Shown: positions 1-64,000 of the stretch, in pieces
How positions within the stretch are numbered: position 1 is the stretch's first letter
Layout: each line of letters opens with the position of its first letter
DNA from: Chryseobacterium indicum
Lineage (GTDB): Bacteria > Bacteroidota > Bacteroidia > Flavobacteriales > Weeksellaceae
Direction of reading: 5' to 3'
DNA length: 64,000 nucleotides
Assembly (NCBI RefSeq): GCF_021504595.1
Contig: NZ_JACSGT010000001.1
Location: 1,364,001 to 1,428,000, forward strand
Program-made: the position numbers and the translations under genes
Notes under the pieces: generated by a model
Seen by the model: only the letters and a program-made list of their open reading frames with translations
Told to the model about the DNA's origin: nothing
Databases searched by the model: none

Positions 1-1
1 T

Positions 2-337
2 GATAGCAAAAACAGTTATCCGTCTGAAAACAGACACGTTTTCAAATACAATATCGTTATCGAAAACGAAGGCAGTTTTCCTGTAAAAATCCTTAAAAGA
101 AAATGGCTGATTTTCGACGTAGGCTTCGGATATACAGAGATAATAGGGGATGGCGTAATCGGCCTGACTCCTGAGATTCCTACAGGCGAGAATTTCGCTT
201 ATTTTTCTAACGTCATGCTTCGTTCCGGGGTAGGAAATATGAGCGGAAAATACCTTGTAAAAAATATGGAAACGCAGGAAACTTTTGAAATTGATATTCC
301 TAAATTCAATCTTTTATCAGAAGTTTTAAGCAATTAA
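2..337 (+). CDS. apaG: ApaG domain protein (3' part only)
   Basis: The reading frame enters from the left edge and ends at TAA 335-337, leaving 111 residues of a protein usually about 125-130 long. ApaG hallmarks are visible: a beta strand FKYNIVIENEGSFPVKIL, the RKWLIFD stretch, GDGVIGLTPEIPTGENFAYF and the closing ETFEIDIPKFNL. ApaG is a small fibronectin-III-like beta-sandwich. In enterobacteria it is linked to cobalt/magnesium homeostasis and diadenosine tetraphosphate metabolism, but its biochemical role is not settled. The start and upstream neighbour are outside the window. The next gene is convergent with only 4 bases between the stop codons. The family call is firm; the function is not. 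Confidence 0.88.
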   Translation, partial: DSKNSYPSENRHVFKYNIVIENEGSFPVKILKRKWLIFDVGFGYTEIIGDGVIGLTPEIPTGENFAYFSNVMLRSGVGNMSGKYLVKNMETQETFEIDIPKFNLLSEVLSN

Positions 338-341
338 CAAA

Positions 342-1049
342 TTATTCTTTGATAAATTTATGTCTTGAGATACCATTTTTTGATGCTAATTCTAAAAAAT
401 AGCTTCCTTTAAGCAAAGCAGAAATATCAGTTTTAGTTTCATATTTATTTTGTAGAATCAATTTTCCTTCAGAATTGTAGATTTTAACCCATTCTATTTC
501 ATCTTTTGATTTTATGACTAAGTACTCATTTGCTGGATTAGGATAAATAAGTATATTTTTTTCTGATGTCTGATTGATATCGTTACTAGATAAAGTACCG
601 GATTGATAAAAAGCTTGATCTCCTAAATAATTTGTGAGTATCAGGTTTTTTATATTTCCTGTATAAGTAATTTGATAACTGTGTAAAGGTGAATATTGAC
701 TAAAATAGCCTGTATAGATAGAAGAAAATGTAATATTTTCAGGCAATGTACAATTATTTCCATTTCCTACACCATAGGTCCAAAAACTGAAATTATTTAC
801 TGTTATATCAAAATTATTTATCGTTCCCCAAATGCTTTGCTCACAAACAGAACTGCTTAAATTTGTTGACGTGGTATTTTGATCGTTAAAAGTAAGTATA
901 GGCACACTTATCTCAATATTTTGTGGAACATTATAAGTGATATTGTTCTTTACTACTTTTCTTAAATACCAATTTGTATTATAAAGATCTGCCTGAGCAG
1001 ATAAAAAACAACTAATAAATATAGCAAGAAAAAATAAATTTTTGTTCAT
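342..1049 (-). CDS. Secreted protein with T9SS type A sorting domain
   Basis: A 235-residue protein that starts with a typical signal peptide (MNKNLFFLAIFISCFLSAQA). It ends in a type IX secretion sorting domain from about residue 165: the YPNPANEYLVI signature, the VKIYNSEGKLI strand, LLKGSYFLEL and the terminal basic HKFIKE. Such domains direct export across the outer membrane and are then cleaved or anchored. The middle (about 20-160) begins NTNWYLRKVV and contains cysteines but no catalytic motif I recognise. The NTNWYLRKV opening resembles META/HslJ-like domains of other flavobacterial cargo, but this is a weak impression. It is the last gene of a minus-strand group. Export route is confident; function unknown. 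Confidence 0.8.
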   Translation of the reverse strand: MNKNLFFLAIFISCFLSAQADLYNTNWYLRKVVKNNITYNVPQNIEISVPILTFNDQNTTSTNLSSSVCEQSIWGTINNFDITVNNFSFWTYGVGNGNNCTLPENITFSSIYTGYFSQYSPLHSYQITYTGNIKNLILTNYLGDQAFYQSGTLSSNDINQTSEKNILIYPNPANEYLVIKSKDEIEWVKIYNSEGKLILQNKYETKTDISALLKGSYFLELASKNGISRHKFIKE

Positions 1050-1067
1050 CTCTTTTTATTTTTAAAA

Positions 1068-1625
1068 TTACAATTTTTTTATATACCTATTTAAAATAGA
1101 ATTGTTTATCTCATCATTTTCCGTCATGAATAATTTTTCAAAAGCCAGTAAAGATATTTTAGCACAAACCTCTGCATCATCACCGGCTCTGTGATGGTTG
1201 AAACTGATCTGATGATATTCAGCAAGATGTTTTAATCCATATCTCGGAAGATAATTCCATGATTTTTTAGCTAACTGGATACTGCAAAGATAATTTAGCT
1301 TCGGCGTGAACATTCCGTAATGATTCAGGCATCCGCGAAGCACACCTGCGTCAAATCCTGCATTATGGGCAATCATTAACGTTCCGTACATCATTTCTTC
1401 CACTTCATACCAGATTTCGTCAAAAGTAGGAGCGTCTTTCACATCATCCGGAAGAATGCCGTGAACATCCACATTAAACGGGCTGAAATAAGGAAAACTT
1501 GGTGGCTTGATGAGCCATGTTTTGGTCTCAATGATTTTTGAATCCTGTACAACACAGATTCCCAGTTCACAGGCGGAGTTTCGCTCGTGAGTTGCTGTTT
1601 CAAAATCTATTGCACAAAAATCCAT
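1068..1625 (-). CDS. DnaQ-like 3'-5' exonuclease (DEDDh family)
   Basis: 185 residues forming an exonuclease domain of the DNA polymerase III epsilon type. Motif I is FCAIDFETAT (catalytic D and E near residues 7-9), motif II is AHNAGFDAGVL and motif III is HHRAGDDAEVCA, with the H and D of the DEDDh set. Family members remove nucleotides from 3' ends using two metal ions. The protein lacks a polymerase or GIY-YIG extension, so it is a stand-alone exonuclease rather than proofreading PolC or a UvrC-like fusion. It lies 30 bp from the glycosyltransferase upstream on the same strand. The biological substrate (DNA repair intermediate or RNA) cannot be read from sequence. Confidence 0.88.
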   Translation of the reverse strand: MDFCAIDFETATHERNSACELGICVVQDSKIIETKTWLIKPPSFPYFSPFNVDVHGILPDDVKDAPTFDEIWYEVEEMMYGTLMIAHNAGFDAGVLRGCLNHYGMFTPKLNYLCSIQLAKKSWNYLPRYGLKHLAEYHQISFNHHRAGDDAEVCAKISLLAFEKLFMTENDEINNSILNRYIKKL

Positions 1626-1655
1626 AAGTAAAGTTTATTGTTTTGAGTTAAGGGA

Positions 1656-2642
1656 TTAAATTTTCTTTTTACTACCTAAAAAATGTTTGAAAACAAGCCA
1701 TTTGGTTTGATAATAATCTGTTTTCTGATGCTTCTGGCGGCGTTTTAAAGTGCCGGGAATCTGCGCATAAAATCCGAAATGCCCTTTCAAAACTGCCCAG
1801 AAATGAGAAATCCCGTTCTTATAAGCAAAATAAAATGAGGCAGCTCCGTCAAGACACAATCTGAAAAAAATCAGCCATATCAGTCTTGGAAAAGGCAGAT
1901 TCTTCAGCAACATCGAAAAGTTATTCCGGATGTTTAAAAAAGTTTTCTGTGCGCTCTGCTTGTTCAAAGTTCCTCCGCCAACGTGATATACCTTAGATCT
2001 TCCGGTATAAAAAATTTTCTTTCCGGAATTAATCAGTCTCCAGCAAAGATCAATTTCTTCCTGATGCGCAAAAAAACGTTCATCAAAACCCTTTTGATCC
2101 CAAAAATCCTTGCTTCGGATAAATAAACAGCATCCGGAAGCCCAGAAAATTTCCGTTTCATCATCATACTGCTCTTTATCTTCTTCCAGATCATCAAAAA
2201 CTCTTCCTCTGCAATACGGATAACCCAAATTATCAATCAAACCGCCTCCTGCACCGGCAAATTCGAAGTAGTTTTTATTGTTGTAGGAAAGAATTTTGGG
2301 CTGAACTGCTGCAATGGAAGAATCTTTTTCAAAAAGTTCCAAAACAGGATCGATCCAGTTTTCGGTAACCTCCACATCGGAATTCAGAAGGCAGTACAAT
2401 TCATTTTTAATTTCTTTTAAACCTTCATTATAACCTCCTGCAAAACCGTAATTTTTATTGTTTTTAATAATCTTTACCGAAGGAAAATTCTGTTGAAGAA
2501 AATCGAGAGAATCATCGGTGGAAAGATTGTCAATTACATAAATATCAGCATTTTGAGAAAACTGAATAACATTCGGAAGAAATTTTTCCAGCCAGCTTTT
2601 TCCGTTCCAGTTTAAAATGGCGACTGCTAATTTTTTCGACAT
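1656..2642 (-). CDS. Family 2 glycosyltransferase
   Basis: A 328-residue GT-A glycosyltransferase. The N-terminus AVAILNWNGKSWLEKFLPNV, the nucleotide-binding IDNLSTDDS and the LLNSDVEVTENWI segment (metal-binding DxD region, here SDV) are typical of GT2 enzymes. EEIDLCWRL near residue 195 supplies the usual ED-type catalytic region. The C-terminus has a hydrophobic stretch around 255-275 that could associate with the membrane. Its start is 6 bp from the stop of the acyltransferase gene upstream, so the two are almost certainly co-transcribed. This suggests work on lipid A, another glycolipid or surface polysaccharide. Donor and acceptor sugars cannot be assigned. Confidence 0.9.
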   Translation of the reverse strand: MSKKLAVAILNWNGKSWLEKFLPNVIQFSQNADIYVIDNLSTDDSLDFLQQNFPSVKIIKNNKNYGFAGGYNEGLKEIKNELYCLLNSDVEVTENWIDPVLELFEKDSSIAAVQPKILSYNNKNYFEFAGAGGGLIDNLGYPYCRGRVFDDLEEDKEQYDDETEIFWASGCCLFIRSKDFWDQKGFDERFFAHQEEIDLCWRLINSGKKIFYTGRSKVYHVGGGTLNKQSAQKTFLNIRNNFSMLLKNLPFPRLIWLIFFRLCLDGAASFYFAYKNGISHFWAVLKGHFGFYAQIPGTLKRRQKHQKTDYYQTKWLVFKHFLGSKKKI

Positions 2643-2648
2643 GAGAAA

Positions 2649-3533
2649 TTAAATTTTTTCTGAATCAAAATTTTTGATGGAATCCTGATATTTCCATTTT
2701 CTGTGGGACCATAAATAATTATCGGGCCTTTTATTCAATGTGTTTTCCAATAATTTATGGAATTTTTTTACGACTTCATTTTCTGCAAATTTTTCTCCGT
2801 CAGGATAAATTCTGTGATAATTGACCTGATAATAACCGCGTTTTACCTTCTTCATTTCACAATAAATGAACGCCAGATCCATTCTTGTTGCCAGTTTATC
2901 ATAACCGATGAAAACCGGAGTTCTCTGGTTTAAAAATTCCAGACCGTAGTTTACGTGGGAAAAGTGGGGAGTCTGATCTGCCACAAACATATACGCAGAA
3001 TCGCCGTCATTTTTTGAACGGAAGATATTCAGAATCACTTCATTGGCTTCCAAAGCTTCGTTCCCAAATTTGTTGCGGACTTTTTTCATTTGGTTTTCCC
3101 AGAAATCGCTGTTCACTTTTCGGTAAACCGGATGACAGTGCTTTTGAGGAATTACTCTCGCTAAAGCATTGATCCATTCCCAGTTGAAGACGTGCCCTGC
3201 AAGCATAATCACATTTTTACCTTCCGCTTTTGCTTCATGAAAAACTTCCTGATTGATGTGCTGCATTCTTACCCGCGATTCCGTTTCGGAAATACTGAAA
3301 GATTTTACTGTTTCTACAAGATAATCTGAAAAATTCAGATAAAACTTCTTCCGGATTTCTGCAATGTCTTCATCTGTTTTTTGAGGAAAAGACTTCCTCA
3401 GATTTTGTGTAATTACATTTTTTCTGTACCCGACAATATAGTGATTCAGAAAGAACATGATGTCTGAAAATACATATAAAACTTTCAGGGGAAGTTTGGA
3501 AATCAGATATAATATTTTGATAAGGAAATTCAT
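2649..3533 (-). CDS. LpxL/HtrB-type lysophospholipid acyltransferase
   Basis: 294 residues of the lipid A biosynthesis acyltransferase family. The catalytic H-x4-E motif is in LAGHVFNWEW (H114, E119). The N-terminal 35 residues are hydrophobic and probably anchor it to the inner membrane, and VADQTPHFSHVNY and LNQRTPVFIGYDKLA match the substrate-binding region. Members transfer a secondary acyl chain onto lipid A or a related lipid at the cytoplasmic face. Coupling to the downstream glycosyltransferase (6 bp gap) supports an envelope lipid role. The start at 3533 follows a TAAATTTG box 8 bp upstream, which would make the mRNA leader very short. Some Bacteroidetes relatives act on aminolipids instead, so the exact acceptor is open. 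Confidence 0.87.
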   Translation of the reverse strand: MNFLIKILYLISKLPLKVLYVFSDIMFFLNHYIVGYRKNVITQNLRKSFPQKTDEDIAEIRKKFYLNFSDYLVETVKSFSISETESRVRMQHINQEVFHEAKAEGKNVIMLAGHVFNWEWINALARVIPQKHCHPVYRKVNSDFWENQMKKVRNKFGNEALEANEVILNIFRSKNDGDSAYMFVADQTPHFSHVNYGLEFLNQRTPVFIGYDKLATRMDLAFIYCEMKKVKRGYYQVNYHRIYPDGEKFAENEVVKKFHKLLENTLNKRPDNYLWSHRKWKYQDSIKNFDSEKI

Positions 3534-3541
3534 AAAACATG

Positions 3542-3549
3542 CAAATTTA
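3542..3549 (-). promoter_or_regulatory. Candidate -7 box TAAATTTG
   Basis: Read on the minus strand this is TAAATTTG, a match to the Bacteroidetes TAnnTTTG element, just upstream of the acyltransferase start at 3533. No clear TTTG -33 box was seen at the expected spacing, so support is partial. Confidence 0.45.
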
Positions 3550-3612
3550 CGTATAATAAAATTATGGTTCTGTTTTTGCTTACAAATAGTATTATTTTTT
3601 TATTTTTAACGT

Positions 3613-4191
3613 ATGAAAAAATTATCATTAATCGCATTTCTGGGTTTAAGTTCCATTGCTTTCTCCCAGAATACCAATACCGTAAGACAGGAAGTTAAAA
3701 GTGGTTCGGAAGAAAAATCGTTATTGGTAAAGACAGATCAGACCGAACTGGATGCCAAGAAAAAGGCAGCGGAAGAAAAAGCGAAGCTTCCAAAACCTTA
3801 TGATCCGAAAGCAGATGCAGAAAAAGATATACAGAATCTGATTGCAAAAGCTAAAAAGGAAAAGAAAAACATCATGATTCAGGCGGGAGGAAACTGGTGC
3901 ATCTGGTGTTTAAGATTCAATCAGTATGTACAGACTACGCCGGAACTGAAGAAATTAGTGGACGACAATTATATATATTATCACCTGAATTATTCTCCGG
4001 AAAACAAAAATGAAAAAATCTTTGCGAAGTACGGCGATCCGGGAACCAAATTCGGATATCCGGTTTTCATCGTTCTGGATCAGAATGGTAAAATGATCCA
4101 CGTTCAGCAAAGCGATGTTTTAGAGGAAGGAAAAGGATACAGCCTTGAAAAAGTGAAAGAATTTTTCAATGTCTGGTCTCCAAGATCATAG
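3613..4191 (+). CDS. Secreted thioredoxin-fold protein with CxxC
   Basis: 192 residues with a signal peptide (MKKLSLIAFLGLSSIAFSQN). A charged, lysine- and glutamate-rich linker follows (about 25-75), then a thioredoxin-like domain with the redox motif C96-I-W-C99 in GGNWCIWCLRF. The later FGYPVFIVLDQNGK supplies the cis-proline loop and strand. It resembles the DUF255/thioredoxin_7 group that acts in the periplasm as a disulfide reductase or isomerase. It stands alone on the plus strand between minus-strand genes and is followed by a strong terminator. Its redox partner is unknown. Confidence 0.85.
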   Translation: MKKLSLIAFLGLSSIAFSQNTNTVRQEVKSGSEEKSLLVKTDQTELDAKKKAAEEKAKLPKPYDPKADAEKDIQNLIAKAKKEKKNIMIQAGGNWCIWCLRFNQYVQTTPELKKLVDDNYIYYHLNYSPENKNEKIFAKYGDPGTKFGYPVFIVLDQNGKMIHVQQSDVLEEGKGYSLEKVKEFFNVWSPRS

Positions 4192-4193
4192 CC

Positions 4194-4226
4194 AAAAACC
4201 GGGAATTTTTTCCCGGTTTTTATTTT
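4194..4226. terminator. Bidirectional rho-independent terminator
   Basis: An 11-bp stem (AAAAACCGGGA with TCCCGGTTTTT) around a short T-rich loop, flanked by A and T runs. It can serve both the thioredoxin gene and the convergent aldehyde dehydrogenase gene, whose stop codon lies at its right edge. Confidence 0.9.
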
Positions 4227-5586
4227 ACATGAATTTTTTAATCCAGCTTAATTTTTTATCAGAATACGGCGGATATTTCATATTCGGTTCTCCCCATGTT
4301 GCTTTTTCCAGAATAGATTTCTGATGCGAGAACGTATCAAACCCGAATTTCCCGTGATAATTTCCGATCCCTGAATTTCCTACGCCGCCAAACGGAAGAT
4401 TATCATTTCCCAGATGCATAATAACATCATTGATGCATCCTCCTCCGAAAGACAGTTTATTTTTAAAATTGTCCTTTTCTTCAGAATTATTTGTAAAAAG
4501 ATAGGCTGCCAACGGTTTTTCATGCTCTAAAATTTCATTCAGAACAATATTATAATTGGTAAAAGAAATAACAGGCAGAATCGGTCCGAAAATCTCTTCC
4601 TGCATTACAGCATCATTCCAATTAACATCGGTAAGAACGGTGGGTTCAATATATAATTTTTCTCTGTCCCAATTTCCGCCGAAATAAATTTTATCTTTAT
4701 TAATCATTTTAATCAGCCTGTCAAAATTCCTTTCGTTGATAATTCTGGTATAGTGATCGGAATCAGGCAGATAATTGAATTCTTTAATGTACTTTCTCAG
4801 CAGTTCCAGAAACTGTTCCTGAATAGATTCTTCAACTAAAAGATAATCAGGAGCAACGCAGGTCTGTCCGGCATTAAGGAATTTTCCCCAGACAATTCTT
4901 TTAGCGGCAACTTCAAAATCGGCATCTTTGGTAATAATGGCAGGCGATTTTCCACCCAGTTCAAGCGTTACAGGCGTTAAATTTTCTGCAGCAGCCTGAT
5001 AAACAATCTTCCCGACTTTCGTACTTCCGGTAAAAAATATTTTATCAAATTTTTGTTTTAAAATTACCGTTGTTTCATCAACGCCGCCTTCATAAACATA
5101 CAAATATTCTGGAGGAAAATTTGTATTGATGATTTCTGCCATGATTTTCATGGTGTTTTCAGCAATTTCGCTGGGTTTCAGAATACAGCAGTTTCCGGCT
5201 GCCAAAGCGGCAACAACAGGAGAAATGGATAGCTGATAAGGATAATTCCACGCTCCGATTACCAGTACATTTCCTAAGGGTTCGGATAAAATTCTGCTTG
5301 TCCCGATCTGGTTAACAAGATTGGTACTTACTTTTTTAGGTTTGGAAAGCGATTTTAGGTTCTTCAGATAAAAATCAATATCATTCAGAATAAAGGAAAT
5401 CTCTGTAGTAAATGTATCAAATGCAGATTTTCCAAAATCTTTGTGAATAGCTTCGTACAGGAGATTTTCGTTTTTAATAATCAGATCTTTGAGTTTTTCA
5501 AGATACATCTTTCGAAACTTGATGTTTTTCGTCTGCTGTGTTTTGAAAAAGTCTTTCTGCTTCGCTACAATTTCCTGAATTTCCAT
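4225..5586 (-). CDS. Aldehyde dehydrogenase family protein
   Basis: A 453-residue NAD(P)+-dependent aldehyde dehydrogenase. Catalytic features are complete: N114 in GAWNYPYQLS, the FFTGSTKVG nucleotide-binding loop, general-base E209 in TLELGGKSP and nucleophile C243 in NAGQTCVAPDYLL. EEIFGPILPV and FGGVGNSGIG are standard C-terminal signatures. The length is shorter than 490-500-residue ALDHs. It matches the class 3 / fatty-aldehyde and coniferyl-type group, which often has a C-terminal hydrophobic tail; none is evident here. The gene is monocistronic. A detoxification role for medium or long aldehydes is a family-based inference. Confidence 0.93.
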   Translation of the reverse strand: MEIQEIVAKQKDFFKTQQTKNIKFRKMYLEKLKDLIIKNENLLYEAIHKDFGKSAFDTFTTEISFILNDIDFYLKNLKSLSKPKKVSTNLVNQIGTSRILSEPLGNVLVIGAWNYPYQLSISPVVAALAAGNCCILKPSEIAENTMKIMAEIINTNFPPEYLYVYEGGVDETTVILKQKFDKIFFTGSTKVGKIVYQAAAENLTPVTLELGGKSPAIITKDADFEVAAKRIVWGKFLNAGQTCVAPDYLLVEESIQEQFLELLRKYIKEFNYLPDSDHYTRIINERNFDRLIKMINKDKIYFGGNWDREKLYIEPTVLTDVNWNDAVMQEEIFGPILPVISFTNYNIVLNEILEHEKPLAAYLFTNNSEEKDNFKNKLSFGGGCINDVIMHLGNDNLPFGGVGNSGIGNYHGKFGFDTFSHQKSILEKATWGEPNMKYPPYSDKKLSWIKKFM

Positions 5587-5814
5587 AAAACAAAATTTTC
5601 TGAATTATAGCAAATTTTTTGCCTAAATACGGTTTAAATTTTATTAACCGCAAAAATCACAAAATATCAGCAGAAATTTTCTTTAAGGTTGGTTGGTTTA
5701 ATGGAAAAGCTTACGGTAACTTTAGAAAAAACTGAGATTTTTATTGTTTTGATAATTTTCAATATTCTGATCATTGCTGTATGATTTTCTTTTTCGACTT
5801 TTGTTGCTCATCCT

Positions 5815-7377
5815 TTACATAATATTTCTCACGGCAATTTTCACCGGATGATACAGTAAAATAATCACTGCGGTAATTAAAGCGAGCCAGAACAATCCTG
5901 TAAAAATCTCCATATTGGAAAGCAGAATTGCCTGTGAATTTATTTTTGACTTAAAAATTCCGGCAGTGACAGACAAAGAGTCATTAACCGGAAGTTTCGA
6001 AATGGTATTTCCAAAAATCTGGTTCCATTGTGAAGCGAAAATCGGGTTTGTGCTTACAAATTCTGAACTTAAAGAATCGGAATGTTTTAACGTTAAAAAT
6101 AGCATCAGATTCTGCATCAACGCATAACCGATTGCCGTTGTCCAGAATCTTGTGGCAGTTCCTACTGCGGTCGCATTGGAAACGTACTGTTCCGGCATTC
6201 CTGCAACTAAAAAGAATACAAGCGGAGTAAAAAGTAAGCCTTGTCCGACTCCCTGAAGAAACAAGGGCGGACAAATCGTCTGAAGTGTTGTATCCGGATA
6301 AAAAGTGTAGGTAAACCATGCGCTGTCTATGGCTAAAATTAAAAATCCGGTAAAAAATACAAGCCTTGAAGATGCCCCTTTCGTGATGCACAATGCGGAC
6401 AGAAAAACGCCCAAAAGACTTCCTGCAACGTTCCAGTATTGTACTTCCACAATATAATCCCACTGCCATTTCCAGACAACAGCCATCACGCTGTATACAT
6501 TGTTGATAGAAGCTCTGAGAATATAAAAGATGAAGAAAAGAATAACGCCTACAATTACATTTTTTGAACTGAAAACTTCAAAATGAAAAAACGGGCGCGG
6601 CTGATTTCTCTGTTTCAGCATGAATAATCCTCCAAAAATCAGGAACAGTAAAAAACAGAATACAATAGTATCAGATTCAAACCACATCAGTCTTTTTCCG
6701 TAGATCAGCGCGTAACCTCCTGCCTGAAGACATCCCCAAAGCAAAAACCAGCTTGCAATATCAAGCTGATACAAAGGTTTTTTCGGGAAAAATCTGTTTT
6801 TATTGAAAATAGCAAAAGCCATTACCAGAACAAAAACATGAAAATAGACCATCATGAGAATCATGTGTCGGAAATCATAGTTTTCTATGCTTGATTTCAG
6901 CAGGGAAGTGGTTAATGTTCCGCCTGTAAGAATAATGGTGTACATAAAAAGATAGGCAATTTCCTTGGCGTGTTTTGTCTTTAATTCAGCCACAATCAGC
7001 GGAAGAAATATGGCTCCTTCCAGAACTCCAAAAATTCCTTCCAGAAAACGGATGATAAGAATAATATGATAATCATGCGTAACGGAAAGTCCGTAAAGAA
7101 TAAGAACCGAAGCGGAAGACATCAGCAAAGTATAATATTTTACGCTGAAATATGCCATAAAACGCTGTATCACCAAAAGCGTGACCACAAATGTTCCGTA
7201 CATCAGGATCATGAGATACTGAATATCATCCGAATCTGCATCCATAAAAGAAGCGGTAAAAGCACTGTTGGAATGCAGGAGAGACAAAAGCATCAGATGC
7301 GGAAAAAGCGCGAGAATAAGGAGCGGAAGCTTCAGCCACTGCGGAACCCATCGATGATAAACTGAATTGTGATGCAT
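5815..7377 (-). CDS. MFS multidrug efflux permease (EmrB-like)
   Basis: 520 residues with about 14 hydrophobic segments, starting near LKLPLLILALFPHLMLLSL and ending LFWLALITAVIILLY, as in the DHA2 (drug:H+ antiporter, 14-TM) family. IIRFLEGIFGVLEGAIFLPLI resembles motif C-type helix packing. It is the last gene of a TolC-HlyD-MFS set on the minus strand, separated from HlyD by 187 bp of low-complexity DNA. Family knowledge predicts an inner-membrane pump that passes substrates to the HlyD adaptor and the TolC channel. The substrate is unknown. The divergent AraC-type gene is a plausible regulator. Confidence 0.87.
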   Translation of the reverse strand: MHHNSVYHRWVPQWLKLPLLILALFPHLMLLSLLHSNSAFTASFMDADSDDIQYLMILMYGTFVVTLLVIQRFMAYFSVKYYTLLMSSASVLILYGLSVTHDYHIILIIRFLEGIFGVLEGAIFLPLIVAELKTKHAKEIAYLFMYTIILTGGTLTTSLLKSSIENYDFRHMILMMVYFHVFVLVMAFAIFNKNRFFPKKPLYQLDIASWFLLWGCLQAGGYALIYGKRLMWFESDTIVFCFLLFLIFGGLFMLKQRNQPRPFFHFEVFSSKNVIVGVILFFIFYILRASINNVYSVMAVVWKWQWDYIVEVQYWNVAGSLLGVFLSALCITKGASSRLVFFTGFLILAIDSAWFTYTFYPDTTLQTICPPLFLQGVGQGLLFTPLVFFLVAGMPEQYVSNATAVGTATRFWTTAIGYALMQNLMLFLTLKHSDSLSSEFVSTNPIFASQWNQIFGNTISKLPVNDSLSVTAGIFKSKINSQAILLSNMEIFTGLFWLALITAVIILLYHPVKIAVRNIM

Positions 7378-7522
7378 GATTAATTAAATAAAGGAAATAA
7401 AAATTGCGAAAAGACAGAAAATTGTAAAAAAAGATAAGATGGCAAAATTGTATTCTGCCTTTTCGCTAAAAAATAATTGATTGGTTAATTAAAAATCCGA
7501 GAAAAATGAAAACACTAAAAAA

Positions 7523-7569
7523 AACTCAAACCCTCTCACTCTCTCACTCTCAAACATTCAAACTCTAAA
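7523..7569. repeat. Low-complexity CT-rich repeat (inverted partner at 10.9 kb)
   Basis: On the plus strand this reads as repeated CTCTCAC/CTCAAAC units. Its complement is TTTGAGAGT-like and matches the purine-rich block at 10899-10985 in opposite orientation. In both places it begins at or just after a stop codon, in the sense direction of the gene. Confidence 0.6.
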
Positions 7570-8611
7570 TCTTCCTCGCACTCACCAGAACATTCATTCC
7601 GGAAAGCAATTTTTCATTGTTTTGATTTTTATTGAGAATGATTTTTACCGGAAATCGCTGTTCAATCTTTACAAAATTTCCTGTTGCATTGTCCGGTTTT
7701 ACCAAAGAAAACTGAGAACCAGAAGCGGGAGAAACCGACACGATTTTTCCTTTAAATTCAACATCAGGATACGCATCTGCGGTGATAATGACTTCTTTTT
7801 TCTGATCGATTTGTCCCAACTGCGTTTCTTTATAATTGGCAATGATCCATTTTTCTTTGCTCACGATCTGAACCAAAGCCTGACCTTCTTTGATGAGCTG
7901 TCCTTCCTGAATGGTTTTCTTTCCTACCCAACCGTCGTAAGGCGCAGTAACATAGGTGTAAGAAAGAAAAAGTTTGGCATTGTTAAGATTGGCAGAACTT
8001 TGCTGTACCTGACTTTTTACCGGAGCGATTTTAGTTTTTTGCTCACTAACGCCTGCTTTCACGGCATTTTTTTGCTGTTCTAAAGCCAAAAGACTCGCTT
8101 TTGCCTGTTCGTACAAAGCTTTTGCATTTTCAAACTGCTGATCGGTTGCTGCATCTTCATCCACTAAATTTTTATACCGTTTAAAGTCCTGTTCGGTTTT
8201 CCAGATGTCGATTTTGGCGGAAGCAATTTTTGCATCAATAATTTTAGTGTCACTTTCTTTCGCATTCACTCCGCTTTCGATGGTGTTGATATTATCTGAA
8301 TTGGCATGGAGACCGGCTTCCGCTATTTTTATCTGATTGATAAACTCGCGGTTGTCGATGATCACTAAAGTATCGCCTTTATGCACAAACTGGTTTTCAT
8401 TGAATCTTATTGTCTTTATAAAACCCGAAACTTTACTGGAAACCGGCGTAATGTACTGTTCGATCTGTGCATCGTTGGTCGTTACATTTTTTCTCGAAAA
8501 AAGGTAGAAACTCAGCATTCCTGCAATTCCGCTGATGATAAGAATCCACGCCAAAACGCTGATGATTTTATTAATTCTTTTTTCCTTTTGTGTTAATTGT
8601 TTCTTCGCCAT
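7565..8611 (-). CDS. HlyD/EmrA-type membrane fusion protein
   Basis: 348 residues. One N-terminal membrane anchor (about 18-38, ISVLAWILIISGIAGMLSFYL) is followed by a biotinyl/lipoyl half-motif (VSGFIKTIRFNENQFVHKGD). A long alpha-helical hairpin (about 85-205, rich in K, A, Q and E) leads to the second half-motif (VTAPYDGWVGKKTIQEGQLI). This is the adaptor of tripartite efflux pumps. I place the start at ATG 8611, four bases after the TolC stop. An in-frame TTG at 8629 would overlap TolC and looks less likely. Tight coupling to TolC indicates co-translation. Confidence 0.9.
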   Translation of the reverse strand: MAKKQLTQKEKRINKIISVLAWILIISGIAGMLSFYLFSRKNVTTNDAQIEQYITPVSSKVSGFIKTIRFNENQFVHKGDTLVIIDNREFINQIKIAEAGLHANSDNINTIESGVNAKESDTKIIDAKIASAKIDIWKTEQDFKRYKNLVDEDAATDQQFENAKALYEQAKASLLALEQQKNAVKAGVSEQKTKIAPVKSQVQQSSANLNNAKLFLSYTYVTAPYDGWVGKKTIQEGQLIKEGQALVQIVSKEKWIIANYKETQLGQIDQKKEVIITADAYPDVEFKGKIVSVSPASGSQFSLVKPDNATGNFVKIEQRFPVKIILNKNQNNEKLLSGMNVLVSARKI

Positions 8612-8615
8612 AGTT

Positions 8616-9953
8616 TTATAGATTTCCAATCGTGTACTGGAGTTGATAATATTTAAGTTGTCGGTTAATTTTTACGGAAATAAGGTTGGACTGTGCTTCC
8701 AGATATGCATTGTCGGCATCAATGAGTTCGGTGATTAAACTCAGCTTATTCGCATATTTGGTCTTTACGATCCTGTAATTTTCTTTTGCCTGATTGATGG
8801 CTTCTTCTGCGATTTTTACCTTTTCTTCCGTTTCTTCGAATTTTTTGAAAGCTTCATACACTTCATGCCGGATATTTTCTTCATTTTCTTCGATCTGCAA
8901 TCGGGCAATAGTTATATTTTCTTTTGCTTCCTGCATTTTGTATTTATTTTTGTACAGATTTTCGATGGGATAGGTAAGATGGATACCGATCATTCCCAAA
9001 CGGTACGCATAAGGTTCGGGCGGAAAAAACATCATATTGGGATATTTTAAAAAATATTCTCCGCCTGCAGTAATTTTTGGTAAATAATTCGCTTTGGCAA
9101 TTTTCTGATCCAGTTCTTTCAGAGTAAGATTTTTATTGGCAATTTCTACCAATTCGTTTTTATGTAAAGCGGTTTCCGTTAATTCATTGATGTAAGGGAT
9201 TTCTGCATTCTTAGAAATTAAGTCTTCTGTTTCCACATGCATTTCCTGATTTTCAGGAAGGGAAAGCATCGTTTTCAGCTTGTGTTCCGCAATCTGAATA
9301 TCATTATCCAGTTCTGTCCGGCTCATTTTATGGTTAGAGAGCTGTAAAGAGGTTCTCAGAACTTCGTTTACCGTAACCACGCCGTTTGCTTTCAGCGCTT
9401 TCACTTGTTTGATGTTCACAGAATCTTCTTTCATTTTATCATTAATTAAACGCTGCTGTTCTTTTAAATGATGAATCTGGAGAAAGGCGGTAATTATTTC
9501 CATTTTTAGCTGTCTTTCATTCAGATGGGTTTTAAGAGATGAAATTTCGGTATCAATGGAAGCTTTTTTTTCAGTATTTCTAATTTTTCCGCCCATATAA
9601 ACAGGAATGGAAGCCGAGAGCGTAAAGTCGTACATTCCGTTGATGATGTTGTACTTTGTGGCTTTTGCAAACACGCCGTCTTCATGCTGAAAAAGGTTGG
9701 TAACCTGATTGTAGCTTGTGTGGAATTCTACATCGGGAAGTTTTTCCATTTTCAGATCTTTTTCTCGAGTTTCGGACATTTCATCTTTTAAATGGCTGAT
9801 TTTTATTTTTTTGTTTTGAATTAATCCGATCTCTATTGCTTTTTGCAGGGTAAGATGTTGATAATCGGTTATCTGTGCCTGTAATACACTGCCTGTAAGC
9901 AATAAGCACAACGCAAACCACTGATATCTGTTTGCGTATGATATCATTTTCAT
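8616..9953 (-). CDS. TolC family outer-membrane efflux channel
   Basis: 445 residues from the preferred start. Signal peptide MKMISYANRYQWFALCLLLT... ends in a VLQAQ-type cleavage site. Two long alpha-helical OEP repeats follow, with typical KAIEIGLIQNKKIKI and coiled-coil segments near 160-235 and 360-430. TolC trimers form the outer-membrane duct for HlyD/MFS pumps. An upstream in-frame ATG at 10022 would add a hydrophilic N-terminus before the signal peptide and would swallow the TAAATTTG promoter box, so I chose 9953 (9947 is also possible). It is the first gene of the efflux operon. Confidence 0.88.
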   Translation of the reverse strand: MKMISYANRYQWFALCLLLTGSVLQAQITDYQHLTLQKAIEIGLIQNKKIKISHLKDEMSETREKDLKMEKLPDVEFHTSYNQVTNLFQHEDGVFAKATKYNIINGMYDFTLSASIPVYMGGKIRNTEKKASIDTEISSLKTHLNERQLKMEIITAFLQIHHLKEQQRLINDKMKEDSVNIKQVKALKANGVVTVNEVLRTSLQLSNHKMSRTELDNDIQIAEHKLKTMLSLPENQEMHVETEDLISKNAEIPYINELTETALHKNELVEIANKNLTLKELDQKIAKANYLPKITAGGEYFLKYPNMMFFPPEPYAYRLGMIGIHLTYPIENLYKNKYKMQEAKENITIARLQIEENEENIRHEVYEAFKKFEETEEKVKIAEEAINQAKENYRIVKTKYANKLSLITELIDADNAYLEAQSNLISVKINRQLKYYQLQYTIGNL

Positions 9954-9994
9954 AAATATAGTTAAGATTTTTTGCTGAATTGTTTTTGACTCTG

Positions 9995-10002
9995 CAAATT
10001 TA
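9995..10002 (-). promoter_or_regulatory. Candidate -7 box of the efflux operon
   Basis: The minus strand reads TAAATTTG about 42 bp before the preferred tolC-like start. No convincing TTTG -33 element was seen, which would fit a promoter needing an activator such as the divergent AraC-type protein (inference). Confidence 0.45.
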
Positions 10003-10090
10003 CGTGGTGTAGCTTCCGACATGATTTGTGAAAACAGAAAAAGATTTGCTCACTTACGCCATATTGAAATTTTCTCTTTACCTTTATTGA

Positions 10091-10894
10091 ATGAACGAAA
10101 GTCACTTTAAAGCAGTAGAAGAAGCAGATTCGGAATTTTACGTTTATCATGTACTTACCGGAAAGGTGAAAACCGAAATCCATTATCACAGTTCGGCTCA
10201 GTTGGTTTATGCAGAAGGGGGAATCGTGCATATTTTCACCGATCTGAAACACTGGTATTTACCGGCAAGATGCTTTATGTGGATTCCTGCCGGAACACCG
10301 CATTACATTTTTTCTACCAGTCCGAAAGTAGATCTGTATAATTTTTATTTTAAAAAAGAAGAGAATGAAAATGGCTTTTTTGATGAAATTAATATTTATT
10401 CGGTAAGCCATCTTCTTCGGGAAATGATTTTGTATACCAAAGACTGGGATGGGAAAATCACAAAGAATGACGGAGTAAAATATGATTTTCTTAAAGCGTT
10501 AAAAGGGATTTTACCTGAAAAAAGAGATAAAAAACTGGCATTTCCAGTTCAGCATCCTTTTCCGAATGACGAAATGCTTCTGAAGGTCGCACAATACATT
10601 CATGCGAATCTGGAAAAGCCTTTAAGCATAGAATCTACAGCTAAAGAATTCGGGATGAGTACAAGAACGCTTTCCAGAAAGTTCAAGGAAATTCTGGGCA
10701 TGAATTACGTCCGTTTTTTACGTGCGCTGAGAATTACCCGTTCTCTGGAACTGATGCTGGAAGGGAAGTACAATATGTACGAGATCGCGATGATGGTGGG
10801 ATACAATAGTTTGTCTTCTTTCAGTAATATTTTTAAAAAAGTGATAGGCGTTGCTCCGACGGATTATCTTCAGAAGCTGAAGGGTGAGGAGTGA
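10091..10894 (+). CDS. AraC family transcriptional regulator
   Basis: 267 residues. The N-terminal half (about 10-100) is a cupin-like sensor: VYHVLTGKVKTEIHYHSSAQ, YAEGGIVHIF and MWIPAGTPHYIF. The C-terminus (about 165-265) has the two helix-turn-helix units of AraC/XylS proteins: IESTAKEFGMSTRTLSRKFK and YEIAMMVGYNSLSSFSNIFK, then the ending GVAPTDYLQKLK. It is divergent from the TolC-HlyD-MFS operon, with 137 bp between starts, so control of that pump in response to a small molecule is the likely job. The ligand is unknown. Confidence 0.92.
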   Translation: MNESHFKAVEEADSEFYVYHVLTGKVKTEIHYHSSAQLVYAEGGIVHIFTDLKHWYLPARCFMWIPAGTPHYIFSTSPKVDLYNFYFKKEENENGFFDEINIYSVSHLLREMILYTKDWDGKITKNDGVKYDFLKALKGILPEKRDKKLAFPVQHPFPNDEMLLKVAQYIHANLEKPLSIESTAKEFGMSTRTLSRKFKEILGMNYVRFLRALRITRSLELMLEGKYNMYEIAMMVGYNSLSSFSNIFKKVIGVAPTDYLQKLKGEE

Positions 10895-10898
10895 TTTT

Positions 10899-10985
10899 GG
10901 GTTGGAGAGTTTTTGGATTATAGAGTTGTAGGGTTTGAGAGTGGGAGAGTTGGAGAGTTTGAGAGTTTTAGAGCGGGAGGGTTTT
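10899..10985. repeat. Low-complexity GAGAGTTT-type repeat
   Basis: Directly after the AraC-type stop codon there are about seven imperfect units such as GGTTGGAGAGTTT and GGGTTTGAGAGTGGGAGAG. The inverted counterpart lies at 7523-7569 behind the HlyD gene. Confidence 0.65.
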
Positions 10986-11103
10986 TATGTTCCTTATAAA
11001 CACTAATGACACAAATTTTTTTCACGAAAAGCACTAATTCAATTTCTGCTTCATTCTTTATTTTTGGAGAGGTAAGTGCTGTGAAAACGTATCAGTATTG
11101 ATT

Positions 11104-11185
11104 GATGACGGGAATTTTAGCCCCGATTGTAATGAAAATCCTTTTTTGCAAAAAAAGATTGTAATGGAAAGCGGGAAATAGCTCC
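11104..11185 (-). repeat. Dispersed hairpin element, copy C (short form)
   Basis: On the minus strand it begins GGAGCTATTTCCCGCTTTCC and ends AATCGGGGCTAAAATTCC, like copy B at 56140. The core differs: ATTACAATC, a T-run/A-run hairpin around TTTTTTTGCAAAAAA, then ATTACAATC. The terminal pairing AGC-n5-CCCG with CGGGGCT is intact. No coding potential. Confidence 0.75.
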
Positions 11186-11331
11186 TGAAAGATATAGATA
11201 TTTTCTGTTGGAGGGTAGATTTCTCCTCCGTCGAAATGACAAATCTGTTGATGTAATAATAAATTGTTATAATAGATTGCTTCGTTGTTTCAGAACTGCG
11301 TTCGCAGACCTTCAGTCTATCGCAGAGACGC

Positions 11332-11359
11332 AAAAAAACCACTTCGGTTGAAGTGGTTT
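11332..11359 (-). terminator. Terminator of the rpsF-rpsR-rplI operon
   Basis: A 9-bp stem (AAACCACTT with AAGTGGTTT) and a 6-base loop. On the minus strand it is followed by a run of seven T residues, 26 bp after the rplI stop. Confidence 0.9.
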
Positions 11360-11384
11360 ATATGTTGAGAAAATCTCGTCTTGA

Positions 11385-11894
11385 TTAAGCTTCTTCAGAA
11401 GATGCTTCTTCTTTTTTAGCAGGAGCTGCTTTTGGAGCTTCAACCGGAGCATCAGATACAACATCGAATTCGTAGTTGTACTCAACGTTTCTGTGAAGTC
11501 TAACAAGAGCTGAGAATTTACCTGTTCTCTTGATTGTGTTTCCAGGAATTTTGATGTATTTTTTATCTACAGATACCCCTGCTTTTCCTAGAGCTTCAGC
11601 AAGATCCGCATTGTTGATAGAACCGAATAATTTATCACCAGTACCTACTTTTGCAGGGATTGTGATAGAAGTTTTCTTTAATTGCTCTACTACAGCAGTT
11701 GCAGCAGCAACCAATTTCGCTTCTTCTTCTTTTCTAGCCTCCAAAGTAGCTTCTAAAGCTGCAATGTTTTTAGGAGTAGCTAATAAAGCGTACCCTTGAG
11801 GAATAAGGAAGTTTCTTGCATAACCAGGCTTTACGCTTACTGTGTCGAATTCAAGACCTAAGTTTTCTACGTCTTTTTTTAGAATAATGTTCAT
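11385..11894 (-). CDS. rplI: 50S ribosomal protein L9
   Basis: 169 residues. The N-terminal L9 domain is clear: MNIILKKDVENLGLEFDTV, VKPGYARNFLIPQGYALLAT. A long connecting helix (about 48-80) and the C-terminal RNA-binding domain (LFGSINNADLAEALGKAGV) follow. L9 binds 23S rRNA and helps keep frame and subunit contacts. The last 20 residues (APKAAPAKKEEASSEEA) are an alanine/glutamate tail common in Bacteroidetes. Third gene of the S6-S18-L9 operon, 132 bp from rpsR. Confidence 0.98.
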   Translation of the reverse strand: MNIILKKDVENLGLEFDTVSVKPGYARNFLIPQGYALLATPKNIAALEATLEARKEEEAKLVAAATAVVEQLKKTSITIPAKVGTGDKLFGSINNADLAEALGKAGVSVDKKYIKIPGNTIKRTGKFSALVRLHRNVEYNYEFDVVSDAPVEAPKAAPAKKEEASSEEA

Positions 11895-12026
11895 TGTTGT
11901 TGTCCGTTTTAGAGTTTGGAGTTCCGGATTTTATGTTCCGGTTTACTCTTCACATCGTTAGAATTTATAAATTAATTCAGCAACAAAAAGCCAAAAGCGA
12001 GAAGCTAATGGCTAATTGCAATTTTT

Positions 12027-12329
12027 TTATTTTAATAAGTCAGCTACGTATGGTAGTAACGCCAAGTGTCTTGCTCTTTTGATTGCAGCAGAAACTTTTC
12101 TTTGGTATTTTAAAGAAGTTCCTGTGTATCTTCTTGGTAAGATTTTACCTTGCTCGTTTACGAACTGTAATAAGAAATCAGCATCTTTGTAATCTACGTG
12201 CTTAATTCCGTATTTTTTGAATCTACAATATTTCTTTTCAGATTTTGTATTGATATCAAGCGGAGTAAGGAATTTTACTTCAGATTCTCCTCCAGCTGAG
12301 GCTTGTTTAGCCATTTCGTCTATTGCCAT
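12027..12329 (-). CDS. rpsR: 30S ribosomal protein S18
   Basis: 100 residues with the S18 core: [38 protein letters not shown] and [19 protein letters not shown] ending. S18 binds the platform of the 30S subunit next to S6. The N-terminal 25 residues are a hydrophilic extension. It sits 29 bp after rpsF, the conserved partner. A second in-frame ATG at residue 6 exists, but the first gives the usual length. Confidence 0.97.
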
Positions 12330-12358
12330 GTCTTGTCTTTTAAAAATAGGGTTAATAA

Positions 12359-12700
12359 TTAAGCTTTAGCTGCTTTTACTTTTGCTCTTCTAGTTACAGC
12401 GTAGTCAACAGCGTGTTTGTCTAGTTTTGTAGTAAGGTAACGGATTACTCTCTCGTCACGCTTGAATGCCAATTCTAAATCAGCAACTACAGAACCTTCA
12501 CCTTTAAATTCGATTAAAGTGTAGAATCCGTTCTTTTTCAATTGGATCGGGTAAGCTAATTTTTTTAATCCCCAGTTTTCTTTAGCAACGATTTCGCAGT
12601 TCTTTTCTTTGATAAGATCTACATACTTGTTCACTGCTTCCTCCACCTGAGCTTCAGATAGAACGGGAGTTAAAATGAAAACAGTTTCGTAATTGTTCAT
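12359..12700 (-). CDS. rpsF: 30S ribosomal protein S6
   Basis: 113 residues from ATG 12700 ([18 protein letters not shown]), with the S6 fold ending [21 protein letters not shown]. An upstream in-frame TTG at 12736 would add 12 residues but lies inside the -7 box, so I reject it. S6 forms a heterodimer with S18 on 16S rRNA. First gene of the operon. Confidence 0.97.
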
Positions 12701-12733
12701 AATGTTAAAAAATTTGTTAATTATTTCGAGGTG

Positions 12734-12764
12734 CAAAAGTAGGCAATATATTTGTAATATGCAA
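12734..12764 (-). promoter_or_regulatory. Promoter of rpsF-rpsR-rplI
   Basis: On the minus strand TTG (12764-12762), 20 bp, then TACTTTTG (12741-12734). Both match the Bacteroidetes TTG/TAnnTTTG pattern. It lies 33 bp upstream of the rpsF start. Confidence 0.7.
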
Positions 12765-12874
12765 TATAAGAGGAGTCTTTCTTGAAAATAATTGATGGCG
12801 GAGTGTTGTTAGTTATGGTTTTTGGCTGTTGAAGCATTTCTGAGAAATAAACTTTAAACCCAAAACCCTGAACT

Positions 12875-14233
12875 TTACATACGGTCGTCTTTTCTGATCT
12901 CTGTTAAAAAATTCACTTTGATGATATCATATAAAGAATGCCGGCTCACCAAAATGGAGGCAATGGAAGAGACCATTCCCGCTAACATGAGATGAAATAT
13001 CAGAGAATGTCGGTCAGTCATTTCCAGAACAATGATTGCCGATGTAAAAGGCGCTCTGGTAATTCCGGTTAAAAAAGCAACCATTCCTGCCAAAATAACA
13101 ACGTTTGTTTCATTGGGACTTAAATGAATAAATCCTGAAATTACAGAACCAATACTTGCTCCGGCTGTTAAAGCAGGCGCGAAAATTCCTCCGGCACCGC
13201 CTGAAGTAAAGGAAAGGGCAGGACCCAACATTCTTAAAACCGGAACGTACCAGTCTTCATGTTTTTCTGAAGTAAAAAGAACGCGCTCCATAATTTCTTT
13301 CCCGGAGCCTAATATTTCCCGGTTAATAAAAAAAGCTATAGAAGCTATAATTAGAGCACATAAAATTAGAAATGCTACGTTGGCGCGGTCTGTTTTAAGT
13401 TTTCTCTTTTTCCAGTCATTCATTTTAAGCATGATTACGGAGAGCTGACTGGCTAAAATTCCGGCAATCCCACCCACCAAAATGATCGGAAACATCACCA
13501 TTAAAGAAACGTCATTTGTTTTCGGATATCCTAAATAAAGGTAAGAACCTGCCAAAGTCTGAGCCGTTAAACCCGCAATGATAACTGCGGTAAACAGAGC
13601 GGTTTTAAAATAATTGATATGGGTTTTGGAAAGTTCTTCCACGGCGAATACAATTCCGCCTAAAGGTGTGTTAAAAGCCGCTGCAAGTCCCGCTGCCGCA
13701 CCCGTCATGATCATGTTTTTCTTTGAGATTTTCGGCCACCATTCGGGAAGATATTCGTTTACTTTTCTGAATACGGAACCCGCAATCTGAATTGTGGGAC
13801 CTTCGCGACCGACTGCACCGCCTCCGATAACCAAAACCAAAGAGGAAAGAATTTTGAAAACAATAATTTTTAAGCTTAATAAACTTCTGATTTTTCTGTG
13901 TTCTTTGGGATTGGCGAGTTCTACAGCCGCCATCACTTGCGGAATTCCGCTTCCTTTTGCATTCGGAGCAAATTCTTTTACGAGCCACCACGAGACAACA
14001 AAACCAATCGGAGCAATAATAAAGATCATCCACGAATGCCAATCCAAAATAAAATGCAGGAGATTTTCGCCCCATGCAAAAATCTTTGCATACATCACCG
14101 CCACAAAACCCGTAATCACAGAACCAATCCAGAAAGGAATTGCCTGAAGCAGATTGTACTTCAGTTGTTCATTTCGGATGTTGTCGAAAGATTTTTTAAG
14201 AGATCTCCGGATGATGACTATTATTTTCAGCAT
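12875..14233 (-). CDS. ClC-type chloride channel/antiporter
   Basis: 452 residues with about ten hydrophobic helices and the ClC selectivity motifs: GSGIPQ (94-99), GREGPTIQ (142-149, with the gating glutamate) and GGIFAPALTAGA. The AVEELS region carries the acidic pair near the position used for proton coupling in ClC-ec1, so Cl-/H+ exchange is plausible. No C-terminal CBS domains are present, unlike many bacterial relatives of about 580-600 residues. It stands alone between the ribosomal operon and a hydrolase gene. Roles in acid resistance or ion balance are family inference. Confidence 0.93.
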   Translation of the reverse strand: MLKIIVIIRRSLKKSFDNIRNEQLKYNLLQAIPFWIGSVITGFVAVMYAKIFAWGENLLHFILDWHSWMIFIIAPIGFVVSWWLVKEFAPNAKGSGIPQVMAAVELANPKEHRKIRSLLSLKIIVFKILSSLVLVIGGGAVGREGPTIQIAGSVFRKVNEYLPEWWPKISKKNMIMTGAAAGLAAAFNTPLGGIVFAVEELSKTHINYFKTALFTAVIIAGLTAQTLAGSYLYLGYPKTNDVSLMVMFPIILVGGIAGILASQLSVIMLKMNDWKKRKLKTDRANVAFLILCALIIASIAFFINREILGSGKEIMERVLFTSEKHEDWYVPVLRMLGPALSFTSGGAGGIFAPALTAGASIGSVISGFIHLSPNETNVVILAGMVAFLTGITRAPFTSAIIVLEMTDRHSLIFHLMLAGMVSSIASILVSRHSLYDIIKVNFLTEIRKDDRM

Positions 14234-14431
14234 TTAATTGTTGGTAGCAAGATTGATGATAAAAATAAGGAATTTATATTTCTTCTAAAAATTTTGCTGC
14301 CTGTAAAGCGTTTTTATTTCCAATTAAAATCCCTGTCACGAAACGATTTGATTTGTTTTTCTTTAGTTAAGATTTACAAGTAAAAAAATCCTAACTTTCG
14401 CCGGATTGATTTGTTATTTAAAAATTAAATG

Positions 14432-15862
14432 TTACTTCTTTTTTATTAAATCTTGTATTTTGTTAATCATATTTTCTGCGTTGGTGTTTTCTGGATTTAA
14501 TGCTAAAGATTTTTTATAATTTTCTAATGCTAAAGTATAGTTTTTAATTGAAAAATAACCTTCTCCCAAACTGTCAAAAGCATTCGCCGACTGAGGATTT
14601 TCTTTAGTATTTAACGCAAAAACTTTTACTGCCTCATTAAATCTGGAATTTCTCATTAAAATATAACCAATATTATTCAATGTGTCTTCAAAATTCCATT
14701 TTGAATGTTTTTCCTTAATGGCATAATAATTTTTCTCAGCATTTGAATTGTTTGACTTAGCAAATTCAGTAATAATTGATTCTTCTGCTAACAGAAAATT
14801 ATCGGTTAAATTTTTATCCACCAGGGATGCAATATGATTTATGATGTGATATTGTTCTGGAAAAAAGTTATAACCGTCTGACATCATAATTATTGCCATA
14901 TTATTTTGTGGATAAAATCTGAAAGCGCTCACATTTCCTCCAGAAAAACCGTAAGACGAAATATTATTCACTCTATTGATTTCCCAGCCGTATGCGAAGA
15001 CATCTTTTTTATTTCCGTATTCAAATGGTTGCCACATCATGTCTTTTGTTTTTTGATTCAGGAAATCGTTTTTACTTAAATGGCTGCTCCATTTTAAAAA
15101 TGCAGGTAAAGTTATAGCTATTCCGTTTCCGGGATATGCTTTTTTTCCTTCAACATCTTTAGATTTTACATATTTTTTAGTCTCCGAATCGAAATTGTAT
15201 TTTATAACACGGTTCGGAATTTTTTCAAGAGCATTTGACGAATAAACAATCTGATTTTTTACATCAGAAAATTGATTATTTAAAATAAAATCTTCAAAAG
15301 ATTGTCCGGTAATTTTTTCAATAATCATAGAAAGAAGCATATAATTCGTTTGATTATATCTGAATTCATTTCCTGTTTTAAAATCCATTTTCTCTTTGTT
15401 CAACCGTTCAATAGTTTTAGAACCTGAATATTCTGGCAGAATATCACTGAAAGCAACAAAATCCGGTATTCCGGAAGAATGGGTCAAGAGATTTTTTACC
15501 TTCACATTTTGCCATTCCTGTGGTAGATTTTCAACGTATTTTGAAACATTGTCTTCTAGAGAAAGTTTTCCCTGTTCAATCAGTTGAAAAACGCCAACGT
15601 CAGTCATTAATTTTGAAGTAGAATATATCCTGAACATTGAACTTGGACTTACTTTTTTAGTATCTTCTAAACTTTCCGTACCGTAATATTGCTCAAAAAT
15701 TACTTTATCATTTTTTACAACACCAATTGCTAAACCGGGAATCTGATTTACTTTAATGGCTTCTTTCACGTAATTATCAATTAATTTAGACTGATTGGCT
15801 TGCTGCGAAAAAGAGACGGCATAAATATTTAAGACAAAAGTTGTCAGAAGAATTTGTTTCAT
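14432..15862 (-). CDS. Beta-lactamase-fold serine hydrolase with TPR tail
   Basis: 476 residues. Signal peptide MKQILLTTFVLNIYAVSFSQ, then a class C beta-lactamase/DD-peptidase-like domain (about 25-355). The SxxK motif is S81-T-S-K84, followed by THSSGIP and GFSGGN-type motifs. The usual YxN triplet reads Y-N-Q in FRYNQTNY, an atypical third residue. The C-terminal 90 residues hold tetratricopeptide repeats (ANAFDSLGEGYFSIKNYTLA...). Such proteins are typically esterases or peptidases and rarely true beta-lactamases. Transcribed alone. Confidence 0.88.
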   Translation of the reverse strand: MKQILLTTFVLNIYAVSFSQQANQSKLIDNYVKEAIKVNQIPGLAIGVVKNDKVIFEQYYGTESLEDTKKVSPSSMFRIYSTSKLMTDVGVFQLIEQGKLSLEDNVSKYVENLPQEWQNVKVKNLLTHSSGIPDFVAFSDILPEYSGSKTIERLNKEKMDFKTGNEFRYNQTNYMLLSMIIEKITGQSFEDFILNNQFSDVKNQIVYSSNALEKIPNRVIKYNFDSETKKYVKSKDVEGKKAYPGNGIAITLPAFLKWSSHLSKNDFLNQKTKDMMWQPFEYGNKKDVFAYGWEINRVNNISSYGFSGGNVSAFRFYPQNNMAIIMMSDGYNFFPEQYHIINHIASLVDKNLTDNFLLAEESIITEFAKSNNSNAEKNYYAIKEKHSKWNFEDTLNNIGYILMRNSRFNEAVKVFALNTKENPQSANAFDSLGEGYFSIKNYTLALENYKKSLALNPENTNAENMINKIQDLIKKK

Positions 15863-15968
15863 ATTTTGAGAATATAGTTTCTTGCTTTTATTTAAAGACA
15901 GTTAAAAAAAGCATTCTATTACATGGTTTGTCCGGATTTGGTATAAAATGTTACAAAGTTTTTCAAAC

Positions 15969-16000
15969 TAAAAAACCTCCGAAAAAAAATCGAAGGTTTT
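15969..16000 (-). terminator. Terminator downstream of the E2 gene
   Basis: On the minus strand AAAACCTTCG, an 8-T loop, CGGAGGTTTTT. It separates the E2 acyltransferase gene from the serine hydrolase gene that follows on the same strand. Confidence 0.75.
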
Positions 16001-16074
16001 ATATTGTAAAGATGTTTCGATAAGCTTAATATAACAGTTGTATCATTAATCACTTATCATTCATCATTTATAAA

Positions 16075-17385
16075 TTATATTTCCGTGTTCAGATCCCAGT
16101 TTTCAAGGTAATCATGAACATGTTTCAGCATCATTCCACCTAAAGAACCATCTACAACTCTGTGGTCGTATGAGTGAGACATGAACATTAAGTTTCTGAT
16201 CGCGATTACATCTCCGTCCGGAGTTTCAAGAACGGCAGGTTTCTTAACGATGGCTCCGATTGCCAAGATTGCAACCTGAGGCTGAGGAATAATCGGAGTT
16301 CCCATTAAGTTTCCAAAACTTCCTACGTTAGAAATAGTATATGTTGCGCCCTGAGTATCTTCAGGTCTTAATTTTTTGTTTCTTGCTCTGTACGCCAAAT
16401 CGTTGATCGCTTTTGCCAATCCTGAAAGTGATAACTGATCTGCATTTTTAATAACAGGAACGATAAGATTTCCATCCGGTAAAGCTGTTGCCATACCGAT
16501 GTTGATGTTTTTCTTTTTGATGATGTTCTCTCCGCTGATTGATACGTTAATCATAGGGAAATCCTGAATCGCTTTTACAACTGCTTTCACGAAAATCGGC
16601 ATGAACGTCAGTTTTTCACCTTCACGTTTTTCAAAAAGAGATTTGTTTTTATTTCTCCATTTTACAACGTTCGTAACGTCTGTTTCGATGAAAGAAGTTA
16701 CGTGCGGAGCAATCTGCTTCGCTTTTACCATGTTTTCAGCGATGATTTTTCTCATTCTATCCATTGGAATGATCTCATCACCTGCAGCAGCCGTAATCGT
16801 AGCAGCCGGAGCTGAAGTTGCAACCGGTTGTGGAACAGATGCAGTTTGTACTGGAGCTGCCTGCTGAACTTGCTGGTTTCCTCTGTTTTTAACGTATGCT
16901 AAAATATCTTCTTTGGTAATTCTTCCTTCCAGACCGCTTCCTTTGATGGTTTTCAGTTCGGTTTCAGAAATATTTTCCTGCTGAGCAATAGATTTTACAA
17001 GCGGCGAAAGATAAAGATCTCCCGAAAACTCTGTTGAAGCAGCTGCTTTTAAAGGTTCTTCAATGGTTTTTAAGGTTTCTGCGTCCGGAGCAGCAGTCGG
17101 AGTTTCCGTTTTTACTTCTTCAGAAACTGGGTTTCCGCCTTCTCCTTCAATTTCTAAAATAGCAATGGCTTCACCTACTTTTGCAACTTCGTCTTTTTGT
17201 TTCAAAATCTTTACGATTTTCCCCGAAACGGGTGTCGGAACGTCTGAATCTACCTTATCTGTTGCAATTTCTACTACGGAATCATCCTCTTTTACGCTAT
17301 CACCTTCGTTGAACAACCAGGAGATAATTGTCGCTTCCATAACACCTTCTCCCATGGACGGAAGCAATAATTTGTATTCTGCCAT
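16075..17385 (-). CDS. 2-oxo acid dehydrogenase E2 (lipoyl acyltransferase)
   Basis: 436 residues in classical E2 order. The lipoyl domain covers 1-78, with the lipoylated K44 in EIATDKVDSDVP. A Pro/Ala/Thr-rich linker leads to the peripheral subunit-binding domain (about 125-165, LSPLVKSIAQQENISE and GLEGRITKEDILAY). The catalytic domain (about 205-436) ends with the active-site motif HRVVDGSLGG. E2 passes acyl groups from E1 to CoA. The single lipoyl domain and DKVDSD context resemble branched-chain or general 2-oxo acid E2 proteins. No E1 or E3 genes are adjacent, so the substrate (pyruvate, branched-chain or other) is undecided. Confidence 0.93.
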   Translation of the reverse strand: MAEYKLLLPSMGEGVMEATIISWLFNEGDSVKEDDSVVEIATDKVDSDVPTPVSGKIVKILKQKDEVAKVGEAIAILEIEGEGGNPVSEEVKTETPTAAPDAETLKTIEEPLKAAASTEFSGDLYLSPLVKSIAQQENISETELKTIKGSGLEGRITKEDILAYVKNRGNQQVQQAAPVQTASVPQPVATSAPAATITAAAGDEIIPMDRMRKIIAENMVKAKQIAPHVTSFIETDVTNVVKWRNKNKSLFEKREGEKLTFMPIFVKAVVKAIQDFPMINVSISGENIIKKKNINIGMATALPDGNLIVPVIKNADQLSLSGLAKAINDLAYRARNKKLRPEDTQGATYTISNVGSFGNLMGTPIIPQPQVAILAIGAIVKKPAVLETPDGDVIAIRNLMFMSHSYDHRVVDGSLGGMMLKHVHDYLENWDLNTEI

Positions 17386-17405
17386 TTTTAATTTTTAGAT
17401 TTTGA

Positions 17406-17413
17406 CAAATATA
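17406..17413 (-). promoter_or_regulatory. Candidate -7 box of the E2 gene
   Basis: The minus strand reads TATATTTG 20 bp upstream of the E2 start, a perfect TAnnTTTG. No clear -33 box. Confidence 0.5.
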
Positions 17414-17448
17414 TAAAAAAAATCGATTTTTTTATGAAATATTAAATT

Positions 17449-18276
17449 TTAGAAAAATTCAATGTAAATATTTTCGCCCACATTAAGTCCAAACAGGGAT
17501 TTTGCCCCGTTTTTTCGGCTTCCTTTGTAGATGGTAAGCTCCAAAAGCTGACTGTCATTGAAGATTGCAGCAGACTGCCCGTGAAATTCTGTTTCCCTAT
17601 CCCAGTCCAAAACCACTTCCGTATGACTCGAAAAGACTCTTGAAAGTGCTAAGTTTCTGAATTTTATCGTGAAACTTTCGTATCCTTTTGCGATGGTTTC
17701 AAAAAAATCTTTATTAATATTTGAGATTATATTTCCGAAATTATCAATGTAGGTAACTTCTCCAATAATCATTTTTTCAGATTCATTGTAAACAGGTTTC
17801 GGAAACAGAAGCTGCTTTGCAGAGTCTATTTTTCTTCCGATTACTTCGGGAAGTCCTCCGTTTGCCAGATGAACGGCTGCAGGAACAAAAACATCCGTAG
17901 AAGTAAAATTAACGATATCGTCGAAACGGTTATTTAATGTAATTTCGTAAATGGCTTCAGGTTTAATATCAAAAAAGATTAAACTTAAAACGCCGTTATC
18001 CGCCGCCAGAAAGTAATGACCGTCGGATTTATATAAAATATTTTTCCTATTTCTGTTATGAAAACTGTCTACGGAAACAATATGTATGGTGCCTTTCGGA
18101 AAGTGTTTATAAGCATTTCTTACGATGTAAGACGTCTGTATAAGGTTAAAAGCCTGTATTTCGTGACTAATATCAACAATATTAACCTTCTGATTCAGAG
18201 AAAGAATGCTCCCTTTTACAGCGGCAACTCTGTAATCCAAATTTCCGAAATCTGAAGTGAGGGTTATAATTGACAT
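17449..18276 (-). CDS. SAM hydroxide adenosyltransferase family (DUF62)
   Basis: 275 residues from ATG 18276 (MSIITLTSDFGNLDYRVAAV), the usual beginning of this family. A TTG 30 bp upstream would extend it, but that codon lies inside a TAAATTTG box. Conserved segments include LTSDFG, VDISHEIQAFN, AADNGVLSL and the C-terminal barrel with YIDNFGNIISNI. Relatives hydrolyse S-adenosylmethionine to adenosine and methionine; fluorinase and chlorinase are specialised members. No halogenase signature is recognisable, so the hydroxide type is likelier. Divergent from phoH. Confidence 0.88.
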   Translation of the reverse strand: MSIITLTSDFGNLDYRVAAVKGSILSLNQKVNIVDISHEIQAFNLIQTSYIVRNAYKHFPKGTIHIVSVDSFHNRNRKNILYKSDGHYFLAADNGVLSLIFFDIKPEAIYEITLNNRFDDIVNFTSTDVFVPAAVHLANGGLPEVIGRKIDSAKQLLFPKPVYNESEKMIIGEVTYIDNFGNIISNINKDFFETIAKGYESFTIKFRNLALSRVFSSHTEVVLDWDRETEFHGQSAAIFNDSQLLELTIYKGSRKNGAKSLFGLNVGENIYIEFF

Positions 18277-18303
18277 TGATGGTTGTATAGAATGATAGAA
18301 ATG

Positions 18304-18311
18304 CAAATTTA
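18304..18311 (-). promoter_or_regulatory. Candidate -7 box of the SAM hydrolase gene
   Basis: The minus strand reads TAAATTTG 27 bp before the preferred start at 18276. This supports that start over the TTG at 18306. Confidence 0.45.
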
Positions 18312-18411
18312 TCTAAAATAAAAGGAATGCCGTAAAAATTATGGAAAAGAATTTGATATAAATTTCAAAAAAAGCTTTAAATTTAAAATCTAAAATTAAT
18401 AATAATACTGC

Positions 18412-19371
18412 ATGTTTGAATTGACATATGATCTTGAGGATATCGATGCGAAAATCTTCTACGGAGTAAACAACCAATTTTTCAACCTTATAAAATCTAC
18501 TTTTCCCACTCTTAAAATTACCGGAAGAGATCACTATATATTTGCGATGGGCAATCAGGAAGCTTTGGATATTTTTAAGAAAAAGCTTGATGATATTGTC
18601 AATTTTATTTCAAAAAATAATTCTATAGACCTGAAAGATGTTGAAAATCTTCTGAATATTAAAGATGAAAACGAAAAACAGCTTGTTTTTGATCAGGATA
18701 TCATTGTAAAAGGTGTAAATGGTAAAATCATCAAAGCGAAAACCACCAACCTTAAAAAATTAGTTAAAGAAACTGAGAAAAAAGATATGGTTTTTGCGAT
18801 CGGACCTGCCGGAACGGGGAAAACGTATACGAGTGTGGCCTTGGCGGCAAAAGCTTTAAGGGATAAAACCGTTAAAAGAATTGTTTTAACAAGACCTGCC
18901 GTTGAAGCAGGGGAGAGCTTAGGATTTTTACCGGGTGATCTTAAGGAAAAGCTGGATCCATATTTACAGCCTTTGTACGATGCGTTACGCGACATGATTC
19001 CGCATGAAAAGCTGGAAGGCTTTATTGAAAAGAAAGTGATTGAAGTGGCTCCGTTAGCTTTTATGAGAGGGAGAACTCTGGATGATGCGTTTGTAATTCT
19101 GGATGAAGCCCAAAATACGACTCATTCCCAAATGAAAATGTTTTTAACCAGAATGGGGATGAATGCTAAATTTATCATCACCGGAGATCCGAGTCAGGTG
19201 GATTTACCTCCGAAACAGCAATCCGGATTAAAAGAAGCCATGAGAATTCTAAAAGATGTAAAAGAAATCGGTTTTGTTCATTTAACTGAAGAAGATGTTG
19301 TAAGGCATCCTGTTGTAAGAAAAATTATTCTTGCCTACAATGATGAGGAGAAAAGACAGCGAAACGATTAA
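18412..19371 (+). CDS. PhoH family ATPase
   Basis: 319 residues. An N-terminal RNA-binding-like segment (about 1-90) precedes a PhoH P-loop domain with Walker A GPAGTGKT (131-138), LTRPAVEAGESLGFLPGDL and Walker B FVILDEAQNTT, then MFLTRMG and ITGDPSQVDLP. PhoH-like proteins are ATPases connected with RNA metabolism or phosphate stress; in many bacteria they neighbour ybeY. YbeY is not adjacent here. A terminator follows at 19395. Confidence 0.93.
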   Translation: MFELTYDLEDIDAKIFYGVNNQFFNLIKSTFPTLKITGRDHYIFAMGNQEALDIFKKKLDDIVNFISKNNSIDLKDVENLLNIKDENEKQLVFDQDIIVKGVNGKIIKAKTTNLKKLVKETEKKDMVFAIGPAGTGKTYTSVALAAKALRDKTVKRIVLTRPAVEAGESLGFLPGDLKEKLDPYLQPLYDALRDMIPHEKLEGFIEKKVIEVAPLAFMRGRTLDDAFVILDEAQNTTHSQMKMFLTRMGMNAKFIITGDPSQVDLPPKQQSGLKEAMRILKDVKEIGFVHLTEEDVVRHPVVRKIILAYNDEEKRQRND

Positions 19372-19394
19372 ACAATTTATCGTAATATAATTGA

Positions 19395-19430
19395 AAAGCA
19401 GATTAACAGGAGTTGATCTGCTTTTTAATT
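19395..19430 (+). terminator. phoH terminator
   Basis: 9-bp stem AAAGCAGAT with ATCTGCTTT, followed by a T-rich tail. Confidence 0.85.
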
Positions 19431-19453
19431 TTTAAACAATCAATAACAAAAAT

Positions 19454-19483
19454 TTTGATATTAGAAAAAAAATACTATTTTTG
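19454..19483 (+). promoter_or_regulatory. Promoter of the first outer-membrane barrel gene
   Basis: TTTG (19454-19457), 18 bp, TATTTTTG (19476-19483): a near-ideal Bacteroidetes promoter, with the start codon 29 bp downstream. Confidence 0.75.
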
Positions 19484-19512
19484 CGGCTGATTAATAAAAA
19501 AAACTATTAACT

Positions 19513-20181
19513 ATGAAGAAATTATTTCTTTTGACAGCAGTCGCTGTTATGGGATTGAGCGCAAAAGCTCAGGAATTCAGATTCGGACCTAAAGCTGGTT
19601 TTGCTATGTCAACAATTAAGGTTGATGAAAAGCAAGATGATCTTGGAAAAAGAAACATGGATCCTAAATATACTTTTTATATTGGAGGTATGGCAGAATA
19701 CAAAATCAATGATAATTTTGGTTTTCAGGCTGAAGTACTATATTCACCTCTTGGAGCTAAAGAAAAAATTGATGGAGTAAACGCTGGAGTAATGTTTGTT
19801 GGTGAACAAACAAAAGTTACCTATGGAACTCTTTTATTTCCGGTATCTGCAAAATATTTCATTACAGAAGGTTTTTCTGTTGCAGCAGGAGCTAATTTTG
19901 GAGTTATTCTTTCGGCTAAGCAAAAAACTGTAATCGGTTCAGATCTTATCAGTGTAGATGTAACTGATGGCGAAAGTAGCGGCGAAGTAGACATCAAAAA
20001 ACAAACTAAATCTTTAAATATTGCACCTTTTGTTGGTGTAGAATATATGCTGGAGAACGGATTGTTCTTTGATGCAAGATATAGCTTAGGTGTTTCTAAC
20101 CTTTCTAATGATGGAAGCGGAGGTAAAGTAACCAACAGCTTTGCTCAAGTGGGTGTAGGATTTAAATTCGGAGGAAACTAA
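19513..20181 (+). CDS. Outer-membrane beta-barrel protein (porin family)
   Basis: 222 residues. Signal peptide MKKLFLLTAVAVMGLSAKAQ, then alternating amphipathic strands typical of an eight-stranded barrel (FRFGPKAGFAMSTI, FYIGGMAEYKINDNFGFQ, GVEYMLENGLFFDARY). The end is FAQVGVGFKFGGN. It fits the porin/OmpA-like barrel group (OMP_b-brl). Function beyond envelope structure or binding cannot be told. It has its own promoter and terminator and is the first of four similar genes in a row. Confidence 0.85.
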   Translation: MKKLFLLTAVAVMGLSAKAQEFRFGPKAGFAMSTIKVDEKQDDLGKRNMDPKYTFYIGGMAEYKINDNFGFQAEVLYSPLGAKEKIDGVNAGVMFVGEQTKVTYGTLLFPVSAKYFITEGFSVAAGANFGVILSAKQKTVIGSDLISVDVTDGESSGEVDIKKQTKSLNIAPFVGVEYMLENGLFFDARYSLGVSNLSNDGSGGKVTNSFAQVGVGFKFGGN

Positions 20182-20202
20182 GAATTATTCTCATAAAAAA
20201 TT

Positions 20203-20234
20203 AAAGCGGTACAGAATTTGTACCGCTTTTTTTT
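20203..20234 (+). terminator. Terminator after barrel gene 1
   Basis: 10-bp perfect stem AAAGCGGTAC with GTACCGCTTT, 7-base loop, then a run of T. Confidence 0.93.
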
Positions 20235-20289
20235 ATAAAATGCTACCACATTTTTATCATTAGTAAATTCAAAATTTAAAATTATTAAA

Positions 20290-20799
20290 ATGAAAAAACT
20301 ACTATTATTAGGTGCTTTTGCGTTTTTAGGAGGTCTTACGCAGGCTCAGGAAGGTTTCAGACTGGGAGCTCATGTTGGTGCACCGCTTGGAGATGCGGCA
20401 GATGCTGCGAGTGTAACTCTGGGATTAGATGCAGCGTATATGTGGAATATCACGAAAGGTCTTGATATTGGTGCTGCTACAGGATATTCTCATTTTTTCG
20501 GAAAAGATAATGTAGACGATTTTGGATTTATACCTGTTGCTGTTTCCGGAAAATACAGATTTAATAAGATTCCTTTATTTGTAGGACTGGATCTTGGTGC
20601 CGGAATTTCTACGAGAAACTACATTAACAGCGGACTGTATGTTGCGCCGAGGGTAGGGTATCAGATGAAGAATACAGAACTGTATTTAGGATTCCAGAGT
20701 GTAAGCAGTAAATACAAAGGTCGTGGCCCTTATTGGTACGGTGACGACAGATTTAACTTCGGAGCGGTGAATTTCGGGGTAAATTTCTTCCTTAAGTAA
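20290..20799 (+). CDS. Outer-membrane beta-barrel protein
   Basis: 169 residues with signal peptide MKKLLLLGAFAFLGGLTQAQ. Barrel-like strands follow (GFRLGAHVGAPLGDA, TKGLDIGAATGYSHFFG, YVAPRVGYQMKNTELYLGF), with a terminal FGAVNFGVNFFLK. It is shorter than its neighbour and probably an eight-stranded barrel. Separated from both neighbours by terminators, so it is likely an independent unit. Function unknown. Confidence 0.83.
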   Translation: MKKLLLLGAFAFLGGLTQAQEGFRLGAHVGAPLGDAADAASVTLGLDAAYMWNITKGLDIGAATGYSHFFGKDNVDDFGFIPVAVSGKYRFNKIPLFVGLDLGAGISTRNYINSGLYVAPRVGYQMKNTELYLGFQSVSSKYKGRGPYWYGDDRFNFGAVNFGVNFFLK

Positions 20800-20822
20800 A
20801 TTTTTTAAAATCAACTATAATG

Positions 20823-20851
20823 AACTCCGATTGCAAAATTGGAGTTTTTTT
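20823..20851 (+). terminator. Terminator after barrel gene 2
   Basis: AACTCC with GGAGTT plus an inner ATT/AAT pairing, followed by seven T. Confidence 0.8.
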
Positions 20852-20972
20852 ATTCAAAAATTTGTGAAAACGCTAAAAGCCTTTATTTAATAACATTTAT
20901 TGTTGGAAATTGCTAAAAACTTCCGATGATATTAATCACATTAACAAATTTTAATATTCACAGCGGTCACTG

Positions 20973-20980
20973 TAAATTTG
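20973..20980 (+). promoter_or_regulatory. Candidate -7 box of barrel gene 3
   Basis: TAAATTTG, 29 bp before the start at 21010. No TTTG at the -33 position. Confidence 0.45.
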
Positions 20981-21009
20981 CCGTCAGAAAGTATTAAAAT
21001 TATTAAAAA

Positions 21010-21618
21010 ATGAAAAAGGTATTATTAGCAGGTGCTATTGCACTTTTCGGTTTATCTAATGCGCAAATCGCTAAGGGAACTACATATGTATCAGGAACTT
21101 TAAATTTTGCGGCTAGCGAAGATAACAATACAAACATCAAAACTAGTGATTTAACATTAGTTCCTACAATCGGACATTTCGTTGGAACAAACGTAGCAGT
21201 TGGAGTTGGTGTAGGTTATGCTTCAAGCGTAGCAAAAAACGAAGGTGCTGTTACTACAACTAAAAACACTCTTTCTGCATTTGTAGTAGAGCCTTTTGCA
21301 AGAAAATACTGGACTTTAGGTGAGAAATTTTACATCTTCGGTCAGCTTTCAGTACCAATGGCTTTCGGAAACGATAAGCGTGAGACTACTTTTGCAAACG
21401 CAACAACTACTACAGAAGAGAAATTCAATTCTTTCGGTGTTGCTGTGAAGCCAGGTTTAGATTATTTCTTAAACAAAAACTGGACTATTGAAGCTACAAT
21501 CGGAGAATTCGGATACAGCAACTTCAAATACAAGAATGCTAAAAGTGTAGATAGCTACAACTTCGGTCTTGATTTGGCTTCTGTTGGAATCGGTGTAAAA
21601 TATGTTTTTGCAAAATAA
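21010..21618 (+). CDS. Outer-membrane beta-barrel protein (paralog 1)
   Basis: 202 residues. Signal peptide MKKVLLAGAIALFGLSNAQ, nearly identical to that of the next gene. The body has barrel strands (TTYVSGTLNFAASED, IGHFVGTNVAVGVGVGYAS, EKFYIFGQLSVPMAFG) and ends LASVGIGVKYVFAK. Similar opening, spacing and strand pattern to 21706-22329 indicate tandem duplication. Likely a small porin-like barrel; ligand unknown. Confidence 0.84.
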   Translation: MKKVLLAGAIALFGLSNAQIAKGTTYVSGTLNFAASEDNNTNIKTSDLTLVPTIGHFVGTNVAVGVGVGYASSVAKNEGAVTTTKNTLSAFVVEPFARKYWTLGEKFYIFGQLSVPMAFGNDKRETTFANATTTTEEKFNSFGVAVKPGLDYFLNKNWTIEATIGEFGYSNFKYKNAKSVDSYNFGLDLASVGIGVKYVFAK

Positions 21619-21637
21619 TAAACAAAGCATATAAACT

Positions 21638-21668
21638 AAAAAGTCCTGAGTTTTACTTAGGGCTTTTT
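21638..21668 (+). terminator. Terminator after barrel gene 3
   Basis: A 13-bp stem with two G-T type pairs (AAAAAGTCCTGAG with CTTAGGGCTTTTT). Confidence 0.82.
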
Positions 21669-21705
21669 AATCTTTAAATAAACTTTAAAATAAATTTTTT
21701 TAACT

Positions 21706-22329
21706 ATGAAAAAACTATTATTAGCAGGTGCAATCGCATTTTTCGGATTATCTAACGCTCAGATGACTAAAGGAGACTGGGTAATCAGCGGAAATACAGG
21801 AATTGGTTTCAACAATATGGAAACTAAAACAAAGGTGAACGGACAGACTTTTGACGGGACTAAAGTAAGCACTTTCGCTGTTACTCCATCTGTAGGTTAT
21901 TTTGTAATAGACAAATTAGCCGTAGGAATTGATTTAGGTTTCACAAGTGTTACAACAAAAGATAACGGTGACAAGAATACTGTTTCCAGCTTTTCTGTAA
22001 TGCCAACTGCGACTTATTATTTTGCAAACAACAGCAAAGTGGTTCCTTTCTTGGGAGCGGGCATTGGTTATGCTTCGAGTAAAACAAAAGAAACTATTTC
22101 AGGAACTTCAACAGATTTTACTGCTGACGGTTTAGCGTGGAAAGTGAAAGGAGGAGTTACTTATATGGCAACTCAGTCTTTAGGGATTAACTTAGGGGTG
22201 TCTTTCGATCAGTTCTCAAACAAAGAAACTTATTTCGGAACTGAATTTAAGAACAAAGTAAATACTTTCGGTGTAAACGTAGGTTTCTCTTATTTCATCA
22301 AAGCTAAAGCTCAGAAATCTGATAAATAA
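21706..22329 (+). CDS. Outer-membrane beta-barrel protein (paralog 2)
   Basis: 207 residues. Signal peptide MKKLLLAGAIAFFGLSNAQ, then GDWVISGNTGIGFNN, VTPSVGYFVIDKLAVGID, VPFLGAGIGYASS and the closing VNTFGVNVGFSYFIKA. It shares leader and strand order with the preceding gene. The family is common in Bacteroidetes as outer-membrane beta-barrel domain proteins. No function can be inferred. Confidence 0.84.
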   Translation: MKKLLLAGAIAFFGLSNAQMTKGDWVISGNTGIGFNNMETKTKVNGQTFDGTKVSTFAVTPSVGYFVIDKLAVGIDLGFTSVTTKDNGDKNTVSSFSVMPTATYYFANNSKVVPFLGAGIGYASSKTKETISGTSTDFTADGLAWKVKGGVTYMATQSLGINLGVSFDQFSNKETYFGTEFKNKVNTFGVNVGFSYFIKAKAQKSDK

Positions 22330-22355
22330 TTCAATTTCTTTCATTAGGATAAACA

Positions 22356-22388
22356 AAAAATCCGGTTCAGATATGAGCCGGATTTTGT
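22356..22388. terminator. Bidirectional terminator
   Basis: AAAATCCGG..GCCGGATTTT hairpin between barrel gene 4 (plus) and the convergent TM2 gene (minus). Confidence 0.8.
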
Positions 22389-22408
22389 ATTTGTAAAATA
22401 CTAAAGTT

Positions 22409-22669
22409 TTAAAACCATTCTTTCTGGTTCTGAACATACGTTCTGTCAAATTCTTCATCAGATTTTGTAAGGTAAATAATTCCTTCAATAAAAGCAATTA
22501 AACCTCCAAGGCATAATAAACTCAGTAAGATCTGAATAATTCCTGCTTTTGTATAGCCTAAATAAAATTTATGCACTCCGAATGCACCAAGTAAAAGTGC
22601 TAAAATTCCAGCAGTTACTTTTTTTTCTGATTTGTAAGGTTGGTTGTTCCCTTGTTGATTGATTTCCAT
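22409..22669 (-). CDS. TM2 domain membrane protein
   Basis: 86 residues. A short polar N-terminus leads into the TM2 domain: AGILALLLGAFGVHKFYLGY with the conserved G-x-x-G-x-H-x-FYLG pattern, a second helix IIQILLSLLCLGGLIAFIEG and the ending YLTKSDEEFDRTY. Two transmembrane segments joined by a short turn are expected. Bacterial TM2 proteins have no agreed function. The gene lies 31 bp downstream of ffh on the same strand and may be co-transcribed with it. Confidence 0.9.
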   Translation of the reverse strand: MEINQQGNNQPYKSEKKVTAGILALLLGAFGVHKFYLGYTKAGIIQILLSLLCLGGLIAFIEGIIYLTKSDEEFDRTYVQNQKEWF

Positions 22670-22700
22670 AATAATTATTTTTTAATCGTTTTTTTTGTGT

Positions 22701-24062
22701 TTATTTGCCGAACATTCCGCCCATTCCCGGCATATTTGGCATTTTGCTCATCATCTGCATCATCTGTTTTCCTTGTGGACCCTGCATCATTTTCATCATT
22801 TTGCCCATTTGGTCGAACTGCTTCATTAACTGATTAACATCTTCAATTTTTCTTCCTGCACCTTTTGCAATTCTGTTTTTTCTCTGGGTATTGATGATGG
22901 AAGGTTTTCTTCTTTCTTCGGGAGTCATAGAGTAGATGATTGCTTCGATATGCTTGAATGCGTCATCGCTGATCTCAACATCTTTGATCGCTTTTCCTAC
23001 ACCCGGAATCATCCCCATCAAATCCTTCATATTACCCATCTTTTTGATCTGGTTAATCTGCTTTAAGAAATCATCAAAACCAAATTCATTTTTAGCGATT
23101 TTCTTGTGAAGTTTTTTCGCTTCCTCTTCATCAAACTGTTCCTGAGCTCTTTCTACCAAGGAAACAACGTCTCCCATTCCAAGAATTCTGTCTGCCATTC
23201 TTTCTGGGTAGAAAAGATCCAAAGCCTCCATTTTCTCACCTGTAGAAATGAATTTAATTGGCTTTTCAACAACAGAACGGATTGTTAGAGCGGCTCCACC
23301 ACGGGTATCACCGTCTAATTTCGTTAAAACAACCCCGTCAAAATTCAAAGTATCGTTGAATGCTTTAGCTGTATTCACAGCATCCTGTCCCGTCATGGAG
23401 TCAACAACGAAAAGCGTTTCGTTTGGCGTAATCACAGAATGAACGGTTTTAATTTCCTTCATCATCTGCTCATCGATTGCCAAACGACCCGCTGTATCCA
23501 CGATCACTACATCATGACCGTTTGCTTTTGCAAAATTAATCGCATTCTGAGAAATGCTTGAAGGATCCATAGAACCTTCTTCCGTGAAAACCGGAACCCC
23601 GATTTGTCCGCCTAAAACTTTAAGCTGATCGATCGCAGCAGGACGATAAACGTCACACGCAACCAAAAGAGGCTTTTTATTTCTTTTTGTTTTTAAATAA
23701 TTCGCCAGTTTTCCGGAGAAGGTAGTCTTACCGGAACCCTGAAGTCCTGCAATAAGGATTACAGAAGGTTTTCCTGAAAGATTAATACCTTCCTGAGAAC
23801 CACCCATCAGATCTACTAGCTCATCGTGAACGATCTTCGTCATTAGCTGTCCCGGAGTAAGCGATGTAAGAACGTCCTGTCCTAAAGCTTTGTCCTGAAC
23901 TCTTTTGGTAAGATCTTTTGCAACTTTATAATTAACATCGGCATCCACCAATGCTCTACGAATTTCTTTTACGGTTTCCGCAACGTTGATTTCCGTGATT
24001 TTTCCACGTCCTGAAATATTATGAAGCGCTTTGTCTAATTTATCCTGTAAACTATTAAACAT
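22701..24062 (-). CDS. ffh: Signal recognition particle GTPase Ffh
   Basis: 453 residues. The N domain (about 1-95) is followed by the GTPase with P-loop GLQGSGKTT (106-114), ACDVYRPAAIDQL, VDTAGRLA and TKLDGDTRGGAAL. The C-terminal M domain is rich in methionine (QFDQMGKMMKMMQ, QMMQMMSKMPNM) and binds signal peptides and 4.5S RNA. It directs inner-membrane proteins to FtsY/SecYEG. Full-length. A 14-bp palindrome and a TATTTTTG box lie upstream. Confidence 0.98.
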   Translation of the reverse strand: MFNSLQDKLDKALHNISGRGKITEINVAETVKEIRRALVDADVNYKVAKDLTKRVQDKALGQDVLTSLTPGQLMTKIVHDELVDLMGGSQEGINLSGKPSVILIAGLQGSGKTTFSGKLANYLKTKRNKKPLLVACDVYRPAAIDQLKVLGGQIGVPVFTEEGSMDPSSISQNAINFAKANGHDVVIVDTAGRLAIDEQMMKEIKTVHSVITPNETLFVVDSMTGQDAVNTAKAFNDTLNFDGVVLTKLDGDTRGGAALTIRSVVEKPIKFISTGEKMEALDLFYPERMADRILGMGDVVSLVERAQEQFDEEEAKKLHKKIAKNEFGFDDFLKQINQIKKMGNMKDLMGMIPGVGKAIKDVEISDDAFKHIEAIIYSMTPEERRKPSIINTQRKNRIAKGAGRKIEDVNQLMKQFDQMGKMMKMMQGPQGKQMMQMMSKMPNMPGMGGMFGK

Positions 24063-24085
24063 ATGTATTGTAAATTATAGGTTTG

Positions 24086-24093
24086 CAAAAATA
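24086..24093 (-). promoter_or_regulatory. Candidate -7 box of ffh
   Basis: The minus strand reads TATTTTTG 23 bp before the start. A perfect palindrome ATGAGAATTCTCAT (24112-24125) lies just upstream, about where the -33 region would be. Confidence 0.55.
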
Positions 24094-24234
24094 AGGAAAT
24101 TTTTTAGTAAAATGAGAATTCTCATGGTGATAAGATTGTAAACATTCAATAAAGATAAAAAACCAGACAGAGAATTATATTTATTCAATTTGAAGATCAT
24201 CTTCATGCATTAATCGGATATTGATCTTTATACA

Positions 24235-24263
24235 GAAAAACAGACTTCTTTTGGAAGCCTGTT
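24235..24263 (-). terminator. Terminator after the 24.3-kb gene
   Basis: Minus strand AACAGGCTTC, short A-rich loop, GAAGTCTGTT followed by T residues. Confidence 0.75.
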
Positions 24264-24291
24264 GGGGTTTAGAATTAGAATGACACTTACT

Positions 24292-24870
24292 CTAAGGTTT
24301 CCAAAATGTCCATTTCTGACCATTAAATAGAATAAGCCTGTGTTTAGAAGAATCAGTGGGATGTTTTATAAAAGCCAGCATTCCCGGAGATGGATTCTTG
24401 ATTGCCATAAAGTCTGTAACGATTGGCAATACCATTGCTTTGTCATTGGAATCTAAAACCAAAATACCATCAGTTGTCGTAGCGGAATTACCAATAACAG
24501 TTTTTGCGTTCGGATGATCCGTTAAAGGTGAAGCTTGTGGTACTTTTACAGTGGCTTCAACTGTTGTGCTGTAACCGGATTGTACACTTAAATCGGTCCA
24601 TCCGGTATTTTCATTTTTTACCTTTATTTTATATTCTGTATTGGAAGATGCGTCAAAAATAAATGTTCCGCCTTTCGAATTATTTGTTCCTGAGGGTACA
24701 GTTTCTACATAGGGGAGTATGATGCCTTTATCATGAGTATCTCCGAATTCTAATAAAACAGACGTATTTGTAATATCTGGATTAGCTGTTATGGATTTTT
24801 CTCCGATTCTTACCTGAGCATTCATTATATTCAAAACTGAGGTAAGAGTTACCAATATAATTATTTTCAT
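24292..24870 (-). CDS. Small secreted modular protein, function unknown
   Basis: 192 residues with signal peptide MKIIILVTLTSVLNIMNAQ. It carries two copies of a short module: KGIILPYVETVPSG..GGTFIFDASS..GW (about 48-92) and KAMVLPIVTDFMAIKNPSPGM..FNGQKW (about 143-190). A similar module closes the 739-residue protein just upstream (GMIVFDTDENAGKGCLKIY). The 52-bp gap suggests co-transcription. Related modules end many flavobacterial secreted proteins, but there is no T9SS sorting domain and no known activity. Confidence 0.7.
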   Translation of the reverse strand: MKIIILVTLTSVLNIMNAQVRIGEKSITANPDITNTSVLLEFGDTHDKGIILPYVETVPSGTNNSKGGTFIFDASSNTEYKIKVKNENTGWTDLSVQSGYSTTVEATVKVPQASPLTDHPNAKTVIGNSATTTDGILVLDSNDKAMVLPIVTDFMAIKNPSPGMLAFIKHPTDSSKHRLILFNGQKWTFWKP

Positions 24871-24922
24871 TTTATGTTTTAATTAATCGTTAAAATTTTT
24901 TAAGTATTTCAATGATGATATT

Positions 24923-27142
24923 TTATGGACAGGTTTGTGTGGTGAAGCACTTCCAGCCTTCTCCTGTAGCAGATCCTGTATAGATTTTAAGGCAGCCTTT
25001 TCCTGCGTTTTCGTCTGTATCAAAAACTATCATTCCTACTACGGGAATTGCAATTGTTCCTTCCGGATTGCTGTTTCGGGTAATTACAAAACCTTTTGTT
25101 TTACTTTCCAGTACAGTATAAGCAGAATTTCTCAGCATAGGCCAGTTTCCGTTATTGGCACCCGCTCTTCCAAGCGAAGTTATTCCATGTTTTACCGGAT
25201 AAGTCTGGTTGGCTACTAAAGCTGGATCTTCATAGCAAACAGAATCTTTTATTACAATAGTTATAGAGCATGATCCTGTTGCGCGCGGAGATGTTATTGA
25301 AATTGTAAGATTTCCCGCGCTGCCGCTTCCGTCATAGGTAAAAGGAATGTCAACATAACTGGCTCCCTGTGAAATGAATGCCACATACGGAGAAGGGGAT
25401 GTTGTAATTCCGTTACCGCTTAAAGTAAATTCTGCCAATCCGTTTATTGCTCCTGAAATAGGAATTCGTAATACAGAATTTTGAGTATTTCCGTTTGCAA
25501 ACAGTTGTGCTCCTACTATACCTCCGCTGGGAGCACTGCAGTCAAATGTAAAGTTTCCGGGTACGTTCGTAACTGTGGCACAGGATCCTAAATCGCCAAA
25601 ATCTCTTCGGTTTGTACTGGTACCTGCAATATTTCCCACAAAAGAAGAAACACCTGTCATTGCGTCCAATTTCCAAAGATCGGTTCCGTTTCCGTTTATT
25701 CTGCTGTAGTAAAAGTAATTTCCAAGGTACGCTAAACCATTACCGTTAGAAGTGGTGAGATCCGGTACAGTTCCGCTCATCTGCGTTACCGGAGTTGCTG
25801 TAAGCGTTGAAGGATTTATTCTGTACAGCCAGTTATTAGTGTCGGTTACGCTAATAATTAAATACAGGTTTCCTCCGTTATCTACGGCAATATCATTCAG
25901 GGATCTTCCATTTGTCCAATTGGCATCACCTGTTACGTTTCCTAATGTTGTGGCAGCTCCGCTTCCTGACCATCTTGTTAAAGCTTTGTTGTTAATTCCA
26001 TACACTAAGCCTGTAGAGGGATCGGTACCAATTCCTAAAGGTGAACCCCAGGTTGTTGAAGTACTTTGTTGTTGATAAGTAGTATTAGCTGATGTCGCTA
26101 CTCCAACCCAGATTCTTCCTAAGGAACCATTAGGCGAGGAGACAAATTGATTTTGAGATAAATTTCCGGCAATAGGACCATAAGACATATTACCATGAGT
26201 GGCTGGCGTACCGTCTGCTACCGATGTTGTTCCTGTAATGTTACCGGCAGAATCAAAATTGATCTTATAAGTTATTCCCTGGTTTGAATTGATACCGAAC
26301 AATTCATTACAGGTAGGAGCGGCAGAGGGCGTAAATGACTGACAAGAAGCAAGATCTAAATCATCTGCATTAGAAAATGGTCCTAAAAGAGTATTTAACG
26401 TATATGATGTTTTTAATGTGCTTACACCCGTATTAGGATTTATTTCATAAATTCTTGCTCCAAAAGAACTTGCCAATAGTATTGTTGTGGAGAACCCCTC
26501 AACAGCATAAATATTCCCGTTATAAAACGCCAATCCCTGAAAAGTCGACGGCAGATTACCACTCAACTGAACAACCTGTGCAGCCTGTAAAGTAGACAAA
26601 TCTATTCTGTAAATATATCTTGCCGAACCTTGTGTAACTACAGTATACATTCTTCCGTTTGAATCGAAAAAAGAGTCGCTTGCAACAGTACCGCCAGACC
26701 AGATGGTGTCGCCGGTAATCGTTCCGAGATTGGCTGCAGGTGCAGGACTTGCTTTAATAAGACTTTTATTATCTGATATGCCATAAACATATCCTGCTGT
26801 AGAAGAACCTGATATAGGATTTGCAGTTAATCCTCCCACGCCTAACGGTAAATTTGTTCCTGTAGAGGAATTGCTTACATACACCGGAGAGTTGGCAGAT
26901 ATATTAGAAGAGGTAAAAACCGTTTGTGATGTATTGGCAGGATTGGGTCCCATAGCCAAATTGCTTCTTGCCGAAGAAGACATATTGGTTGTAGCGGCGG
27001 GCAAATTTCCATTCAATGAAGAAATATCATAGACATTTCCGTTCTGAGCATTTATTATATATAATGCGTTGCAATTTTGAGCCTTTGCATTCCAGAATAT
27101 ACTGCAAATGCAAGTTAAAATAAAAAGAAATCTAATATTCAT
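24923..27142 (-). CDS. Large secreted repeat protein, function unknown
   Basis: 739 residues. Signal peptide MNIRFLFILTCICSIFWNAKAQ. Two long tandem repeats (about 23-260 and 276-525) each open with a cysteine segment (CNALYIINAQNGNVYDI; CNELFGINSNQGITYKI). Both contain matching pieces such as GYVYGISDNKSL / GLVYGINNKALT and YIYRIDLSTLQA / WLYRINPSTLTA, and end at a GLAY/GLAF..N step. The repeats look beta-propeller-like. A beta-rich segment (about 535-640) and a terminal module like those of the next gene follow. No catalytic motif recognised. Surface binding or adhesion is a guess. Confidence 0.68.
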   Translation of the reverse strand: MNIRFLFILTCICSIFWNAKAQNCNALYIINAQNGNVYDISSLNGNLPAATTNMSSSARSNLAMGPNPANTSQTVFTSSNISANSPVYVSNSSTGTNLPLGVGGLTANPISGSSTAGYVYGISDNKSLIKASPAPAANLGTITGDTIWSGGTVASDSFFDSNGRMYTVVTQGSARYIYRIDLSTLQAAQVVQLSGNLPSTFQGLAFYNGNIYAVEGFSTTILLASSFGARIYEINPNTGVSTLKTSYTLNTLLGPFSNADDLDLASCQSFTPSAAPTCNELFGINSNQGITYKINFDSAGNITGTTSVADGTPATHGNMSYGPIAGNLSQNQFVSSPNGSLGRIWVGVATSANTTYQQQSTSTTWGSPLGIGTDPSTGLVYGINNKALTRWSGSGAATTLGNVTGDANWTNGRSLNDIAVDNGGNLYLIISVTDTNNWLYRINPSTLTATPVTQMSGTVPDLTTSNGNGLAYLGNYFYYSRINGNGTDLWKLDAMTGVSSFVGNIAGTSTNRRDFGDLGSCATVTNVPGNFTFDCSAPSGGIVGAQLFANGNTQNSVLRIPISGAINGLAEFTLSGNGITTSPSPYVAFISQGASYVDIPFTYDGSGSAGNLTISITSPRATGSCSITIVIKDSVCYEDPALVANQTYPVKHGITSLGRAGANNGNWPMLRNSAYTVLESKTKGFVITRNSNPEGTIAIPVVGMIVFDTDENAGKGCLKIYTGSATGEGWKCFTTQTCP

Positions 27143-27295
27143 CTATATGTATTTAAAGTTATACTTCTATCTGTTTTTTTTAGATTAAAGTGTACCGATA
27201 CAAATAGATGAAAAATAATCGCAACTATTTAATTAACAAGACCTCAGAAGTCCTCGTGTGGCAAAGTAAGGTTTCAGAATACGCTGTAATTTTAA

Positions 27296-28288
27296 TCATA
27301 TGGCAGAAAACCAGACTCTGGAATCTACATCTGATGATAAATTGAGTTTCTTTCTTAATCTGTAGATTTTGCCTTCCACAGATTTTATAGAGGAATTTGT
27401 ATAGATGGCAATTTGCTTACTTGTAAATCCCAACTTAAGCATTGCGCACATTTTCTTATCTGAAATGTTAAGAGAATTCGAACTGATTGCATTTAGTTTT
27501 TCAAAAAAATCAGGAAATGCTGTATTGAATTTTTCGATAAAGATCATATCGCTTAACTGTACGGATTCAATAAGCTCTTTTAATGTTTCCTCAGAAAATG
27601 CTTCTTTATTTAAATTATCTTTTAACCGTTTTAGTTCGTTGCTGAGGTTTTCAATTTGTTGTTTTCTGTAAAGATTTCGATAAAGTGTAATATAATATTT
27701 TTCCCGTTTCTGGATAAAGTAATACGAATTGACAAACATTAAGACAAGTACAGATGAGATGTTTACGATTAACAGATAATTGTCAAAGCTTTCATACTTT
27801 TCATTATGATCAAAAATTTCAAAATTAGAAAATGCAGAAATATAAATATTTGATAAGATCAATGCAGTGAGAAAAATAATTAATAAGCGATCATTTTCCG
27901 AAGAGAAAAATAAATAAACTGCCAGCAATAGAGGAAAATAATACAAAAATGTACCACTTTTAATACCGTAATAACAGGAATAAAACGTAACCAGGAATGT
28001 TAAGGCAATAAAAGACAGAATTATACAGTATCTATTCATGAGAATATCTCTCAGGAAGAGAAAACAGAAGCAGTAAAACAGGGATATACAGAATAATAAT
28101 AGGGCATTAGAATAAATCCCGATAAAAAAAATATTAAAGGCGGACTGAATTAGGAAAAATACAAATAATAAAAAGATGTAGATATTGAAAAGAATAGCAG
28201 AATCTTTCTCTTTATCCGAATCTAAAGAATCATCAATTCTCCAATAGGAAACAGCGTAATACAATCGATTAAATGTTTTTTTTATCAT
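27296..28288 (-). CDS. Membrane-bound LuxR-type transcription regulator
   Basis: 330 residues. About six hydrophobic helices fill 30-195 (ILFNIYIFLLFVFFLIQ, YCIILSFIALTFLVTFYS, LLIIFLTALILSNIYISAF and others). A charged coiled-coil linker (about 195-240) and a C-terminal LuxR-like helix-turn-helix follow: DKKMCAMLKLGFTSKQIAIY and SIKSVEGKIYRLRKKLNL. No receiver or TPR domain is present. It would act as a one-component sensor whose DNA-binding domain stays tied to the inner membrane. The two secreted genes directly downstream on the same strand are obvious candidate targets (inference). Confidence 0.8.
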   Translation of the reverse strand: MIKKTFNRLYYAVSYWRIDDSLDSDKEKDSAILFNIYIFLLFVFFLIQSAFNIFFIGIYSNALLLFCISLFYCFCFLFLRDILMNRYCIILSFIALTFLVTFYSCYYGIKSGTFLYYFPLLLAVYLFFSSENDRLLIIFLTALILSNIYISAFSNFEIFDHNEKYESFDNYLLIVNISSVLVLMFVNSYYFIQKREKYYITLYRNLYRKQQIENLSNELKRLKDNLNKEAFSEETLKELIESVQLSDMIFIEKFNTAFPDFFEKLNAISSNSLNISDKKMCAMLKLGFTSKQIAIYTNSSIKSVEGKIYRLRKKLNLSSDVDSRVWFSAI

Positions 28289-28687
28289 CAGAAGTGTTTA
28301 ATTATTTGTGTTGTAAAAAAGTACTCTGCTAAAACATAACAAACATTAGATAATTTCTTTAATTGAAGTAGCAAAAAATTATATATATGTAAAACTCATT
28401 TGATGCATGAAAAACAAGTTCTTATTACAAATGAGATTAAAGCAAAGTGTTTTTATAAAATTGATTGCAAATATACAAATAAGTTGCTTTTTATGAATTA
28501 ATATTAAAATTATATGGATGATTTTTTTATTCTATAAATAGGATTTTTACTTGAATTGAAAGTATTCCAAAATGATTGAGATGATAAAAATCAAATTGTG
28601 GCAGAATACGATAGAAAAAGTCTATTTTTGTGTTCGTTAAAATTACCTTATATATTTATATATGTTAGGTTACAACTAAATTAAAAA
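28289..28687. other. 399-bp AT-rich divergent spacer
   Basis: Between the LuxR-type gene (minus) and the ATP synthase cluster (plus). Apart from the promoter at 28596-28630 I see no gene, repeat or structured element. Confidence 0.6.
28596..28630 (+). promoter_or_regulatory. Candidate promoter of the ATP synthase cluster
   Basis: TTG (28596-28598) and TATTTTTG (28623-28630) with a slightly long 24-bp spacer, 57 bp before the first small gene of the cluster. Confidence 0.5.
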
Positions 28688-29059
28688 ATGAAGGTCAATC
28701 CAAATATTCTGGTTACAATACTGTTTTTTTTAACATTTTTAATTCATTTTTCATTATGGAAATTTGTTTTCCATCTTGATGAAGTCATTATTGTAAAGTT
28801 TTATCTTTTTCTGAGTGTTATGTTTATGATGATGATAACACTTATTGTTTTAATTAATAGAATAGCTCCTGAGTTTTTAGGTTTGTCAGTTATTGGATTA
28901 ATTCTTTTAAAGTTTGGATTAATGTATTTAATTAGAAAAAAACTAAACTTTGAATCTATTCCCGGCTATAAATTTCACTTTATATTACCATATTTTGTCC
29001 TGACAACACTGCTTACCTACTATGCAATTAAGCTTATTAATTATGACAAAAAACAGTAA
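28688..29059 (+). CDS. Small membrane protein at the AtpI position
   Basis: 123 residues with four hydrophobic segments (ILVTILFFLTFLIHFSLW, VKFYLFLSVMFMMMITLIV, LGLSVIGLILLKFGLMYLI, HFILPYFVLTTLLTYYAI). It sits directly before atpB, where AtpI or another assembly helper is normally encoded. It corresponds to the DUF6168-like proteins found here in flavobacteria. A role in c-ring assembly or Mg2+ supply is suggested only by position. A second promoter for atpB lies just after its stop. Confidence 0.7.
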   Translation: MKVNPNILVTILFFLTFLIHFSLWKFVFHLDEVIIVKFYLFLSVMFMMMITLIVLINRIAPEFLGLSVIGLILLKFGLMYLIRKKLNFESIPGYKFHFILPYFVLTTLLTYYAIKLINYDKKQ

Positions 29060-29068
29060 AAATATTTA

Positions 29069-29097
29069 TTGAAACTAGAAAAATTATTATATTTTTG
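29069..29097 (+). promoter_or_regulatory. Promoter of atpB
   Basis: TTG (29069-29071), 18 bp, TATTTTTG (29090-29097), with the atpB ATG 21 bp downstream. An in-frame TTG at 29095 lies inside this box, which argues for the ATG start at 29119. Confidence 0.72.
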
Positions 29098-29118
29098 CAC
29101 AACGAAAAAAACCTATCA

Positions 29119-30222
29119 ATGTTTAAGAAATTCGCAGTTTTATTCTACAGTATTTTTGTATTAAACTTAGTGTCTGCACAGCATAGTGGTGCTGATGCTG
29201 AAGCAGGTTCTGCTACTACAGAGCTATCTGAAAAAGATAAAGTAAGTAAAGAAAACAAAGAGTATATCGATCATCACTTATTGGATGCTCACGATTTTAC
29301 ATTGATGGTGGATAAAGAAGGTCATCATATTGGTTTTCCTCTTCCTGTTATTTTTTATGATAACGGTTTTCACGCTTTCATGAGCAACAGTAAAGAGGGA
29401 TTCATGCACGGTGAAACTACAGAGGTTGACGGAGCTTTCTATAAATTACATCATGAAAAAATTTACAAGACTGATGCGTCTGGAAATTTAAAAGAAGATG
29501 AAGAAGGTCATGTTACTTCGGAAAAGGTTTTAGATTTATCAATTACGAAGAGTGTTTTGATTATTTTATTGACAGCGGTTTTCATGTTCTTATTATTTAC
29601 CGGAATGGCTAAGTCTTATAAAAAGTCTGCTGTTCCTACAGGTGCAGCAAGATTTTTGGAGCCTTTGGTAATTTTCGTGAGAGACGAAATCGCTATTCCG
29701 AATATCGGGCATAAATATAAAAGATTTATTGGTTATCTTTTAACAGTATTTTTCTTTATCTTATTTTTGAACGTATTAGGATTGATGCCATTCGGAATTA
29801 ATGTTACAGGGAATATTACGATGACGTTCTTTCTGGCTATTCTTACTTACCTGATTACGACTTTTTCGGCAAACAAAGATTATTGGAAGCATATTTTCTG
29901 GATGCCTGGAGTTCCTGTTCCAATGAAATTGATTATGTTGCCAATCGAATTATTAGGAACAATTACTAAGCCTTTTGCATTGATGATCCGACTTTTTGCA
30001 AACATGACTGCAGGACATATTGTCGTAATGAGTTTGATCGGATTGATCTATGTATTTAAAAATGTAGTGGCAGGAGTTGCATTCCCTTTCTTAACATTAG
30101 TAATTTATTTGTTAGAAGTATTAGTTGCATTCTTACAGGCTTATATTTTTACAATGTTATCTGCTTTATTCATCGGAATGGCAGTGCAGGAGCATGAGCA
30201 TGAACACCACGCTGCTCACTAA
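29119..30222 (+). CDS. atpB: F0F1 ATP synthase subunit a
   Basis: 367 residues from ATG 29119. Signal peptide (MFKKFAVLFYSIFVLNLVSAQ) and a roughly 120-residue histidine- and acid-rich periplasmic segment precede the membrane core; this long N-terminus is typical of Bacteroidetes. The core contains the essential arginine in ALMIRLFANMTAGH (equivalent of aR210) and the helix VAFLQAYIFTMLSALFIGMA, then a His-rich tail. Subunit a forms the two proton half-channels against the c-ring. First core gene of the cluster. Confidence 0.96.
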   Translation: MFKKFAVLFYSIFVLNLVSAQHSGADAEAGSATTELSEKDKVSKENKEYIDHHLLDAHDFTLMVDKEGHHIGFPLPVIFYDNGFHAFMSNSKEGFMHGETTEVDGAFYKLHHEKIYKTDASGNLKEDEEGHVTSEKVLDLSITKSVLIILLTAVFMFLLFTGMAKSYKKSAVPTGAARFLEPLVIFVRDEIAIPNIGHKYKRFIGYLLTVFFFILFLNVLGLMPFGINVTGNITMTFFLAILTYLITTFSANKDYWKHIFWMPGVPVPMKLIMLPIELLGTITKPFALMIRLFANMTAGHIVVMSLIGLIYVFKNVVAGVAFPFLTLVIYLLEVLVAFLQAYIFTMLSALFIGMAVQEHEHEHHAAH

Positions 30223-30274
30223 TTTGAAAGTTTAAATTAATTTATCAGAAACAAATTTTTTAAAATTATATATT

Positions 30275-30469
30275 ATGGAAATCCCTAAAATTGTAGGTGC
30301 TGGTATCGTAGTACTAGGTGTAGGTATCGGTCTTGGTAAAATCGGAGCTGCTGCTCTTGAAGCTATCGCTAGACAACCTGAGCAATCTGGAAAAATCCAA
30401 ACAGCTATGCTTATCGCAGCTGCACTTGTAGAAGGTGTTGCGTTTGCTGCTCTATTCGCGGTAAACTAA
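30275..30469 (+). CDS. atpE: F0F1 ATP synthase subunit c
   Basis: 64 residues: two helices joined by the polar loop ARQPE. The ion-carrying glutamate is in AAALVEGVAFAAL (about residue 53). The residues around it lack the Q..ES pattern of sodium-type c subunits, so proton use is likely. An intra-operon hairpin follows within 10 bp of the stop, which could help this subunit be made in excess. Confidence 0.96.
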   Translation: MEIPKIVGAGIVVLGVGIGLGKIGAAALEAIARQPEQSGKIQTAMLIAAALVEGVAFAALFAVN

Positions 30470-30478
30470 TTAAAATTA

Positions 30479-30515
30479 AACCACTATCCGTAACGGTTGG
30501 TTACAGGTAGTGGTT
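30479..30515 (+). promoter_or_regulatory. Intra-operon hairpin after atpE
   Basis: AACCACTA pairs with TAGTGGTT and an inner GTAAC pairs with GTTAC. No long T tract follows (only TATTT), so it is a better candidate for mRNA stabilisation or partial attenuation than a full terminator. Confidence 0.6.
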
Positions 30516-30555
30516 ATTTAAGAAAAAAAGTAATAATTATTTATACATTTATATA

Positions 30556-31053
30556 ATGGAATTAATTCATCAGTTTTCATCAGGATTATTTATTATCCAG
30601 TCTGTTATTTTTCTGGCATTGTTATTCTTGTTAGGCAAATTTGCTTGGAAACCTATTTTAAAATCTATTAATGATAGAGAAACTTCTATTGTTGACGCTC
30701 TTAATCAGGCTACATTAGCAAGAAAGGAGATGGAAACTTTAAAGGAGGATAACGAAAGAATTATTCGTGAGGCTAAAATCGAAAGAGATGCTATCCTTAA
30801 AGAAGCAAGAGAAATCAGAGATAAAATCGTAGGTGAGGCTAAAGATGTTGCTAAAGTAGAAGGAGATAAAATGATTGAAGCTGCTAAACAAACCATCAAT
30901 GCTGAGAAAAATGCTGCAATGGCAGATATCAAAACTCAGATTGGTACTTTATCAGTAAACATTGCAGAGTCTATTTTGAAGCAGAAGTTAGACAACAGCG
31001 AAGCTCAAAACGAATTAGTTCAAAATTATTTAAACAAATCAAACCTTAACTAA
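30556..31053 (+). CDS. atpF: F0F1 ATP synthase subunit b
   Basis: 165 residues. One N-terminal membrane helix (IIQSVIFLALLFLLGKFAW) precedes a long charged helix, with KPILKSINDRETSI marking the family. It forms the peripheral stalk that holds F1 against rotation. Two bases separate it from atpH. Confidence 0.95.
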   Translation: MELIHQFSSGLFIIQSVIFLALLFLLGKFAWKPILKSINDRETSIVDALNQATLARKEMETLKEDNERIIREAKIERDAILKEAREIRDKIVGEAKDVAKVEGDKMIEAAKQTINAEKNAAMADIKTQIGTLSVNIAESILKQKLDNSEAQNELVQNYLNKSNLN

Positions 31054-31055
31054 TA

Positions 31056-31595
31056 ATGCTTACATCTAAAGTAGCTAAAAGATACGCACAAGGTTTACTT
31101 GACTTCACCAACGAATCAGGTCAAACGGCTACTGTATTTTCTGAAATGAAAGATGTAGTAAAAATCATGAAAGAATCTGCAGACTTAAACAAATTCTTCA
31201 TGACGCCTTACATCGATTCTAAAAAGAAAGTAGAAGTAGCAAACGAAATTTTCAAAGGTTTATCGGTTTCTTCCAAAAATTTGATTACATTGGTAATCAA
31301 GCACGGTCGTGAAAGCCAATTAAAGAATATCGCTCAGGAATTCATCAACAAAGTTGAGGATATCAGTGGAGTGCAGAGAGTAACAGTCACAACGGCATCT
31401 CAGCTTTCTAAAGAAAACCTTGATGAGATTTTAAGAAATTCCAACCTTGTTAATACCAATGCAAATTTTGATTTGCAGCTGAATATAAAGCCTGAAATTT
31501 TAGGAGGTTATATTTTAAGAGTTGGAGATCAGCAGATCGATGCTTCTGTGAAGTCTAAACTTAATCAGGTTAAAAAAGATTTTAGCTTAAATTAA
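31056..31595 (+). CDS. atpH: F0F1 ATP synthase subunit delta
   Basis: 179 residues starting SKVAKRYAQGLLDF and ending with the GGYILRVGDQQIDASVKSKL motif of delta/OSCP proteins. It links the b stalk to the top of F1. It is followed after 13 bp by an unrelated secreted protein gene rather than atpA. Confidence 0.95.
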   Translation: MLTSKVAKRYAQGLLDFTNESGQTATVFSEMKDVVKIMKESADLNKFFMTPYIDSKKKVEVANEIFKGLSVSSKNLITLVIKHGRESQLKNIAQEFINKVEDISGVQRVTVTTASQLSKENLDEILRNSNLVNTNANFDLQLNIKPEILGGYILRVGDQQIDASVKSKLNQVKKDFSLN

Positions 31596-31608
31596 TATAA
31601 CAGCACAG

Positions 31609-32151
31609 ATGAAAAAAGTTTTATTTGGTTTAGCATTGATAATTGCATCTCTAACTTTTGGACAAAAGGTTAAGCTTAAAAAAGATATTGCATCAGTCGA
31701 TGGAAAAGAGTACGTAAAGGTTACTGAAGATCCTGTTTCTCGTTACTCATACAATGTATCTTCTTTAAATGGAAATGATATATTTTACTTAAAATATAAT
31801 AATTATAAAGATCCTAAAGAAGTAGATTACAAGTATAATCGTGATGGTTCTGTGGGGTACTTTGAAGTGATGTCAGCAGATTTAAACACTGTATATTTTG
31901 AAACTCACCTTACAGGATGTTTGATGGGCTGTAATATTACAGACAACTTTATCAAAATGATTTATGGAGGCAAAGTTGTAAAAGACGACGGTACTTTGGA
32001 TCTTAACAGATTAGAAATTCTTTCTAAAAAAGTAGGATTTGAGTATACTAAAAAAAGAGATGAGATGGGAAATGTTCAAAATGGAGCAAATACAGTTATC
32101 ATTCAGGATTCAAGACCAAGAAACGGTTTTAATATCAGTGTAGGAAGATAA
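31609..32151 (+). CDS. Unknown secreted protein inside the ATP synthase operon
   Basis: 180 residues with signal peptide [19 protein letters not shown] and no further membrane segment. The mature part is basic and polar ([19 protein letters not shown]). It has a C-x3-C pair in [15 protein letters not shown] and ends FNISVGR. I recognise no family. It lies 13 bp after atpH and 34 bp before atpA, all on one strand, so it must be co-transcribed with them. Periplasmic export makes a structural role in F1 unlikely. Confidence 0.75.
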
Positions 32152-32185
32152 AAATTATTTTAAAAAAAGAAAAAACAACCATACA

Positions 32186-33763
32186 ATGGCAGAAATAAAT
32201 CCGGCAGAAGTATCTGCGATCTTAAAACAGCAATTGGCCAACTTCGATACTCAATCAAATGTTGAGGAAGTAGGTACAGTTTTAACCATCGGTGATGGTA
32301 TTGCTCGTGTATACGGGTTAGAAAACGTACAATACGGAGAGTTGGTGAAATTTTCTAGTGATGTAGAAGGTATTGTACTAAACCTTGAAGAAGACAACGT
32401 AGGTGTTGCGCTACTTGGTGAAAGTAAATTAGTAAAAGAAGGAGATACAGTAAGAAGAACAAACAGAATCTCTTCTATTAAAGTAGGAGAAGGAATGTTA
32501 GGAAGAGTAGTAGATACTCTTGGTAACCCTATCGATGGTAAAGGTCCTATTACTGGGAATTTATACGAAATGCCATTGGAAAGAAAAGCTCCCGGAGTTA
32601 TTTACAGACAGCCGGTAACTGAACCTTTACAGTCAGGTATCGTTGCAATCGACTCTATGATCCCTGTAGGAAGAGGACAGAGAGAGCTTATCATTGGTGA
32701 CAGACAGACAGGTAAAACTACTGTTGCGATCGATACGATCATCAACCAAAAAGAATTCTTTGATGCAGGTAACCCTGTATATTGTATATATGTTGCTATC
32801 GGACAGAAAGCTTCTACTGTAGCACAAATCGTTAAAACACTTTCGGATAAAGGAGCTTTAGCATATACCGTAATCGTTGCGGCTAACGCATCAGATCCGG
32901 TTCCTATGCAGGTATATTCTGCAATGGCAGGAGCTGCAATCGGTGAGTTCTTCAGAGACACCGGAAGACCAGCTTTGATCGTTTATGATGATTTATCTAA
33001 ACAAGCGGTTGCTTACCGTGAGCTTTCTCTACTTTTAAGAAGACCACCGGGTCGTGAAGCATATCCTGGAGATGTTTTCTACCTTCACTCAAGATTATTG
33101 GAAAGAGCTGCGAAAGTAATCGCTGATGACAATATCGCAAGACAGATGAACGATTTACCTGAGTCTTTAAGACCAATCGTAAAAGGTGGTGGTTCATTAA
33201 CAGCACTTCCAATTATTGAAACTCAGGCGGGTGACGTTTCTGCGTATATTCCTACCAACGTAATCTCTATTACAGACGGACAGATCTTCTTGGAGTCTGA
33301 TCTATTCAACTCAGGGGTTCGTCCTGCGATCAACGTAGGTATCTCTGTATCCAGAGTAGGAGGTAACGCTCAGATCAAATCAATGAAAAAAGTTTCTGGT
33401 ACGCTTAAATTAGACCAGGCTCAGTATAAAGAATTAGAAGCGTTTGCTAAGTTCGGTTCAGACCTTGATGCTGCTACATTAGCGGTAATCTCTAAAGGGG
33501 AAAGAAACGTAGAAATCCTTAAGCAGCCGGTAAACTCTCCACTTCCGGTAGACAGCCAGGTTGCAATGATCTATGCAGGAACAGAGAACTTATTGAGAAA
33601 CGTTCCTATCAGAAAAGTAAAAGAATTCCAGATAGAATACATCGAGTTCCTAAGATCTAAGCATCCGGATACAATGGCTGCCATTAAAGCAGGAAAAATT
33701 GATGATTCAATTACAAGTGTTCTTAAGCAGGCTGCTAACGATCTAGCTGCTAAATATAACTAA
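32186..33763 (+). CDS. atpA: F0F1 ATP synthase subunit alpha
   Basis: 525 residues, full length. The N-terminal barrel has [17 protein letters not shown]. The non-catalytic nucleotide site has the P-loop GDRQTGKT (about 170-177), and [14 protein letters not shown] is the family signature with the arginine finger. It forms the alpha3beta3 head with AtpD, which is not encoded in this window. An extended imperfect hairpin separates it from atpG. Confidence 0.98.
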
Positions 33764-33766
33764 AAA

Positions 33767-33842
33767 TTAGTTGATGGTTTTTGGTTGATAGTTGACAGAA
33801 TTTTCTAAAACTAGCAACCAACAACCGACAACCAACAACTAA
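33767..33842 (+). promoter_or_regulatory. Long imperfect hairpin between atpA and atpG
   Basis: Two 28-base arms (33767-33794 and 33815-33842) match at 23 of 28 positions as inverted repeats of the TTAGTTG/GGTTG type. The right arm ends 6 bp before the atpG ATG. It could slow ribosomes, protect or process the mRNA. No T tract, so not a classical terminator. Confidence 0.6.
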
Positions 33843-33848
33843 CCCAAT

Positions 33849-34712
33849 ATGGCAAACTTAAAAGAAATACGAGGCAGAATTACGTCTATCTCATCCACGA
33901 TGCAGATTACCCGTGCTATGAAAATGGTTTCCGCTGCGAAACTGAAGAAAGCACAGGATGCAATCGTAATGTTAAGACCTTATTCTGAGAAATTACAGGA
34001 ACTTATCCAGAATGTAAATTCCAGTTCAGATCCTGATCAGATTTCTGTTTATGCTCAGAAGAGAGAAGTAAAAAGAGTGCTTTTTATTGCAATTACTTCA
34101 AACAGAGGTCTTGCCGGAGCTTTTAACTCATCTATTGTTAAGGAGCTTAATGCACAGTTTCAGAACAAATCTCAATATGAGGTGGAAGTTTTGTCTATCG
34201 GTAAGAAAGCTTTTGATGCTGTAAGAAGAACCCGTAAGGTATACGCAAACGAAAGTGCTGTTTACGATAATCTGAACTTCGATACGGTAGCTCATGTTAC
34301 TGAAGCTGTAATGAAAAACTTTACAGAAGGTAAATTTGATGAAGTATATTTAATTTATAATAAATTCGTTAATGCTGCCACTCAGGAAGTAACTACAGAA
34401 CAGCTTCTTCCAATTTCAATGCCTGAGAATACAGAACCTCAGGTAGAAACAGATTATATTTTTGAGCCAAACAGAACAGAAATATTAGATAATCTGATTC
34501 CTAAATCGATCAAAACTCAGGTTTTCAAAGCCATCCTTGATTCTGTAGCTTCTGAACACGGAGCGAGAATGACAGCCATGCATAAAGCGACAGATAACGC
34601 GCAGGCTCTGAAAAATGATTTGGTAATTTTCTACAACAAAGCAAGACAGGCTGCTATTACAAACGAGATCTTAGAGATCGTTTCCGGAGCAGAAGCTTTG
34701 AAAAATTCGTAA
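33849..34712 (+). CDS. atpG: F0F1 ATP synthase subunit gamma
   Basis: 287 residues. N-terminal LKEIRGRITSISSTMQITRA and C-terminal SEHGARMTAMHKATDNAQAL are the gamma family ends that form the coiled-coil rotor. The middle has SNRGLAGAFNSSI. It ends the cluster, with a strong terminator behind it. atpD and atpC must lie elsewhere, as is usual in flavobacteria. Confidence 0.97.
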   Translation: MANLKEIRGRITSISSTMQITRAMKMVSAAKLKKAQDAIVMLRPYSEKLQELIQNVNSSSDPDQISVYAQKREVKRVLFIAITSNRGLAGAFNSSIVKELNAQFQNKSQYEVEVLSIGKKAFDAVRRTRKVYANESAVYDNLNFDTVAHVTEAVMKNFTEGKFDEVYLIYNKFVNAATQEVTTEQLLPISMPENTEPQVETDYIFEPNRTEILDNLIPKSIKTQVFKAILDSVASEHGARMTAMHKATDNAQALKNDLVIFYNKARQAAITNEILEIVSGAEALKNS

Positions 34713-34734
34713 AGAATTATTTTAACACAATATT

Positions 34735-34764
34735 AAAGCATCGTACATCACGATGCTTTTTTTG
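34735..34764 (+). terminator. Terminator of the ATP synthase cluster
   Basis: 10-bp perfect stem AAAGCATCGT with ACGATGCTTT, 5-base loop, then T run. Confidence 0.93.
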
Positions 34765-34788
34765 TTATTTTTATTTTGTATATATTTG
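34761..34788 (+). promoter_or_regulatory. Promoter now cut off from its gene by the IS element
   Basis: TTTG (34761-34764), 16 bp, TATATTTG (34781-34788). It points right into the IS element. Removing the IS and one target duplication would put it about 26 bp before the CNNM/CorC gene start. Confidence 0.65.
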
Positions 34789-34805
34789 TAGTACTAAATT
34801 TATAT

Positions 34806-36270
<1,465 letters not shown>

Positions 36271-36283
36271 ATATAATTTCTAA

Positions 36284-37642
36284 ATGGATTCGGACATAGT
36301 CAGGCTTTTGCTGGCCTTATTACTTGTTTTACTTAATGGCTTTTTCGTAGCCGCAGAATTTTCAATTGTTAAAGTTCGTTATTCACAGATTCAAATAAAA
36401 GCCGCAGAAGGAAACTCTATGGCAAAGCAGGCAGAGCATATCATCAAACATCTTGATGAATATCTTTCGGCTACACAGCTCGGTATCACGCTGGCTTCTC
36501 TGGCTTTAGGTTGGGTTGGAGAAAGCGCGTTACACCATATTGTAGAAAATATTTTCCATTCGCTTAGTATTGATCTTAGTCAGGCAACCATCACTTCCAT
36601 TTCGGTGATCACAAGTTTTGTACTGATTACGATTATGCACATTGTTTTCGGTGAGCTTATTCCGAAGTCAATTGCGATCAGAAAATCGGAATCTACTACA
36701 ATGGCAACTGCAATTCCGTTAAGAGTTTTTTATACGGTTTTCAAGCCTTTTATCTGGTTAATGAACCTGATGTCGAATACCTTTTTGAGACTGGTAAAGA
36801 TTCATCCGGCTTCAGAACATGAAATTCACTCTACAGAAGAACTTCAGCTTTTGGTAAAACAATCTGCCGACAGCGGAGAAATTGAAGAGGAAAATTATGA
36901 GATCATTAAAAATGCATTTGATTTTACAGATCATTCGGCAAAACAGATCATGGTTCCCCGTCAGAACATTACTTCCATAGATTTTGAAGAAGATATCAAT
37001 GAAATCATCAATAAAATCATGGAAAGCGGATATTCCCGTATTCCGGTCTACGAAAATTCTATTGATAATGTGATCGGTGTTTTGTATACTAAAGAAATCA
37101 TCAGAGAATTTGTAAAAAGAAAAGGTGAACTGAATCATGAAGATCTTAAAGAACTGATGCGTGACGCATTTTTCGTGGTAGGAAGTAAAAAGATTTCAGA
37201 CTTACTGAAAATTTTCCAACAGAAAAAGCAGCATTTGGCAATCGTTATTGATGAATTCGGAGGAACTGAAGGAATCATTACTCTCGAAGATATTTTGGAG
37301 GAGCTTGTAGGAGAAATTCAGGATGAAGAAGACGATGAAGAAAAAATTGTAGACAAGATCGGAGAAAATACATACTGGGTTCAGGCAACACAGCCATTGG
37401 ACGAAATTAATGAATTCATCCCTAAAAAATTGCCGCTTTCCGAAGAAAGCGAGTACAATACATTAGCCGGTTTTATTCTTCATGCTTTAGCTGATATTCC
37501 GGAAGAAAATCAGGAATTTGATCTGGAAGATTATCATTTTAAAATTCTTAAGATGAATAATAAGAGCGTTGAACTGGTAGAACTGGTCTATGAAGAACCG
37601 AACAGCATCAGTGATCTTGCAGAAAAAATAGGAGAAGTTTAA
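36284..37642 (+). CDS. CNNM/CorC-type transporter-associated protein
   Basis: 452 residues. The DUF21/CNNM membrane domain (about 1-190) shows LLLALLLVLLNGFFVAAEF, a LASLALGWVGE segment and HIVFGELIPKSIA. A CBS pair follows (about 205-335; IMVPRQNITSID, FGGTEGIITLEDILEELVGE), then the C-terminal CorC_HlyC domain (YNTLAGFILHALADIP). Family members are linked to Mg2+/Co2+ efflux or sensing; the older label hemolysin is misleading. The start is only 14 bp from the right end of the IS element, so its native promoter has been displaced. ClpS follows after 11 bp. Confidence 0.92.
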   Translation: MDSDIVRLLLALLLVLLNGFFVAAEFSIVKVRYSQIQIKAAEGNSMAKQAEHIIKHLDEYLSATQLGITLASLALGWVGESALHHIVENIFHSLSIDLSQATITSISVITSFVLITIMHIVFGELIPKSIAIRKSESTTMATAIPLRVFYTVFKPFIWLMNLMSNTFLRLVKIHPASEHEIHSTEELQLLVKQSADSGEIEEENYEIIKNAFDFTDHSAKQIMVPRQNITSIDFEEDINEIINKIMESGYSRIPVYENSIDNVIGVLYTKEIIREFVKRKGELNHEDLKELMRDAFFVVGSKKISDLLKIFQQKKQHLAIVIDEFGGTEGIITLEDILEELVGEIQDEEDDEEKIVDKIGENTYWVQATQPLDEINEFIPKKLPLSEESEYNTLAGFILHALADIPEENQEFDLEDYHFKILKMNNKSVELVELVYEEPNSISDLAEKIGEV

Positions 37643-37653
37643 ACAATAGAAAA

Positions 37654-37959
37654 ATGATTTTTTATAACCATATAAAAGATTACGAAAATCCGAAACGTCA
37701 ATATGAAGAAGATGTTCTTGTTCTGGACGAAACGGATGAAGTATACAAGTTAGTCCTGCATAATGATGATGTCCATACATTTGATTATGTAATTGACTGC
37801 TTGATAGAGATCTGCAAACATACCTTAGAACAGGCAGAACAATGTACAATTCTTGTCCATTTTAAGGGTAAATGTACCGTAAAAACAGGTTCACTGGATA
37901 TTTTGAAACCGATGCACGAAAAACTGCTTTCAAGAGAATTAACCAGCGAAATCGTATAA
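37654..37959 (+). CDS. clpS: ATP-dependent Clp protease adaptor ClpS
   Basis: 101 residues. The core YKLVLHNDDVHTFDYVIDCL contains the NDD..T(F) signature of ClpS, and CTVKTGSLDILKPMHEKL completes the small alpha/beta fold. ClpS binds ClpA-type unfoldases and delivers N-degron substrates to ClpP. It lies 11 bp behind the CNNM gene, so the IS insertion may affect its expression as well. A clear terminator follows. Confidence 0.92.
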   Translation: MIFYNHIKDYENPKRQYEEDVLVLDETDEVYKLVLHNDDVHTFDYVIDCLIEICKHTLEQAEQCTILVHFKGKCTVKTGSLDILKPMHEKLLSRELTSEIV

Positions 37960-37967
37960 AATTGATC

Positions 37968-37996
37968 AGCTCCGACCATCGTCGGAGCTTTTTTTA
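37968..37996 (+). terminator. clpS terminator
   Basis: 9-bp perfect stem AGCTCCGAC with GTCGGAGCT, 4-base loop, seven T. Confidence 0.94.
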
Positions 37997-38106
37997 TTAG
38001 AGCAGTCAATCATCAATTCATTAGAAGCCGTAAGCTAAAAGTGGAATTTATGATCCTGTGTTTTTGTACAGTATTTTTTCTGAACAATTTCAGCTTTTAA
38101 TATTTA

Positions 38107-38134
38107 TTTGCATTCAAGTAAAATAGTATATTTG
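38107..38134 (+). promoter_or_regulatory. Promoter of udk
   Basis: TTTG (38107-38110), 16 bp, TATATTTG (38127-38134), 25 bp before the udk start. Confidence 0.72.
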
Positions 38135-38159
38135 TAAAAACTATAAAGAAACAAAAACA

Positions 38160-38774
38160 ATGCTTGTAATAGGAATTGCAGGAGGTACAGGCTCCGGCAA
38201 AACTACGGTTGTTGATAAGATAATTCAGCAGCTTGACATCGAAGGAATGAACATCCTTTCTCAGGATAACTATTATCATGATAATCATAATCTTACATTG
38301 GCGGAAAGAGAAGCCTTGAATTATGATCATCCCAAATCCATCGATTTTGACCTTCTGATACAACATGTAAAAGCTTTAAAAAATAACGAATCAATAGAGC
38401 AGCCGGTTTACAGCTTTGTAACGCATGGAAGAACAGGAGATCACGTTACCGTAGAACCTAAAAACGTATTGGTAGTAGAAGGAATTCTGGTTCTTACCAA
38501 CAAGGAATTACTGAAGGAATTCGACCTTAAAGTTTTTGTGCATGCAGATTCGGACGAAAGGCTGATCAGGAGGATCAGGAGAGATACACAGGAAAGAGGA
38601 AGAGATTTAAATGAAGTTCTGCACCGTTATCAGACAACTTTGAAACCGATGCATCAGGAATTTATTGAACCTTCCAAAAATGAAGCAGATCTGATCATCC
38701 CGAATATGAGACAGAATTCCGTTGCGATTGATTTTTTAACCACCGTTATTAAAAACTCGTTGAGAAAACATTAA
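38160..38774 (+). CDS. udk: Uridine kinase
   Basis: 204 residues. P-loop GIAGGTGSGKTT (5-16), YYHD and NYDHPKSIDFDLL of the nucleoside site, LVVEGILVL and RLIRRIRRDTQERGRD of the lid are all typical. It phosphorylates uridine and cytidine to UMP and CMP in pyrimidine salvage. One base separates it from the divIC-like gene, so the two share a transcript. Confidence 0.96.
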   Translation: MLVIGIAGGTGSGKTTVVDKIIQQLDIEGMNILSQDNYYHDNHNLTLAEREALNYDHPKSIDFDLLIQHVKALKNNESIEQPVYSFVTHGRTGDHVTVEPKNVLVVEGILVLTNKELLKEFDLKVFVHADSDERLIRRIRRDTQERGRDLNEVLHRYQTTLKPMHQEFIEPSKNEADLIIPNMRQNSVAIDFLTTVIKNSLRKH

Positions 38775-38775
38775 A

Positions 38776-39129
38776 ATGAAAGAAAATAAGCTTATTAAAG
38801 ACATTCAGCCCAAGTCTGAAACATTCAAACTTATTCAGAAATATTTTTTGAATAAATATACCATTACAATCTGTCTGTTTCTGGTCTGGATGATTTTCTT
38901 TGATAAAACTTCTTTTCTGGTAATTAATGAACTGAACGGCGAAATCAGCAAATATGAAGAACAGCTTCAATATTATAAAACTGAATACGAAAAGAACGAT
39001 GCGTTTTATAAAAAGCTGATGAACAATAAGTCTGAAAAAGAAAAATACGCAAGAGAAAACTACTTCATGAAAAAACCAAATGAAGAAATTTTCATCTTGG
39101 TCGTGGACAGCGCAAACACGAAGAAATAA
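38776..39129 (+). CDS. DivIC/FtsB-type septum formation protein
   Basis: 117 residues. A short cytoplasmic N-terminus is followed by one membrane helix (about 35-52, YTITICLFLVWMIFF). A coiled coil comes next (LNGEISKYEEQLQYYKTEYE), then KYARENYFMKKPNEEIFIL. That RENY..KKP..E pattern marks FtsB/DivIC, which with FtsL/FtsQ activates septal peptidoglycan synthesis. Co-transcribed with udk. Confidence 0.88.
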   Translation: MKENKLIKDIQPKSETFKLIQKYFLNKYTITICLFLVWMIFFDKTSFLVINELNGEISKYEEQLQYYKTEYEKNDAFYKKLMNNKSEKEKYARENYFMKKPNEEIFILVVDSANTKK

Positions 39130-39310
39130 TTCTTTAATGAATTCTCAATAGTGAATTCTGCTTCGCAAATGAATTTAAAAAAAAGATTTTTCATCATTTA
39201 TCATCATAGAAAAACCTTTGCGTTAAGATTATTAACGGATCATAATCAAGTAAAAATTGATGAATAAAAGCGGATTGACCATTGACCATTCACAAATTCA
39301 AACAAAAACT

Positions 39311-40462
39311 ATGTCAAATACAGCCTGGGAAAATTTAGTAAAAAAACAGCTTAAAACAGACGATATTTATCCAATCCTTACCAAAGAAAATCTGGAAGGA
39401 ATTATGGTGAAACCTTTCTACGATTCTGTACAGAAACCATTGGTAAATCTGCCGAAAATTGAAGAAAGCACCCATTTGGTAGCAAAATATCATGAAAGTT
39501 TAGAAGAAGATGTTTTTGCCTTTATTTTAGACCAAAATGTAGAAAACCTCGAACAGAAAACCATTTTCGTGAATAATGCGGAACTCGCAGGTCACATCAG
39601 TCCGAAAGAAGAAGATCAATACTTTTCACTAATTGATGTTTTTGATGAAAAACAAGCTGTAATTAATGACCAGTTGGTAAAAGAATTACTCGCAAAACAA
39701 TTCAGAAGACATATTTGTGTAGATATTTCCCTTCATCAGAATGCCGGAGCCGCTATTTTTCAACAATTGGGAATTGCTTTGGCAAAAACAAAAGAACTTG
39801 TAGAGATCTATGGTTCTGAGATTTTAAATAAACTGATCTTCAGAATAGCAGTCGGCAGAAATTACTTCTTTGAAATGGCAAAACTGAGAGCCTTTAAAAT
39901 AGTTTTCAATCAATTGTCAAAAGAATACGATCTGGATGAAATTCCGTACATTTTTGCAGAAACTTCCCTGAGAAATAAAGCGGTTTCCGATAATGAAAAT
40001 AACCTGATCCGTTCTACTTTAGAGCTTGCAGCAGCCATGATCGGCGGAGCAGATGCCGTTTTCAGCAATAACTATCTGGTAGAAAAAAGCACCGAAAACT
40101 CAGAAGAAATCTCCTTCAAACAGCAGATTGTTCTGGCTTACGAAAGCATCATCAATGTTTTTGAAGATGCCTCTAACGGAAGTTATTATGTAGAAGATAT
40201 TACACAGCAGATCGCGGAAAAATCTTGGGCGTTTTTTGTGGAAATAGAAGAGAACGGAGGTTATCTGGAACTTTTAAAACAGGGAGCAATTCAGAAAAAG
40301 ATCTACGATCACGCCATTGAAGAACAGAAGTGGGTGGAAGAAGGCAAAATAAAGCTGATTGGCGTTAATTTATACCCAAAATTAGACGTTAAAAAGTCTA
40401 TTGAGGAACTTTATAACGAAAAAGAAATAAAAGCCGTTCGATGGGCTGAAATGTTTGAGTAA
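39311..40462 (+). CDS. Methylmalonyl-CoA mutase small subunit
   Basis: 383 residues from ATG 39311, the first ATG after an A-rich leader. ATG 39260 would add 17 residues of noncoding character. The TIM-barrel of the mutase family is recognisable (NTAWENLVKKQLKTDDIY, GGADAVFSNNYLV, ASNGSYYVEDITQQIAEKSW). In heterodimeric mutases the small subunit lacks adenosylcobalamin and supports the large one in succinyl-CoA/methylmalonyl-CoA interconversion. It is shorter than many homologs. The large subunit gene is not adjacent; DinB and methyltransferase genes follow instead. Confidence 0.85.
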   Translation: MSNTAWENLVKKQLKTDDIYPILTKENLEGIMVKPFYDSVQKPLVNLPKIEESTHLVAKYHESLEEDVFAFILDQNVENLEQKTIFVNNAELAGHISPKEEDQYFSLIDVFDEKQAVINDQLVKELLAKQFRRHICVDISLHQNAGAAIFQQLGIALAKTKELVEIYGSEILNKLIFRIAVGRNYFFEMAKLRAFKIVFNQLSKEYDLDEIPYIFAETSLRNKAVSDNENNLIRSTLELAAAMIGGADAVFSNNYLVEKSTENSEEISFKQQIVLAYESIINVFEDASNGSYYVEDITQQIAEKSWAFFVEIEENGGYLELLKQGAIQKKIYDHAIEEQKWVEEGKIKLIGVNLYPKLDVKKSIEELYNEKEIKAVRWAEMFE

Positions 40463-40596
40463 TTCTTGAAAATATCAAAAAAAATTTAATTATTATTTTT
40501 ATTACATTTCAACAAAGAAAAATCTAAAAGGCTTGATCCTCTATCACCAAATACAATTACTTTAAAAGAAAAGTCTGTTCTATAAGCTATTCAAAG

Positions 40597-41037
40597 ATGA
40601 AGGAAAAACTGATTGATTTATTCGAATATACTTATCATTTCAACAAAGAAATGATTAAAATTATATCTGAAAATCTTGAAAAGGTTGATGAAAAAACAAT
40701 CATTCTTATCAATCATACTTTAAATGCCCAGCAAATTTGGAATTCCCGGATTTTAAATGAAAAATCTTTTGAGGTTTGGCAAATTAATTCTTTTGAAAAT
40801 TTAAACGGGATTAATCAGCAAAACTTTAATAAAAGCCTTGAAATTGTTCAGAAATTTCATCCGGATCAAAAAATTGAATATCAGAATTCAGGAGGAACGA
40901 AGTTTGAAAACACAGTTTTCGAAATGCTTTTTCAGGCAATTAATCATTCCACTTATCACAGAGGACAAATCAATACGTTATTGAAACAAAGCGGAATTAC
41001 TTCTGTTTTAACGGATTACATTTTTTATAAAAGATAA
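40597..41037 (+). CDS. DinB family protein
   Basis: 146 residues with the four-helix DinB/YfiT pattern. The metal-binding histidines are visible in ILINHTLNAQQIWN and in the pair INHSTYHRGQIN. Members include metal-dependent thiol transferases and many proteins without known activity. Six bases separate its stop from the next gene, so the two are probably co-expressed. Confidence 0.85.
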   Translation: MKEKLIDLFEYTYHFNKEMIKIISENLEKVDEKTIILINHTLNAQQIWNSRILNEKSFEVWQINSFENLNGINQQNFNKSLEIVQKFHPDQKIEYQNSGGTKFENTVFEMLFQAINHSTYHRGQINTLLKQSGITSVLTDYIFYKR

Positions 41038-41043
41038 AAAACT

Positions 41044-42192
41044 TTGAAAAAAGAGATTTTATATCAGGAAATTCAGCAATTTATCAATGCAAATCTAAAC
41101 GCAGATTTGCATTCTTTGTTATTAAAAAAATCCCCGTTTCCAGAAGTTTCTATACAAGAAATTGTTCAGCAGATCAAAGGAAAGCAGGTTGCACAGAAGA
41201 AATTTCCGTTCTTGCTGAAAGAAGGAATTATTTTTCCTCCACAACTGAATTTAGAGCAGTCTTCCTCCGAAAAAACAGCATTGTATAAATCTCGAATCTT
41301 AAAAGGTAACAAGTTCATTGATTTAACCAGCGGCTTTGGAATTGATGCCTATTATTTATCCGAAAATTTTGACAAAGTAACTTTAGTAGAACAAAATCAG
41401 GAACTTCTGGAAATTGTTGAACACAATTGGAACATTTTAGGAAGAAAAGCAAAGTTTGTCAACCAGAACCTCGAAGATTTTTTAAATGAAAATAAAGAAA
41501 CTTACGATATAATCTATCTTGATCCCGCGCGAAGAGACCACAATAAAAATAAAGTCTTTTTACTCGAAGATCTGTCGCCAGATATTATTGAGATTCAGGA
41601 AAAATTACTTTCTGTTTCCAGTAAGGTAATAATAAAACTTTCGCCGTTAATTGATCTGAAATATCTGGTTTCTGTTTTACCCAACCTTTTCAGGATCGAT
41701 ATTATTGCAGTAAAAAATGATGTTAAAGAAGTCGTAGTATTTTTGTCAAACCAAAATTCAGATAAGATCATCTGTCATTGTGTAAACCTTGAAAGTGAAG
41801 AATCGATGTTTACGTTCACATTTGGAGATGAAGAAACTACTGTTGCAGAGTTTGGTGAACCTGAAAAATACATCTACATTCCCAATAATTCGGTTTTAAA
41901 AGCCGGAGTTTTTAATGTAATCTCAGAAAAATTCAGATTAAAAAAACTACATCCCAACACACATCTTTACACGTCAAATCAAAAGATAACTGATTTTCCC
42001 GGAAGAATTTTGGAGATGGAAGTTGTTGATGCTAAACAGATTGTAAAGAAAAGTCAGTTCAATATCATTTCCAAAAATTATCCTCTAAAACCGGAAGAAA
42101 TTAAGAAGAAATACAACCTGAAGGATGGCGGAGAAAACTATCTTATTTTTACACAATCCAAAAAAGGAAAAATTATACTAAAATCAGTATAA
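41044..42192 (+). CDS. Class I methyltransferase, PG_1098-like
   Basis: 382 residues starting at TTG 41044; no in-frame ATG gives a sensible N-terminus. The Rossmann SAM site is FIDLTSGFGIDAYYLS (about 98-113), and the catalytic/target loop is IIYLDPARRDHNKNK. A helical N-terminal domain (about 1-85) and a C-terminal THUMP-like region (about 290-382, FPGRILEMEVVDAK) complete the Porphyromonas PG_1098 layout. DPARR-type loops are known from nucleic-acid methyltransferases, so an RNA substrate is likely but unproven. Confidence 0.85.
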   Translation: MKKEILYQEIQQFINANLNADLHSLLLKKSPFPEVSIQEIVQQIKGKQVAQKKFPFLLKEGIIFPPQLNLEQSSSEKTALYKSRILKGNKFIDLTSGFGIDAYYLSENFDKVTLVEQNQELLEIVEHNWNILGRKAKFVNQNLEDFLNENKETYDIIYLDPARRDHNKNKVFLLEDLSPDIIEIQEKLLSVSSKVIIKLSPLIDLKYLVSVLPNLFRIDIIAVKNDVKEVVVFLSNQNSDKIICHCVNLESEESMFTFTFGDEETTVAEFGEPEKYIYIPNNSVLKAGVFNVISEKFRLKKLHPNTHLYTSNQKITDFPGRILEMEVVDAKQIVKKSQFNIISKNYPLKPEEIKKKYNLKDGGENYLIFTQSKKGKIILKSV

Positions 42193-42309
42193 AAATGTTG
42201 CCGAAAAAAATAGGAATCCTTAATTTTGGACAATTAAAAATTAATAAGAATCGTCTTTGTTAATCTATGCAAAATGATTCTGCTGATCTTAAAAAAATAA
42301 ATTTTACAT

Positions 42310-42582
42310 ATGAAAAAATTAGTTATATGTTTAGCTCTTGCTACCGTTGCTGTAAGCTGTAAGAAAATTCAGGCTGGAGGGAACAAAAATACCTTGAAAC
42401 TTGAAGAAGGAGCAGAAAGATATTCAGATGATCCTCAGGGTGAAGGTCATGGTCACGAAGCTGCCACAATGCATACAGAAGAGGCAACTGCAGAAAAGCA
42501 CGAAGCAGAAGCGCCAAAAACAGACAGTACAGCAACTGCAAAACCTGCCGAAGCTAAAGAAGCTCCAAAAGCTGAACACTAA
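42310..42582 (+). CDS. Small charged lipoprotein
   Basis: 90 residues. A lipoprotein signal (MKKLVICLALATVAVSC) ends in the lipobox cysteine C17. The mature chain is low-complexity: histidine-rich near 45-65 (GEGHGHEAA, TEKHEAEA-like) and then Ala/Lys/Glu/Pro repeats to the end. No known domain. The His/Glu clusters could bind metal, or the chain may be an unfolded tether. A terminator follows directly. Confidence 0.75.
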   Translation: MKKLVICLALATVAVSCKKIQAGGNKNTLKLEEGAERYSDDPQGEGHGHEAATMHTEEATAEKHEAEAPKTDSTATAKPAEAKEAPKAEH

Positions 42583-42600
42583 TTAAAAGTACAATATAAA

Positions 42601-42632
42601 AATGTCCCGCAGCAATGTGGGATATTTTTTTT
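42601..42632 (+). terminator. Terminator after the lipoprotein gene
   Basis: TCCCGC pairs with GTGGGA (one G-T pair), followed by a run of T that ends exactly where repeat copy A starts. Confidence 0.85.
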
Positions 42633-42740
42633 GAAGCTGTTTCGCGCTTTCCGCACTCGCTATTTTCTGGTTTTCGGCGCGGCGAAGCCGCGCCGAAAAC
42701 CAGAAAATGAGCTCAGACAAATGCTGCAATCACGGCTAAA
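42633..42740 (+). repeat. Dispersed hairpin element, copy A
   Basis: Conserved left end GAAGCTGTTTCGCGC with CTTTCCGCACTCGCTATTT, then a perfect 22-bp stem (42662-42683 with 42687-42708) around the loop GAA. The conserved right end GAGCTCAGACAAATGCTGCA follows, then ATCACGGCTAA. Copy B at 56140 has the same ends but a different stem sequence. No coding potential. Confidence 0.85.
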
Positions 42741-42885
42741 CTGAAGTCTGTGAGTCAATTTCAGGGATAAAATACCATTCAGATTAAGATTTTCCGACAG
42801 CACACATCAGACCTGAGGAAAATTATCTGTTTTTGTTTGTTCCTGAGAAGCAAATTTTTTACTTTTAGCAAAATAATATTTTACA

Positions 42886-44265
42886 ATGCAAGAGACATTA
42901 AATTACATCAACGAAAACAAACAGCGTTTCGTAAATGAATTATTTGAATTACTGAGAATACCTTCCATTTCTGCCGATCCGGCTTATAAAAACGATGTTT
43001 TGAAATGTGCAGATGTAGTAGCGGAACACCTTAAAAATGCAGGAGCAGATAATGTGGAAGTTTGCCAGACCAAAGGCTATCCTATCGTGTACGGAGAAAA
43101 AATTTTAAATACAGATTTACCTACGGTTTTAGTCTATGGACATTATGATGTTCAGCCTGCAGATCCGTTAGAATTGTGGACAAAACCGCCATTCGAACCT
43201 TATATTGAGAAAACAGAACTTCATCCGGAAGGAGCAATCTTTGCAAGAGGTTCAGCAGACGACAAAGGACAGTTTTTCATGCATCTGAAAGCTTTTGAAG
43301 CCATGATGAAGACCAATGCGCTTCCTTGCAACGTTAAATTTATTCTCGAAGGAGAAGAAGAAGTAGGCTCCGTAAGCTTAGGAGACTGGGTAAATGAAAA
43401 TAAAGAAAAACTCTCTTGTGATTGTATTTTAATTTCAGATACCCATATTTACAGCAACGAACAACCTACTGTTACCACAGGTTTAAGAGGATTAAGCTAC
43501 GTGGAAGTAGAAGTGGAAGGTCCAAACAGAGACCTGCATTCAGGACTTTATGGCGGTGCCGTTCCAAACCCGATCCACGTCATGTCAAGAATGATTGCTA
43601 AACTAATTGATGAAGACGGGCACATAACAATCGACGGATTCTATGATAATGTAGAAACCGTTTCAGATTCCGACCGTGCAGATATGAATAAGCTGAAAGA
43701 TAACCCTGAAGAATTCAAAAAATCTATCGGCTTAAACGGAGTGGAAGGAGAAAAAGGATATACTACACTCGAAAGAACCTCGATTCGCCCAACCTTAGAC
43801 TGCAACGGAATTTGGGGAGGTTATACAGGAGAAGGGGCAAAAACTGTAATTCCGTCAAAGGCTTTTGCTAAAATTTCAATGCGTCTGGTTCCGTATCAGA
43901 CTCCGGAAGAAATAACAGAAAAATTCACGAAATACTTTGAAAAAATTGCTCCGGAAAATGTAAAAGTAAAAGTTACTCCGCATCATGGAGGAATGCCTTA
44001 TGTTTTACCAACCGATACCAAAGAATTTTTGGCAGCAAAACAGGCAATGGAATCAGCCTTCGGAAAAGAAGTTCTTCCTTACAGAGGAGGAGGAAGTATT
44101 CCGATTACTGCTATGTTCGAGCAGGTTTTAGGAGCCAAATCTGTTTTAATGGGCTTTGGATTAGATTCAGATGCAATCCACTCTCCAAACGAACATTACG
44201 GGCTGTTCAATTTTTATAAAGGAATAGAAAGTATTCCGTTATTTTTTGAGAATTATGCGAAGTAA
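42886..44265 (+). CDS. M20 family dipeptidase
   Basis: 459 residues. Zinc and catalytic motifs are complete: VYGHYDVQPADP (H86, D88), ARGSADDKGQ, EGEEEVGS, DLHSGLYGG and a final zinc histidine in AIHSPNEHYG. The dimerisation (lid) domain lies at about 195-350. It is closest to the carnosinase-like/CPG2 dipeptidases that cleave short peptides in the cytoplasm. Single-gene unit with its own terminator. Confidence 0.93.
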   Translation: MQETLNYINENKQRFVNELFELLRIPSISADPAYKNDVLKCADVVAEHLKNAGADNVEVCQTKGYPIVYGEKILNTDLPTVLVYGHYDVQPADPLELWTKPPFEPYIEKTELHPEGAIFARGSADDKGQFFMHLKAFEAMMKTNALPCNVKFILEGEEEVGSVSLGDWVNENKEKLSCDCILISDTHIYSNEQPTVTTGLRGLSYVEVEVEGPNRDLHSGLYGGAVPNPIHVMSRMIAKLIDEDGHITIDGFYDNVETVSDSDRADMNKLKDNPEEFKKSIGLNGVEGEKGYTTLERTSIRPTLDCNGIWGGYTGEGAKTVIPSKAFAKISMRLVPYQTPEEITEKFTKYFEKIAPENVKVKVTPHHGGMPYVLPTDTKEFLAAKQAMESAFGKEVLPYRGGGSIPITAMFEQVLGAKSVLMGFGLDSDAIHSPNEHYGLFNFYKGIESIPLFFENYAK

Positions 44266-44287
44266 TTTTTAACAATCAATAAATGAG

Positions 44288-44322
44288 TTCCTTAGGATTT
44301 TTTTTCTTAAGGAATTTTTTTT
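44288..44322 (+). terminator. Dipeptidase terminator
   Basis: TTCCTTA with TAAGGAA around a T-rich loop, then eight T. Confidence 0.8.
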
Positions 44323-44357
44323 ATATTTAGTGCAGCTAATAAATTAATTGAAATATA

Positions 44358-45362
44358 ATGAAAAAAATTCTACTTTTTATTTCCGGAATACTTTCTGTAG
44401 GCAGTATTTACGGACAGGTTATTGACAGCCAGAATTTTAACAGTTTAACTGCCGGAAATGTCGGAACAAATTTTACAGGAGCTTCTACAGGACAAGGAGG
44501 ATATTATTTATTAAATGGTGCTGCTTCAGATTACCAGATCGCTACTATTGATGCGGCTCATGCAAATTCTTTAAAAGTTACTGCAGGACCGGGTTATGCA
44601 GCTACAAGCGATCCAAATAATCACTATGCTATTAAATTAGTAGGAGTAAATGCTACCACAGGTAATGATATTATAAAAGCGACATGCAGTTTTTATACCG
44701 GATCTGCAAATGGTACCGGATCGGTGTATATAACGCTTTTTGATGACGGAACAACTCCTTCAGTTATCATAAGTCTCATTTATAATGTTGCTACCAAATC
44801 TATTACAGCCGGAGGTACATTATCCAATGCAGGAACAAGAGGGTTCTTTGGTATCAAAACTTTAGGAGCAATCTATCCTGCGAACACTTGGGTTACTGTA
44901 GGAATGGCATATAATATGACGACAGGAGTTATGAACTGGTATACTCCGCAGGAAAGCTACACTTTCTCTTCTCCACCTGCAGGATATACACTAATTCCTG
45001 GATTAGATGTAGGGCAGTACCGTACCTATAATATTAATGCATCAGGAAATTCAGTTGCTTATAATTGGGCGATCGATGACTTTAATCTTTCTTATTCTAA
45101 CAATACAATCCTCGCTACTAAAGAAGACGTTTCGAATACAAAAGAAATTATTGATATTTATCCTAACCCTGCAAAAGATATTGTAACTATTGAAGGTAAA
45201 AATAAAATACTTTCGGTGTATGTTTATGATCTTTCCGGAAAAAGAATCGATCTTCCTTTAAGCGGTAATAAAGTGAATGTTTCCGGCTTAGCAAATGGAA
45301 ATTATTTATTAGGAATTAAAACAGAGGAAGGTTTTGTCACTAAAAAACTGATCAAAGAATAA
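44358..45362 (+). CDS. Secreted protein with T9SS type A sorting domain
   Basis: 334 residues. Signal peptide MKKILLFISGILSVGSIYGQ, then a jellyroll-like region of about 230 residues (VIDSQNFNSLTAGNVGTNF, INASGNSVAYNWAIDDFNLS) that resembles carbohydrate-binding folds. The sorting domain starts at about residue 265 (IDIYPNPAKDIVTIEG, VYVYDLSGKRIDLPL, GNYLLGIKTEEG, terminal KKLIKE). It should be exported by the T9SS to the surface or medium. No enzyme motif is seen, so ligand and role are unknown. Confidence 0.82.
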   Translation: MKKILLFISGILSVGSIYGQVIDSQNFNSLTAGNVGTNFTGASTGQGGYYLLNGAASDYQIATIDAAHANSLKVTAGPGYAATSDPNNHYAIKLVGVNATTGNDIIKATCSFYTGSANGTGSVYITLFDDGTTPSVIISLIYNVATKSITAGGTLSNAGTRGFFGIKTLGAIYPANTWVTVGMAYNMTTGVMNWYTPQESYTFSSPPAGYTLIPGLDVGQYRTYNINASGNSVAYNWAIDDFNLSYSNNTILATKEDVSNTKEIIDIYPNPAKDIVTIEGKNKILSVYVYDLSGKRIDLPLSGNKVNVSGLANGNYLLGIKTEEGFVTKKLIKE

Positions 45363-45520
45363 TATTGAAAATATTTTTAATAATAAGGCTGCATTGTAAA
45401 TAATGTAGCCTTTATTGTTGAAATTTTACTTGTAATTGTGGTATTAGTATTATATTTTAAATATAATTGTTTTGTTTTCAAAATATTATTAATATATTTA
45501 TAAAACTAAATTTTAATGAT

Positions 45521-46438
45521 ATGAGAAAAATTTTACTACTCGGCTCGTTTCTGAGCCTGGTCTCGATGAACGCGCAGACAAACGTTTACAGCTATGGTTT
45601 TGATACCGCTTTTACAACCTGGACAACCTCTAATCAAAGTAGTCCTGTAACTACCTCGGTTTGGACAAAAGCCACTTATACCACACCTTTAACCAATCCA
45701 CTGTTTGGAAGCGGTAATACAACTACTGTTCCTGTGGGACAGGCAGGAGGCAGCAATTCTTTTGCTTTGGTAAATTATACAAGTACATCTGGTGCGGGAA
45801 CGATCAGCAACTGGTTATTCACGAATGCAATAGATGTTAAAAACGGCGACATTGTAAGCTTTTATTCCAGAAAAGGAACAGACGGAACGACCGATTATCC
45901 TGATCGTCTGGAACTAAGATATGCATTAGCAGCCGGAGCCGTTCTTCCGACTACCGGAGCTGCTGATGTGGGTTCCTTTACAAACTTAGGAGTATCTGTT
46001 AATCCAACTTTGGCAGGAAACTTTGTTTATCCCAAAATATGGACAAAATATAGCTTTACGGTTACCGGAGTAGGAACAACACCGGTTCCGGTAAGATTTG
46101 CCTTTAGATATTACGTTACAGACGGAGGACCAAGCGGAAACAATTCCGATCTTATAGGAATCGATACTTTTTCTATTGACAGACCTACATTATCAACCAA
46201 TGATGTTGCCTTAAATGAAAAAAGCATATCTGTATATCCAAACCCTACAGCAGATTACATATCCATCAAATCGGCAGACAAATTCAGCAATATCGAAGTT
46301 TTTGACATTGCAGGTAAAAAAGTTGAGGTAAAAGTGGAAGGAGATAAGATAAATGTAAAACATCTAAATTCCGGATCATACATCATCAGCATGGAATCCA
46401 AAGGAAATAAAATTTCCCAGAAATTCATCAAAAAATAA
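45521..46438 (+). CDS. Secreted protein with T9SS sorting domain
   Basis: 305 residues from ATG 45521 (MRKILLLGSFLSLVSMNAQ); an in-frame TTG-type start farther up would add a non-signal prefix. The middle is a choice-of-anchor-like beta-sandwich (YSYGFDTAFTTWTTSNQ, WLFTNAIDVKNGDIVSFYSR, LELRYALAAGA). The C-terminal sorting domain starts near 240 (ISVYPNPTADYISIKSAD, IEVFDIAGKKVEVK, GSYIISMESKG, terminal QKFIKK). It lies 158 bp behind another T9SS protein of similar design. Adhesive or binding role inferred only from fold type. Confidence 0.83.
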   Translation: MRKILLLGSFLSLVSMNAQTNVYSYGFDTAFTTWTTSNQSSPVTTSVWTKATYTTPLTNPLFGSGNTTTVPVGQAGGSNSFALVNYTSTSGAGTISNWLFTNAIDVKNGDIVSFYSRKGTDGTTDYPDRLELRYALAAGAVLPTTGAADVGSFTNLGVSVNPTLAGNFVYPKIWTKYSFTVTGVGTTPVPVRFAFRYYVTDGGPSGNNSDLIGIDTFSIDRPTLSTNDVALNEKSISVYPNPTADYISIKSADKFSNIEVFDIAGKKVEVKVEGDKINVKHLNSGSYIISMESKGNKISQKFIKK

Positions 46439-46459
46439 ATTAAGTTTGATATTATTTTC

Positions 46460-46488
46460 AAAGCGCTTCGACCCGGAGCGCTTTTTAT
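46460..46488 (+). terminator. Terminator after the second T9SS gene
   Basis: AAAGCGCT with AGCGCTTT, 9-base loop, then T run. Confidence 0.88.
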
Positions 46489-46579
46489 TTGATCTAATAA
46501 ACTGACAAATGTTAGGCAATAAAAATTACCTTATGTAAAGCATTTTTGCTATTTTTAAGAACTTAAACCAGCAATAATT

Positions 46580-47287
46580 ATGATCGATAATAAAGTAGCA
46601 TACATCACAGGAGGAACCAAAGGCATCGGCTTCGGAATTGCTAAAGTTTTGCTTGAAAACGGAGTTTCGGTTGCATTTTCGGGAAGAAAAAAGGAAGATG
46701 TGGAAAAAGCTGAACAGGGTTTAAGGCAGATTTCAGAAAATGTCTTGGGAGTTGTGTCTGATGTAAAAGAACTTACCAATGAAGAAGATGCAGTAAGACA
46801 GATAAAAGAAAAGTTCGGAAGACTGGATTTTGTGATTGCAAATGCGGGTTTAGGAATTTTCAAGCCTGTTGATGAACTATCTGCTGAAGAGTGGAATGAT
46901 ATGATTGAAACGAATTTAACAGGTGTTTTCTACACATTAAAAGCTTCTGTAGAAGAGCTGAAAAAGACAGAAGGATATTACATCACAGTTTCAAGTCTTG
47001 CAGGCGCTAATTTCTTCGAAAACGGGACAGGTTATAACGCCTCAAAATTCGGTGTAGTAGGGTTTACACAGGCAGCAATGATCGATTTAAGAAAATACAA
47101 CATCAAATCTACCGTAATTATGCCGGGTTCTGTAGCCACCCATTTCAACGGAAATATTCCTTCAGAAAAAGACGCATGGAAGATTCAGCCTGAAGATATG
47201 GGGAATCTGGTTTTGGATATTTTAAAAATGAACCCGAGAGTTTTACCGAGTAAGATTGAATTTCGGGCAACAAAACCCGCTAAATAA
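46580..47287 (+). CDS. Short-chain dehydrogenase/reductase
   Basis: 235 residues with the classical SDR set: TGGTKGIG (10-17) for NAD(P) binding, NAG at 88-90, serine in TVSSLAG (S138/S139) and Y152-x3-K156 in GYNASKFG. The arginine in FSGRKKED after beta-2 favours NADP(H). Close relatives are 3-oxoacyl-ACP reductase-like, but the substrate cannot be fixed. Stands alone ahead of etfBA. Confidence 0.92.
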   Translation: MIDNKVAYITGGTKGIGFGIAKVLLENGVSVAFSGRKKEDVEKAEQGLRQISENVLGVVSDVKELTNEEDAVRQIKEKFGRLDFVIANAGLGIFKPVDELSAEEWNDMIETNLTGVFYTLKASVEELKKTEGYYITVSSLAGANFFENGTGYNASKFGVVGFTQAAMIDLRKYNIKSTVIMPGSVATHFNGNIPSEKDAWKIQPEDMGNLVLDILKMNPRVLPSKIEFRATKPAK

Positions 47288-47471
47288 TGACTTTAATGCA
47301 TTGAATAGTAAAATAATAAGTACTATGCATGCATAATATATTTTTTATTTATATTAGCAACAGATAATTGAGTTAAAATTTAAAGAAACATTAAATTTAA
47401 TTAAGAGCTAAAAAATAGTACACATGAAACCTAAAAGTTTCATCTGACCATTAAAACAATAAGAACAACAT

Positions 47472-48218
47472 ATGAAAATATTAGTTTGTATAAGTAGTGT
47501 TCCGGATACTACTTCCAAAATTAACTTTACAGCGGATAAATCTGCATTCGACAAAAACGGAATTCAGTGGGTAATTAATCCTCTTGACGAATTTGCGTTA
47601 ACAAAAGCAATAAAATTACAGGAATCTCAGGGGGCAACAGTAACCGTAATCAACGTAGGAGATGTTTCTACCGAGCCTGTTGTAAGAAAAGCTTTGGCAA
47701 TCGGAGCAAATGATGCGGTGAGAGTAAATCTTGATCCTAAAGACAGTTTCTCTACAGCTAAAGAAATTGCAGCAGTTGCACAAAACGGAGGATACGATTT
47801 AATCCTTTGCGGTAAAGAATCAATAGACTATAACGGAGGTTCTGTTCCGGGAATGGTAGCCCAGTTATTGAACCAGCCTTTCGTAAACGCTTCTGTAGGA
47901 CTTGATGTAAACGGAAGTGAAGCTACTGCAGTAAGAGAAATTGAAGGAGGTAAAGAAACCATTTCTGTAAAATTACCGGCTGTAATCGCGGGTCAGAAAG
48001 GATTGGTAGACGAAAAAGACTTAATTATTCCGAACATGAGAGGAATTATGTCTGCAAGAACAAAACCTTTGCAGGTAGTTGAACCTACTTCTTCTGAGGT
48101 GAAAGTTCAGGGAGTTTCTTATGACAGCGTTCCGCCAAGAGCAGCTGTAAAACTGGTTTCTCCGGATAATTTGGATGAATTGGTAAGATTACTTCACGAA
48201 GAAGCAAAAGTTATCTAA
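47472..48218 (+). CDS. etfB: Electron transfer flavoprotein subunit beta
   Basis: 248 residues of the ETF beta family: MKILVCISSVPDTTSKINF, VINPLDEFALTKAIKLQE, LILCGKESIDYNGGSVPGMV and KLPAVIAGQKGLVDEKDL. ETF accepts electrons from acyl-CoA and other dehydrogenases and passes them to the quinone pool. It forms an operon with etfA, separated by 82 bp that contain a hairpin. Confidence 0.96.
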   Translation: MKILVCISSVPDTTSKINFTADKSAFDKNGIQWVINPLDEFALTKAIKLQESQGATVTVINVGDVSTEPVVRKALAIGANDAVRVNLDPKDSFSTAKEIAAVAQNGGYDLILCGKESIDYNGGSVPGMVAQLLNQPFVNASVGLDVNGSEATAVREIEGGKETISVKLPAVIAGQKGLVDEKDLIIPNMRGIMSARTKPLQVVEPTSSEVKVQGVSYDSVPPRAAVKLVSPDNLDELVRLLHEEAKVI

Positions 48219-48224
48219 TATTGA

Positions 48225-48265
48225 GGCTAAGACTGAGTTTTAGATTTAAATTCTAAATCTTAGCC
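48225..48265 (+). promoter_or_regulatory. Hairpin between etfB and etfA
   Basis: Outer pairing GGCTAAGA with TCTTAGCC and inner pairing TTTAGA with TCTAAA around a TTTAAAT loop, with a 6-base bulge on the left. No T tract follows at once, so it is not an efficient terminator. Confidence 0.6.
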
Positions 48266-48300
48266 TAAACCTAAACCTTTAATTTTTTAAAATTCAAAAA

Positions 48301-49248
48301 ATGGCAGTATTCGTATACGCAGAAAATATAAACGGAGTTTACAAAAAAGCAGCTTTTGAAGCAGTTTCTTATGCTAAAGCTGTTGCAGATCAGGCCGGAG
48401 ATATCGTAACGGCAATCTCTGTAAACCCTACAGATTCTTCAGATCTATTGTATAAATATGGAGCGTCTAACGTAATCAATATTAAAGACGAAGGTCTTAA
48501 AAGTTTCTCAGCTAAAGCTTATGCTCAGGCGGTAAGTGAAGTAGCAAACGGAAACATCATCGTTTTCCCTCACACAACAGACGCCTCTTCAATTGCTCCG
48601 ATGTTGGCAGTAATGAACGGACATTCTTTAATTACAAATGTATTGGAAGCTCCTGAAAGTCTTTCTCCGTTTCAGGTGAAAAGAAGAGCTTTCTCAGGAA
48701 AAGGATTTATGCATGCAAAAGCAGAAGGAAGCGGGGTAATTGTAACCGTTTCTCAAAATGCTTTCGGAGTGAAGGAAAATGCAGTTTCCGGATCAGAAGA
48801 AGTGAAAAATCTATCCGTTGCCAATGAAGATACTAAAGTAATTTCTCATGAGCAGAGTTCAGGAAAATTAGACCTTAAAGAAGCAGAAATCGTAGTTTCT
48901 GCTGGAAGAGGGTTAAAAGGACCTGAAAACTGGGGAATGGTAGAAGATCTGGCAAATGTTTTGGGCGCAGCGACAGCGTGTTCAAAACCGGTTTCAGATA
49001 TCGGATGGAGACCTCACACAGAACACGTAGGACAGACAGGTAAGGCAATTTCTCCGAATCTTTATATTGCAATCGGTATTTCCGGAGCAATTCAGCATTT
49101 GGCAGGAGTTAACTCCTCTAAAACAATCGTAGCGATCAACAGTGATCCTGAAGCACCATTCTTCAAATCCGCAGATTACGGAGTTGTAGGAGATGCTTTC
49201 CAGATTATTCCTGCGCTAACAGAGAAAATAAAAGCTCTTAAAGCATAA
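48301..49248 (+). CDS. etfA: Electron transfer flavoprotein subunit alpha
   Basis: 315 residues. The N-terminal domain (MAVFVYAENINGVYKKAAF) precedes the C-terminal FAD-binding domain with VVSAGRGLKGPENW, ACSKPVSDIGWRPHTEHVGQ and LYIAIGISGAIQHLAG. The HVGQTG and AIGISGA segments contact FAD. Partner of EtfB in beta-oxidation electron flow. A terminator lies 110 bp downstream. Confidence 0.97.
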   Translation: MAVFVYAENINGVYKKAAFEAVSYAKAVADQAGDIVTAISVNPTDSSDLLYKYGASNVINIKDEGLKSFSAKAYAQAVSEVANGNIIVFPHTTDASSIAPMLAVMNGHSLITNVLEAPESLSPFQVKRRAFSGKGFMHAKAEGSGVIVTVSQNAFGVKENAVSGSEEVKNLSVANEDTKVISHEQSSGKLDLKEAEIVVSAGRGLKGPENWGMVEDLANVLGAATACSKPVSDIGWRPHTEHVGQTGKAISPNLYIAIGISGAIQHLAGVNSSKTIVAINSDPEAPFFKSADYGVVGDAFQIIPALTEKIKALKA

Positions 49249-49358
49249 AAAAGTGGATGGGCAACAGTCGATTATTTCATGTGTAAATTTTAAAGTACAT
49301 CTTTAAAAAATTCGCTTACGAAGTAAAACTGACAGTGTCATTAAATCACAATTCGCAT

Positions 49359-49388
49359 ATAAAAGCCCTTTTCGGGCTTTTATTTTTG
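49359..49388 (+). terminator. etfBA terminator
   Basis: 10-bp perfect stem ATAAAAGCCC with GGGCTTTTAT, 5-base loop, T run. Confidence 0.92.
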
Positions 49389-49422
49389 TACAAAAAGTAA
49401 AAAAAACTTTGAAAAATTAATC

Positions 49423-49430
49423 TATATTTG
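49423..49430 (+). promoter_or_regulatory. -7 box immediately before the bifunctional nuclease gene
   Basis: TATATTTG ends only 5 bases before the ATG at 49436. The expected transcription start would fall on or next to the A of the ATG, implying a leaderless mRNA. The nearest TTTG (49408-49411) is only 11 bp away, so the -33 element is doubtful. Confidence 0.6.
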
Positions 49431-49435
49431 TAGTT

Positions 49436-50035
49436 ATGGATTATAAACAGTTAATTATTCGCGGAATATCGTACAGCCAGACACAATCCGGGGCGTACGC
49501 ACTATTATTGGAACATGAAGAAACACATATTAAATTACCTGTTGTTATAGGGAATTTCGAGGCACAATCCATTTCTTTGGGGCTTGAGAAAGACATTCAC
49601 CCACCTCGTCCTCTTACACATGATTTATTTACAAAATTTATACATTCTGCAAATTACGAACTTGTATCCGTTATCATCTATCAGATTGTAGACGGCGTTT
49701 TCTTCTCAAATATCAACTTTAAAAATAAAGCTACAGATGAAGAACTCATCTTAGATGCCAGAACTTCAGATGCGGTAGCAATGGCAGTTCGTTTTGATGC
49801 CCCTATTTTCACAACACAGCAGGTACTTAACGAAGCCGGAATTCTGCTGGAACTGGAAGATGTAACCAAAGAAGAGCCTTCGTTTTCCGAAACCGTTCAG
49901 GCGGAAGATAACCTAAAATCGATTTCGATGGAAGAATTGCAGAAGTTGCTGGATGAAGCGGTAAAAGAAGAAGATTACGATACTGCTCTTGAGATTCAGG
50001 AAGAAATCAGGAGAAGGAAGAAAAAAATTGACTAA
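49436..50035 (+). CDS. Bifunctional nuclease family protein (DUF151 + UVR)
   Basis: 199 residues. The DUF151 domain (about 5-130) has RGISYSQTQSGAYALLLEH, KLPVVIGNFEAQSISLGLE and the DARTSDAVAMAVRFDAPIF motif. A C-terminal UVR motif (about 160-195, ELQKLLDEAVKEEDYDTALE) is of the UvrB-UvrC interaction type. Plant and bacterial DUF151 proteins show RNase and DNase activity. The start matches the family, and a strong -7 box sits 5 bp upstream. The nucleoside transporter follows after 21 bp, suggesting linkage to nucleic-acid turnover. Confidence 0.88.
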   Translation: MDYKQLIIRGISYSQTQSGAYALLLEHEETHIKLPVVIGNFEAQSISLGLEKDIHPPRPLTHDLFTKFIHSANYELVSVIIYQIVDGVFFSNINFKNKATDEELILDARTSDAVAMAVRFDAPIFTTQQVLNEAGILLELEDVTKEEPSFSETVQAEDNLKSISMEELQKLLDEAVKEEDYDTALEIQEEIRRRKKKID

Positions 50036-50056
50036 AGAGATTATTTATACTAACTT

Positions 50057-51439
50057 ATGAACTTAAAATTACGACTGACCATCTTAAGTTTTCTGCAGTT
50101 CTTCGTTTGGGGAGCATGGCTGATTACGATGGCTAATTTTTGGTTCGGTACAAAACATTGGGACGGAGCGCAGTTTGGTGCTGTTTTCGGAACCATGGGG
50201 ATTGCTTCCATTTTTATGCCGACCATCACCGGAATTATTGCCGACCGTTGGGTAAACGCAGAAAGAATTTTTTCAGCGTTACATATTTTATACGGTATCG
50301 TGCTTTTTATTCTGCCTCATTCCGCAGATCCCGGTTCTTTTTTTACGGTAATGCTCGTTGCCATGTGTTTTTACATGCCGACTATTGCATTAGCCAATTC
50401 AATTTCCTATACTATTCTTAAAAACAGTGAACTGGATGTTGTTAAGGATTTCCCGCCAATCCGTGTTTGGGGAACCATCGGTTTCATTGTTGCCATGTGG
50501 ATTACCAATCTTACGGGGAATAAAGCTACAGAAGGGCAATTCTATATTGCCGGAGCGGTTGCTGTTTTCTTAGGAATTTACGCTTTAACATTACCAAAAT
50601 GTCCTCCACAGAAATTAATAGACAAAGATGCGCCGCTATCCGAGCAGTTAGGTCTTAATGCTTTTAAACTGTTCAAAGATTACAAAACAGCATTGTTTTT
50701 CTTATTTTCCATGCTTTTGGGGGCAGCTTTACAGCTTACGAATGCTTACGGAGACGTATTCCTGAGTGAATTTGAACATTTTCCCAAATATGCTGACTCT
50801 TTTGTAGTGAAAAGATCTACAATTATCATGTCTATTTCTCAGATTTCGGAAACACTATTCATTTTGGCAATTCCTTTCTTTTTAAAACGATACGGAATTA
50901 AAAAAGTAATGCTCATCTCAATGTTTGCATGGGTTTTACGATTCGGATTCTTTGCTTATGGTGTTCCGGAAGGATATGGCTTAAGTTTAATCATCCTTTC
51001 CTGCATTGTTTACGGTATGGCTTTCGATTTCTTCAATATTTCAGGATCGCTTTTTGTGGAGACAACTACCGATAAAAAGATCCGTTCTTCAGCTCAGGGA
51101 TTATTCATGATGATGACGAATGGTTTTGGTGCAGTTTTTGGAAGTTATGCAGCAGGTTGGGCGATTGATAAATTCTTCACCCACAAGTTTACCACAGCTT
51201 CTTCACTGGCAAATTATCTTGAAACTACGCCGGACAATCAGACATTTTTAGGAATTCTGCAGAAGAGTTTTAATTCTGCGGTAAATACGGACGGAACTTT
51301 ATCTTCTATTGTAATGGTAAAAGACTGGCATAATATCTGGCTTTCTTTCGCTGTATATGCTTTGATTTTAGCTCTTTTATTTGCTGTTCTGTTCAAACAC
51401 AAACATACACCAATTCAGGCATCGGATATTAAACATTAA
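50057..51439 (+). CDS. Nucleoside:H+ symporter family MFS protein (NupG-like)
   Basis: 460 residues with about 12 membrane helices. RLTILSFLQFFVWGAWLIT, FGTMGIASIFMPTITGIIADRW (written here across two motifs, FGTMGIASIF and MPTITGIIADRW) and PPIRVWGTIGFIVAMW match the nucleoside permease family. The FVWGAW opening and the RVWGTIGF segment are characteristic. It would import nucleosides with protons, consistent with udk elsewhere in the window. Likely co-transcribed with the nuclease gene 21 bp upstream. Confidence 0.88.
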   Translation: MNLKLRLTILSFLQFFVWGAWLITMANFWFGTKHWDGAQFGAVFGTMGIASIFMPTITGIIADRWVNAERIFSALHILYGIVLFILPHSADPGSFFTVMLVAMCFYMPTIALANSISYTILKNSELDVVKDFPPIRVWGTIGFIVAMWITNLTGNKATEGQFYIAGAVAVFLGIYALTLPKCPPQKLIDKDAPLSEQLGLNAFKLFKDYKTALFFLFSMLLGAALQLTNAYGDVFLSEFEHFPKYADSFVVKRSTIIMSISQISETLFILAIPFFLKRYGIKKVMLISMFAWVLRFGFFAYGVPEGYGLSLIILSCIVYGMAFDFFNISGSLFVETTTDKKIRSSAQGLFMMMTNGFGAVFGSYAAGWAIDKFFTHKFTTASSLANYLETTPDNQTFLGILQKSFNSAVNTDGTLSSIVMVKDWHNIWLSFAVYALILALLFAVLFKHKHTPIQASDIKH

Positions 51440-51466
51440 TTTTATCACACTGATAACGAATATATT

Positions 51467-51499
51467 AATTGCACTTTCAAAAAAAGTGCAATTTTTTTT
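51467..51499 (+). terminator. Terminator after the nucleoside transporter
   Basis: 11-bp stem AATTGCACTTT with AAAGTGCAATT and a T run. Confidence 0.9.
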
Positions 51500-51553
51500 G
51501 ATATTCAGGCAACCCTTTCAAAAATCTTTCGTCTTATAAACAGAAACTAATTA

Positions 51554-52099
51554 ATGAAGAATTTAGAAGAGAATTTTAAACTGGCAAAAAAGCAGGATCG
51601 GAGAGGGCAAAAAGCTCTGTACGAAATGTTTTCGGCGAAAATGCTTGCCATAGCAAATTCTTATGTGAATAACCTTCATGATGCGGAAGATATTTTAATG
51701 AATTCTTTTTTCACTTGTTTTTCAAAAATAGAGGAATGCAGAGAATGGAAAAGCTTTCAGTTCTGGCTGAGGAAAATCGTAGTGAATAACTCGATTAATT
51801 TTATCAGGAAAAACAGAAATATCCTTTACACGGATGTTGAAATCAGCGAAATCGGAAATGTTGAGGAAAACTGGAAAGAAGAAATGGAGGAGCTTAATAT
51901 GGAGGAAATTTTTTCAAAAATGCCCGATGGATACCGATTGATTTTCAATCTCTATGTTTTTGAAGAAAAAAAGCATCATGAAATAGCAGAAATACTGAAT
52001 ATTTCTGAAGGCACCAGCAAAAGCCAGCTGAGCAAATCTAAAAAATGGATTGCAGATTTTTTAAAACAGAAGCAAAATGAAAAACAATACGTTAAATAA
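51554..52099 (+). CDS. ECF-type RNA polymerase sigma factor
   Basis: 181 residues. Region 2 shows NNLHDAEDILMNSFFTCFSK and FQFWLRKIVVNNSINFIRK. Region 4 shows MPDGYRLIFNLYVFEEKKHH and EIAEILNISEGTSKSQLSKS, a standard sigma-70 r4 helix-turn-helix. It binds core RNA polymerase and recruits it to a dedicated regulon. Its 3' end overlaps the next gene by 23 bp, a typical sigma/anti-sigma arrangement. Confidence 0.92.
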   Translation: MKNLEENFKLAKKQDRRGQKALYEMFSAKMLAIANSYVNNLHDAEDILMNSFFTCFSKIEECREWKSFQFWLRKIVVNNSINFIRKNRNILYTDVEISEIGNVEENWKEEMEELNMEEIFSKMPDGYRLIFNLYVFEEKKHHEIAEILNISEGTSKSQLSKSKKWIADFLKQKQNEKQYVK

Positions 52100-52784
52100 T
52101 TTAAAATCCGAGTATGAGAAGCTTGAAATAAAGCCTTCCGCCGATCTTTGGGACAGATTGGATCAGAAGCTGGATGAAAAGCCTGAAAATGCTTCAAAAC
52201 AGTCTTCCGAATGGTGGAAATATGCAGCCATTATCTTGTTGATGGTTTCTGTAGGAACAATTATTTATATTAAAAACAAAAATAACTTTGACCATCAAAA
52301 AACCGACTATATTGTAAAACAGCGTCTTGAAAATGCGGTAAATCCCATAAATCCGGAATTCGAAAAACAATCTGTCGCTTCTGAGGAACAAAAAAACAAT
52401 CAGGAAAATACGGTAAAAGCTGTTTTAAAAAATCAGGAAACGAATTCGGCTAAGGTTTTAAATTCAAAAAAAGAAGTCAAAATTCAAAAAATTTCGAGTC
52501 CTGTAATTGAAGAAATTGCAGTTACGCAACAGAGAACTATCGATATTAACCCCAACAAAATTAAAAGCGAAAATATAATTTTTCCTGCGATTGCCGAAGC
52601 AAAGAAAACAAAATCAGGCTATATTAATGCTGATGAACTGCTTATGGGAAGAGAATTTGATAAAACCAGAGAAGAAACGAAAAAAGATGATCGCAAATTC
52701 GGAGTTTTTAATATCAATAAAGTCTTTCAGAAAGTGGATAATGTAACGGTTCTTGGCGTAACGGTCTACACAGACACGAAATAG
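52077..52784 (+). CDS. Probable membrane anti-sigma factor
   Basis: 235 residues. The cytoplasmic N-terminus (about 1-45) contains LEIKPSADLWDRLDQKLDE, a pattern seen before the membrane helix in Bacteroidetes proteins paired with ECF sigma factors. One transmembrane helix follows at about 49-65 (YAAIILLMVSVGTIIYI), then a Lys/Asn/Gln-rich, apparently disordered periplasmic region. No zinc-binding HxxxCxxC motif is present, so it is not a ZAS-type factor. Overlap with the sigma gene by 23 bp supports the pairing. Function is inferred from context. Confidence 0.7.
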   Translation: MKNNTLNNLKSEYEKLEIKPSADLWDRLDQKLDEKPENASKQSSEWWKYAAIILLMVSVGTIIYIKNKNNFDHQKTDYIVKQRLENAVNPINPEFEKQSVASEEQKNNQENTVKAVLKNQETNSAKVLNSKKEVKIQKISSPVIEEIAVTQQRTIDINPNKIKSENIIFPAIAEAKKTKSGYINADELLMGREFDKTREETKKDDRKFGVFNINKVFQKVDNVTVLGVTVYTDTK

Positions 52785-52865
52785 ATTCTAATACTTTAAA
52801 ATAAAAATTACTGTTCTTTTTTATGAACAGCGGTAAAATATTGTCTAAAAAATAAAAGAAAATAC

Positions 52866-53951
52866 ATGAAAACTAAATTTGCCTTAATGACTGCTCTTTT
52901 TGCTTTTTCCTACGCCTTTTCACAGGAAGTAAGACCGGAATTAAGAAGCTATTCTAAAAAAGTGGACAGCATTGTAGTATCAGAAAAGTCTAAAATGAAT
53001 CTGGAGCTGGATGATCTGGATAAAAACTACAGAGAAAACAAAATAAGCGCTGATGAAAAGCAGAAGCAGAGAACAGAAATCGCGATGAAATACGAAGAAA
53101 TCATCAACGAAAAAATAAACAGCCAGAAAGAAGAGCTGGAAAATGCAACCAAAGGCATTGTAAAAGATGTTGTGATGGGAAGATCCGGAAAACATTCTAT
53201 TGAACTTTTAGCTCAAAATAATGCACTTCTCACACTGAATACCTCCGGTAATAAAACAAAAAAAGACCTTTTACGCACAACAGATTTTAACATTGGTTTC
53301 GGTTTCATGAATCTTACAAAATCATCCTCTTCCCTTGCAATAGGCAATAAAGAATCCGGAATACGAGTAGGAAATTCCATGTCTTCACAAATGGAATTGA
53401 GAATGACGAGACAGATCGGCTCTTTGGTTTCTCCGGTATTTTACCGTATCGGTCTGGGATATCGGTCAGATTCTTTTTCACCGAAAAAAACAACAATTTT
53501 CACTCAGGATAAAAATGAAATCTCTATTTCGGATTTTAATACTTTCGCCGAAGGAAATTTAAAAAAATCATATCTCAAAAATCACTATTTTCTGGTTCCG
53601 ATTGATTTTGTATTTGTCTTAAATCCTAAATATACTGTAGAAAACAATGAAAAAATGCTGGATAATTCCAAAGGAAATTTCAGAATCAGTGCAGGAGTTT
53701 ATGGAGGCATAAGATTTCTTACCCAAAACTATATCATTTACAAGAATGAAGAGAACAACCGCGTAAAATACAGGGAAAATATTCCAGACGCTGTTAATGC
53801 TTTTCTTTTTGGGGGTAAATTGTCTTTGGGATATGGTCCGTTTAATATTTTTGTGAAAAAAGATTTCACACCCATATTCAACGATCAGGCAAAAATTAAT
53901 AACAAATATGGCGTTCAGATAGGATTGGAGCTGTTATATGTCAATTTTTAA
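52866..53951 (+). CDS. Probable outer-membrane protein with coiled-coil N-terminus
   Basis: 361 residues. Signal peptide MKTKFALMTALFAFSYAFSQ, then a strongly charged helical segment (about 30-95, MNLELDDLDKNYRENK and AMKYEEIINEKINSQKEELE). A beta-strand-rich remainder includes FNIGFGFMNL, FYRIGLGYRSDSF and ISAGVYGGIRFL, with a final aromatic residue (LELLYVNF), as in outer-membrane barrels. It ends the sigma/anti-sigma transcript group and may be the envelope component this module watches or controls. No known family. Confidence 0.7.
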   Translation: MKTKFALMTALFAFSYAFSQEVRPELRSYSKKVDSIVVSEKSKMNLELDDLDKNYRENKISADEKQKQRTEIAMKYEEIINEKINSQKEELENATKGIVKDVVMGRSGKHSIELLAQNNALLTLNTSGNKTKKDLLRTTDFNIGFGFMNLTKSSSSLAIGNKESGIRVGNSMSSQMELRMTRQIGSLVSPVFYRIGLGYRSDSFSPKKTTIFTQDKNEISISDFNTFAEGNLKKSYLKNHYFLVPIDFVFVLNPKYTVENNEKMLDNSKGNFRISAGVYGGIRFLTQNYIIYKNEENNRVKYRENIPDAVNAFLFGGKLSLGYGPFNIFVKKDFTPIFNDQAKINNKYGVQIGLELLYVNF

Positions 53952-53970
53952 TATGAATCTGCATTATAGA

Positions 53971-54001
53971 AAAACACACTTTTTGAAGTGTGTTTTTTTT
54001 T
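53971..54001 (+). terminator. Terminator after the ECF module
   Basis: 11-bp perfect stem AAAACACACTT with AAGTGTGTTTT, 4-base loop, long T run. Confidence 0.94.
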
Positions 54002-54023
54002 GTATTTTGGCACTTTAAGAAAT

Positions 54024-54413
54024 ATGAAAAATATTCAGTTATTAGGATTGGTATTGGTGGTTGCAGGAAGTTTTCTGCCGCTCGTTCACGTTCCCATCAT
54101 CGGAAACTGGAACTATTGGAAGCTCGATCATTCTCTGGCAATAATCTGCTGGATTCTTTCTGCAGGAGCACTTTTTGGTATTGCAAACAATAATACAAAA
54201 GTTTCTAAAATTTTTGGTATTCTTCTGGTTGTTCTGTTCGTTTTTACGCTTATTGCCGTAAAACTTCAGGCTTCAGATTATTTCAGCTTTATGCCTTTTA
54301 AATCATGGCAGGATAAACTGGCAGGAATTGTAAAATTGAAATGGGGCTGGATCTTAGAATTTTTAGGAGCATTTATCATCATTTTAGTTAAAAATAATAA
54401 AGTAAAAGCATAA
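54024..54413 (+). CDS. Small integral membrane protein, unknown
   Basis: 129 residues from ATG 54024. A TTG at 53988 would start inside the terminator hairpin and is rejected. Four hydrophobic helices are evident (LLGLVLVVAGSFLPLVHVPI, SLAIICWILSAGALFGIA, IFGILLVVLFVFTLIAVKL, WILEFLGAFIIILV), with GNWNYWKLDHS between the first two. No family recognised. It is followed after 6 bp by a small secreted protein gene. Confidence 0.72.
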   Translation: MKNIQLLGLVLVVAGSFLPLVHVPIIGNWNYWKLDHSLAIICWILSAGALFGIANNNTKVSKIFGILLVVLFVFTLIAVKLQASDYFSFMPFKSWQDKLAGIVKLKWGWILEFLGAFIIILVKNNKVKA

Positions 54414-54419
54414 TCACGT

Positions 54420-54851
54420 ATGAATTTTTTGAAAATATTTTCGATCGGAGTATTTTTTCTGGGTGCATCGTACGCGAATGCACAGTCTCAGGAAACGGTA
54501 AAAAAGAAACCTGTAGATAACCCTCCAAAATGTACTAATATTAAGGAAGGTAAGTTTTACAGGATGAATTATCCGCCCAATCTTTGGTATATGACCATAA
54601 AAGATAATATACAGACCGAATATTATAACGACGGTAAAGATTTTATAAAACTAACCATGGTTTTTGTGGGCGATTGCGAGTATAAATTAATTGCTGTTGA
54701 AAAAACCGAAAAAGAAAATCCTATTAAAGTAGGAGATATATTCACTAATAAAGTTATTGCCACGCAGGACAATTACATAAAAATTCAGTCAAAATTCGAA
54801 AATGACACTTATAATTTTGTACTGATGAAAGCAAAAGAGAACAAAAAATAA
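54420..54851 (+). CDS. Small secreted protein, unknown
   Basis: 143 residues. Signal peptide MNFLKIFSIGVFFLGASYANAQ, then a compact domain with KCTNIKEGKFYRMNYPPN, LTMVFVGDCEYKLIAVEK and IKIQSKFENDTYNFVLMKAK. The two cysteines (in KCTNIK and GDCEY) may form a disulfide. The pattern resembles short periplasmic DNA-J-independent domains seen in many flavobacteria, but I cannot name the family. Probably co-transcribed with the membrane protein before it. Confidence 0.7.
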   Translation: MNFLKIFSIGVFFLGASYANAQSQETVKKKPVDNPPKCTNIKEGKFYRMNYPPNLWYMTIKDNIQTEYYNDGKDFIKLTMVFVGDCEYKLIAVEKTEKENPIKVGDIFTNKVIATQDNYIKIQSKFENDTYNFVLMKAKENKK

Positions 54852-54905
54852 ACAGAAAATTATAAGATTCGGTTTAAACTAAACGTAAAAAATAGAATTA
54901 TAAAA

Positions 54906-56087
54906 ATGAAAGAAGTATTCATCGTTTCCGCAGTAAGAACTCCGATGGGAAGTTTTTTAGGAAGTTTATCTGCTGTTCCTGCAACGAAGCTGGGAGCTGT
55001 TGCTGTAAAAGGAGCATTAGAAAAAATCGGCCTTGATCCGAAACAGGTTCAGGAAATCTACATGGGGAACGTTTTACAGGCGGGAGAAGGACAGGCTCCG
55101 GCTCGTCAGGTAGCTTTAGGAGCAGGGCTTTCAAACGAAACGCCTTCTACTACGGTAAATAAAGTTTGTGCATCCGGAATGAAAGCGGTTTCTATAGCTG
55201 CACAGGCAATTAAAGCAGGAGATGCAGACGTAATTGTTGCAGGAGGTATGGAAAATATGTCCTCAGTTCCACATTACTACAACGCGAGAAATGCAACAAA
55301 ATTAGGCGATGTAAAAATGCAGGACGGAATGGTTCTGGACGGACTTACAGACGTTTACAACAAAGTTCATATGGGAGTTTGTGCAGAAAAATGTGCAGCT
55401 GACTACAGTATTTCAAGAGAGGAGCAGGATAATTTTGCCATCGAATCTTATAAAAGAGCAGCAAAAGCATGGTCGGAAGGTAAATTTGCTGATGAGGTTG
55501 TTCCTGTGGAAATTCCTCAGAGAAAAGGAGATCCGATTATTTTTGCAGAAGATGAAGAATATAAAGCGGTAAATTTTGACAGAATTCCTACACTTCCTAC
55601 AGTGTTTAAAAAAGAAGAAGGAACAGTAACGGCAGCAAACGCTTCTACACTCAATGACGGAGCCTCTGCTTTGATCCTTGTTTCTAAAGAAAAAATGGAG
55701 GAATTGGGACTTAAGCCTTTGGCGAGAATCGTTTCTTATGCAGATGCAGCTCAGGCTCCTGAAGATTTTACAACAGCACCTTCAAAAGCTTTACCCATTG
55801 CCCTTAAAAAAGCAGGTTTAGAGCTTACAGACATTGATTTCTTCGAATTCAACGAAGCTTTTTCTGTAGTAGGTCTGGCGAACAATAAAATTTTAGGACT
55901 GGATGCTTCTAAAGTAAACGTAAACGGTGGAGCTGTGGCTATTGGTCACCCTCTTGGAAGTTCAGGATCAAGAATCATTGTAACTTTAATTAACGTTTTG
56001 AAACAGAATAACGGTAAATACGGTGCAGCAGCAATCTGTAACGGAGGAGGCGGAGCTTCTGCAATCGTTATTGAAAATATGCAGTAA
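54906..56087 (+). CDS. Acetyl-CoA C-acyltransferase (thiolase)
   Basis: 393 residues, the usual thiolase length. Nucleophile C88 is in NKVCASGMKAV, the catalytic His in GGAVAIGHPLGSSG (near 349) and the second Cys in AAICNGGGGAS (near 378). EFNEAFSVV is the fourth signature. It condenses two acetyl-CoA or cleaves 3-ketoacyl-CoA. Being 393 residues and of the biosynthetic AtoB-like type, it could feed the mevalonate pathway whose kinase lies 2.4 kb away. It could equally serve fatty-acid or amino-acid degradation together with EtfAB. Confidence 0.95.
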   Translation: MKEVFIVSAVRTPMGSFLGSLSAVPATKLGAVAVKGALEKIGLDPKQVQEIYMGNVLQAGEGQAPARQVALGAGLSNETPSTTVNKVCASGMKAVSIAAQAIKAGDADVIVAGGMENMSSVPHYYNARNATKLGDVKMQDGMVLDGLTDVYNKVHMGVCAEKCAADYSISREEQDNFAIESYKRAAKAWSEGKFADEVVPVEIPQRKGDPIIFAEDEEYKAVNFDRIPTLPTVFKKEEGTVTAANASTLNDGASALILVSKEKMEELGLKPLARIVSYADAAQAPEDFTTAPSKALPIALKKAGLELTDIDFFEFNEAFSVVGLANNKILGLDASKVNVNGGAVAIGHPLGSSGSRIIVTLINVLKQNNGKYGAAAICNGGGGASAIVIENMQ

Positions 56088-56108
56088 TCATTAGATTGAT
56101 ACATTCAG

Positions 56109-56139
56109 AATCCGGAAGTTTTACTTTCGGATTTTTTTT
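56109..56139 (+). terminator. Thiolase terminator
   Basis: AATCCG..AAG hairpin with CTT..CGGATT and eight T. The T run ends exactly at the first base of repeat copy B. Confidence 0.88.
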
Positions 56140-56245
56140 GGAGCTTTTTCCCGCTTTCCGCACTCGCTATTTCGGGTTTCGGCGGCGGCTCCGCCGCCGC
56201 CGAAACCCGAAATGAGCTCAGACAAATGCTGCAATCGGGGCTAAA
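56140..56245 (+). repeat. Dispersed hairpin element, copy B
   Basis: Left end GGAGCTTTTTCCCGC with CTTTCCGCACTCGCTATTT, then a perfect 21-bp GC-rich stem (56169-56189 with 56193-56213) around the loop TCC. The right end GAGCTCAGACAAATGCTGCA follows, then ATCGGGGCTAAA. The ends can pair (AGC-n5-CCCG with CGGGGCT). The rest of the 431-bp gap to 56518 is AT-rich and holds only the next promoter. Confidence 0.87.
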
Positions 56246-56488
56246 ATTCCAGGCATCCATGGAAATTATCGGTAAAAATCATTTTGAAAGGTTAAAAAAC
56301 TTTTAAAAATCAAAAGCAATCAAAAAAAACAATATCTAATTGAAATAAGATAATTTTTCTCCTGAAAAATATTCTCTTCGGGCAAGAAATATTTATACTG
56401 AAGCCATATTTTAAATAGCACAATTTTAACGGAATAATAAAATTTTCTCCAAACCAAATAAAAAGCTCCGAATATTCAGCGGTTTTGC

Positions 56489-56496
56489 TATTTTTG
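56489..56496 (+). promoter_or_regulatory. Candidate -7 box of the UMF1 gene
   Basis: TATTTTTG, 22 bp before the start at 56519. No clear TTTG at the -33 position. Confidence 0.5.
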
Positions 56497-56518
56497 TGTT
56501 TATTAATAATTATTTGAA

Positions 56519-58048
56519 ATGTCTGAAATTGAGAATCTGCAAACTCAAAACATAAAGAATAATCCAAAGATCATGAAAGCCTGGGCGGTTTATGACTGGG
56601 CAAACTCCGTTTATTCTTTGGTAATTACTTCTACTATTTTCCCTATTTACTATTCCATTCTTACCACAGCGTACGAAAAAAAGGAATACGTGGCGGAAAC
56701 AAAATCATGGATCGATGTTCCTGTAAGACATATGATTAAGATTTTTGGAGAAGAATATCAACCCGATGCGGTCTATGGATATTCTTTAACGATTTCCTTT
56801 TTCATAGTAGTTCTATTGTCTCCGTTTTTATCCTCTTTAGCAGATACAATAGGAAACAAAAAATCCTTCCTGCAGTTCTTCTGCTATTTAGGAGCTACAT
56901 CTTGTATGGGATTGGCAATGTTTACCGGAATGCACAACGTATTCTTAGGATTACTCTTCAGCATTACTGCAAGTGTCGGATTTTGGGGAAGTCTGGTATT
57001 CTATAATTCCTTTTTACCGGATATTGCCACCAGAGACAAACAGGATGCACTTTCAGCAAAAGGATATGTTTACGGATATATAGGTTCCGTAGTTTTGGTA
57101 ATAATCTGTTTACTTTTAATTCAGGTTCTTGCAAAAGGAGCTGCACAACAGTTGCTTTTCACAAGAATCAGCTTTTTACTAACCGGAGCTTGGTGGTTCG
57201 GTTTTTCTCAGTATACCTTCAAGCATCTGCCTCAGTTTGGTGATGTGAAAGAAAAACTTCCGAAAGATTTAGTCCTTTTAAACTATAAAAACATCTTCAA
57301 AAGACATAAAGAACAGGGTGGTTTCTTCGAAGTCTTAAAAGATAACTTAAGCTTCTATAAAGATATCGCCAAAGAAAGCTTTCATGAATTATTCAAAGTA
57401 GGAAAAGATCTGTTCAAAGACAGAAACCTGAAATATTTCCTTTCCAGCTTCTTTTTTTACAGCGTGGGAATGCAGACTATTTTCCTGATGGCAACACTTT
57501 TCGGGAAAAGCGAAATCAATCTTCCTCAGGATAAACTCATCGGAACACTTTTGGTCATTCAGATTGAAGCCATCATCGGAGCCGTAATTTTCTCAAGATT
57601 ATCAAGAAAAATAGGAAACAAAAACGTAATTACCATTGCTATTATTCTTTGGATCGTTGCCTGTATCTGGGCATATTTCCTTAACAAAGAAAATCCGACA
57701 GTAGAATATCAGTTTTATGGAGTGGCTGCAGTGGTAGGTTTGGTAATGGGAGGTCTTCAGGCAATGTCCAGATCCACTTATTCCAAGCTGTTGCCGGAAA
57801 ACTCAATGGAGAACACAACATTTTTCAGTTTTTATGATGTATTGGAAAAAATTGCCATCATTGTAGGAACATTTGTTTTTGCCTTATTTATCGATAAATA
57901 CGATTCTTTAAGAGCCATTTTCGCTAAAATTGATGTCATGCTGCCTTCCGCTTCAGGAATGAGATTTGCCGCGTTTTCAATGGCACTATTTTTCTTTGTA
58001 GGATTAATATTGATACGATTCTTAAAGCTGAATACCCAGAAAAAATAG
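56519..58048 (+). CDS. UMF1/Atg22-type MFS transporter
   Basis: 509 residues with about 12 helices. MKAWAVYDWANSVYSLVITS near the N-terminus is the UMF1 (Atg22-like) signature, and LSPFLSSLADTIGNKKSFLQ and GGLQAMSRSTYSKLLPE match the family loops. In yeast Atg22 exports amino acids from the vacuole; bacterial substrates are not known. An extended loop of about 75 residues (residues 240-315) lies between the two halves. Single gene with its own promoter box and terminator. Confidence 0.9.
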   Translation: MSEIENLQTQNIKNNPKIMKAWAVYDWANSVYSLVITSTIFPIYYSILTTAYEKKEYVAETKSWIDVPVRHMIKIFGEEYQPDAVYGYSLTISFFIVVLLSPFLSSLADTIGNKKSFLQFFCYLGATSCMGLAMFTGMHNVFLGLLFSITASVGFWGSLVFYNSFLPDIATRDKQDALSAKGYVYGYIGSVVLVIICLLLIQVLAKGAAQQLLFTRISFLLTGAWWFGFSQYTFKHLPQFGDVKEKLPKDLVLLNYKNIFKRHKEQGGFFEVLKDNLSFYKDIAKESFHELFKVGKDLFKDRNLKYFLSSFFFYSVGMQTIFLMATLFGKSEINLPQDKLIGTLLVIQIEAIIGAVIFSRLSRKIGNKNVITIAIILWIVACIWAYFLNKENPTVEYQFYGVAAVVGLVMGGLQAMSRSTYSKLLPENSMENTTFFSFYDVLEKIAIIVGTFVFALFIDKYDSLRAIFAKIDVMLPSASGMRFAAFSMALFFFVGLILIRFLKLNTQKK

Positions 58049-58510
58049 TTAAATCATACTACAACAAATTAAGGCGCTTTATAGCGTCTTTTTTATTTAT
58101 TTGATTTTAAATTAACATGAGTTCCACGTAAAAACAATACAAAAATAGCAATGAGCTTTAGTCAAAACTTATATTCAATTTTTATTAAAGTTAATTTTGA
58201 TCTGAAAACTTTACATAGGGCTGAAGAATAACGCTATTAATGAAATGTAGCCGTTTGATTATCAATTTATTTTAATCTTCTTATATCGACTCACGATAAA
58301 TTACATTCCTTATTATTTCTTTTTAATAGAAAACCATATAAACCTTAATTTTCAGGCTTTTTTTGTAAATTTATATCAATGTAATTCTGATTTTAGATTT
58401 AATTAAAATTTTAAGAATATTTTGCTGTTAAAATTTGTTAGAATTCGGCGCGGGATTTGCTTATATTCATCAGAATAGTATTAAATTCGCAGAAAAATTT
58501 ATTTAAATAA
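58049..58510. other. 462-bp AT-rich spacer
   Basis: After the terminator at 58071-58096 I see no gene, no repeat shared with the rest of the window and no convincing promoter for the GHMP kinase gene. Confidence 0.55.
58071..58096 (+). terminator. UMF1 gene terminator
   Basis: AAGGCGCT with AGCGTCTT (one G-T pair), 4-base loop, T run. Confidence 0.85.
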
Positions 58511-59437
58511 ATGACAAACCCATTATTTTACGCAAAAATTCTTTTGTTCGGAGAATACGGAATCATAGAAGATTCCCAAGGTTTGACATTACCTTATAGC
58601 TTCTATAAAGGTACCCTCAAGTTCTCTTCACTGGATTCCGAATTTGAAAAAAAATCCAACGATCATCTTAAAAAATACGCAGATTATTTGCAGAATTTAG
58701 CACTTCCTGAAACTTTTGAGCTTAATGTTTCAAAGTTTAAAGAAGAAATTTCTGAAGGATTATTCTTCGACAGCAATATTCCTCAGGGATATGGAGTAGG
58801 AAGTTCCGGTGCTTTGGTTGCCGCAATTTTCGAAAGATATTCTGTTTCCAAGCATGAGCCTGAAAATATTTCAAAAGACGAACTGAAAAGTCTTCGAACA
58901 GTTTTTGGCTTAATGGAAAGCTATTTCCACGGAAAAAGCTCAGGAATTGATCCTCTTATCTGCTACATGAATCTTCCTATTCTTATCGAAAGCAAAGAAA
59001 GTGTAGATAAAGTTGCCATTCCGGAAAGCGAAGCCGGAAAAGGGGCAATATTTTTAATCGACTCCGGAATGACTGGCGAAACAGGACCAATGGTTCAGAT
59101 TTTCTTTGAAAAAATGAAGACCGAAGGTTTCAGAAAAACCCTGAAAGAAGAATTTATCCGTTACAACAATGCTTGTATTGATGCATTCCTTAAAAAAGAC
59201 ATGAACCCGTTTTTCAGAAATCTGAAAAAACTTTCTCACTGGGCATATGAACATTTCCGTCCCATGATTCCTGAAAGTTTATTTAATGTCTGGAAAAAAG
59301 GTCTGGACTCCAATGCATATTATTTAAAACTCTGCGGAAGCGGCGGAGGTGGTTATATTTTAGGTTTCACCAAAGATTACGAAAAAGCAGAAAAAATGCT
59401 TGATGGCTTCCATAAAGAAGTGATTTACAGATTCTAA
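58511..59437 (+). CDS. GHMP kinase, probably mevalonate kinase
   Basis: 308 residues. GHMP motif 1 is AKILLFGEYGIIEDSQ (residues 8-23), motif 2 (ATP loop) is PQGYGVGSSGALVAA (91-104) and motif 3 is LCGSGGGGYILGF. HGKSSGIDPLICYMN matches the catalytic aspartate region of mevalonate kinases. It would phosphorylate mevalonate on the way to isopentenyl diphosphate; several Weeksellaceae are known to use the mevalonate route. The UbiA-type prenyltransferase gene follows after 12 bp, joining isoprenoid supply and use in one transcript. Confidence 0.82.
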   Translation: MTNPLFYAKILLFGEYGIIEDSQGLTLPYSFYKGTLKFSSLDSEFEKKSNDHLKKYADYLQNLALPETFELNVSKFKEEISEGLFFDSNIPQGYGVGSSGALVAAIFERYSVSKHEPENISKDELKSLRTVFGLMESYFHGKSSGIDPLICYMNLPILIESKESVDKVAIPESEAGKGAIFLIDSGMTGETGPMVQIFFEKMKTEGFRKTLKEEFIRYNNACIDAFLKKDMNPFFRNLKKLSHWAYEHFRPMIPESLFNVWKKGLDSNAYYLKLCGSGGGGYILGFTKDYEKAEKMLDGFHKEVIYRF

Positions 59438-59449
59438 AAATTGTTGTGA

Positions 59450-60379
59450 ATGAATTCTGAAAAAGAAACTTTCCAACAGAGAAATTATATTCAAAAATCT
59501 TTTTTTTACAGATTTTCACAATTTGTGGGCTTTCTTTTGGGGGCTCGCTTTTTTGTTGCCGTTCTGCTGATTTTTGCCCTCTATGTTTCCACATTTTTCC
59601 TCTTTAATCAGGATGAAAATTTCAGAAAATTCGTATTCGATTTTAAAGTTCACGGAATTATTTTCTGTACGGTTCTTACGATTCTTGCCGGAGGAATCAT
59701 CAATCAGTTTTACGATTTCGAAAAAGATCATGTTGTAAAGCCCTTCAGAACGAGAATTCAGAGCTTCATTAAGCAGAAATATTTTCTCTATGCTTACCTC
59801 GTTTTAAGCTTAATTTCTTTGGGAGTTGCCTGGATGATTTCACATAATGTTTTTGCATTTTTTGTAGTTTATCAGTTCTTTATGTGGTTTTACAGCCATA
59901 AACTCAGCCGGATTTTAGTATTAAACAATCTCACTTTTGTAAGCCTTACGTTGTATCCCTTTTTCGGAATGATGGTGTATTATGAAACCTTTTCGAAGAA
60001 AGTTTTACTCATGGCGGTTTTTCTTTTTCTGATTCTTTTATGCATTGATATTGTAAAAGATACTTTAACAAAAAGCGTTGATAAAGCGTTTGGATACACA
60101 ACAATTCCCAATTATTTTAAAAGCAGGAATACCAAAACAATTATCGTTTCTCTGCTCATCATTACCATGGCAGTATCCATGAAGTTGATCATGAAAACAG
60201 GAATTGCAGGATTCATGGCGTATTATTTTACTGCCGGATTATTTATTTTCATCCTTTGTGTTTACCTTATTTTAAATCATACAAGAAAAAGCAATTTCGT
60301 CACGCTTAATATTCTCAGAATTTGGGTTTTTATTGGGATAATCGCAATGCTTCTCAACGGACTGGAAGGCAAATTATAA
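59450..60379 (+). CDS. UbiA family prenyltransferase
   Basis: 309 residues with about eight to nine membrane helices. The first aspartate-rich motif is N85-QFYD89-FEKD93, and the second is DIVKDTLTKSVDKAFGYTT. These bind the diphosphate of an allylic prenyl donor through Mg2+. Flavobacterial homologs are often labelled geranylgeranylglycerol-phosphate geranylgeranyltransferase, but quinone or other acceptors are equally possible. The 12-bp gap to the GHMP kinase suggests shared expression. Confidence 0.87.
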   Translation: MNSEKETFQQRNYIQKSFFYRFSQFVGFLLGARFFVAVLLIFALYVSTFFLFNQDENFRKFVFDFKVHGIIFCTVLTILAGGIINQFYDFEKDHVVKPFRTRIQSFIKQKYFLYAYLVLSLISLGVAWMISHNVFAFFVVYQFFMWFYSHKLSRILVLNNLTFVSLTLYPFFGMMVYYETFSKKVLLMAVFLFLILLCIDIVKDTLTKSVDKAFGYTTIPNYFKSRNTKTIIVSLLIITMAVSMKLIMKTGIAGFMAYYFTAGLFIFILCVYLILNHTRKSNFVTLNILRIWVFIGIIAMLLNGLEGKL

Positions 60380-60411
60380 AAAATTTTCTTTATAAAACCT
60401 GATCCTTTTCT

Positions 60412-60419
60412 TACCTTTG
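60412..60419 (+). promoter_or_regulatory. Candidate -7 box of the proline dehydrogenase gene
   Basis: TACCTTTG, 25 bp before the start at 60445. No recognisable -33 box. Confidence 0.5.
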
Positions 60420-60444
60420 CAGAACCTTAAATTAATAAAAAGTA

Positions 60445-61617
60445 ATGCCCATTTTTAACGATACTAAAGTCGCATTTGCGGATAAATCCGATGCACAGTT
60501 AAGAAAAGCGTATTGGATGTTCAAAATGATTGAGCTGCCTTCCCTTACAAAAATTGGAACTTCCGTTCTTAATTTCACCGTTCATAATAGTTTTCCTTTC
60601 GTTACCGGAATTGTAAAAAACACTTTGTTTGAGCAGTTTTGCGGAGGAGAAACCCGTGAAGAAAGTATGAAAGTAGTGAAACAGCTTTTCAGAAGAGGAG
60701 TCGGAAGTATTTTCGATTATTCCATTGAAGGCAAAGAAGACGAAGAAACTTTTGATGCGGTTTGCAAAGAGATCAAAGATATCGTAAGATTTTCTGTAGG
60801 AAATCCGGCAATTCCTTTTATCGTTTTTAAACCTACAGCCTTCGGAAGAATTGATCTGTATGAAGCTGTCGGGAAAAATTCGGAACTGACAACAAGCCAG
60901 AAAGAAGAATGGGAAAGAGTAGTAAAAAGGTTTGATGAAGTCTGTAAACTTTGCCATGAACACGACAAAAAAGTAATGGTAGATGCTGAAGAAACCTGGA
61001 TGCAGGATGCAGCAGACCATCTTTGCGAAGAGATGATGGAGAAATACAATCAGGAAAAGCCGATTGTCTGGAATACCATTCAGATGTACAGAACCGGAAG
61101 ACTGGAATATATGGAGTCGCATCTTCAGCGCGCGCGAGAAAAAGGTTATTTTATCGGGTATAAGATCGTTCGTGGAGCCTATATGGAAAAAGAAAGAGCA
61201 AGAGCCGCAGAAAAAGGCTATGCAGATCCTATTCAGCCGACAAAAGATGCTTCCGACAAAAATTACAATGCAGGAATTGATTTCGTTATGAATCATTTAG
61301 ATAAAGTTTCCGCATTTTTCGGAACCCACAATGAAATTTCTTCAGAGCTTGTCATGGATAAAATGAAAACGAAAGGACTGGAAAACGGAAATCCTCATAT
61401 CTATTTCGGGCAGCTTTACGGGATGAGCGACAATATTACGTTCTATCTGTCAAATAAAGGCTATAATGCGGCAAAATACCTTCCTTACGGACCTGTAAAA
61501 GACGTTGTGCCATATCTTACCAGAAGAGCGCAGGAGAATACTTCCGTTGCAGGACAAACCGGTCGAGAGCTGGGGCTGATTAAAAAAGAACTGGAAAGAA
61601 GAAAAGCAAGCAGATAA
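60445..61617 (+). CDS. Proline dehydrogenase (monofunctional)
   Basis: 390 residues. The FAD-dependent TIM-barrel shows VMVDAEETWMQDAAD, QMYRTGRLEYMESHLQRA, GYKIVRGAYMEKER, and FGTHNEISS. The substrate-binding ending is YLTRRAQENTSVAGQ. It oxidises proline to pyrroline-5-carboxylate and passes electrons to quinone. The length and absence of an aldehyde dehydrogenase half show that it is the PRODH-only type, as in Bacteroidetes. The P5C dehydrogenase gene is not nearby. Confidence 0.95.
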   Translation: MPIFNDTKVAFADKSDAQLRKAYWMFKMIELPSLTKIGTSVLNFTVHNSFPFVTGIVKNTLFEQFCGGETREESMKVVKQLFRRGVGSIFDYSIEGKEDEETFDAVCKEIKDIVRFSVGNPAIPFIVFKPTAFGRIDLYEAVGKNSELTTSQKEEWERVVKRFDEVCKLCHEHDKKVMVDAEETWMQDAADHLCEEMMEKYNQEKPIVWNTIQMYRTGRLEYMESHLQRAREKGYFIGYKIVRGAYMEKERARAAEKGYADPIQPTKDASDKNYNAGIDFVMNHLDKVSAFFGTHNEISSELVMDKMKTKGLENGNPHIYFGQLYGMSDNITFYLSNKGYNAAKYLPYGPVKDVVPYLTRRAQENTSVAGQTGRELGLIKKELERRKASR

Positions 61618-61636
61618 ATTCTGAAAATAAATGCTA

Positions 61637-61666
61637 AGCCTCACAAAATATTGTGAGGTTTTTTTA
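61637..61666 (+). terminator. Proline dehydrogenase terminator
   Basis: CCTCACAA with TTGTGAGG, 4-base loop, seven T. Confidence 0.9.
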
Positions 61667-61721
61667 TGATCAAAATATAAATTGGTTAAAATTTTTGAAA
61701 ATGAAAAGTTTAAAAGGTCAT

Positions 61722-62267
61722 TTATGGTTCAAAACTTTCGAATTTGCCGTTTTCGTAGAAAATAACAATCCGTTTAATTTTATTTTGTTGATTTTCAATA
61801 GCTTGAGCAATGATCTGATCACTGTTATTTTCTAATCGCTGAGAATCCGATATTTTCTCCTGTGCTTTACTTTGATCCGGTATAAGCGATTCCTGCCGCT
61901 TCATTTCTGGCGGCTCTATTTCTGTTTCCTCACTGCCAAAATCTTCATCGTTATTTACCATCGTAAAAAGATCGGGTAGAGAAGTCGTTCTCGGTTTTTC
62001 CTCTTCGTAAATTTCTTCTTCCAGTTCAGGAATGTCCGATTCGGGAAGTTCAGATTTCAGCATTTCACCTTCTCCCGTAATCAGCCAGTCCCAAAGAATT
62101 TCAGGAAAGCGGGATTTTATTTTAATGATAAACTCAAGCGACGGCTTATTTCTTCCGGACGTAATGTGCGAAATAGAAGATCGCTGTACTTCAATTTCAT
62201 CTGCAAACTCCGAAGAAGAAAGATTAGAATATTCGATAACTTTTGAAATTCTCTCGTTTAAACTCAT
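61722..62267 (-). CDS. Cro/CI-type (XRE) DNA-binding regulator
   Basis: 181 residues. The N-terminal helix-turn-helix (about 5-60) reads MSLNERISKVIEYSNLSSSE then FADEIEVQRSSISHITSGRN with KPSLEFIIKIKSRFPEILWD. This is the phage-repressor-like set common in Bacteroidetes. The rest is acidic and low-complexity (ELEEEIYEEEKPR and SETEIEPPEMKR), ending in a small KRIVIFYENGKFESFEP element. No peptidase or sensor domain is visible. Four TTACA-N2-TGTAA-like sites lie over its promoter, suggesting that it controls itself (inference). Confidence 0.85.
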   Translation of the reverse strand: MSLNERISKVIEYSNLSSSEFADEIEVQRSSISHITSGRNKPSLEFIIKIKSRFPEILWDWLITGEGEMLKSELPESDIPELEEEIYEEEKPRTTSLPDLFTMVNNDEDFGSEETEIEPPEMKRQESLIPDQSKAQEKISDSQRLENNSDQIIAQAIENQQNKIKRIVIFYENGKFESFEP

Positions 62268-62287
62268 AGAACCATTATTAAAACGTG

Positions 62288-62367
62288 TTACAAATGTAAA
62301 TAAATAAATTTACAAATGCAAATTGAAGTAATAAACAAATGTAAATTGAAGTGAAATACATTTGTAA
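62288..62367. promoter_or_regulatory. Array of four TTACA-N2-TGTAA operator-like sites
   Basis: Sites at 62288-62299 (TTACAAATGTAA), 62310-62321 (TTACAAATGCAA), 62333-62344 (AAACAAATGTAA) and 62356-62367 (ATACATTTGTAA) start 22, 23 and 23 bp apart, close to two helical turns. Read on the minus strand the first contains TACATTTG, a -7 match for the regulator gene, and the second supplies a TTG 20 bp upstream of it. Confidence 0.7.
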
Positions 62368-63064
62368 ACTGCGTAACTATTTGAAAATAATTGTTTTATA
62401 TAATTAATAAAAGACTAATTCTAAATTTTACAAAAGTTTATCTACAATTAAATCATTAAAGTCAGTAAAATCTGACTGGAATCGTCGATAACTTATTGAT
62501 AAGTTATGTTCATATAAATACTATTATTGATGTAATAAACATAATTTTGTTGCGATTTAATACACTGTATAAGCAAATACAGATAACGTACTTAAAATAA
62601 CAGATAAATGCCTTATAATAGGGTAAAAAGGACGCTTTACTTTTGTAAAATACAGCTTTCAAACGCATTTGGACTGGGTTTTGTATTATTTTAATGTAAA
62701 ATATAATTATTGATCTTCTTTAAGATTTACCAGATTAAATTTCTGAAATTAAAAACAGAAATAATTTAGTAGAAGACTGTATTTTTTGATGATTTACATT
62801 TGTATATAGTGTTTTATTCAAAGTTTTCAACAATAATTTTGTTTAAACTATTTCTCAATATTTTTCTGTAATGAAGGTTTTCAATACTTAAAGTAATATT
62901 GAAATAATTATTGAATTAAATTTCATAAGTTACTCAAATTAAACAATTTATGTGTTTCGTATTAAATTATCCTCAATCCACAATTTTATCAACAGACATT
63001 TTGTCATATCAATATGTTTAGTGATTTCACAAATGTAAAATTTATTTTTTCCATAAAAAAGGCT

Positions 63065-63072
63065 TAAATTTG
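63065..63072 (+). promoter_or_regulatory. Candidate -7 box of the carboxypeptidase gene
   Basis: TAAATTTG, 19 bp before the start at 63092. An array-like site lies about 30 bp upstream, near the expected -33 region. Confidence 0.5.
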
Positions 63073-63091
63073 ACTATTGTAAACTATTTAT

Positions 63092-64000
63092 ATGAATTTC
63101 GAACAGATCTATTTACAAAATCCAAATTTCCCAAATCGCTATATTTCTCCTGATAAATTATTTTCTTATCTACATACCAATCTCAGCGATCATATCGAAA
63201 ATATCGGAACGTCTTATTTAGAGAAGCCTATTTATAAATTAACAGTCGGAACAGGAAATATTAATATTCTTGCCTGGTCGCAAATGCACGGCAATGAATC
63301 CAACGCAACCCATGCGATGCTCGATTTGCTTTTTTCTTTAGATAAAGCACCGGAGTTGAAAGAAGAATTGTTCAGTAAAATTCAGCTTGATTTTATTTTT
63401 ATGCTAAATCCTGACGGATCCGAAAAATGGACAAGATTAAATGCAGCCGATATCGATCTGAACAGAGACTTTCATAACGAAGCCAGTAAAGAAATCAAAT
63501 TCTTAAAAAATACGGTGGCTTCGAAAAAATATGATTATGCGTTGAATCTTCATGAGCAGAGAACAATTTTTACGACAGACGGAATTCATCCGGCAACGTT
63601 GTCTTTTTTGGCTCCCTCAGAAAATGTTGAAAGAACTATAACCGAAAACCGGAAAAAATGCATGGCGGTAATTGCAGAAATTTATAATCATCTGAAAGAA
63701 TTAATCCCGAACCAGATCGGAAGATATTCTGATGAATTTTATCCGACTTCCACAGGCGATAATTTTATAAAAGCAGGAATGCCGACCATTTTATTTGAAG
63801 GCGGACATTTTGTAGACGACTACACGAGAAAAGGAACCCGAAAATATTATACGGTTGCTTTATATTATGCGTTAAAAGCCATTTCAGAATTAAACTCCGA
63901 AACCACAGGCTGGGAAACCTATCTGGAAATTCCGGAAAACAGGGAAACACACTATGATGTCATTTACAGAAATGTAAAGCTGAATACAGATCATGAATGT
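63092..64000 (+). CDS. M14 family zinc carboxypeptidase (5' part)
   Basis: 303 codons are visible and the frame is open at the right edge. Zinc ligands are H66 and E69 in MHGNES and H153 in LNLHEQ. Supporting motifs are FMLNPDGS, IDLNRDFH, and the catalytic glutamate E236 in TILFEGGHF. There is no signal peptide, so the enzyme is probably cytoplasmic; many flavobacterial M14 proteins of this kind are. They remove C-terminal residues or trim peptidoglycan peptides. Divergent from the Cro/CI-type regulator across 824 bp. Confidence 0.9.
   Translation, partial: MNFEQIYLQNPNFPNRYISPDKLFSYLHTNLSDHIENIGTSYLEKPIYKLTVGTGNINILAWSQMHGNESNATHAMLDLLFSLDKAPELKEELFSKIQLDFIFMLNPDGSEKWTRLNAADIDLNRDFHNEASKEIKFLKNTVASKKYDYALNLHEQRTIFTTDGIHPATLSFLAPSENVERTITENRKKCMAVIAEIYNHLKELIPNQIGRYSDEFYPTSTGDNFIKAGMPTILFEGGHFVDDYTRKGTRKYYTVALYYALKAISELNSETTGWETYLEIPENRETHYDVIYRNVKLNTDHEC

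Follow-up and report, generated by a model that had tools for sequence, protein, structure and literature searches.

The bottom strand of an integron attC site folds so that its ends pair and enclose a variable terminal structure. REP sequences, as defined in the available part of PMC3733652, are palindromes of 20-40 nt that carry a GTAG or CGTC tag at one end. Template switching has as its stated signature, in the accessible portions of PMC8604942 and PMC8794818, the homogenisation of hairpin arms combined with inversion of the spacer. The closest described family to the repeats analysed here is Flavo-1 (RF01705, Weinberg 2010), whose hits in F. psychrophilum lie, according to the available text of PMC9723704, in transcribed regions on the sense and the antisense strand alike, many others lying outside any such region. 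Literature searches by sequence and keyword (the name Flavo-1 not being among the keywords) returned no description of the repeat.

We analysed a window of 64,000 nucleotides from Chryseobacterium indicum, in which a preliminary description had singled out two hairpin elements, here copies A and B. These and a third copy, C, have the following features:

42633..42740, plus strand (the 'top' orientation): copy A, element with type I interior, from sequence reading and genome similarity search.
42636..42741, minus strand: match of copy A to RF01705 (Flavo-1), model positions 1-76, 31.1 bits (gathering score 42).
42662..42708, plus strand: perfect hairpin of copy A, 22 bp with loop GAA, positions 42662-42683 pairing with 42687-42708.
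42643..42646, plus strand: left side of the outer helix of copy A (C-X-Y-G), partner at 42731-42734, with a C.A mismatch at Y.
42602..42632, plus strand: terminator-like hairpin and eight-T tract adjoining copy A on the left, by direct reading.
56140..56245, plus strand: copy B, element with type I interior, from sequence reading and genome similarity search.
56143..56246, minus strand: match of copy B to RF01705, model positions 1-76, 34.1 bits (gathering score 42).
56169..56213, plus strand: perfect hairpin of copy B, 21 bp with loop TCC, positions 56169-56189 pairing with 56193-56213.
56109..56139, plus strand: terminator-like hairpin and eight-T tract adjoining copy B on the left, by direct reading.
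11115..11182, plus strand: copy C, canonical Flavo-1 with a type III-like interior, 72.5 bits; its top orientation is on the minus strand, from 11185 down to 11118.

Copy A begins with GAAGC at 42633 and copy B with GGAGC at 56140. The perfect stems of 22 and 21 bp with three-base loops that had been described earlier are there in the sequence, as is the reported flip of the outer closing pair: X-X' is G-C in copy A and C-G in copy B, and the neighbouring Y-Y' pair is C-G in copy B but C.A in copy A. Folded as DNA, copy A has z = -6.25, with none of 200 shuffles equally stable. Elsewhere in the window, positions 11217-11240 of the minus strand read GTCATTTCGACGGAGGAGAAATCT, apparently a copy of a second short hairpin repeat (GTCATTCTGAAAGAATCT-like), one frequently met after the element; hairpins resembling the GTCATTCTGAAAGAATCT repeat also occur within some element interiors (L284, L147, L392).

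The preliminary description had proposed a whole-genome search as a check, and copies A and B turn out to belong to a large group. With copy A as the query, the host genome (G000) returned 35 matches at E <= 0.001, a few of them reversed arms of one hairpin, and in total it holds at least 43 dispersed intergenic elements: 33 elements and nine more, obtained by pattern searches and reading, plus the copy at 11118-11185, which lies outside the patterns. None of the first 42 (33 + 9) overlaps an open reading frame of at least 100 amino acids by more than 30 nt. In the top orientation the consensus is TTTWTYA, then the left edge, then GGAGC-n5-C X Y GCTTTCC ... CAATC Y' X' G GCTAGG. Six interior types exist within one genome, with outer ends common to all: type I reads ACTCGCTAT..ATGAGCTCA and contains the long stem, type II TRTATCTTTT..AAAAGGATGCC, type III TGCAATCTTTTT..GGATTTTC, type IV ACTCCTCGC..GGGGTAACC, type V TTCCTCATTGC..GCGGGATTTTC and type VI GCTACTCGC..GAGCTCAGACATRCCGC; a copy in another species (L228) lacks any hairpin. 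The left edge is sharp at the T motif and the right edge is weak, fading past GGCTAGG. Conservation of the left edge is similar in 75 independent loci on the Chryseobacterium side and 20 loci of a second family, with an identical T motif (T at -5 in 70/75 and 20/20 loci). A MITE, another candidate of the preliminary description, would, if derived from a DDE transposon, have terminal inverted repeats and a target site duplication; here terminal pairing is limited to AGC/GCT and CXYG/CY'X'G, and empty sites are too diverged for a duplication to show. Where AGC and CXYG are normally separated by a five-base bulge, the Flavobacterium-like loci L374, L376, L379, L383 and L385 can instead have some 25-35 bases, making this a second variable insertion point. 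Of the left-only and right-only hits in G000, four (L294, L307, L308, L315) were read in search of an autonomous version, a gene enclosed by the same two ends; these four look coding, and on this reading the idea was rejected.

At the gathering threshold, an Rfam search of the window finds only copy C and misses A and B, but an E-value-based search matches all six interior types to RF01705, all on the bottom strand. The preliminary description recognised no named family, but one does exist; one of its suggestions, a family of small structured RNAs, is how Flavo-1 is catalogued. Scores reach 79.7 bits for L378, 70.4 for L137 (type III), 63.7 for L164 (II), 45.7 for L295 (V) and 37.5 for L291 (IV). 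In the host genome, types II, III and V score 45.5-72.5 bits, above gathering, and seven type II loci and one type V locus exceed the gathering score. Among 20 further type I loci, 17 match RF01705 over its full length on the bottom strand (25.1-36.7 bits, E <= 1), and three have no match even at E <= 1; for type VI, six of seven loci match (24.3-33.1 bits), the exception at E <= 1 being L292. The GCTTTCC and CAATC blocks and the CXYG/CY'X'G helix are common to the canonical copies and the other interior types. Below threshold, unrelated families also appear: among type I loci, mir-942 and mir-737 equal Flavo-1 in score, and BSnc120 comes close to it on copy A. Since unrelated hairpin families can score in this range, a single weak Rfam match proves little for long hairpins. 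What sets Flavo-1 apart is its recurrence (17/20 loci), on one strand only, in the right place, at full length and with the end blocks, and the bottom strand had already been proposed from wobble polarity before the Rfam match. Copies A and B are therefore probably a divergent, long-hairpin (type I) subfamily of Flavo-1, in a family that behaves like a non-autonomous dispersed element and not like a single sRNA gene; we speak of a divergent subfamily and not of curated members because neither copy reaches the gathering score (42 bits). The Rfam cut-off thus misses the Chryseobacterium copies of types I and VI.

The right-end pattern is present in 21 of 120 genomes of the family (8/33 genera) and its type II version in 55 of 296 genomes of the order (9/90 genera), all in families f1 and f2 and none in families f67-f80; the strict left-end pattern occurs in 2/198 genomes in the class. 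The second family reached, f2, is apparently Flavobacteriaceae, and genus g34 would be Flavobacterium. Copy A had no match in E. coli genomes, copy A and L378 had none in plasmids or phages, and copy C had none in plasmids. As for viral carriage, 39 stretches of viral contigs match the right end and ten of these also a lax left end, but none of the ten matches Flavo-1 in Rfam at E <= 1, and the idea was rejected.

Two genomes were compared with G000 at orthologous positions, G339 (labelled as the same species) and G388. For 33 element positions of G000, a flank partner was found at 32 in G339 and at 30 in G388, with both flanks clear at 28 and 26, respectively. Because close relatives share most positions, the family looks mostly quiet now. 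Across species, the locus of copy A is occupied in seven of 26 resolved loci and empty in 19 (30 were fetched, four of them unresolved), and that of copy B in 10 of 30; the occupants are of type I or type III, and how far from the upstream gene they start varies between loci. Among the loci compared, none showed a transposition event with either a clean empty site or a target duplication. At the position of locus B, L216, L221 and L224 from other species carry a different intergenic repeat with GCTCCGTAGGAGC. In one pair (L316 in G000, L330 in G339) the upstream flanks agree at 328/338 positions up to the element and the downstream flanks are unrelated, while one interior is of type I and its counterpart of type II. 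This places the element at a rearrangement junction; L254/L241, L158/L359 and L296/L352 also have one matching flank only. The orientation of the elements in G339 gives p = 0.016 with dnaA taken as the origin, and by skew halves 27/35 elements run along the skew-positive strand compared with 68% of the sampled coding length. No significant bias was found in G091, G511, G585, G531 or G601 (13/33 places were listed for G601 and 13/14 for G585), and a replication-linked strand bias or strand-specific insertion is unsupported by orientation in these six genomes. In G339, dnaA lies at 1183 and the sampled GC skew flips near 2.6 Mb, and the origin may not be at dnaA.

The earlier suggestion of a dispersed family with paired changes is right. 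In a 22-copy alignment, 97.0% of the cells of the named structure are paired, compared with 86.2% after shuffling, and 62 cells are changed on both sides against 14.3, a value reached by 0/500 shuffles; structures slid along the same alignment are only 35.4-50.5% paired. For the outer helix we used 139 elements, collected with X and Y left free, which form 97 locus clusters, leaving out copies L013-L132, whose search pattern had fixed Y = C. With one representative per cluster and 10,000 shuffles, X is Watson-Crick in 94/97 and Y in 89/97, compared with shuffle means of 69.7 and 37.9 and maxima of 80 and 54. In the Flavobacterium-like set, Y is paired in 27/27, with four pair types. The covariation of X and Y over independent loci, beyond any shuffle, points to a constrained fold of the outer helix; the AGC/GCT outer pairs are nearly invariant and uninformative in this respect. 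The non-Watson-Crick cases, a small count by cluster and position, are C.A 8, C.T 3, C.C 2 and G.T 0, and as C.A on the top strand is G-U on the bottom strand, this wobble polarity favours a fold of the bottom strand.

The long stem behaves differently. In 92 copies, 1989/2004 stem pair cells (99%) are Watson-Crick, with G.T in three and A.C in six. Among the orthologous pairs with both flanks matching, 19 stems were compared with each of the two genomes and gave 10 (G339) and 20 (G388) double substitutions, of which 7 and 13, respectively, are transversion pairs without a wobble step, together with 9 and 14 one-sided substitutions and two loop inversions in each. The pairs L314/L325, L316/L330, L007/L286, L254/L241, L007/L258, L158/L359, L296/L352 and L310/L351 were left out; a looser set gives 13 and 22 double and 9 and 14 one-sided changes, with loop inversions in 2 and 3 of 21. 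The paired-indel counts (17 and 8) contain artefacts of stems that end early (L334, L335) and were not used. Flank identity to G000 in the looser set is 95.3% for G339 and 92.5% for G388, and by simple arithmetic arms evolving independently at the G339 flank rate (4.7%) would show about 42 one-sided changes and one double change per 466 columns. Individual copies are informative as well: L344 is half-converted, each arm coming from a different version, L342 has a single A.C intermediate, and the inner hairpin is inverted between L309 and L326. Terminator hairpins from the same flanks, a small control of eight per comparison, had no double change in 144 pair cells, and their four changes were all one-sided G-U. 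A stem that is 99% paired and nearly free of G-U, with paired transversions, loop inversions and half-converted arms, bears the signature of template switching and not that of selection on RNA. We infer that the long stem is rewritten by template switching during replication rather than by slow compensation through G-U, although one-sided changes are not rare (9 and 14), and arm correction is thus incomplete or slow. The preliminary description had read pairing-preserving changes as a sign of either selection or the copying mechanism; copying fits the long stem, and selection is arguable for the outer helix but not for the perfect pairing of the stem. Paired changes are the standard proof of functional RNA structure, and here one element has both kinds, covariation in the outer helix that no single local copying event could produce and covariation in the stem that is best explained by copying, making it a natural test set for telling selection from template switching.

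Flavo-1, type I included, could consist of small RNAs that act in trans and have the bottom strand as their coding side, with the long hairpin selected as RNA structure. This is in keeping with the Rfam type of RF01705 ('Gene; sRNA'), with the row for Flavo-1 in the available part of the Weinberg 2010 table (y, n, n; Bacteroidetes) and with an outer helix that covaries and wobbles on the bottom strand, but it is unlikely given a stem nearly free of G-U, the presence of tens of copies in each genome without relation between their sites, and the lack of clear enrichment of a TAnnTTTG promoter beside the 5' end (15/84 loci; shuffles mean 10.8, maximum 19). The transcription pattern of F. psychrophilum (available text of PMC9723704), with Flavo-1 in sense, in antisense or without transcription, is likewise easier to reconcile with a dispersed element than with an sRNA gene, and together our results put in question the classification of Flavo-1 among sRNA genes. 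It is more doubtful still that the repeats are structured 3'-end elements, kept beside terminators, that protect or end upstream mRNAs. Copies A and B do directly follow terminator-like hairpins and the left neighbour is co-oriented at 25/39 loci (42 items, three without a left neighbour), but at the other 14/39 it is opposite, with seven divergent pairs among them, the conserved blocks are not a terminator, and the evidence for folding concerns the opposite strand.

Turning to mobilisation, the earlier suggestion of a REP-like element moved as single-stranded DNA by a RAYT (Y1/HUH) transposase found no support. A Y1 match is found in 15/15 copy-rich genomes but in 13/24 without pattern hits, in sets picked by us from 39 genomes by pattern counts, and this presence pattern is confounded by phylogeny; the host genome itself has three full and one weak Y1 transposase matches. 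The fold of the element is strand-specific, and Quentin 2018, in its available part, mentions a Bacteroidetes subclass 2.6 with 'atypical secondary structures'. However, 0/53 fetched Y1 loci (a subset of the Y1 matches, among which L009, L012 and L481 overlap) have an element beside the gene, right-end matches near Y1 being limited to L454, where a genuine element lies about 2.7 kb away, and L478, where a match at about 1.1 kb looks fortuitous. Wherever the flanks of a RAYT-like gene were read, the gene had its own, different REPs, and our element has no GTAG- or CGTC-tagged palindrome of 20-40 nt, copies A and B spanning about 106-108 nt with ends G(A/G)AGC and GGCTA. We therefore rejected simple RAYT mobilisation and regard the RAYT reading at large as improbable. 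L464, L466, L471, L473 and L477 are RAYT-like genes ([NS]H[IV]H, YIH[QN]NP or close) flanked by their own inverted REPs, several of which resemble CACGAGCGGGACGCTCGCGCCAGCG, and they may represent the subclass 2.6 named in the available text of Quentin 2018. There is a slimmer chance again, slight at best, that the family is a SINE-like retroposon, in which target-primed reverse transcription at T-tracts would copy in a bottom-strand RNA that ends in an A-rich 3' tail. The sharp left edge at the T motif, the weak right edge and the bottom-strand fold would agree with this, and among ten fetched reverse transcriptase loci there is one, L442, where an element and the match are about 0.6 kb apart, but the T motif is position-specific and not a tail of varying length, and a reverse transcriptase (PF00078) is found in only 8/15 copy-rich and 9/24 copy-poor genomes. 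Retroposition by a resident PF00078 enzyme was rejected, RVT_1 being absent from 7/15 copy-rich genomes. At L442, which is Flavobacterium-like, the Flavo-1 type element lies at 827-907 and the nearby reverse transcriptase match is possibly a group II intron.

The family is most likely a non-autonomous, formerly mobile element that inserts beside T-tracts. The element lies directly to the right of the T-rich motif, at the junction of TTTWTYA and GGAGC, and its two ends close on each other through the short constrained helix of the bottom strand, with the interior hairpin as a variable module. Insertion may have proceeded via a folded single strand recognised by an enzyme. After insertion, the stem would evolve through template switches during replication: the polymerase would use one arm as the template for the other, a process that homogenises the arms and inverts the loops. 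A bolder version, which we hold as possible but on balance doubtful, is that Flavo-1 is a T-tract-targeted mobile element whose bottom strand, single and folded, is moved by an undescribed enzyme, with an exchangeable hairpin module that is reset by template switching and thus diversifies fast while remaining almost perfectly paired.

The elements share with Flavo-1 (RF01705, Weinberg 2010) their ends, the folded strand, a full-length covariance model match and a taxonomic home, but types I and VI have another inner module, a long perfect stem and scores under gathering, and, unlike in Rfam, the family is read here as one of dispersed elements. Like the REPs of RAYTs (GTAG and CGTC families), they are dispersed intergenic palindromes with strand-specific folding; unlike them, copies A and B measure about 106-108 nt and not 20-40, their ends pair mutually, and no RAYT examined is flanked by the element. 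With attC sites they have in common the bottom-strand fold, the pairing ends and the variable inner structure, but they lack the attC core motif by eye and are solitary, not linked to cassettes. Finally, arm homogenisation, loop inversion and one-step paired changes are also found in the quasipalindromes corrected by template switching that are described in the available portions of PMC8604942 and PMC8794818, with two differences as far as those portions go: here the same hairpin is present at tens of loci, and its loops invert freely, whereas the rRNA loops in the quasipalindrome comparison are conserved.
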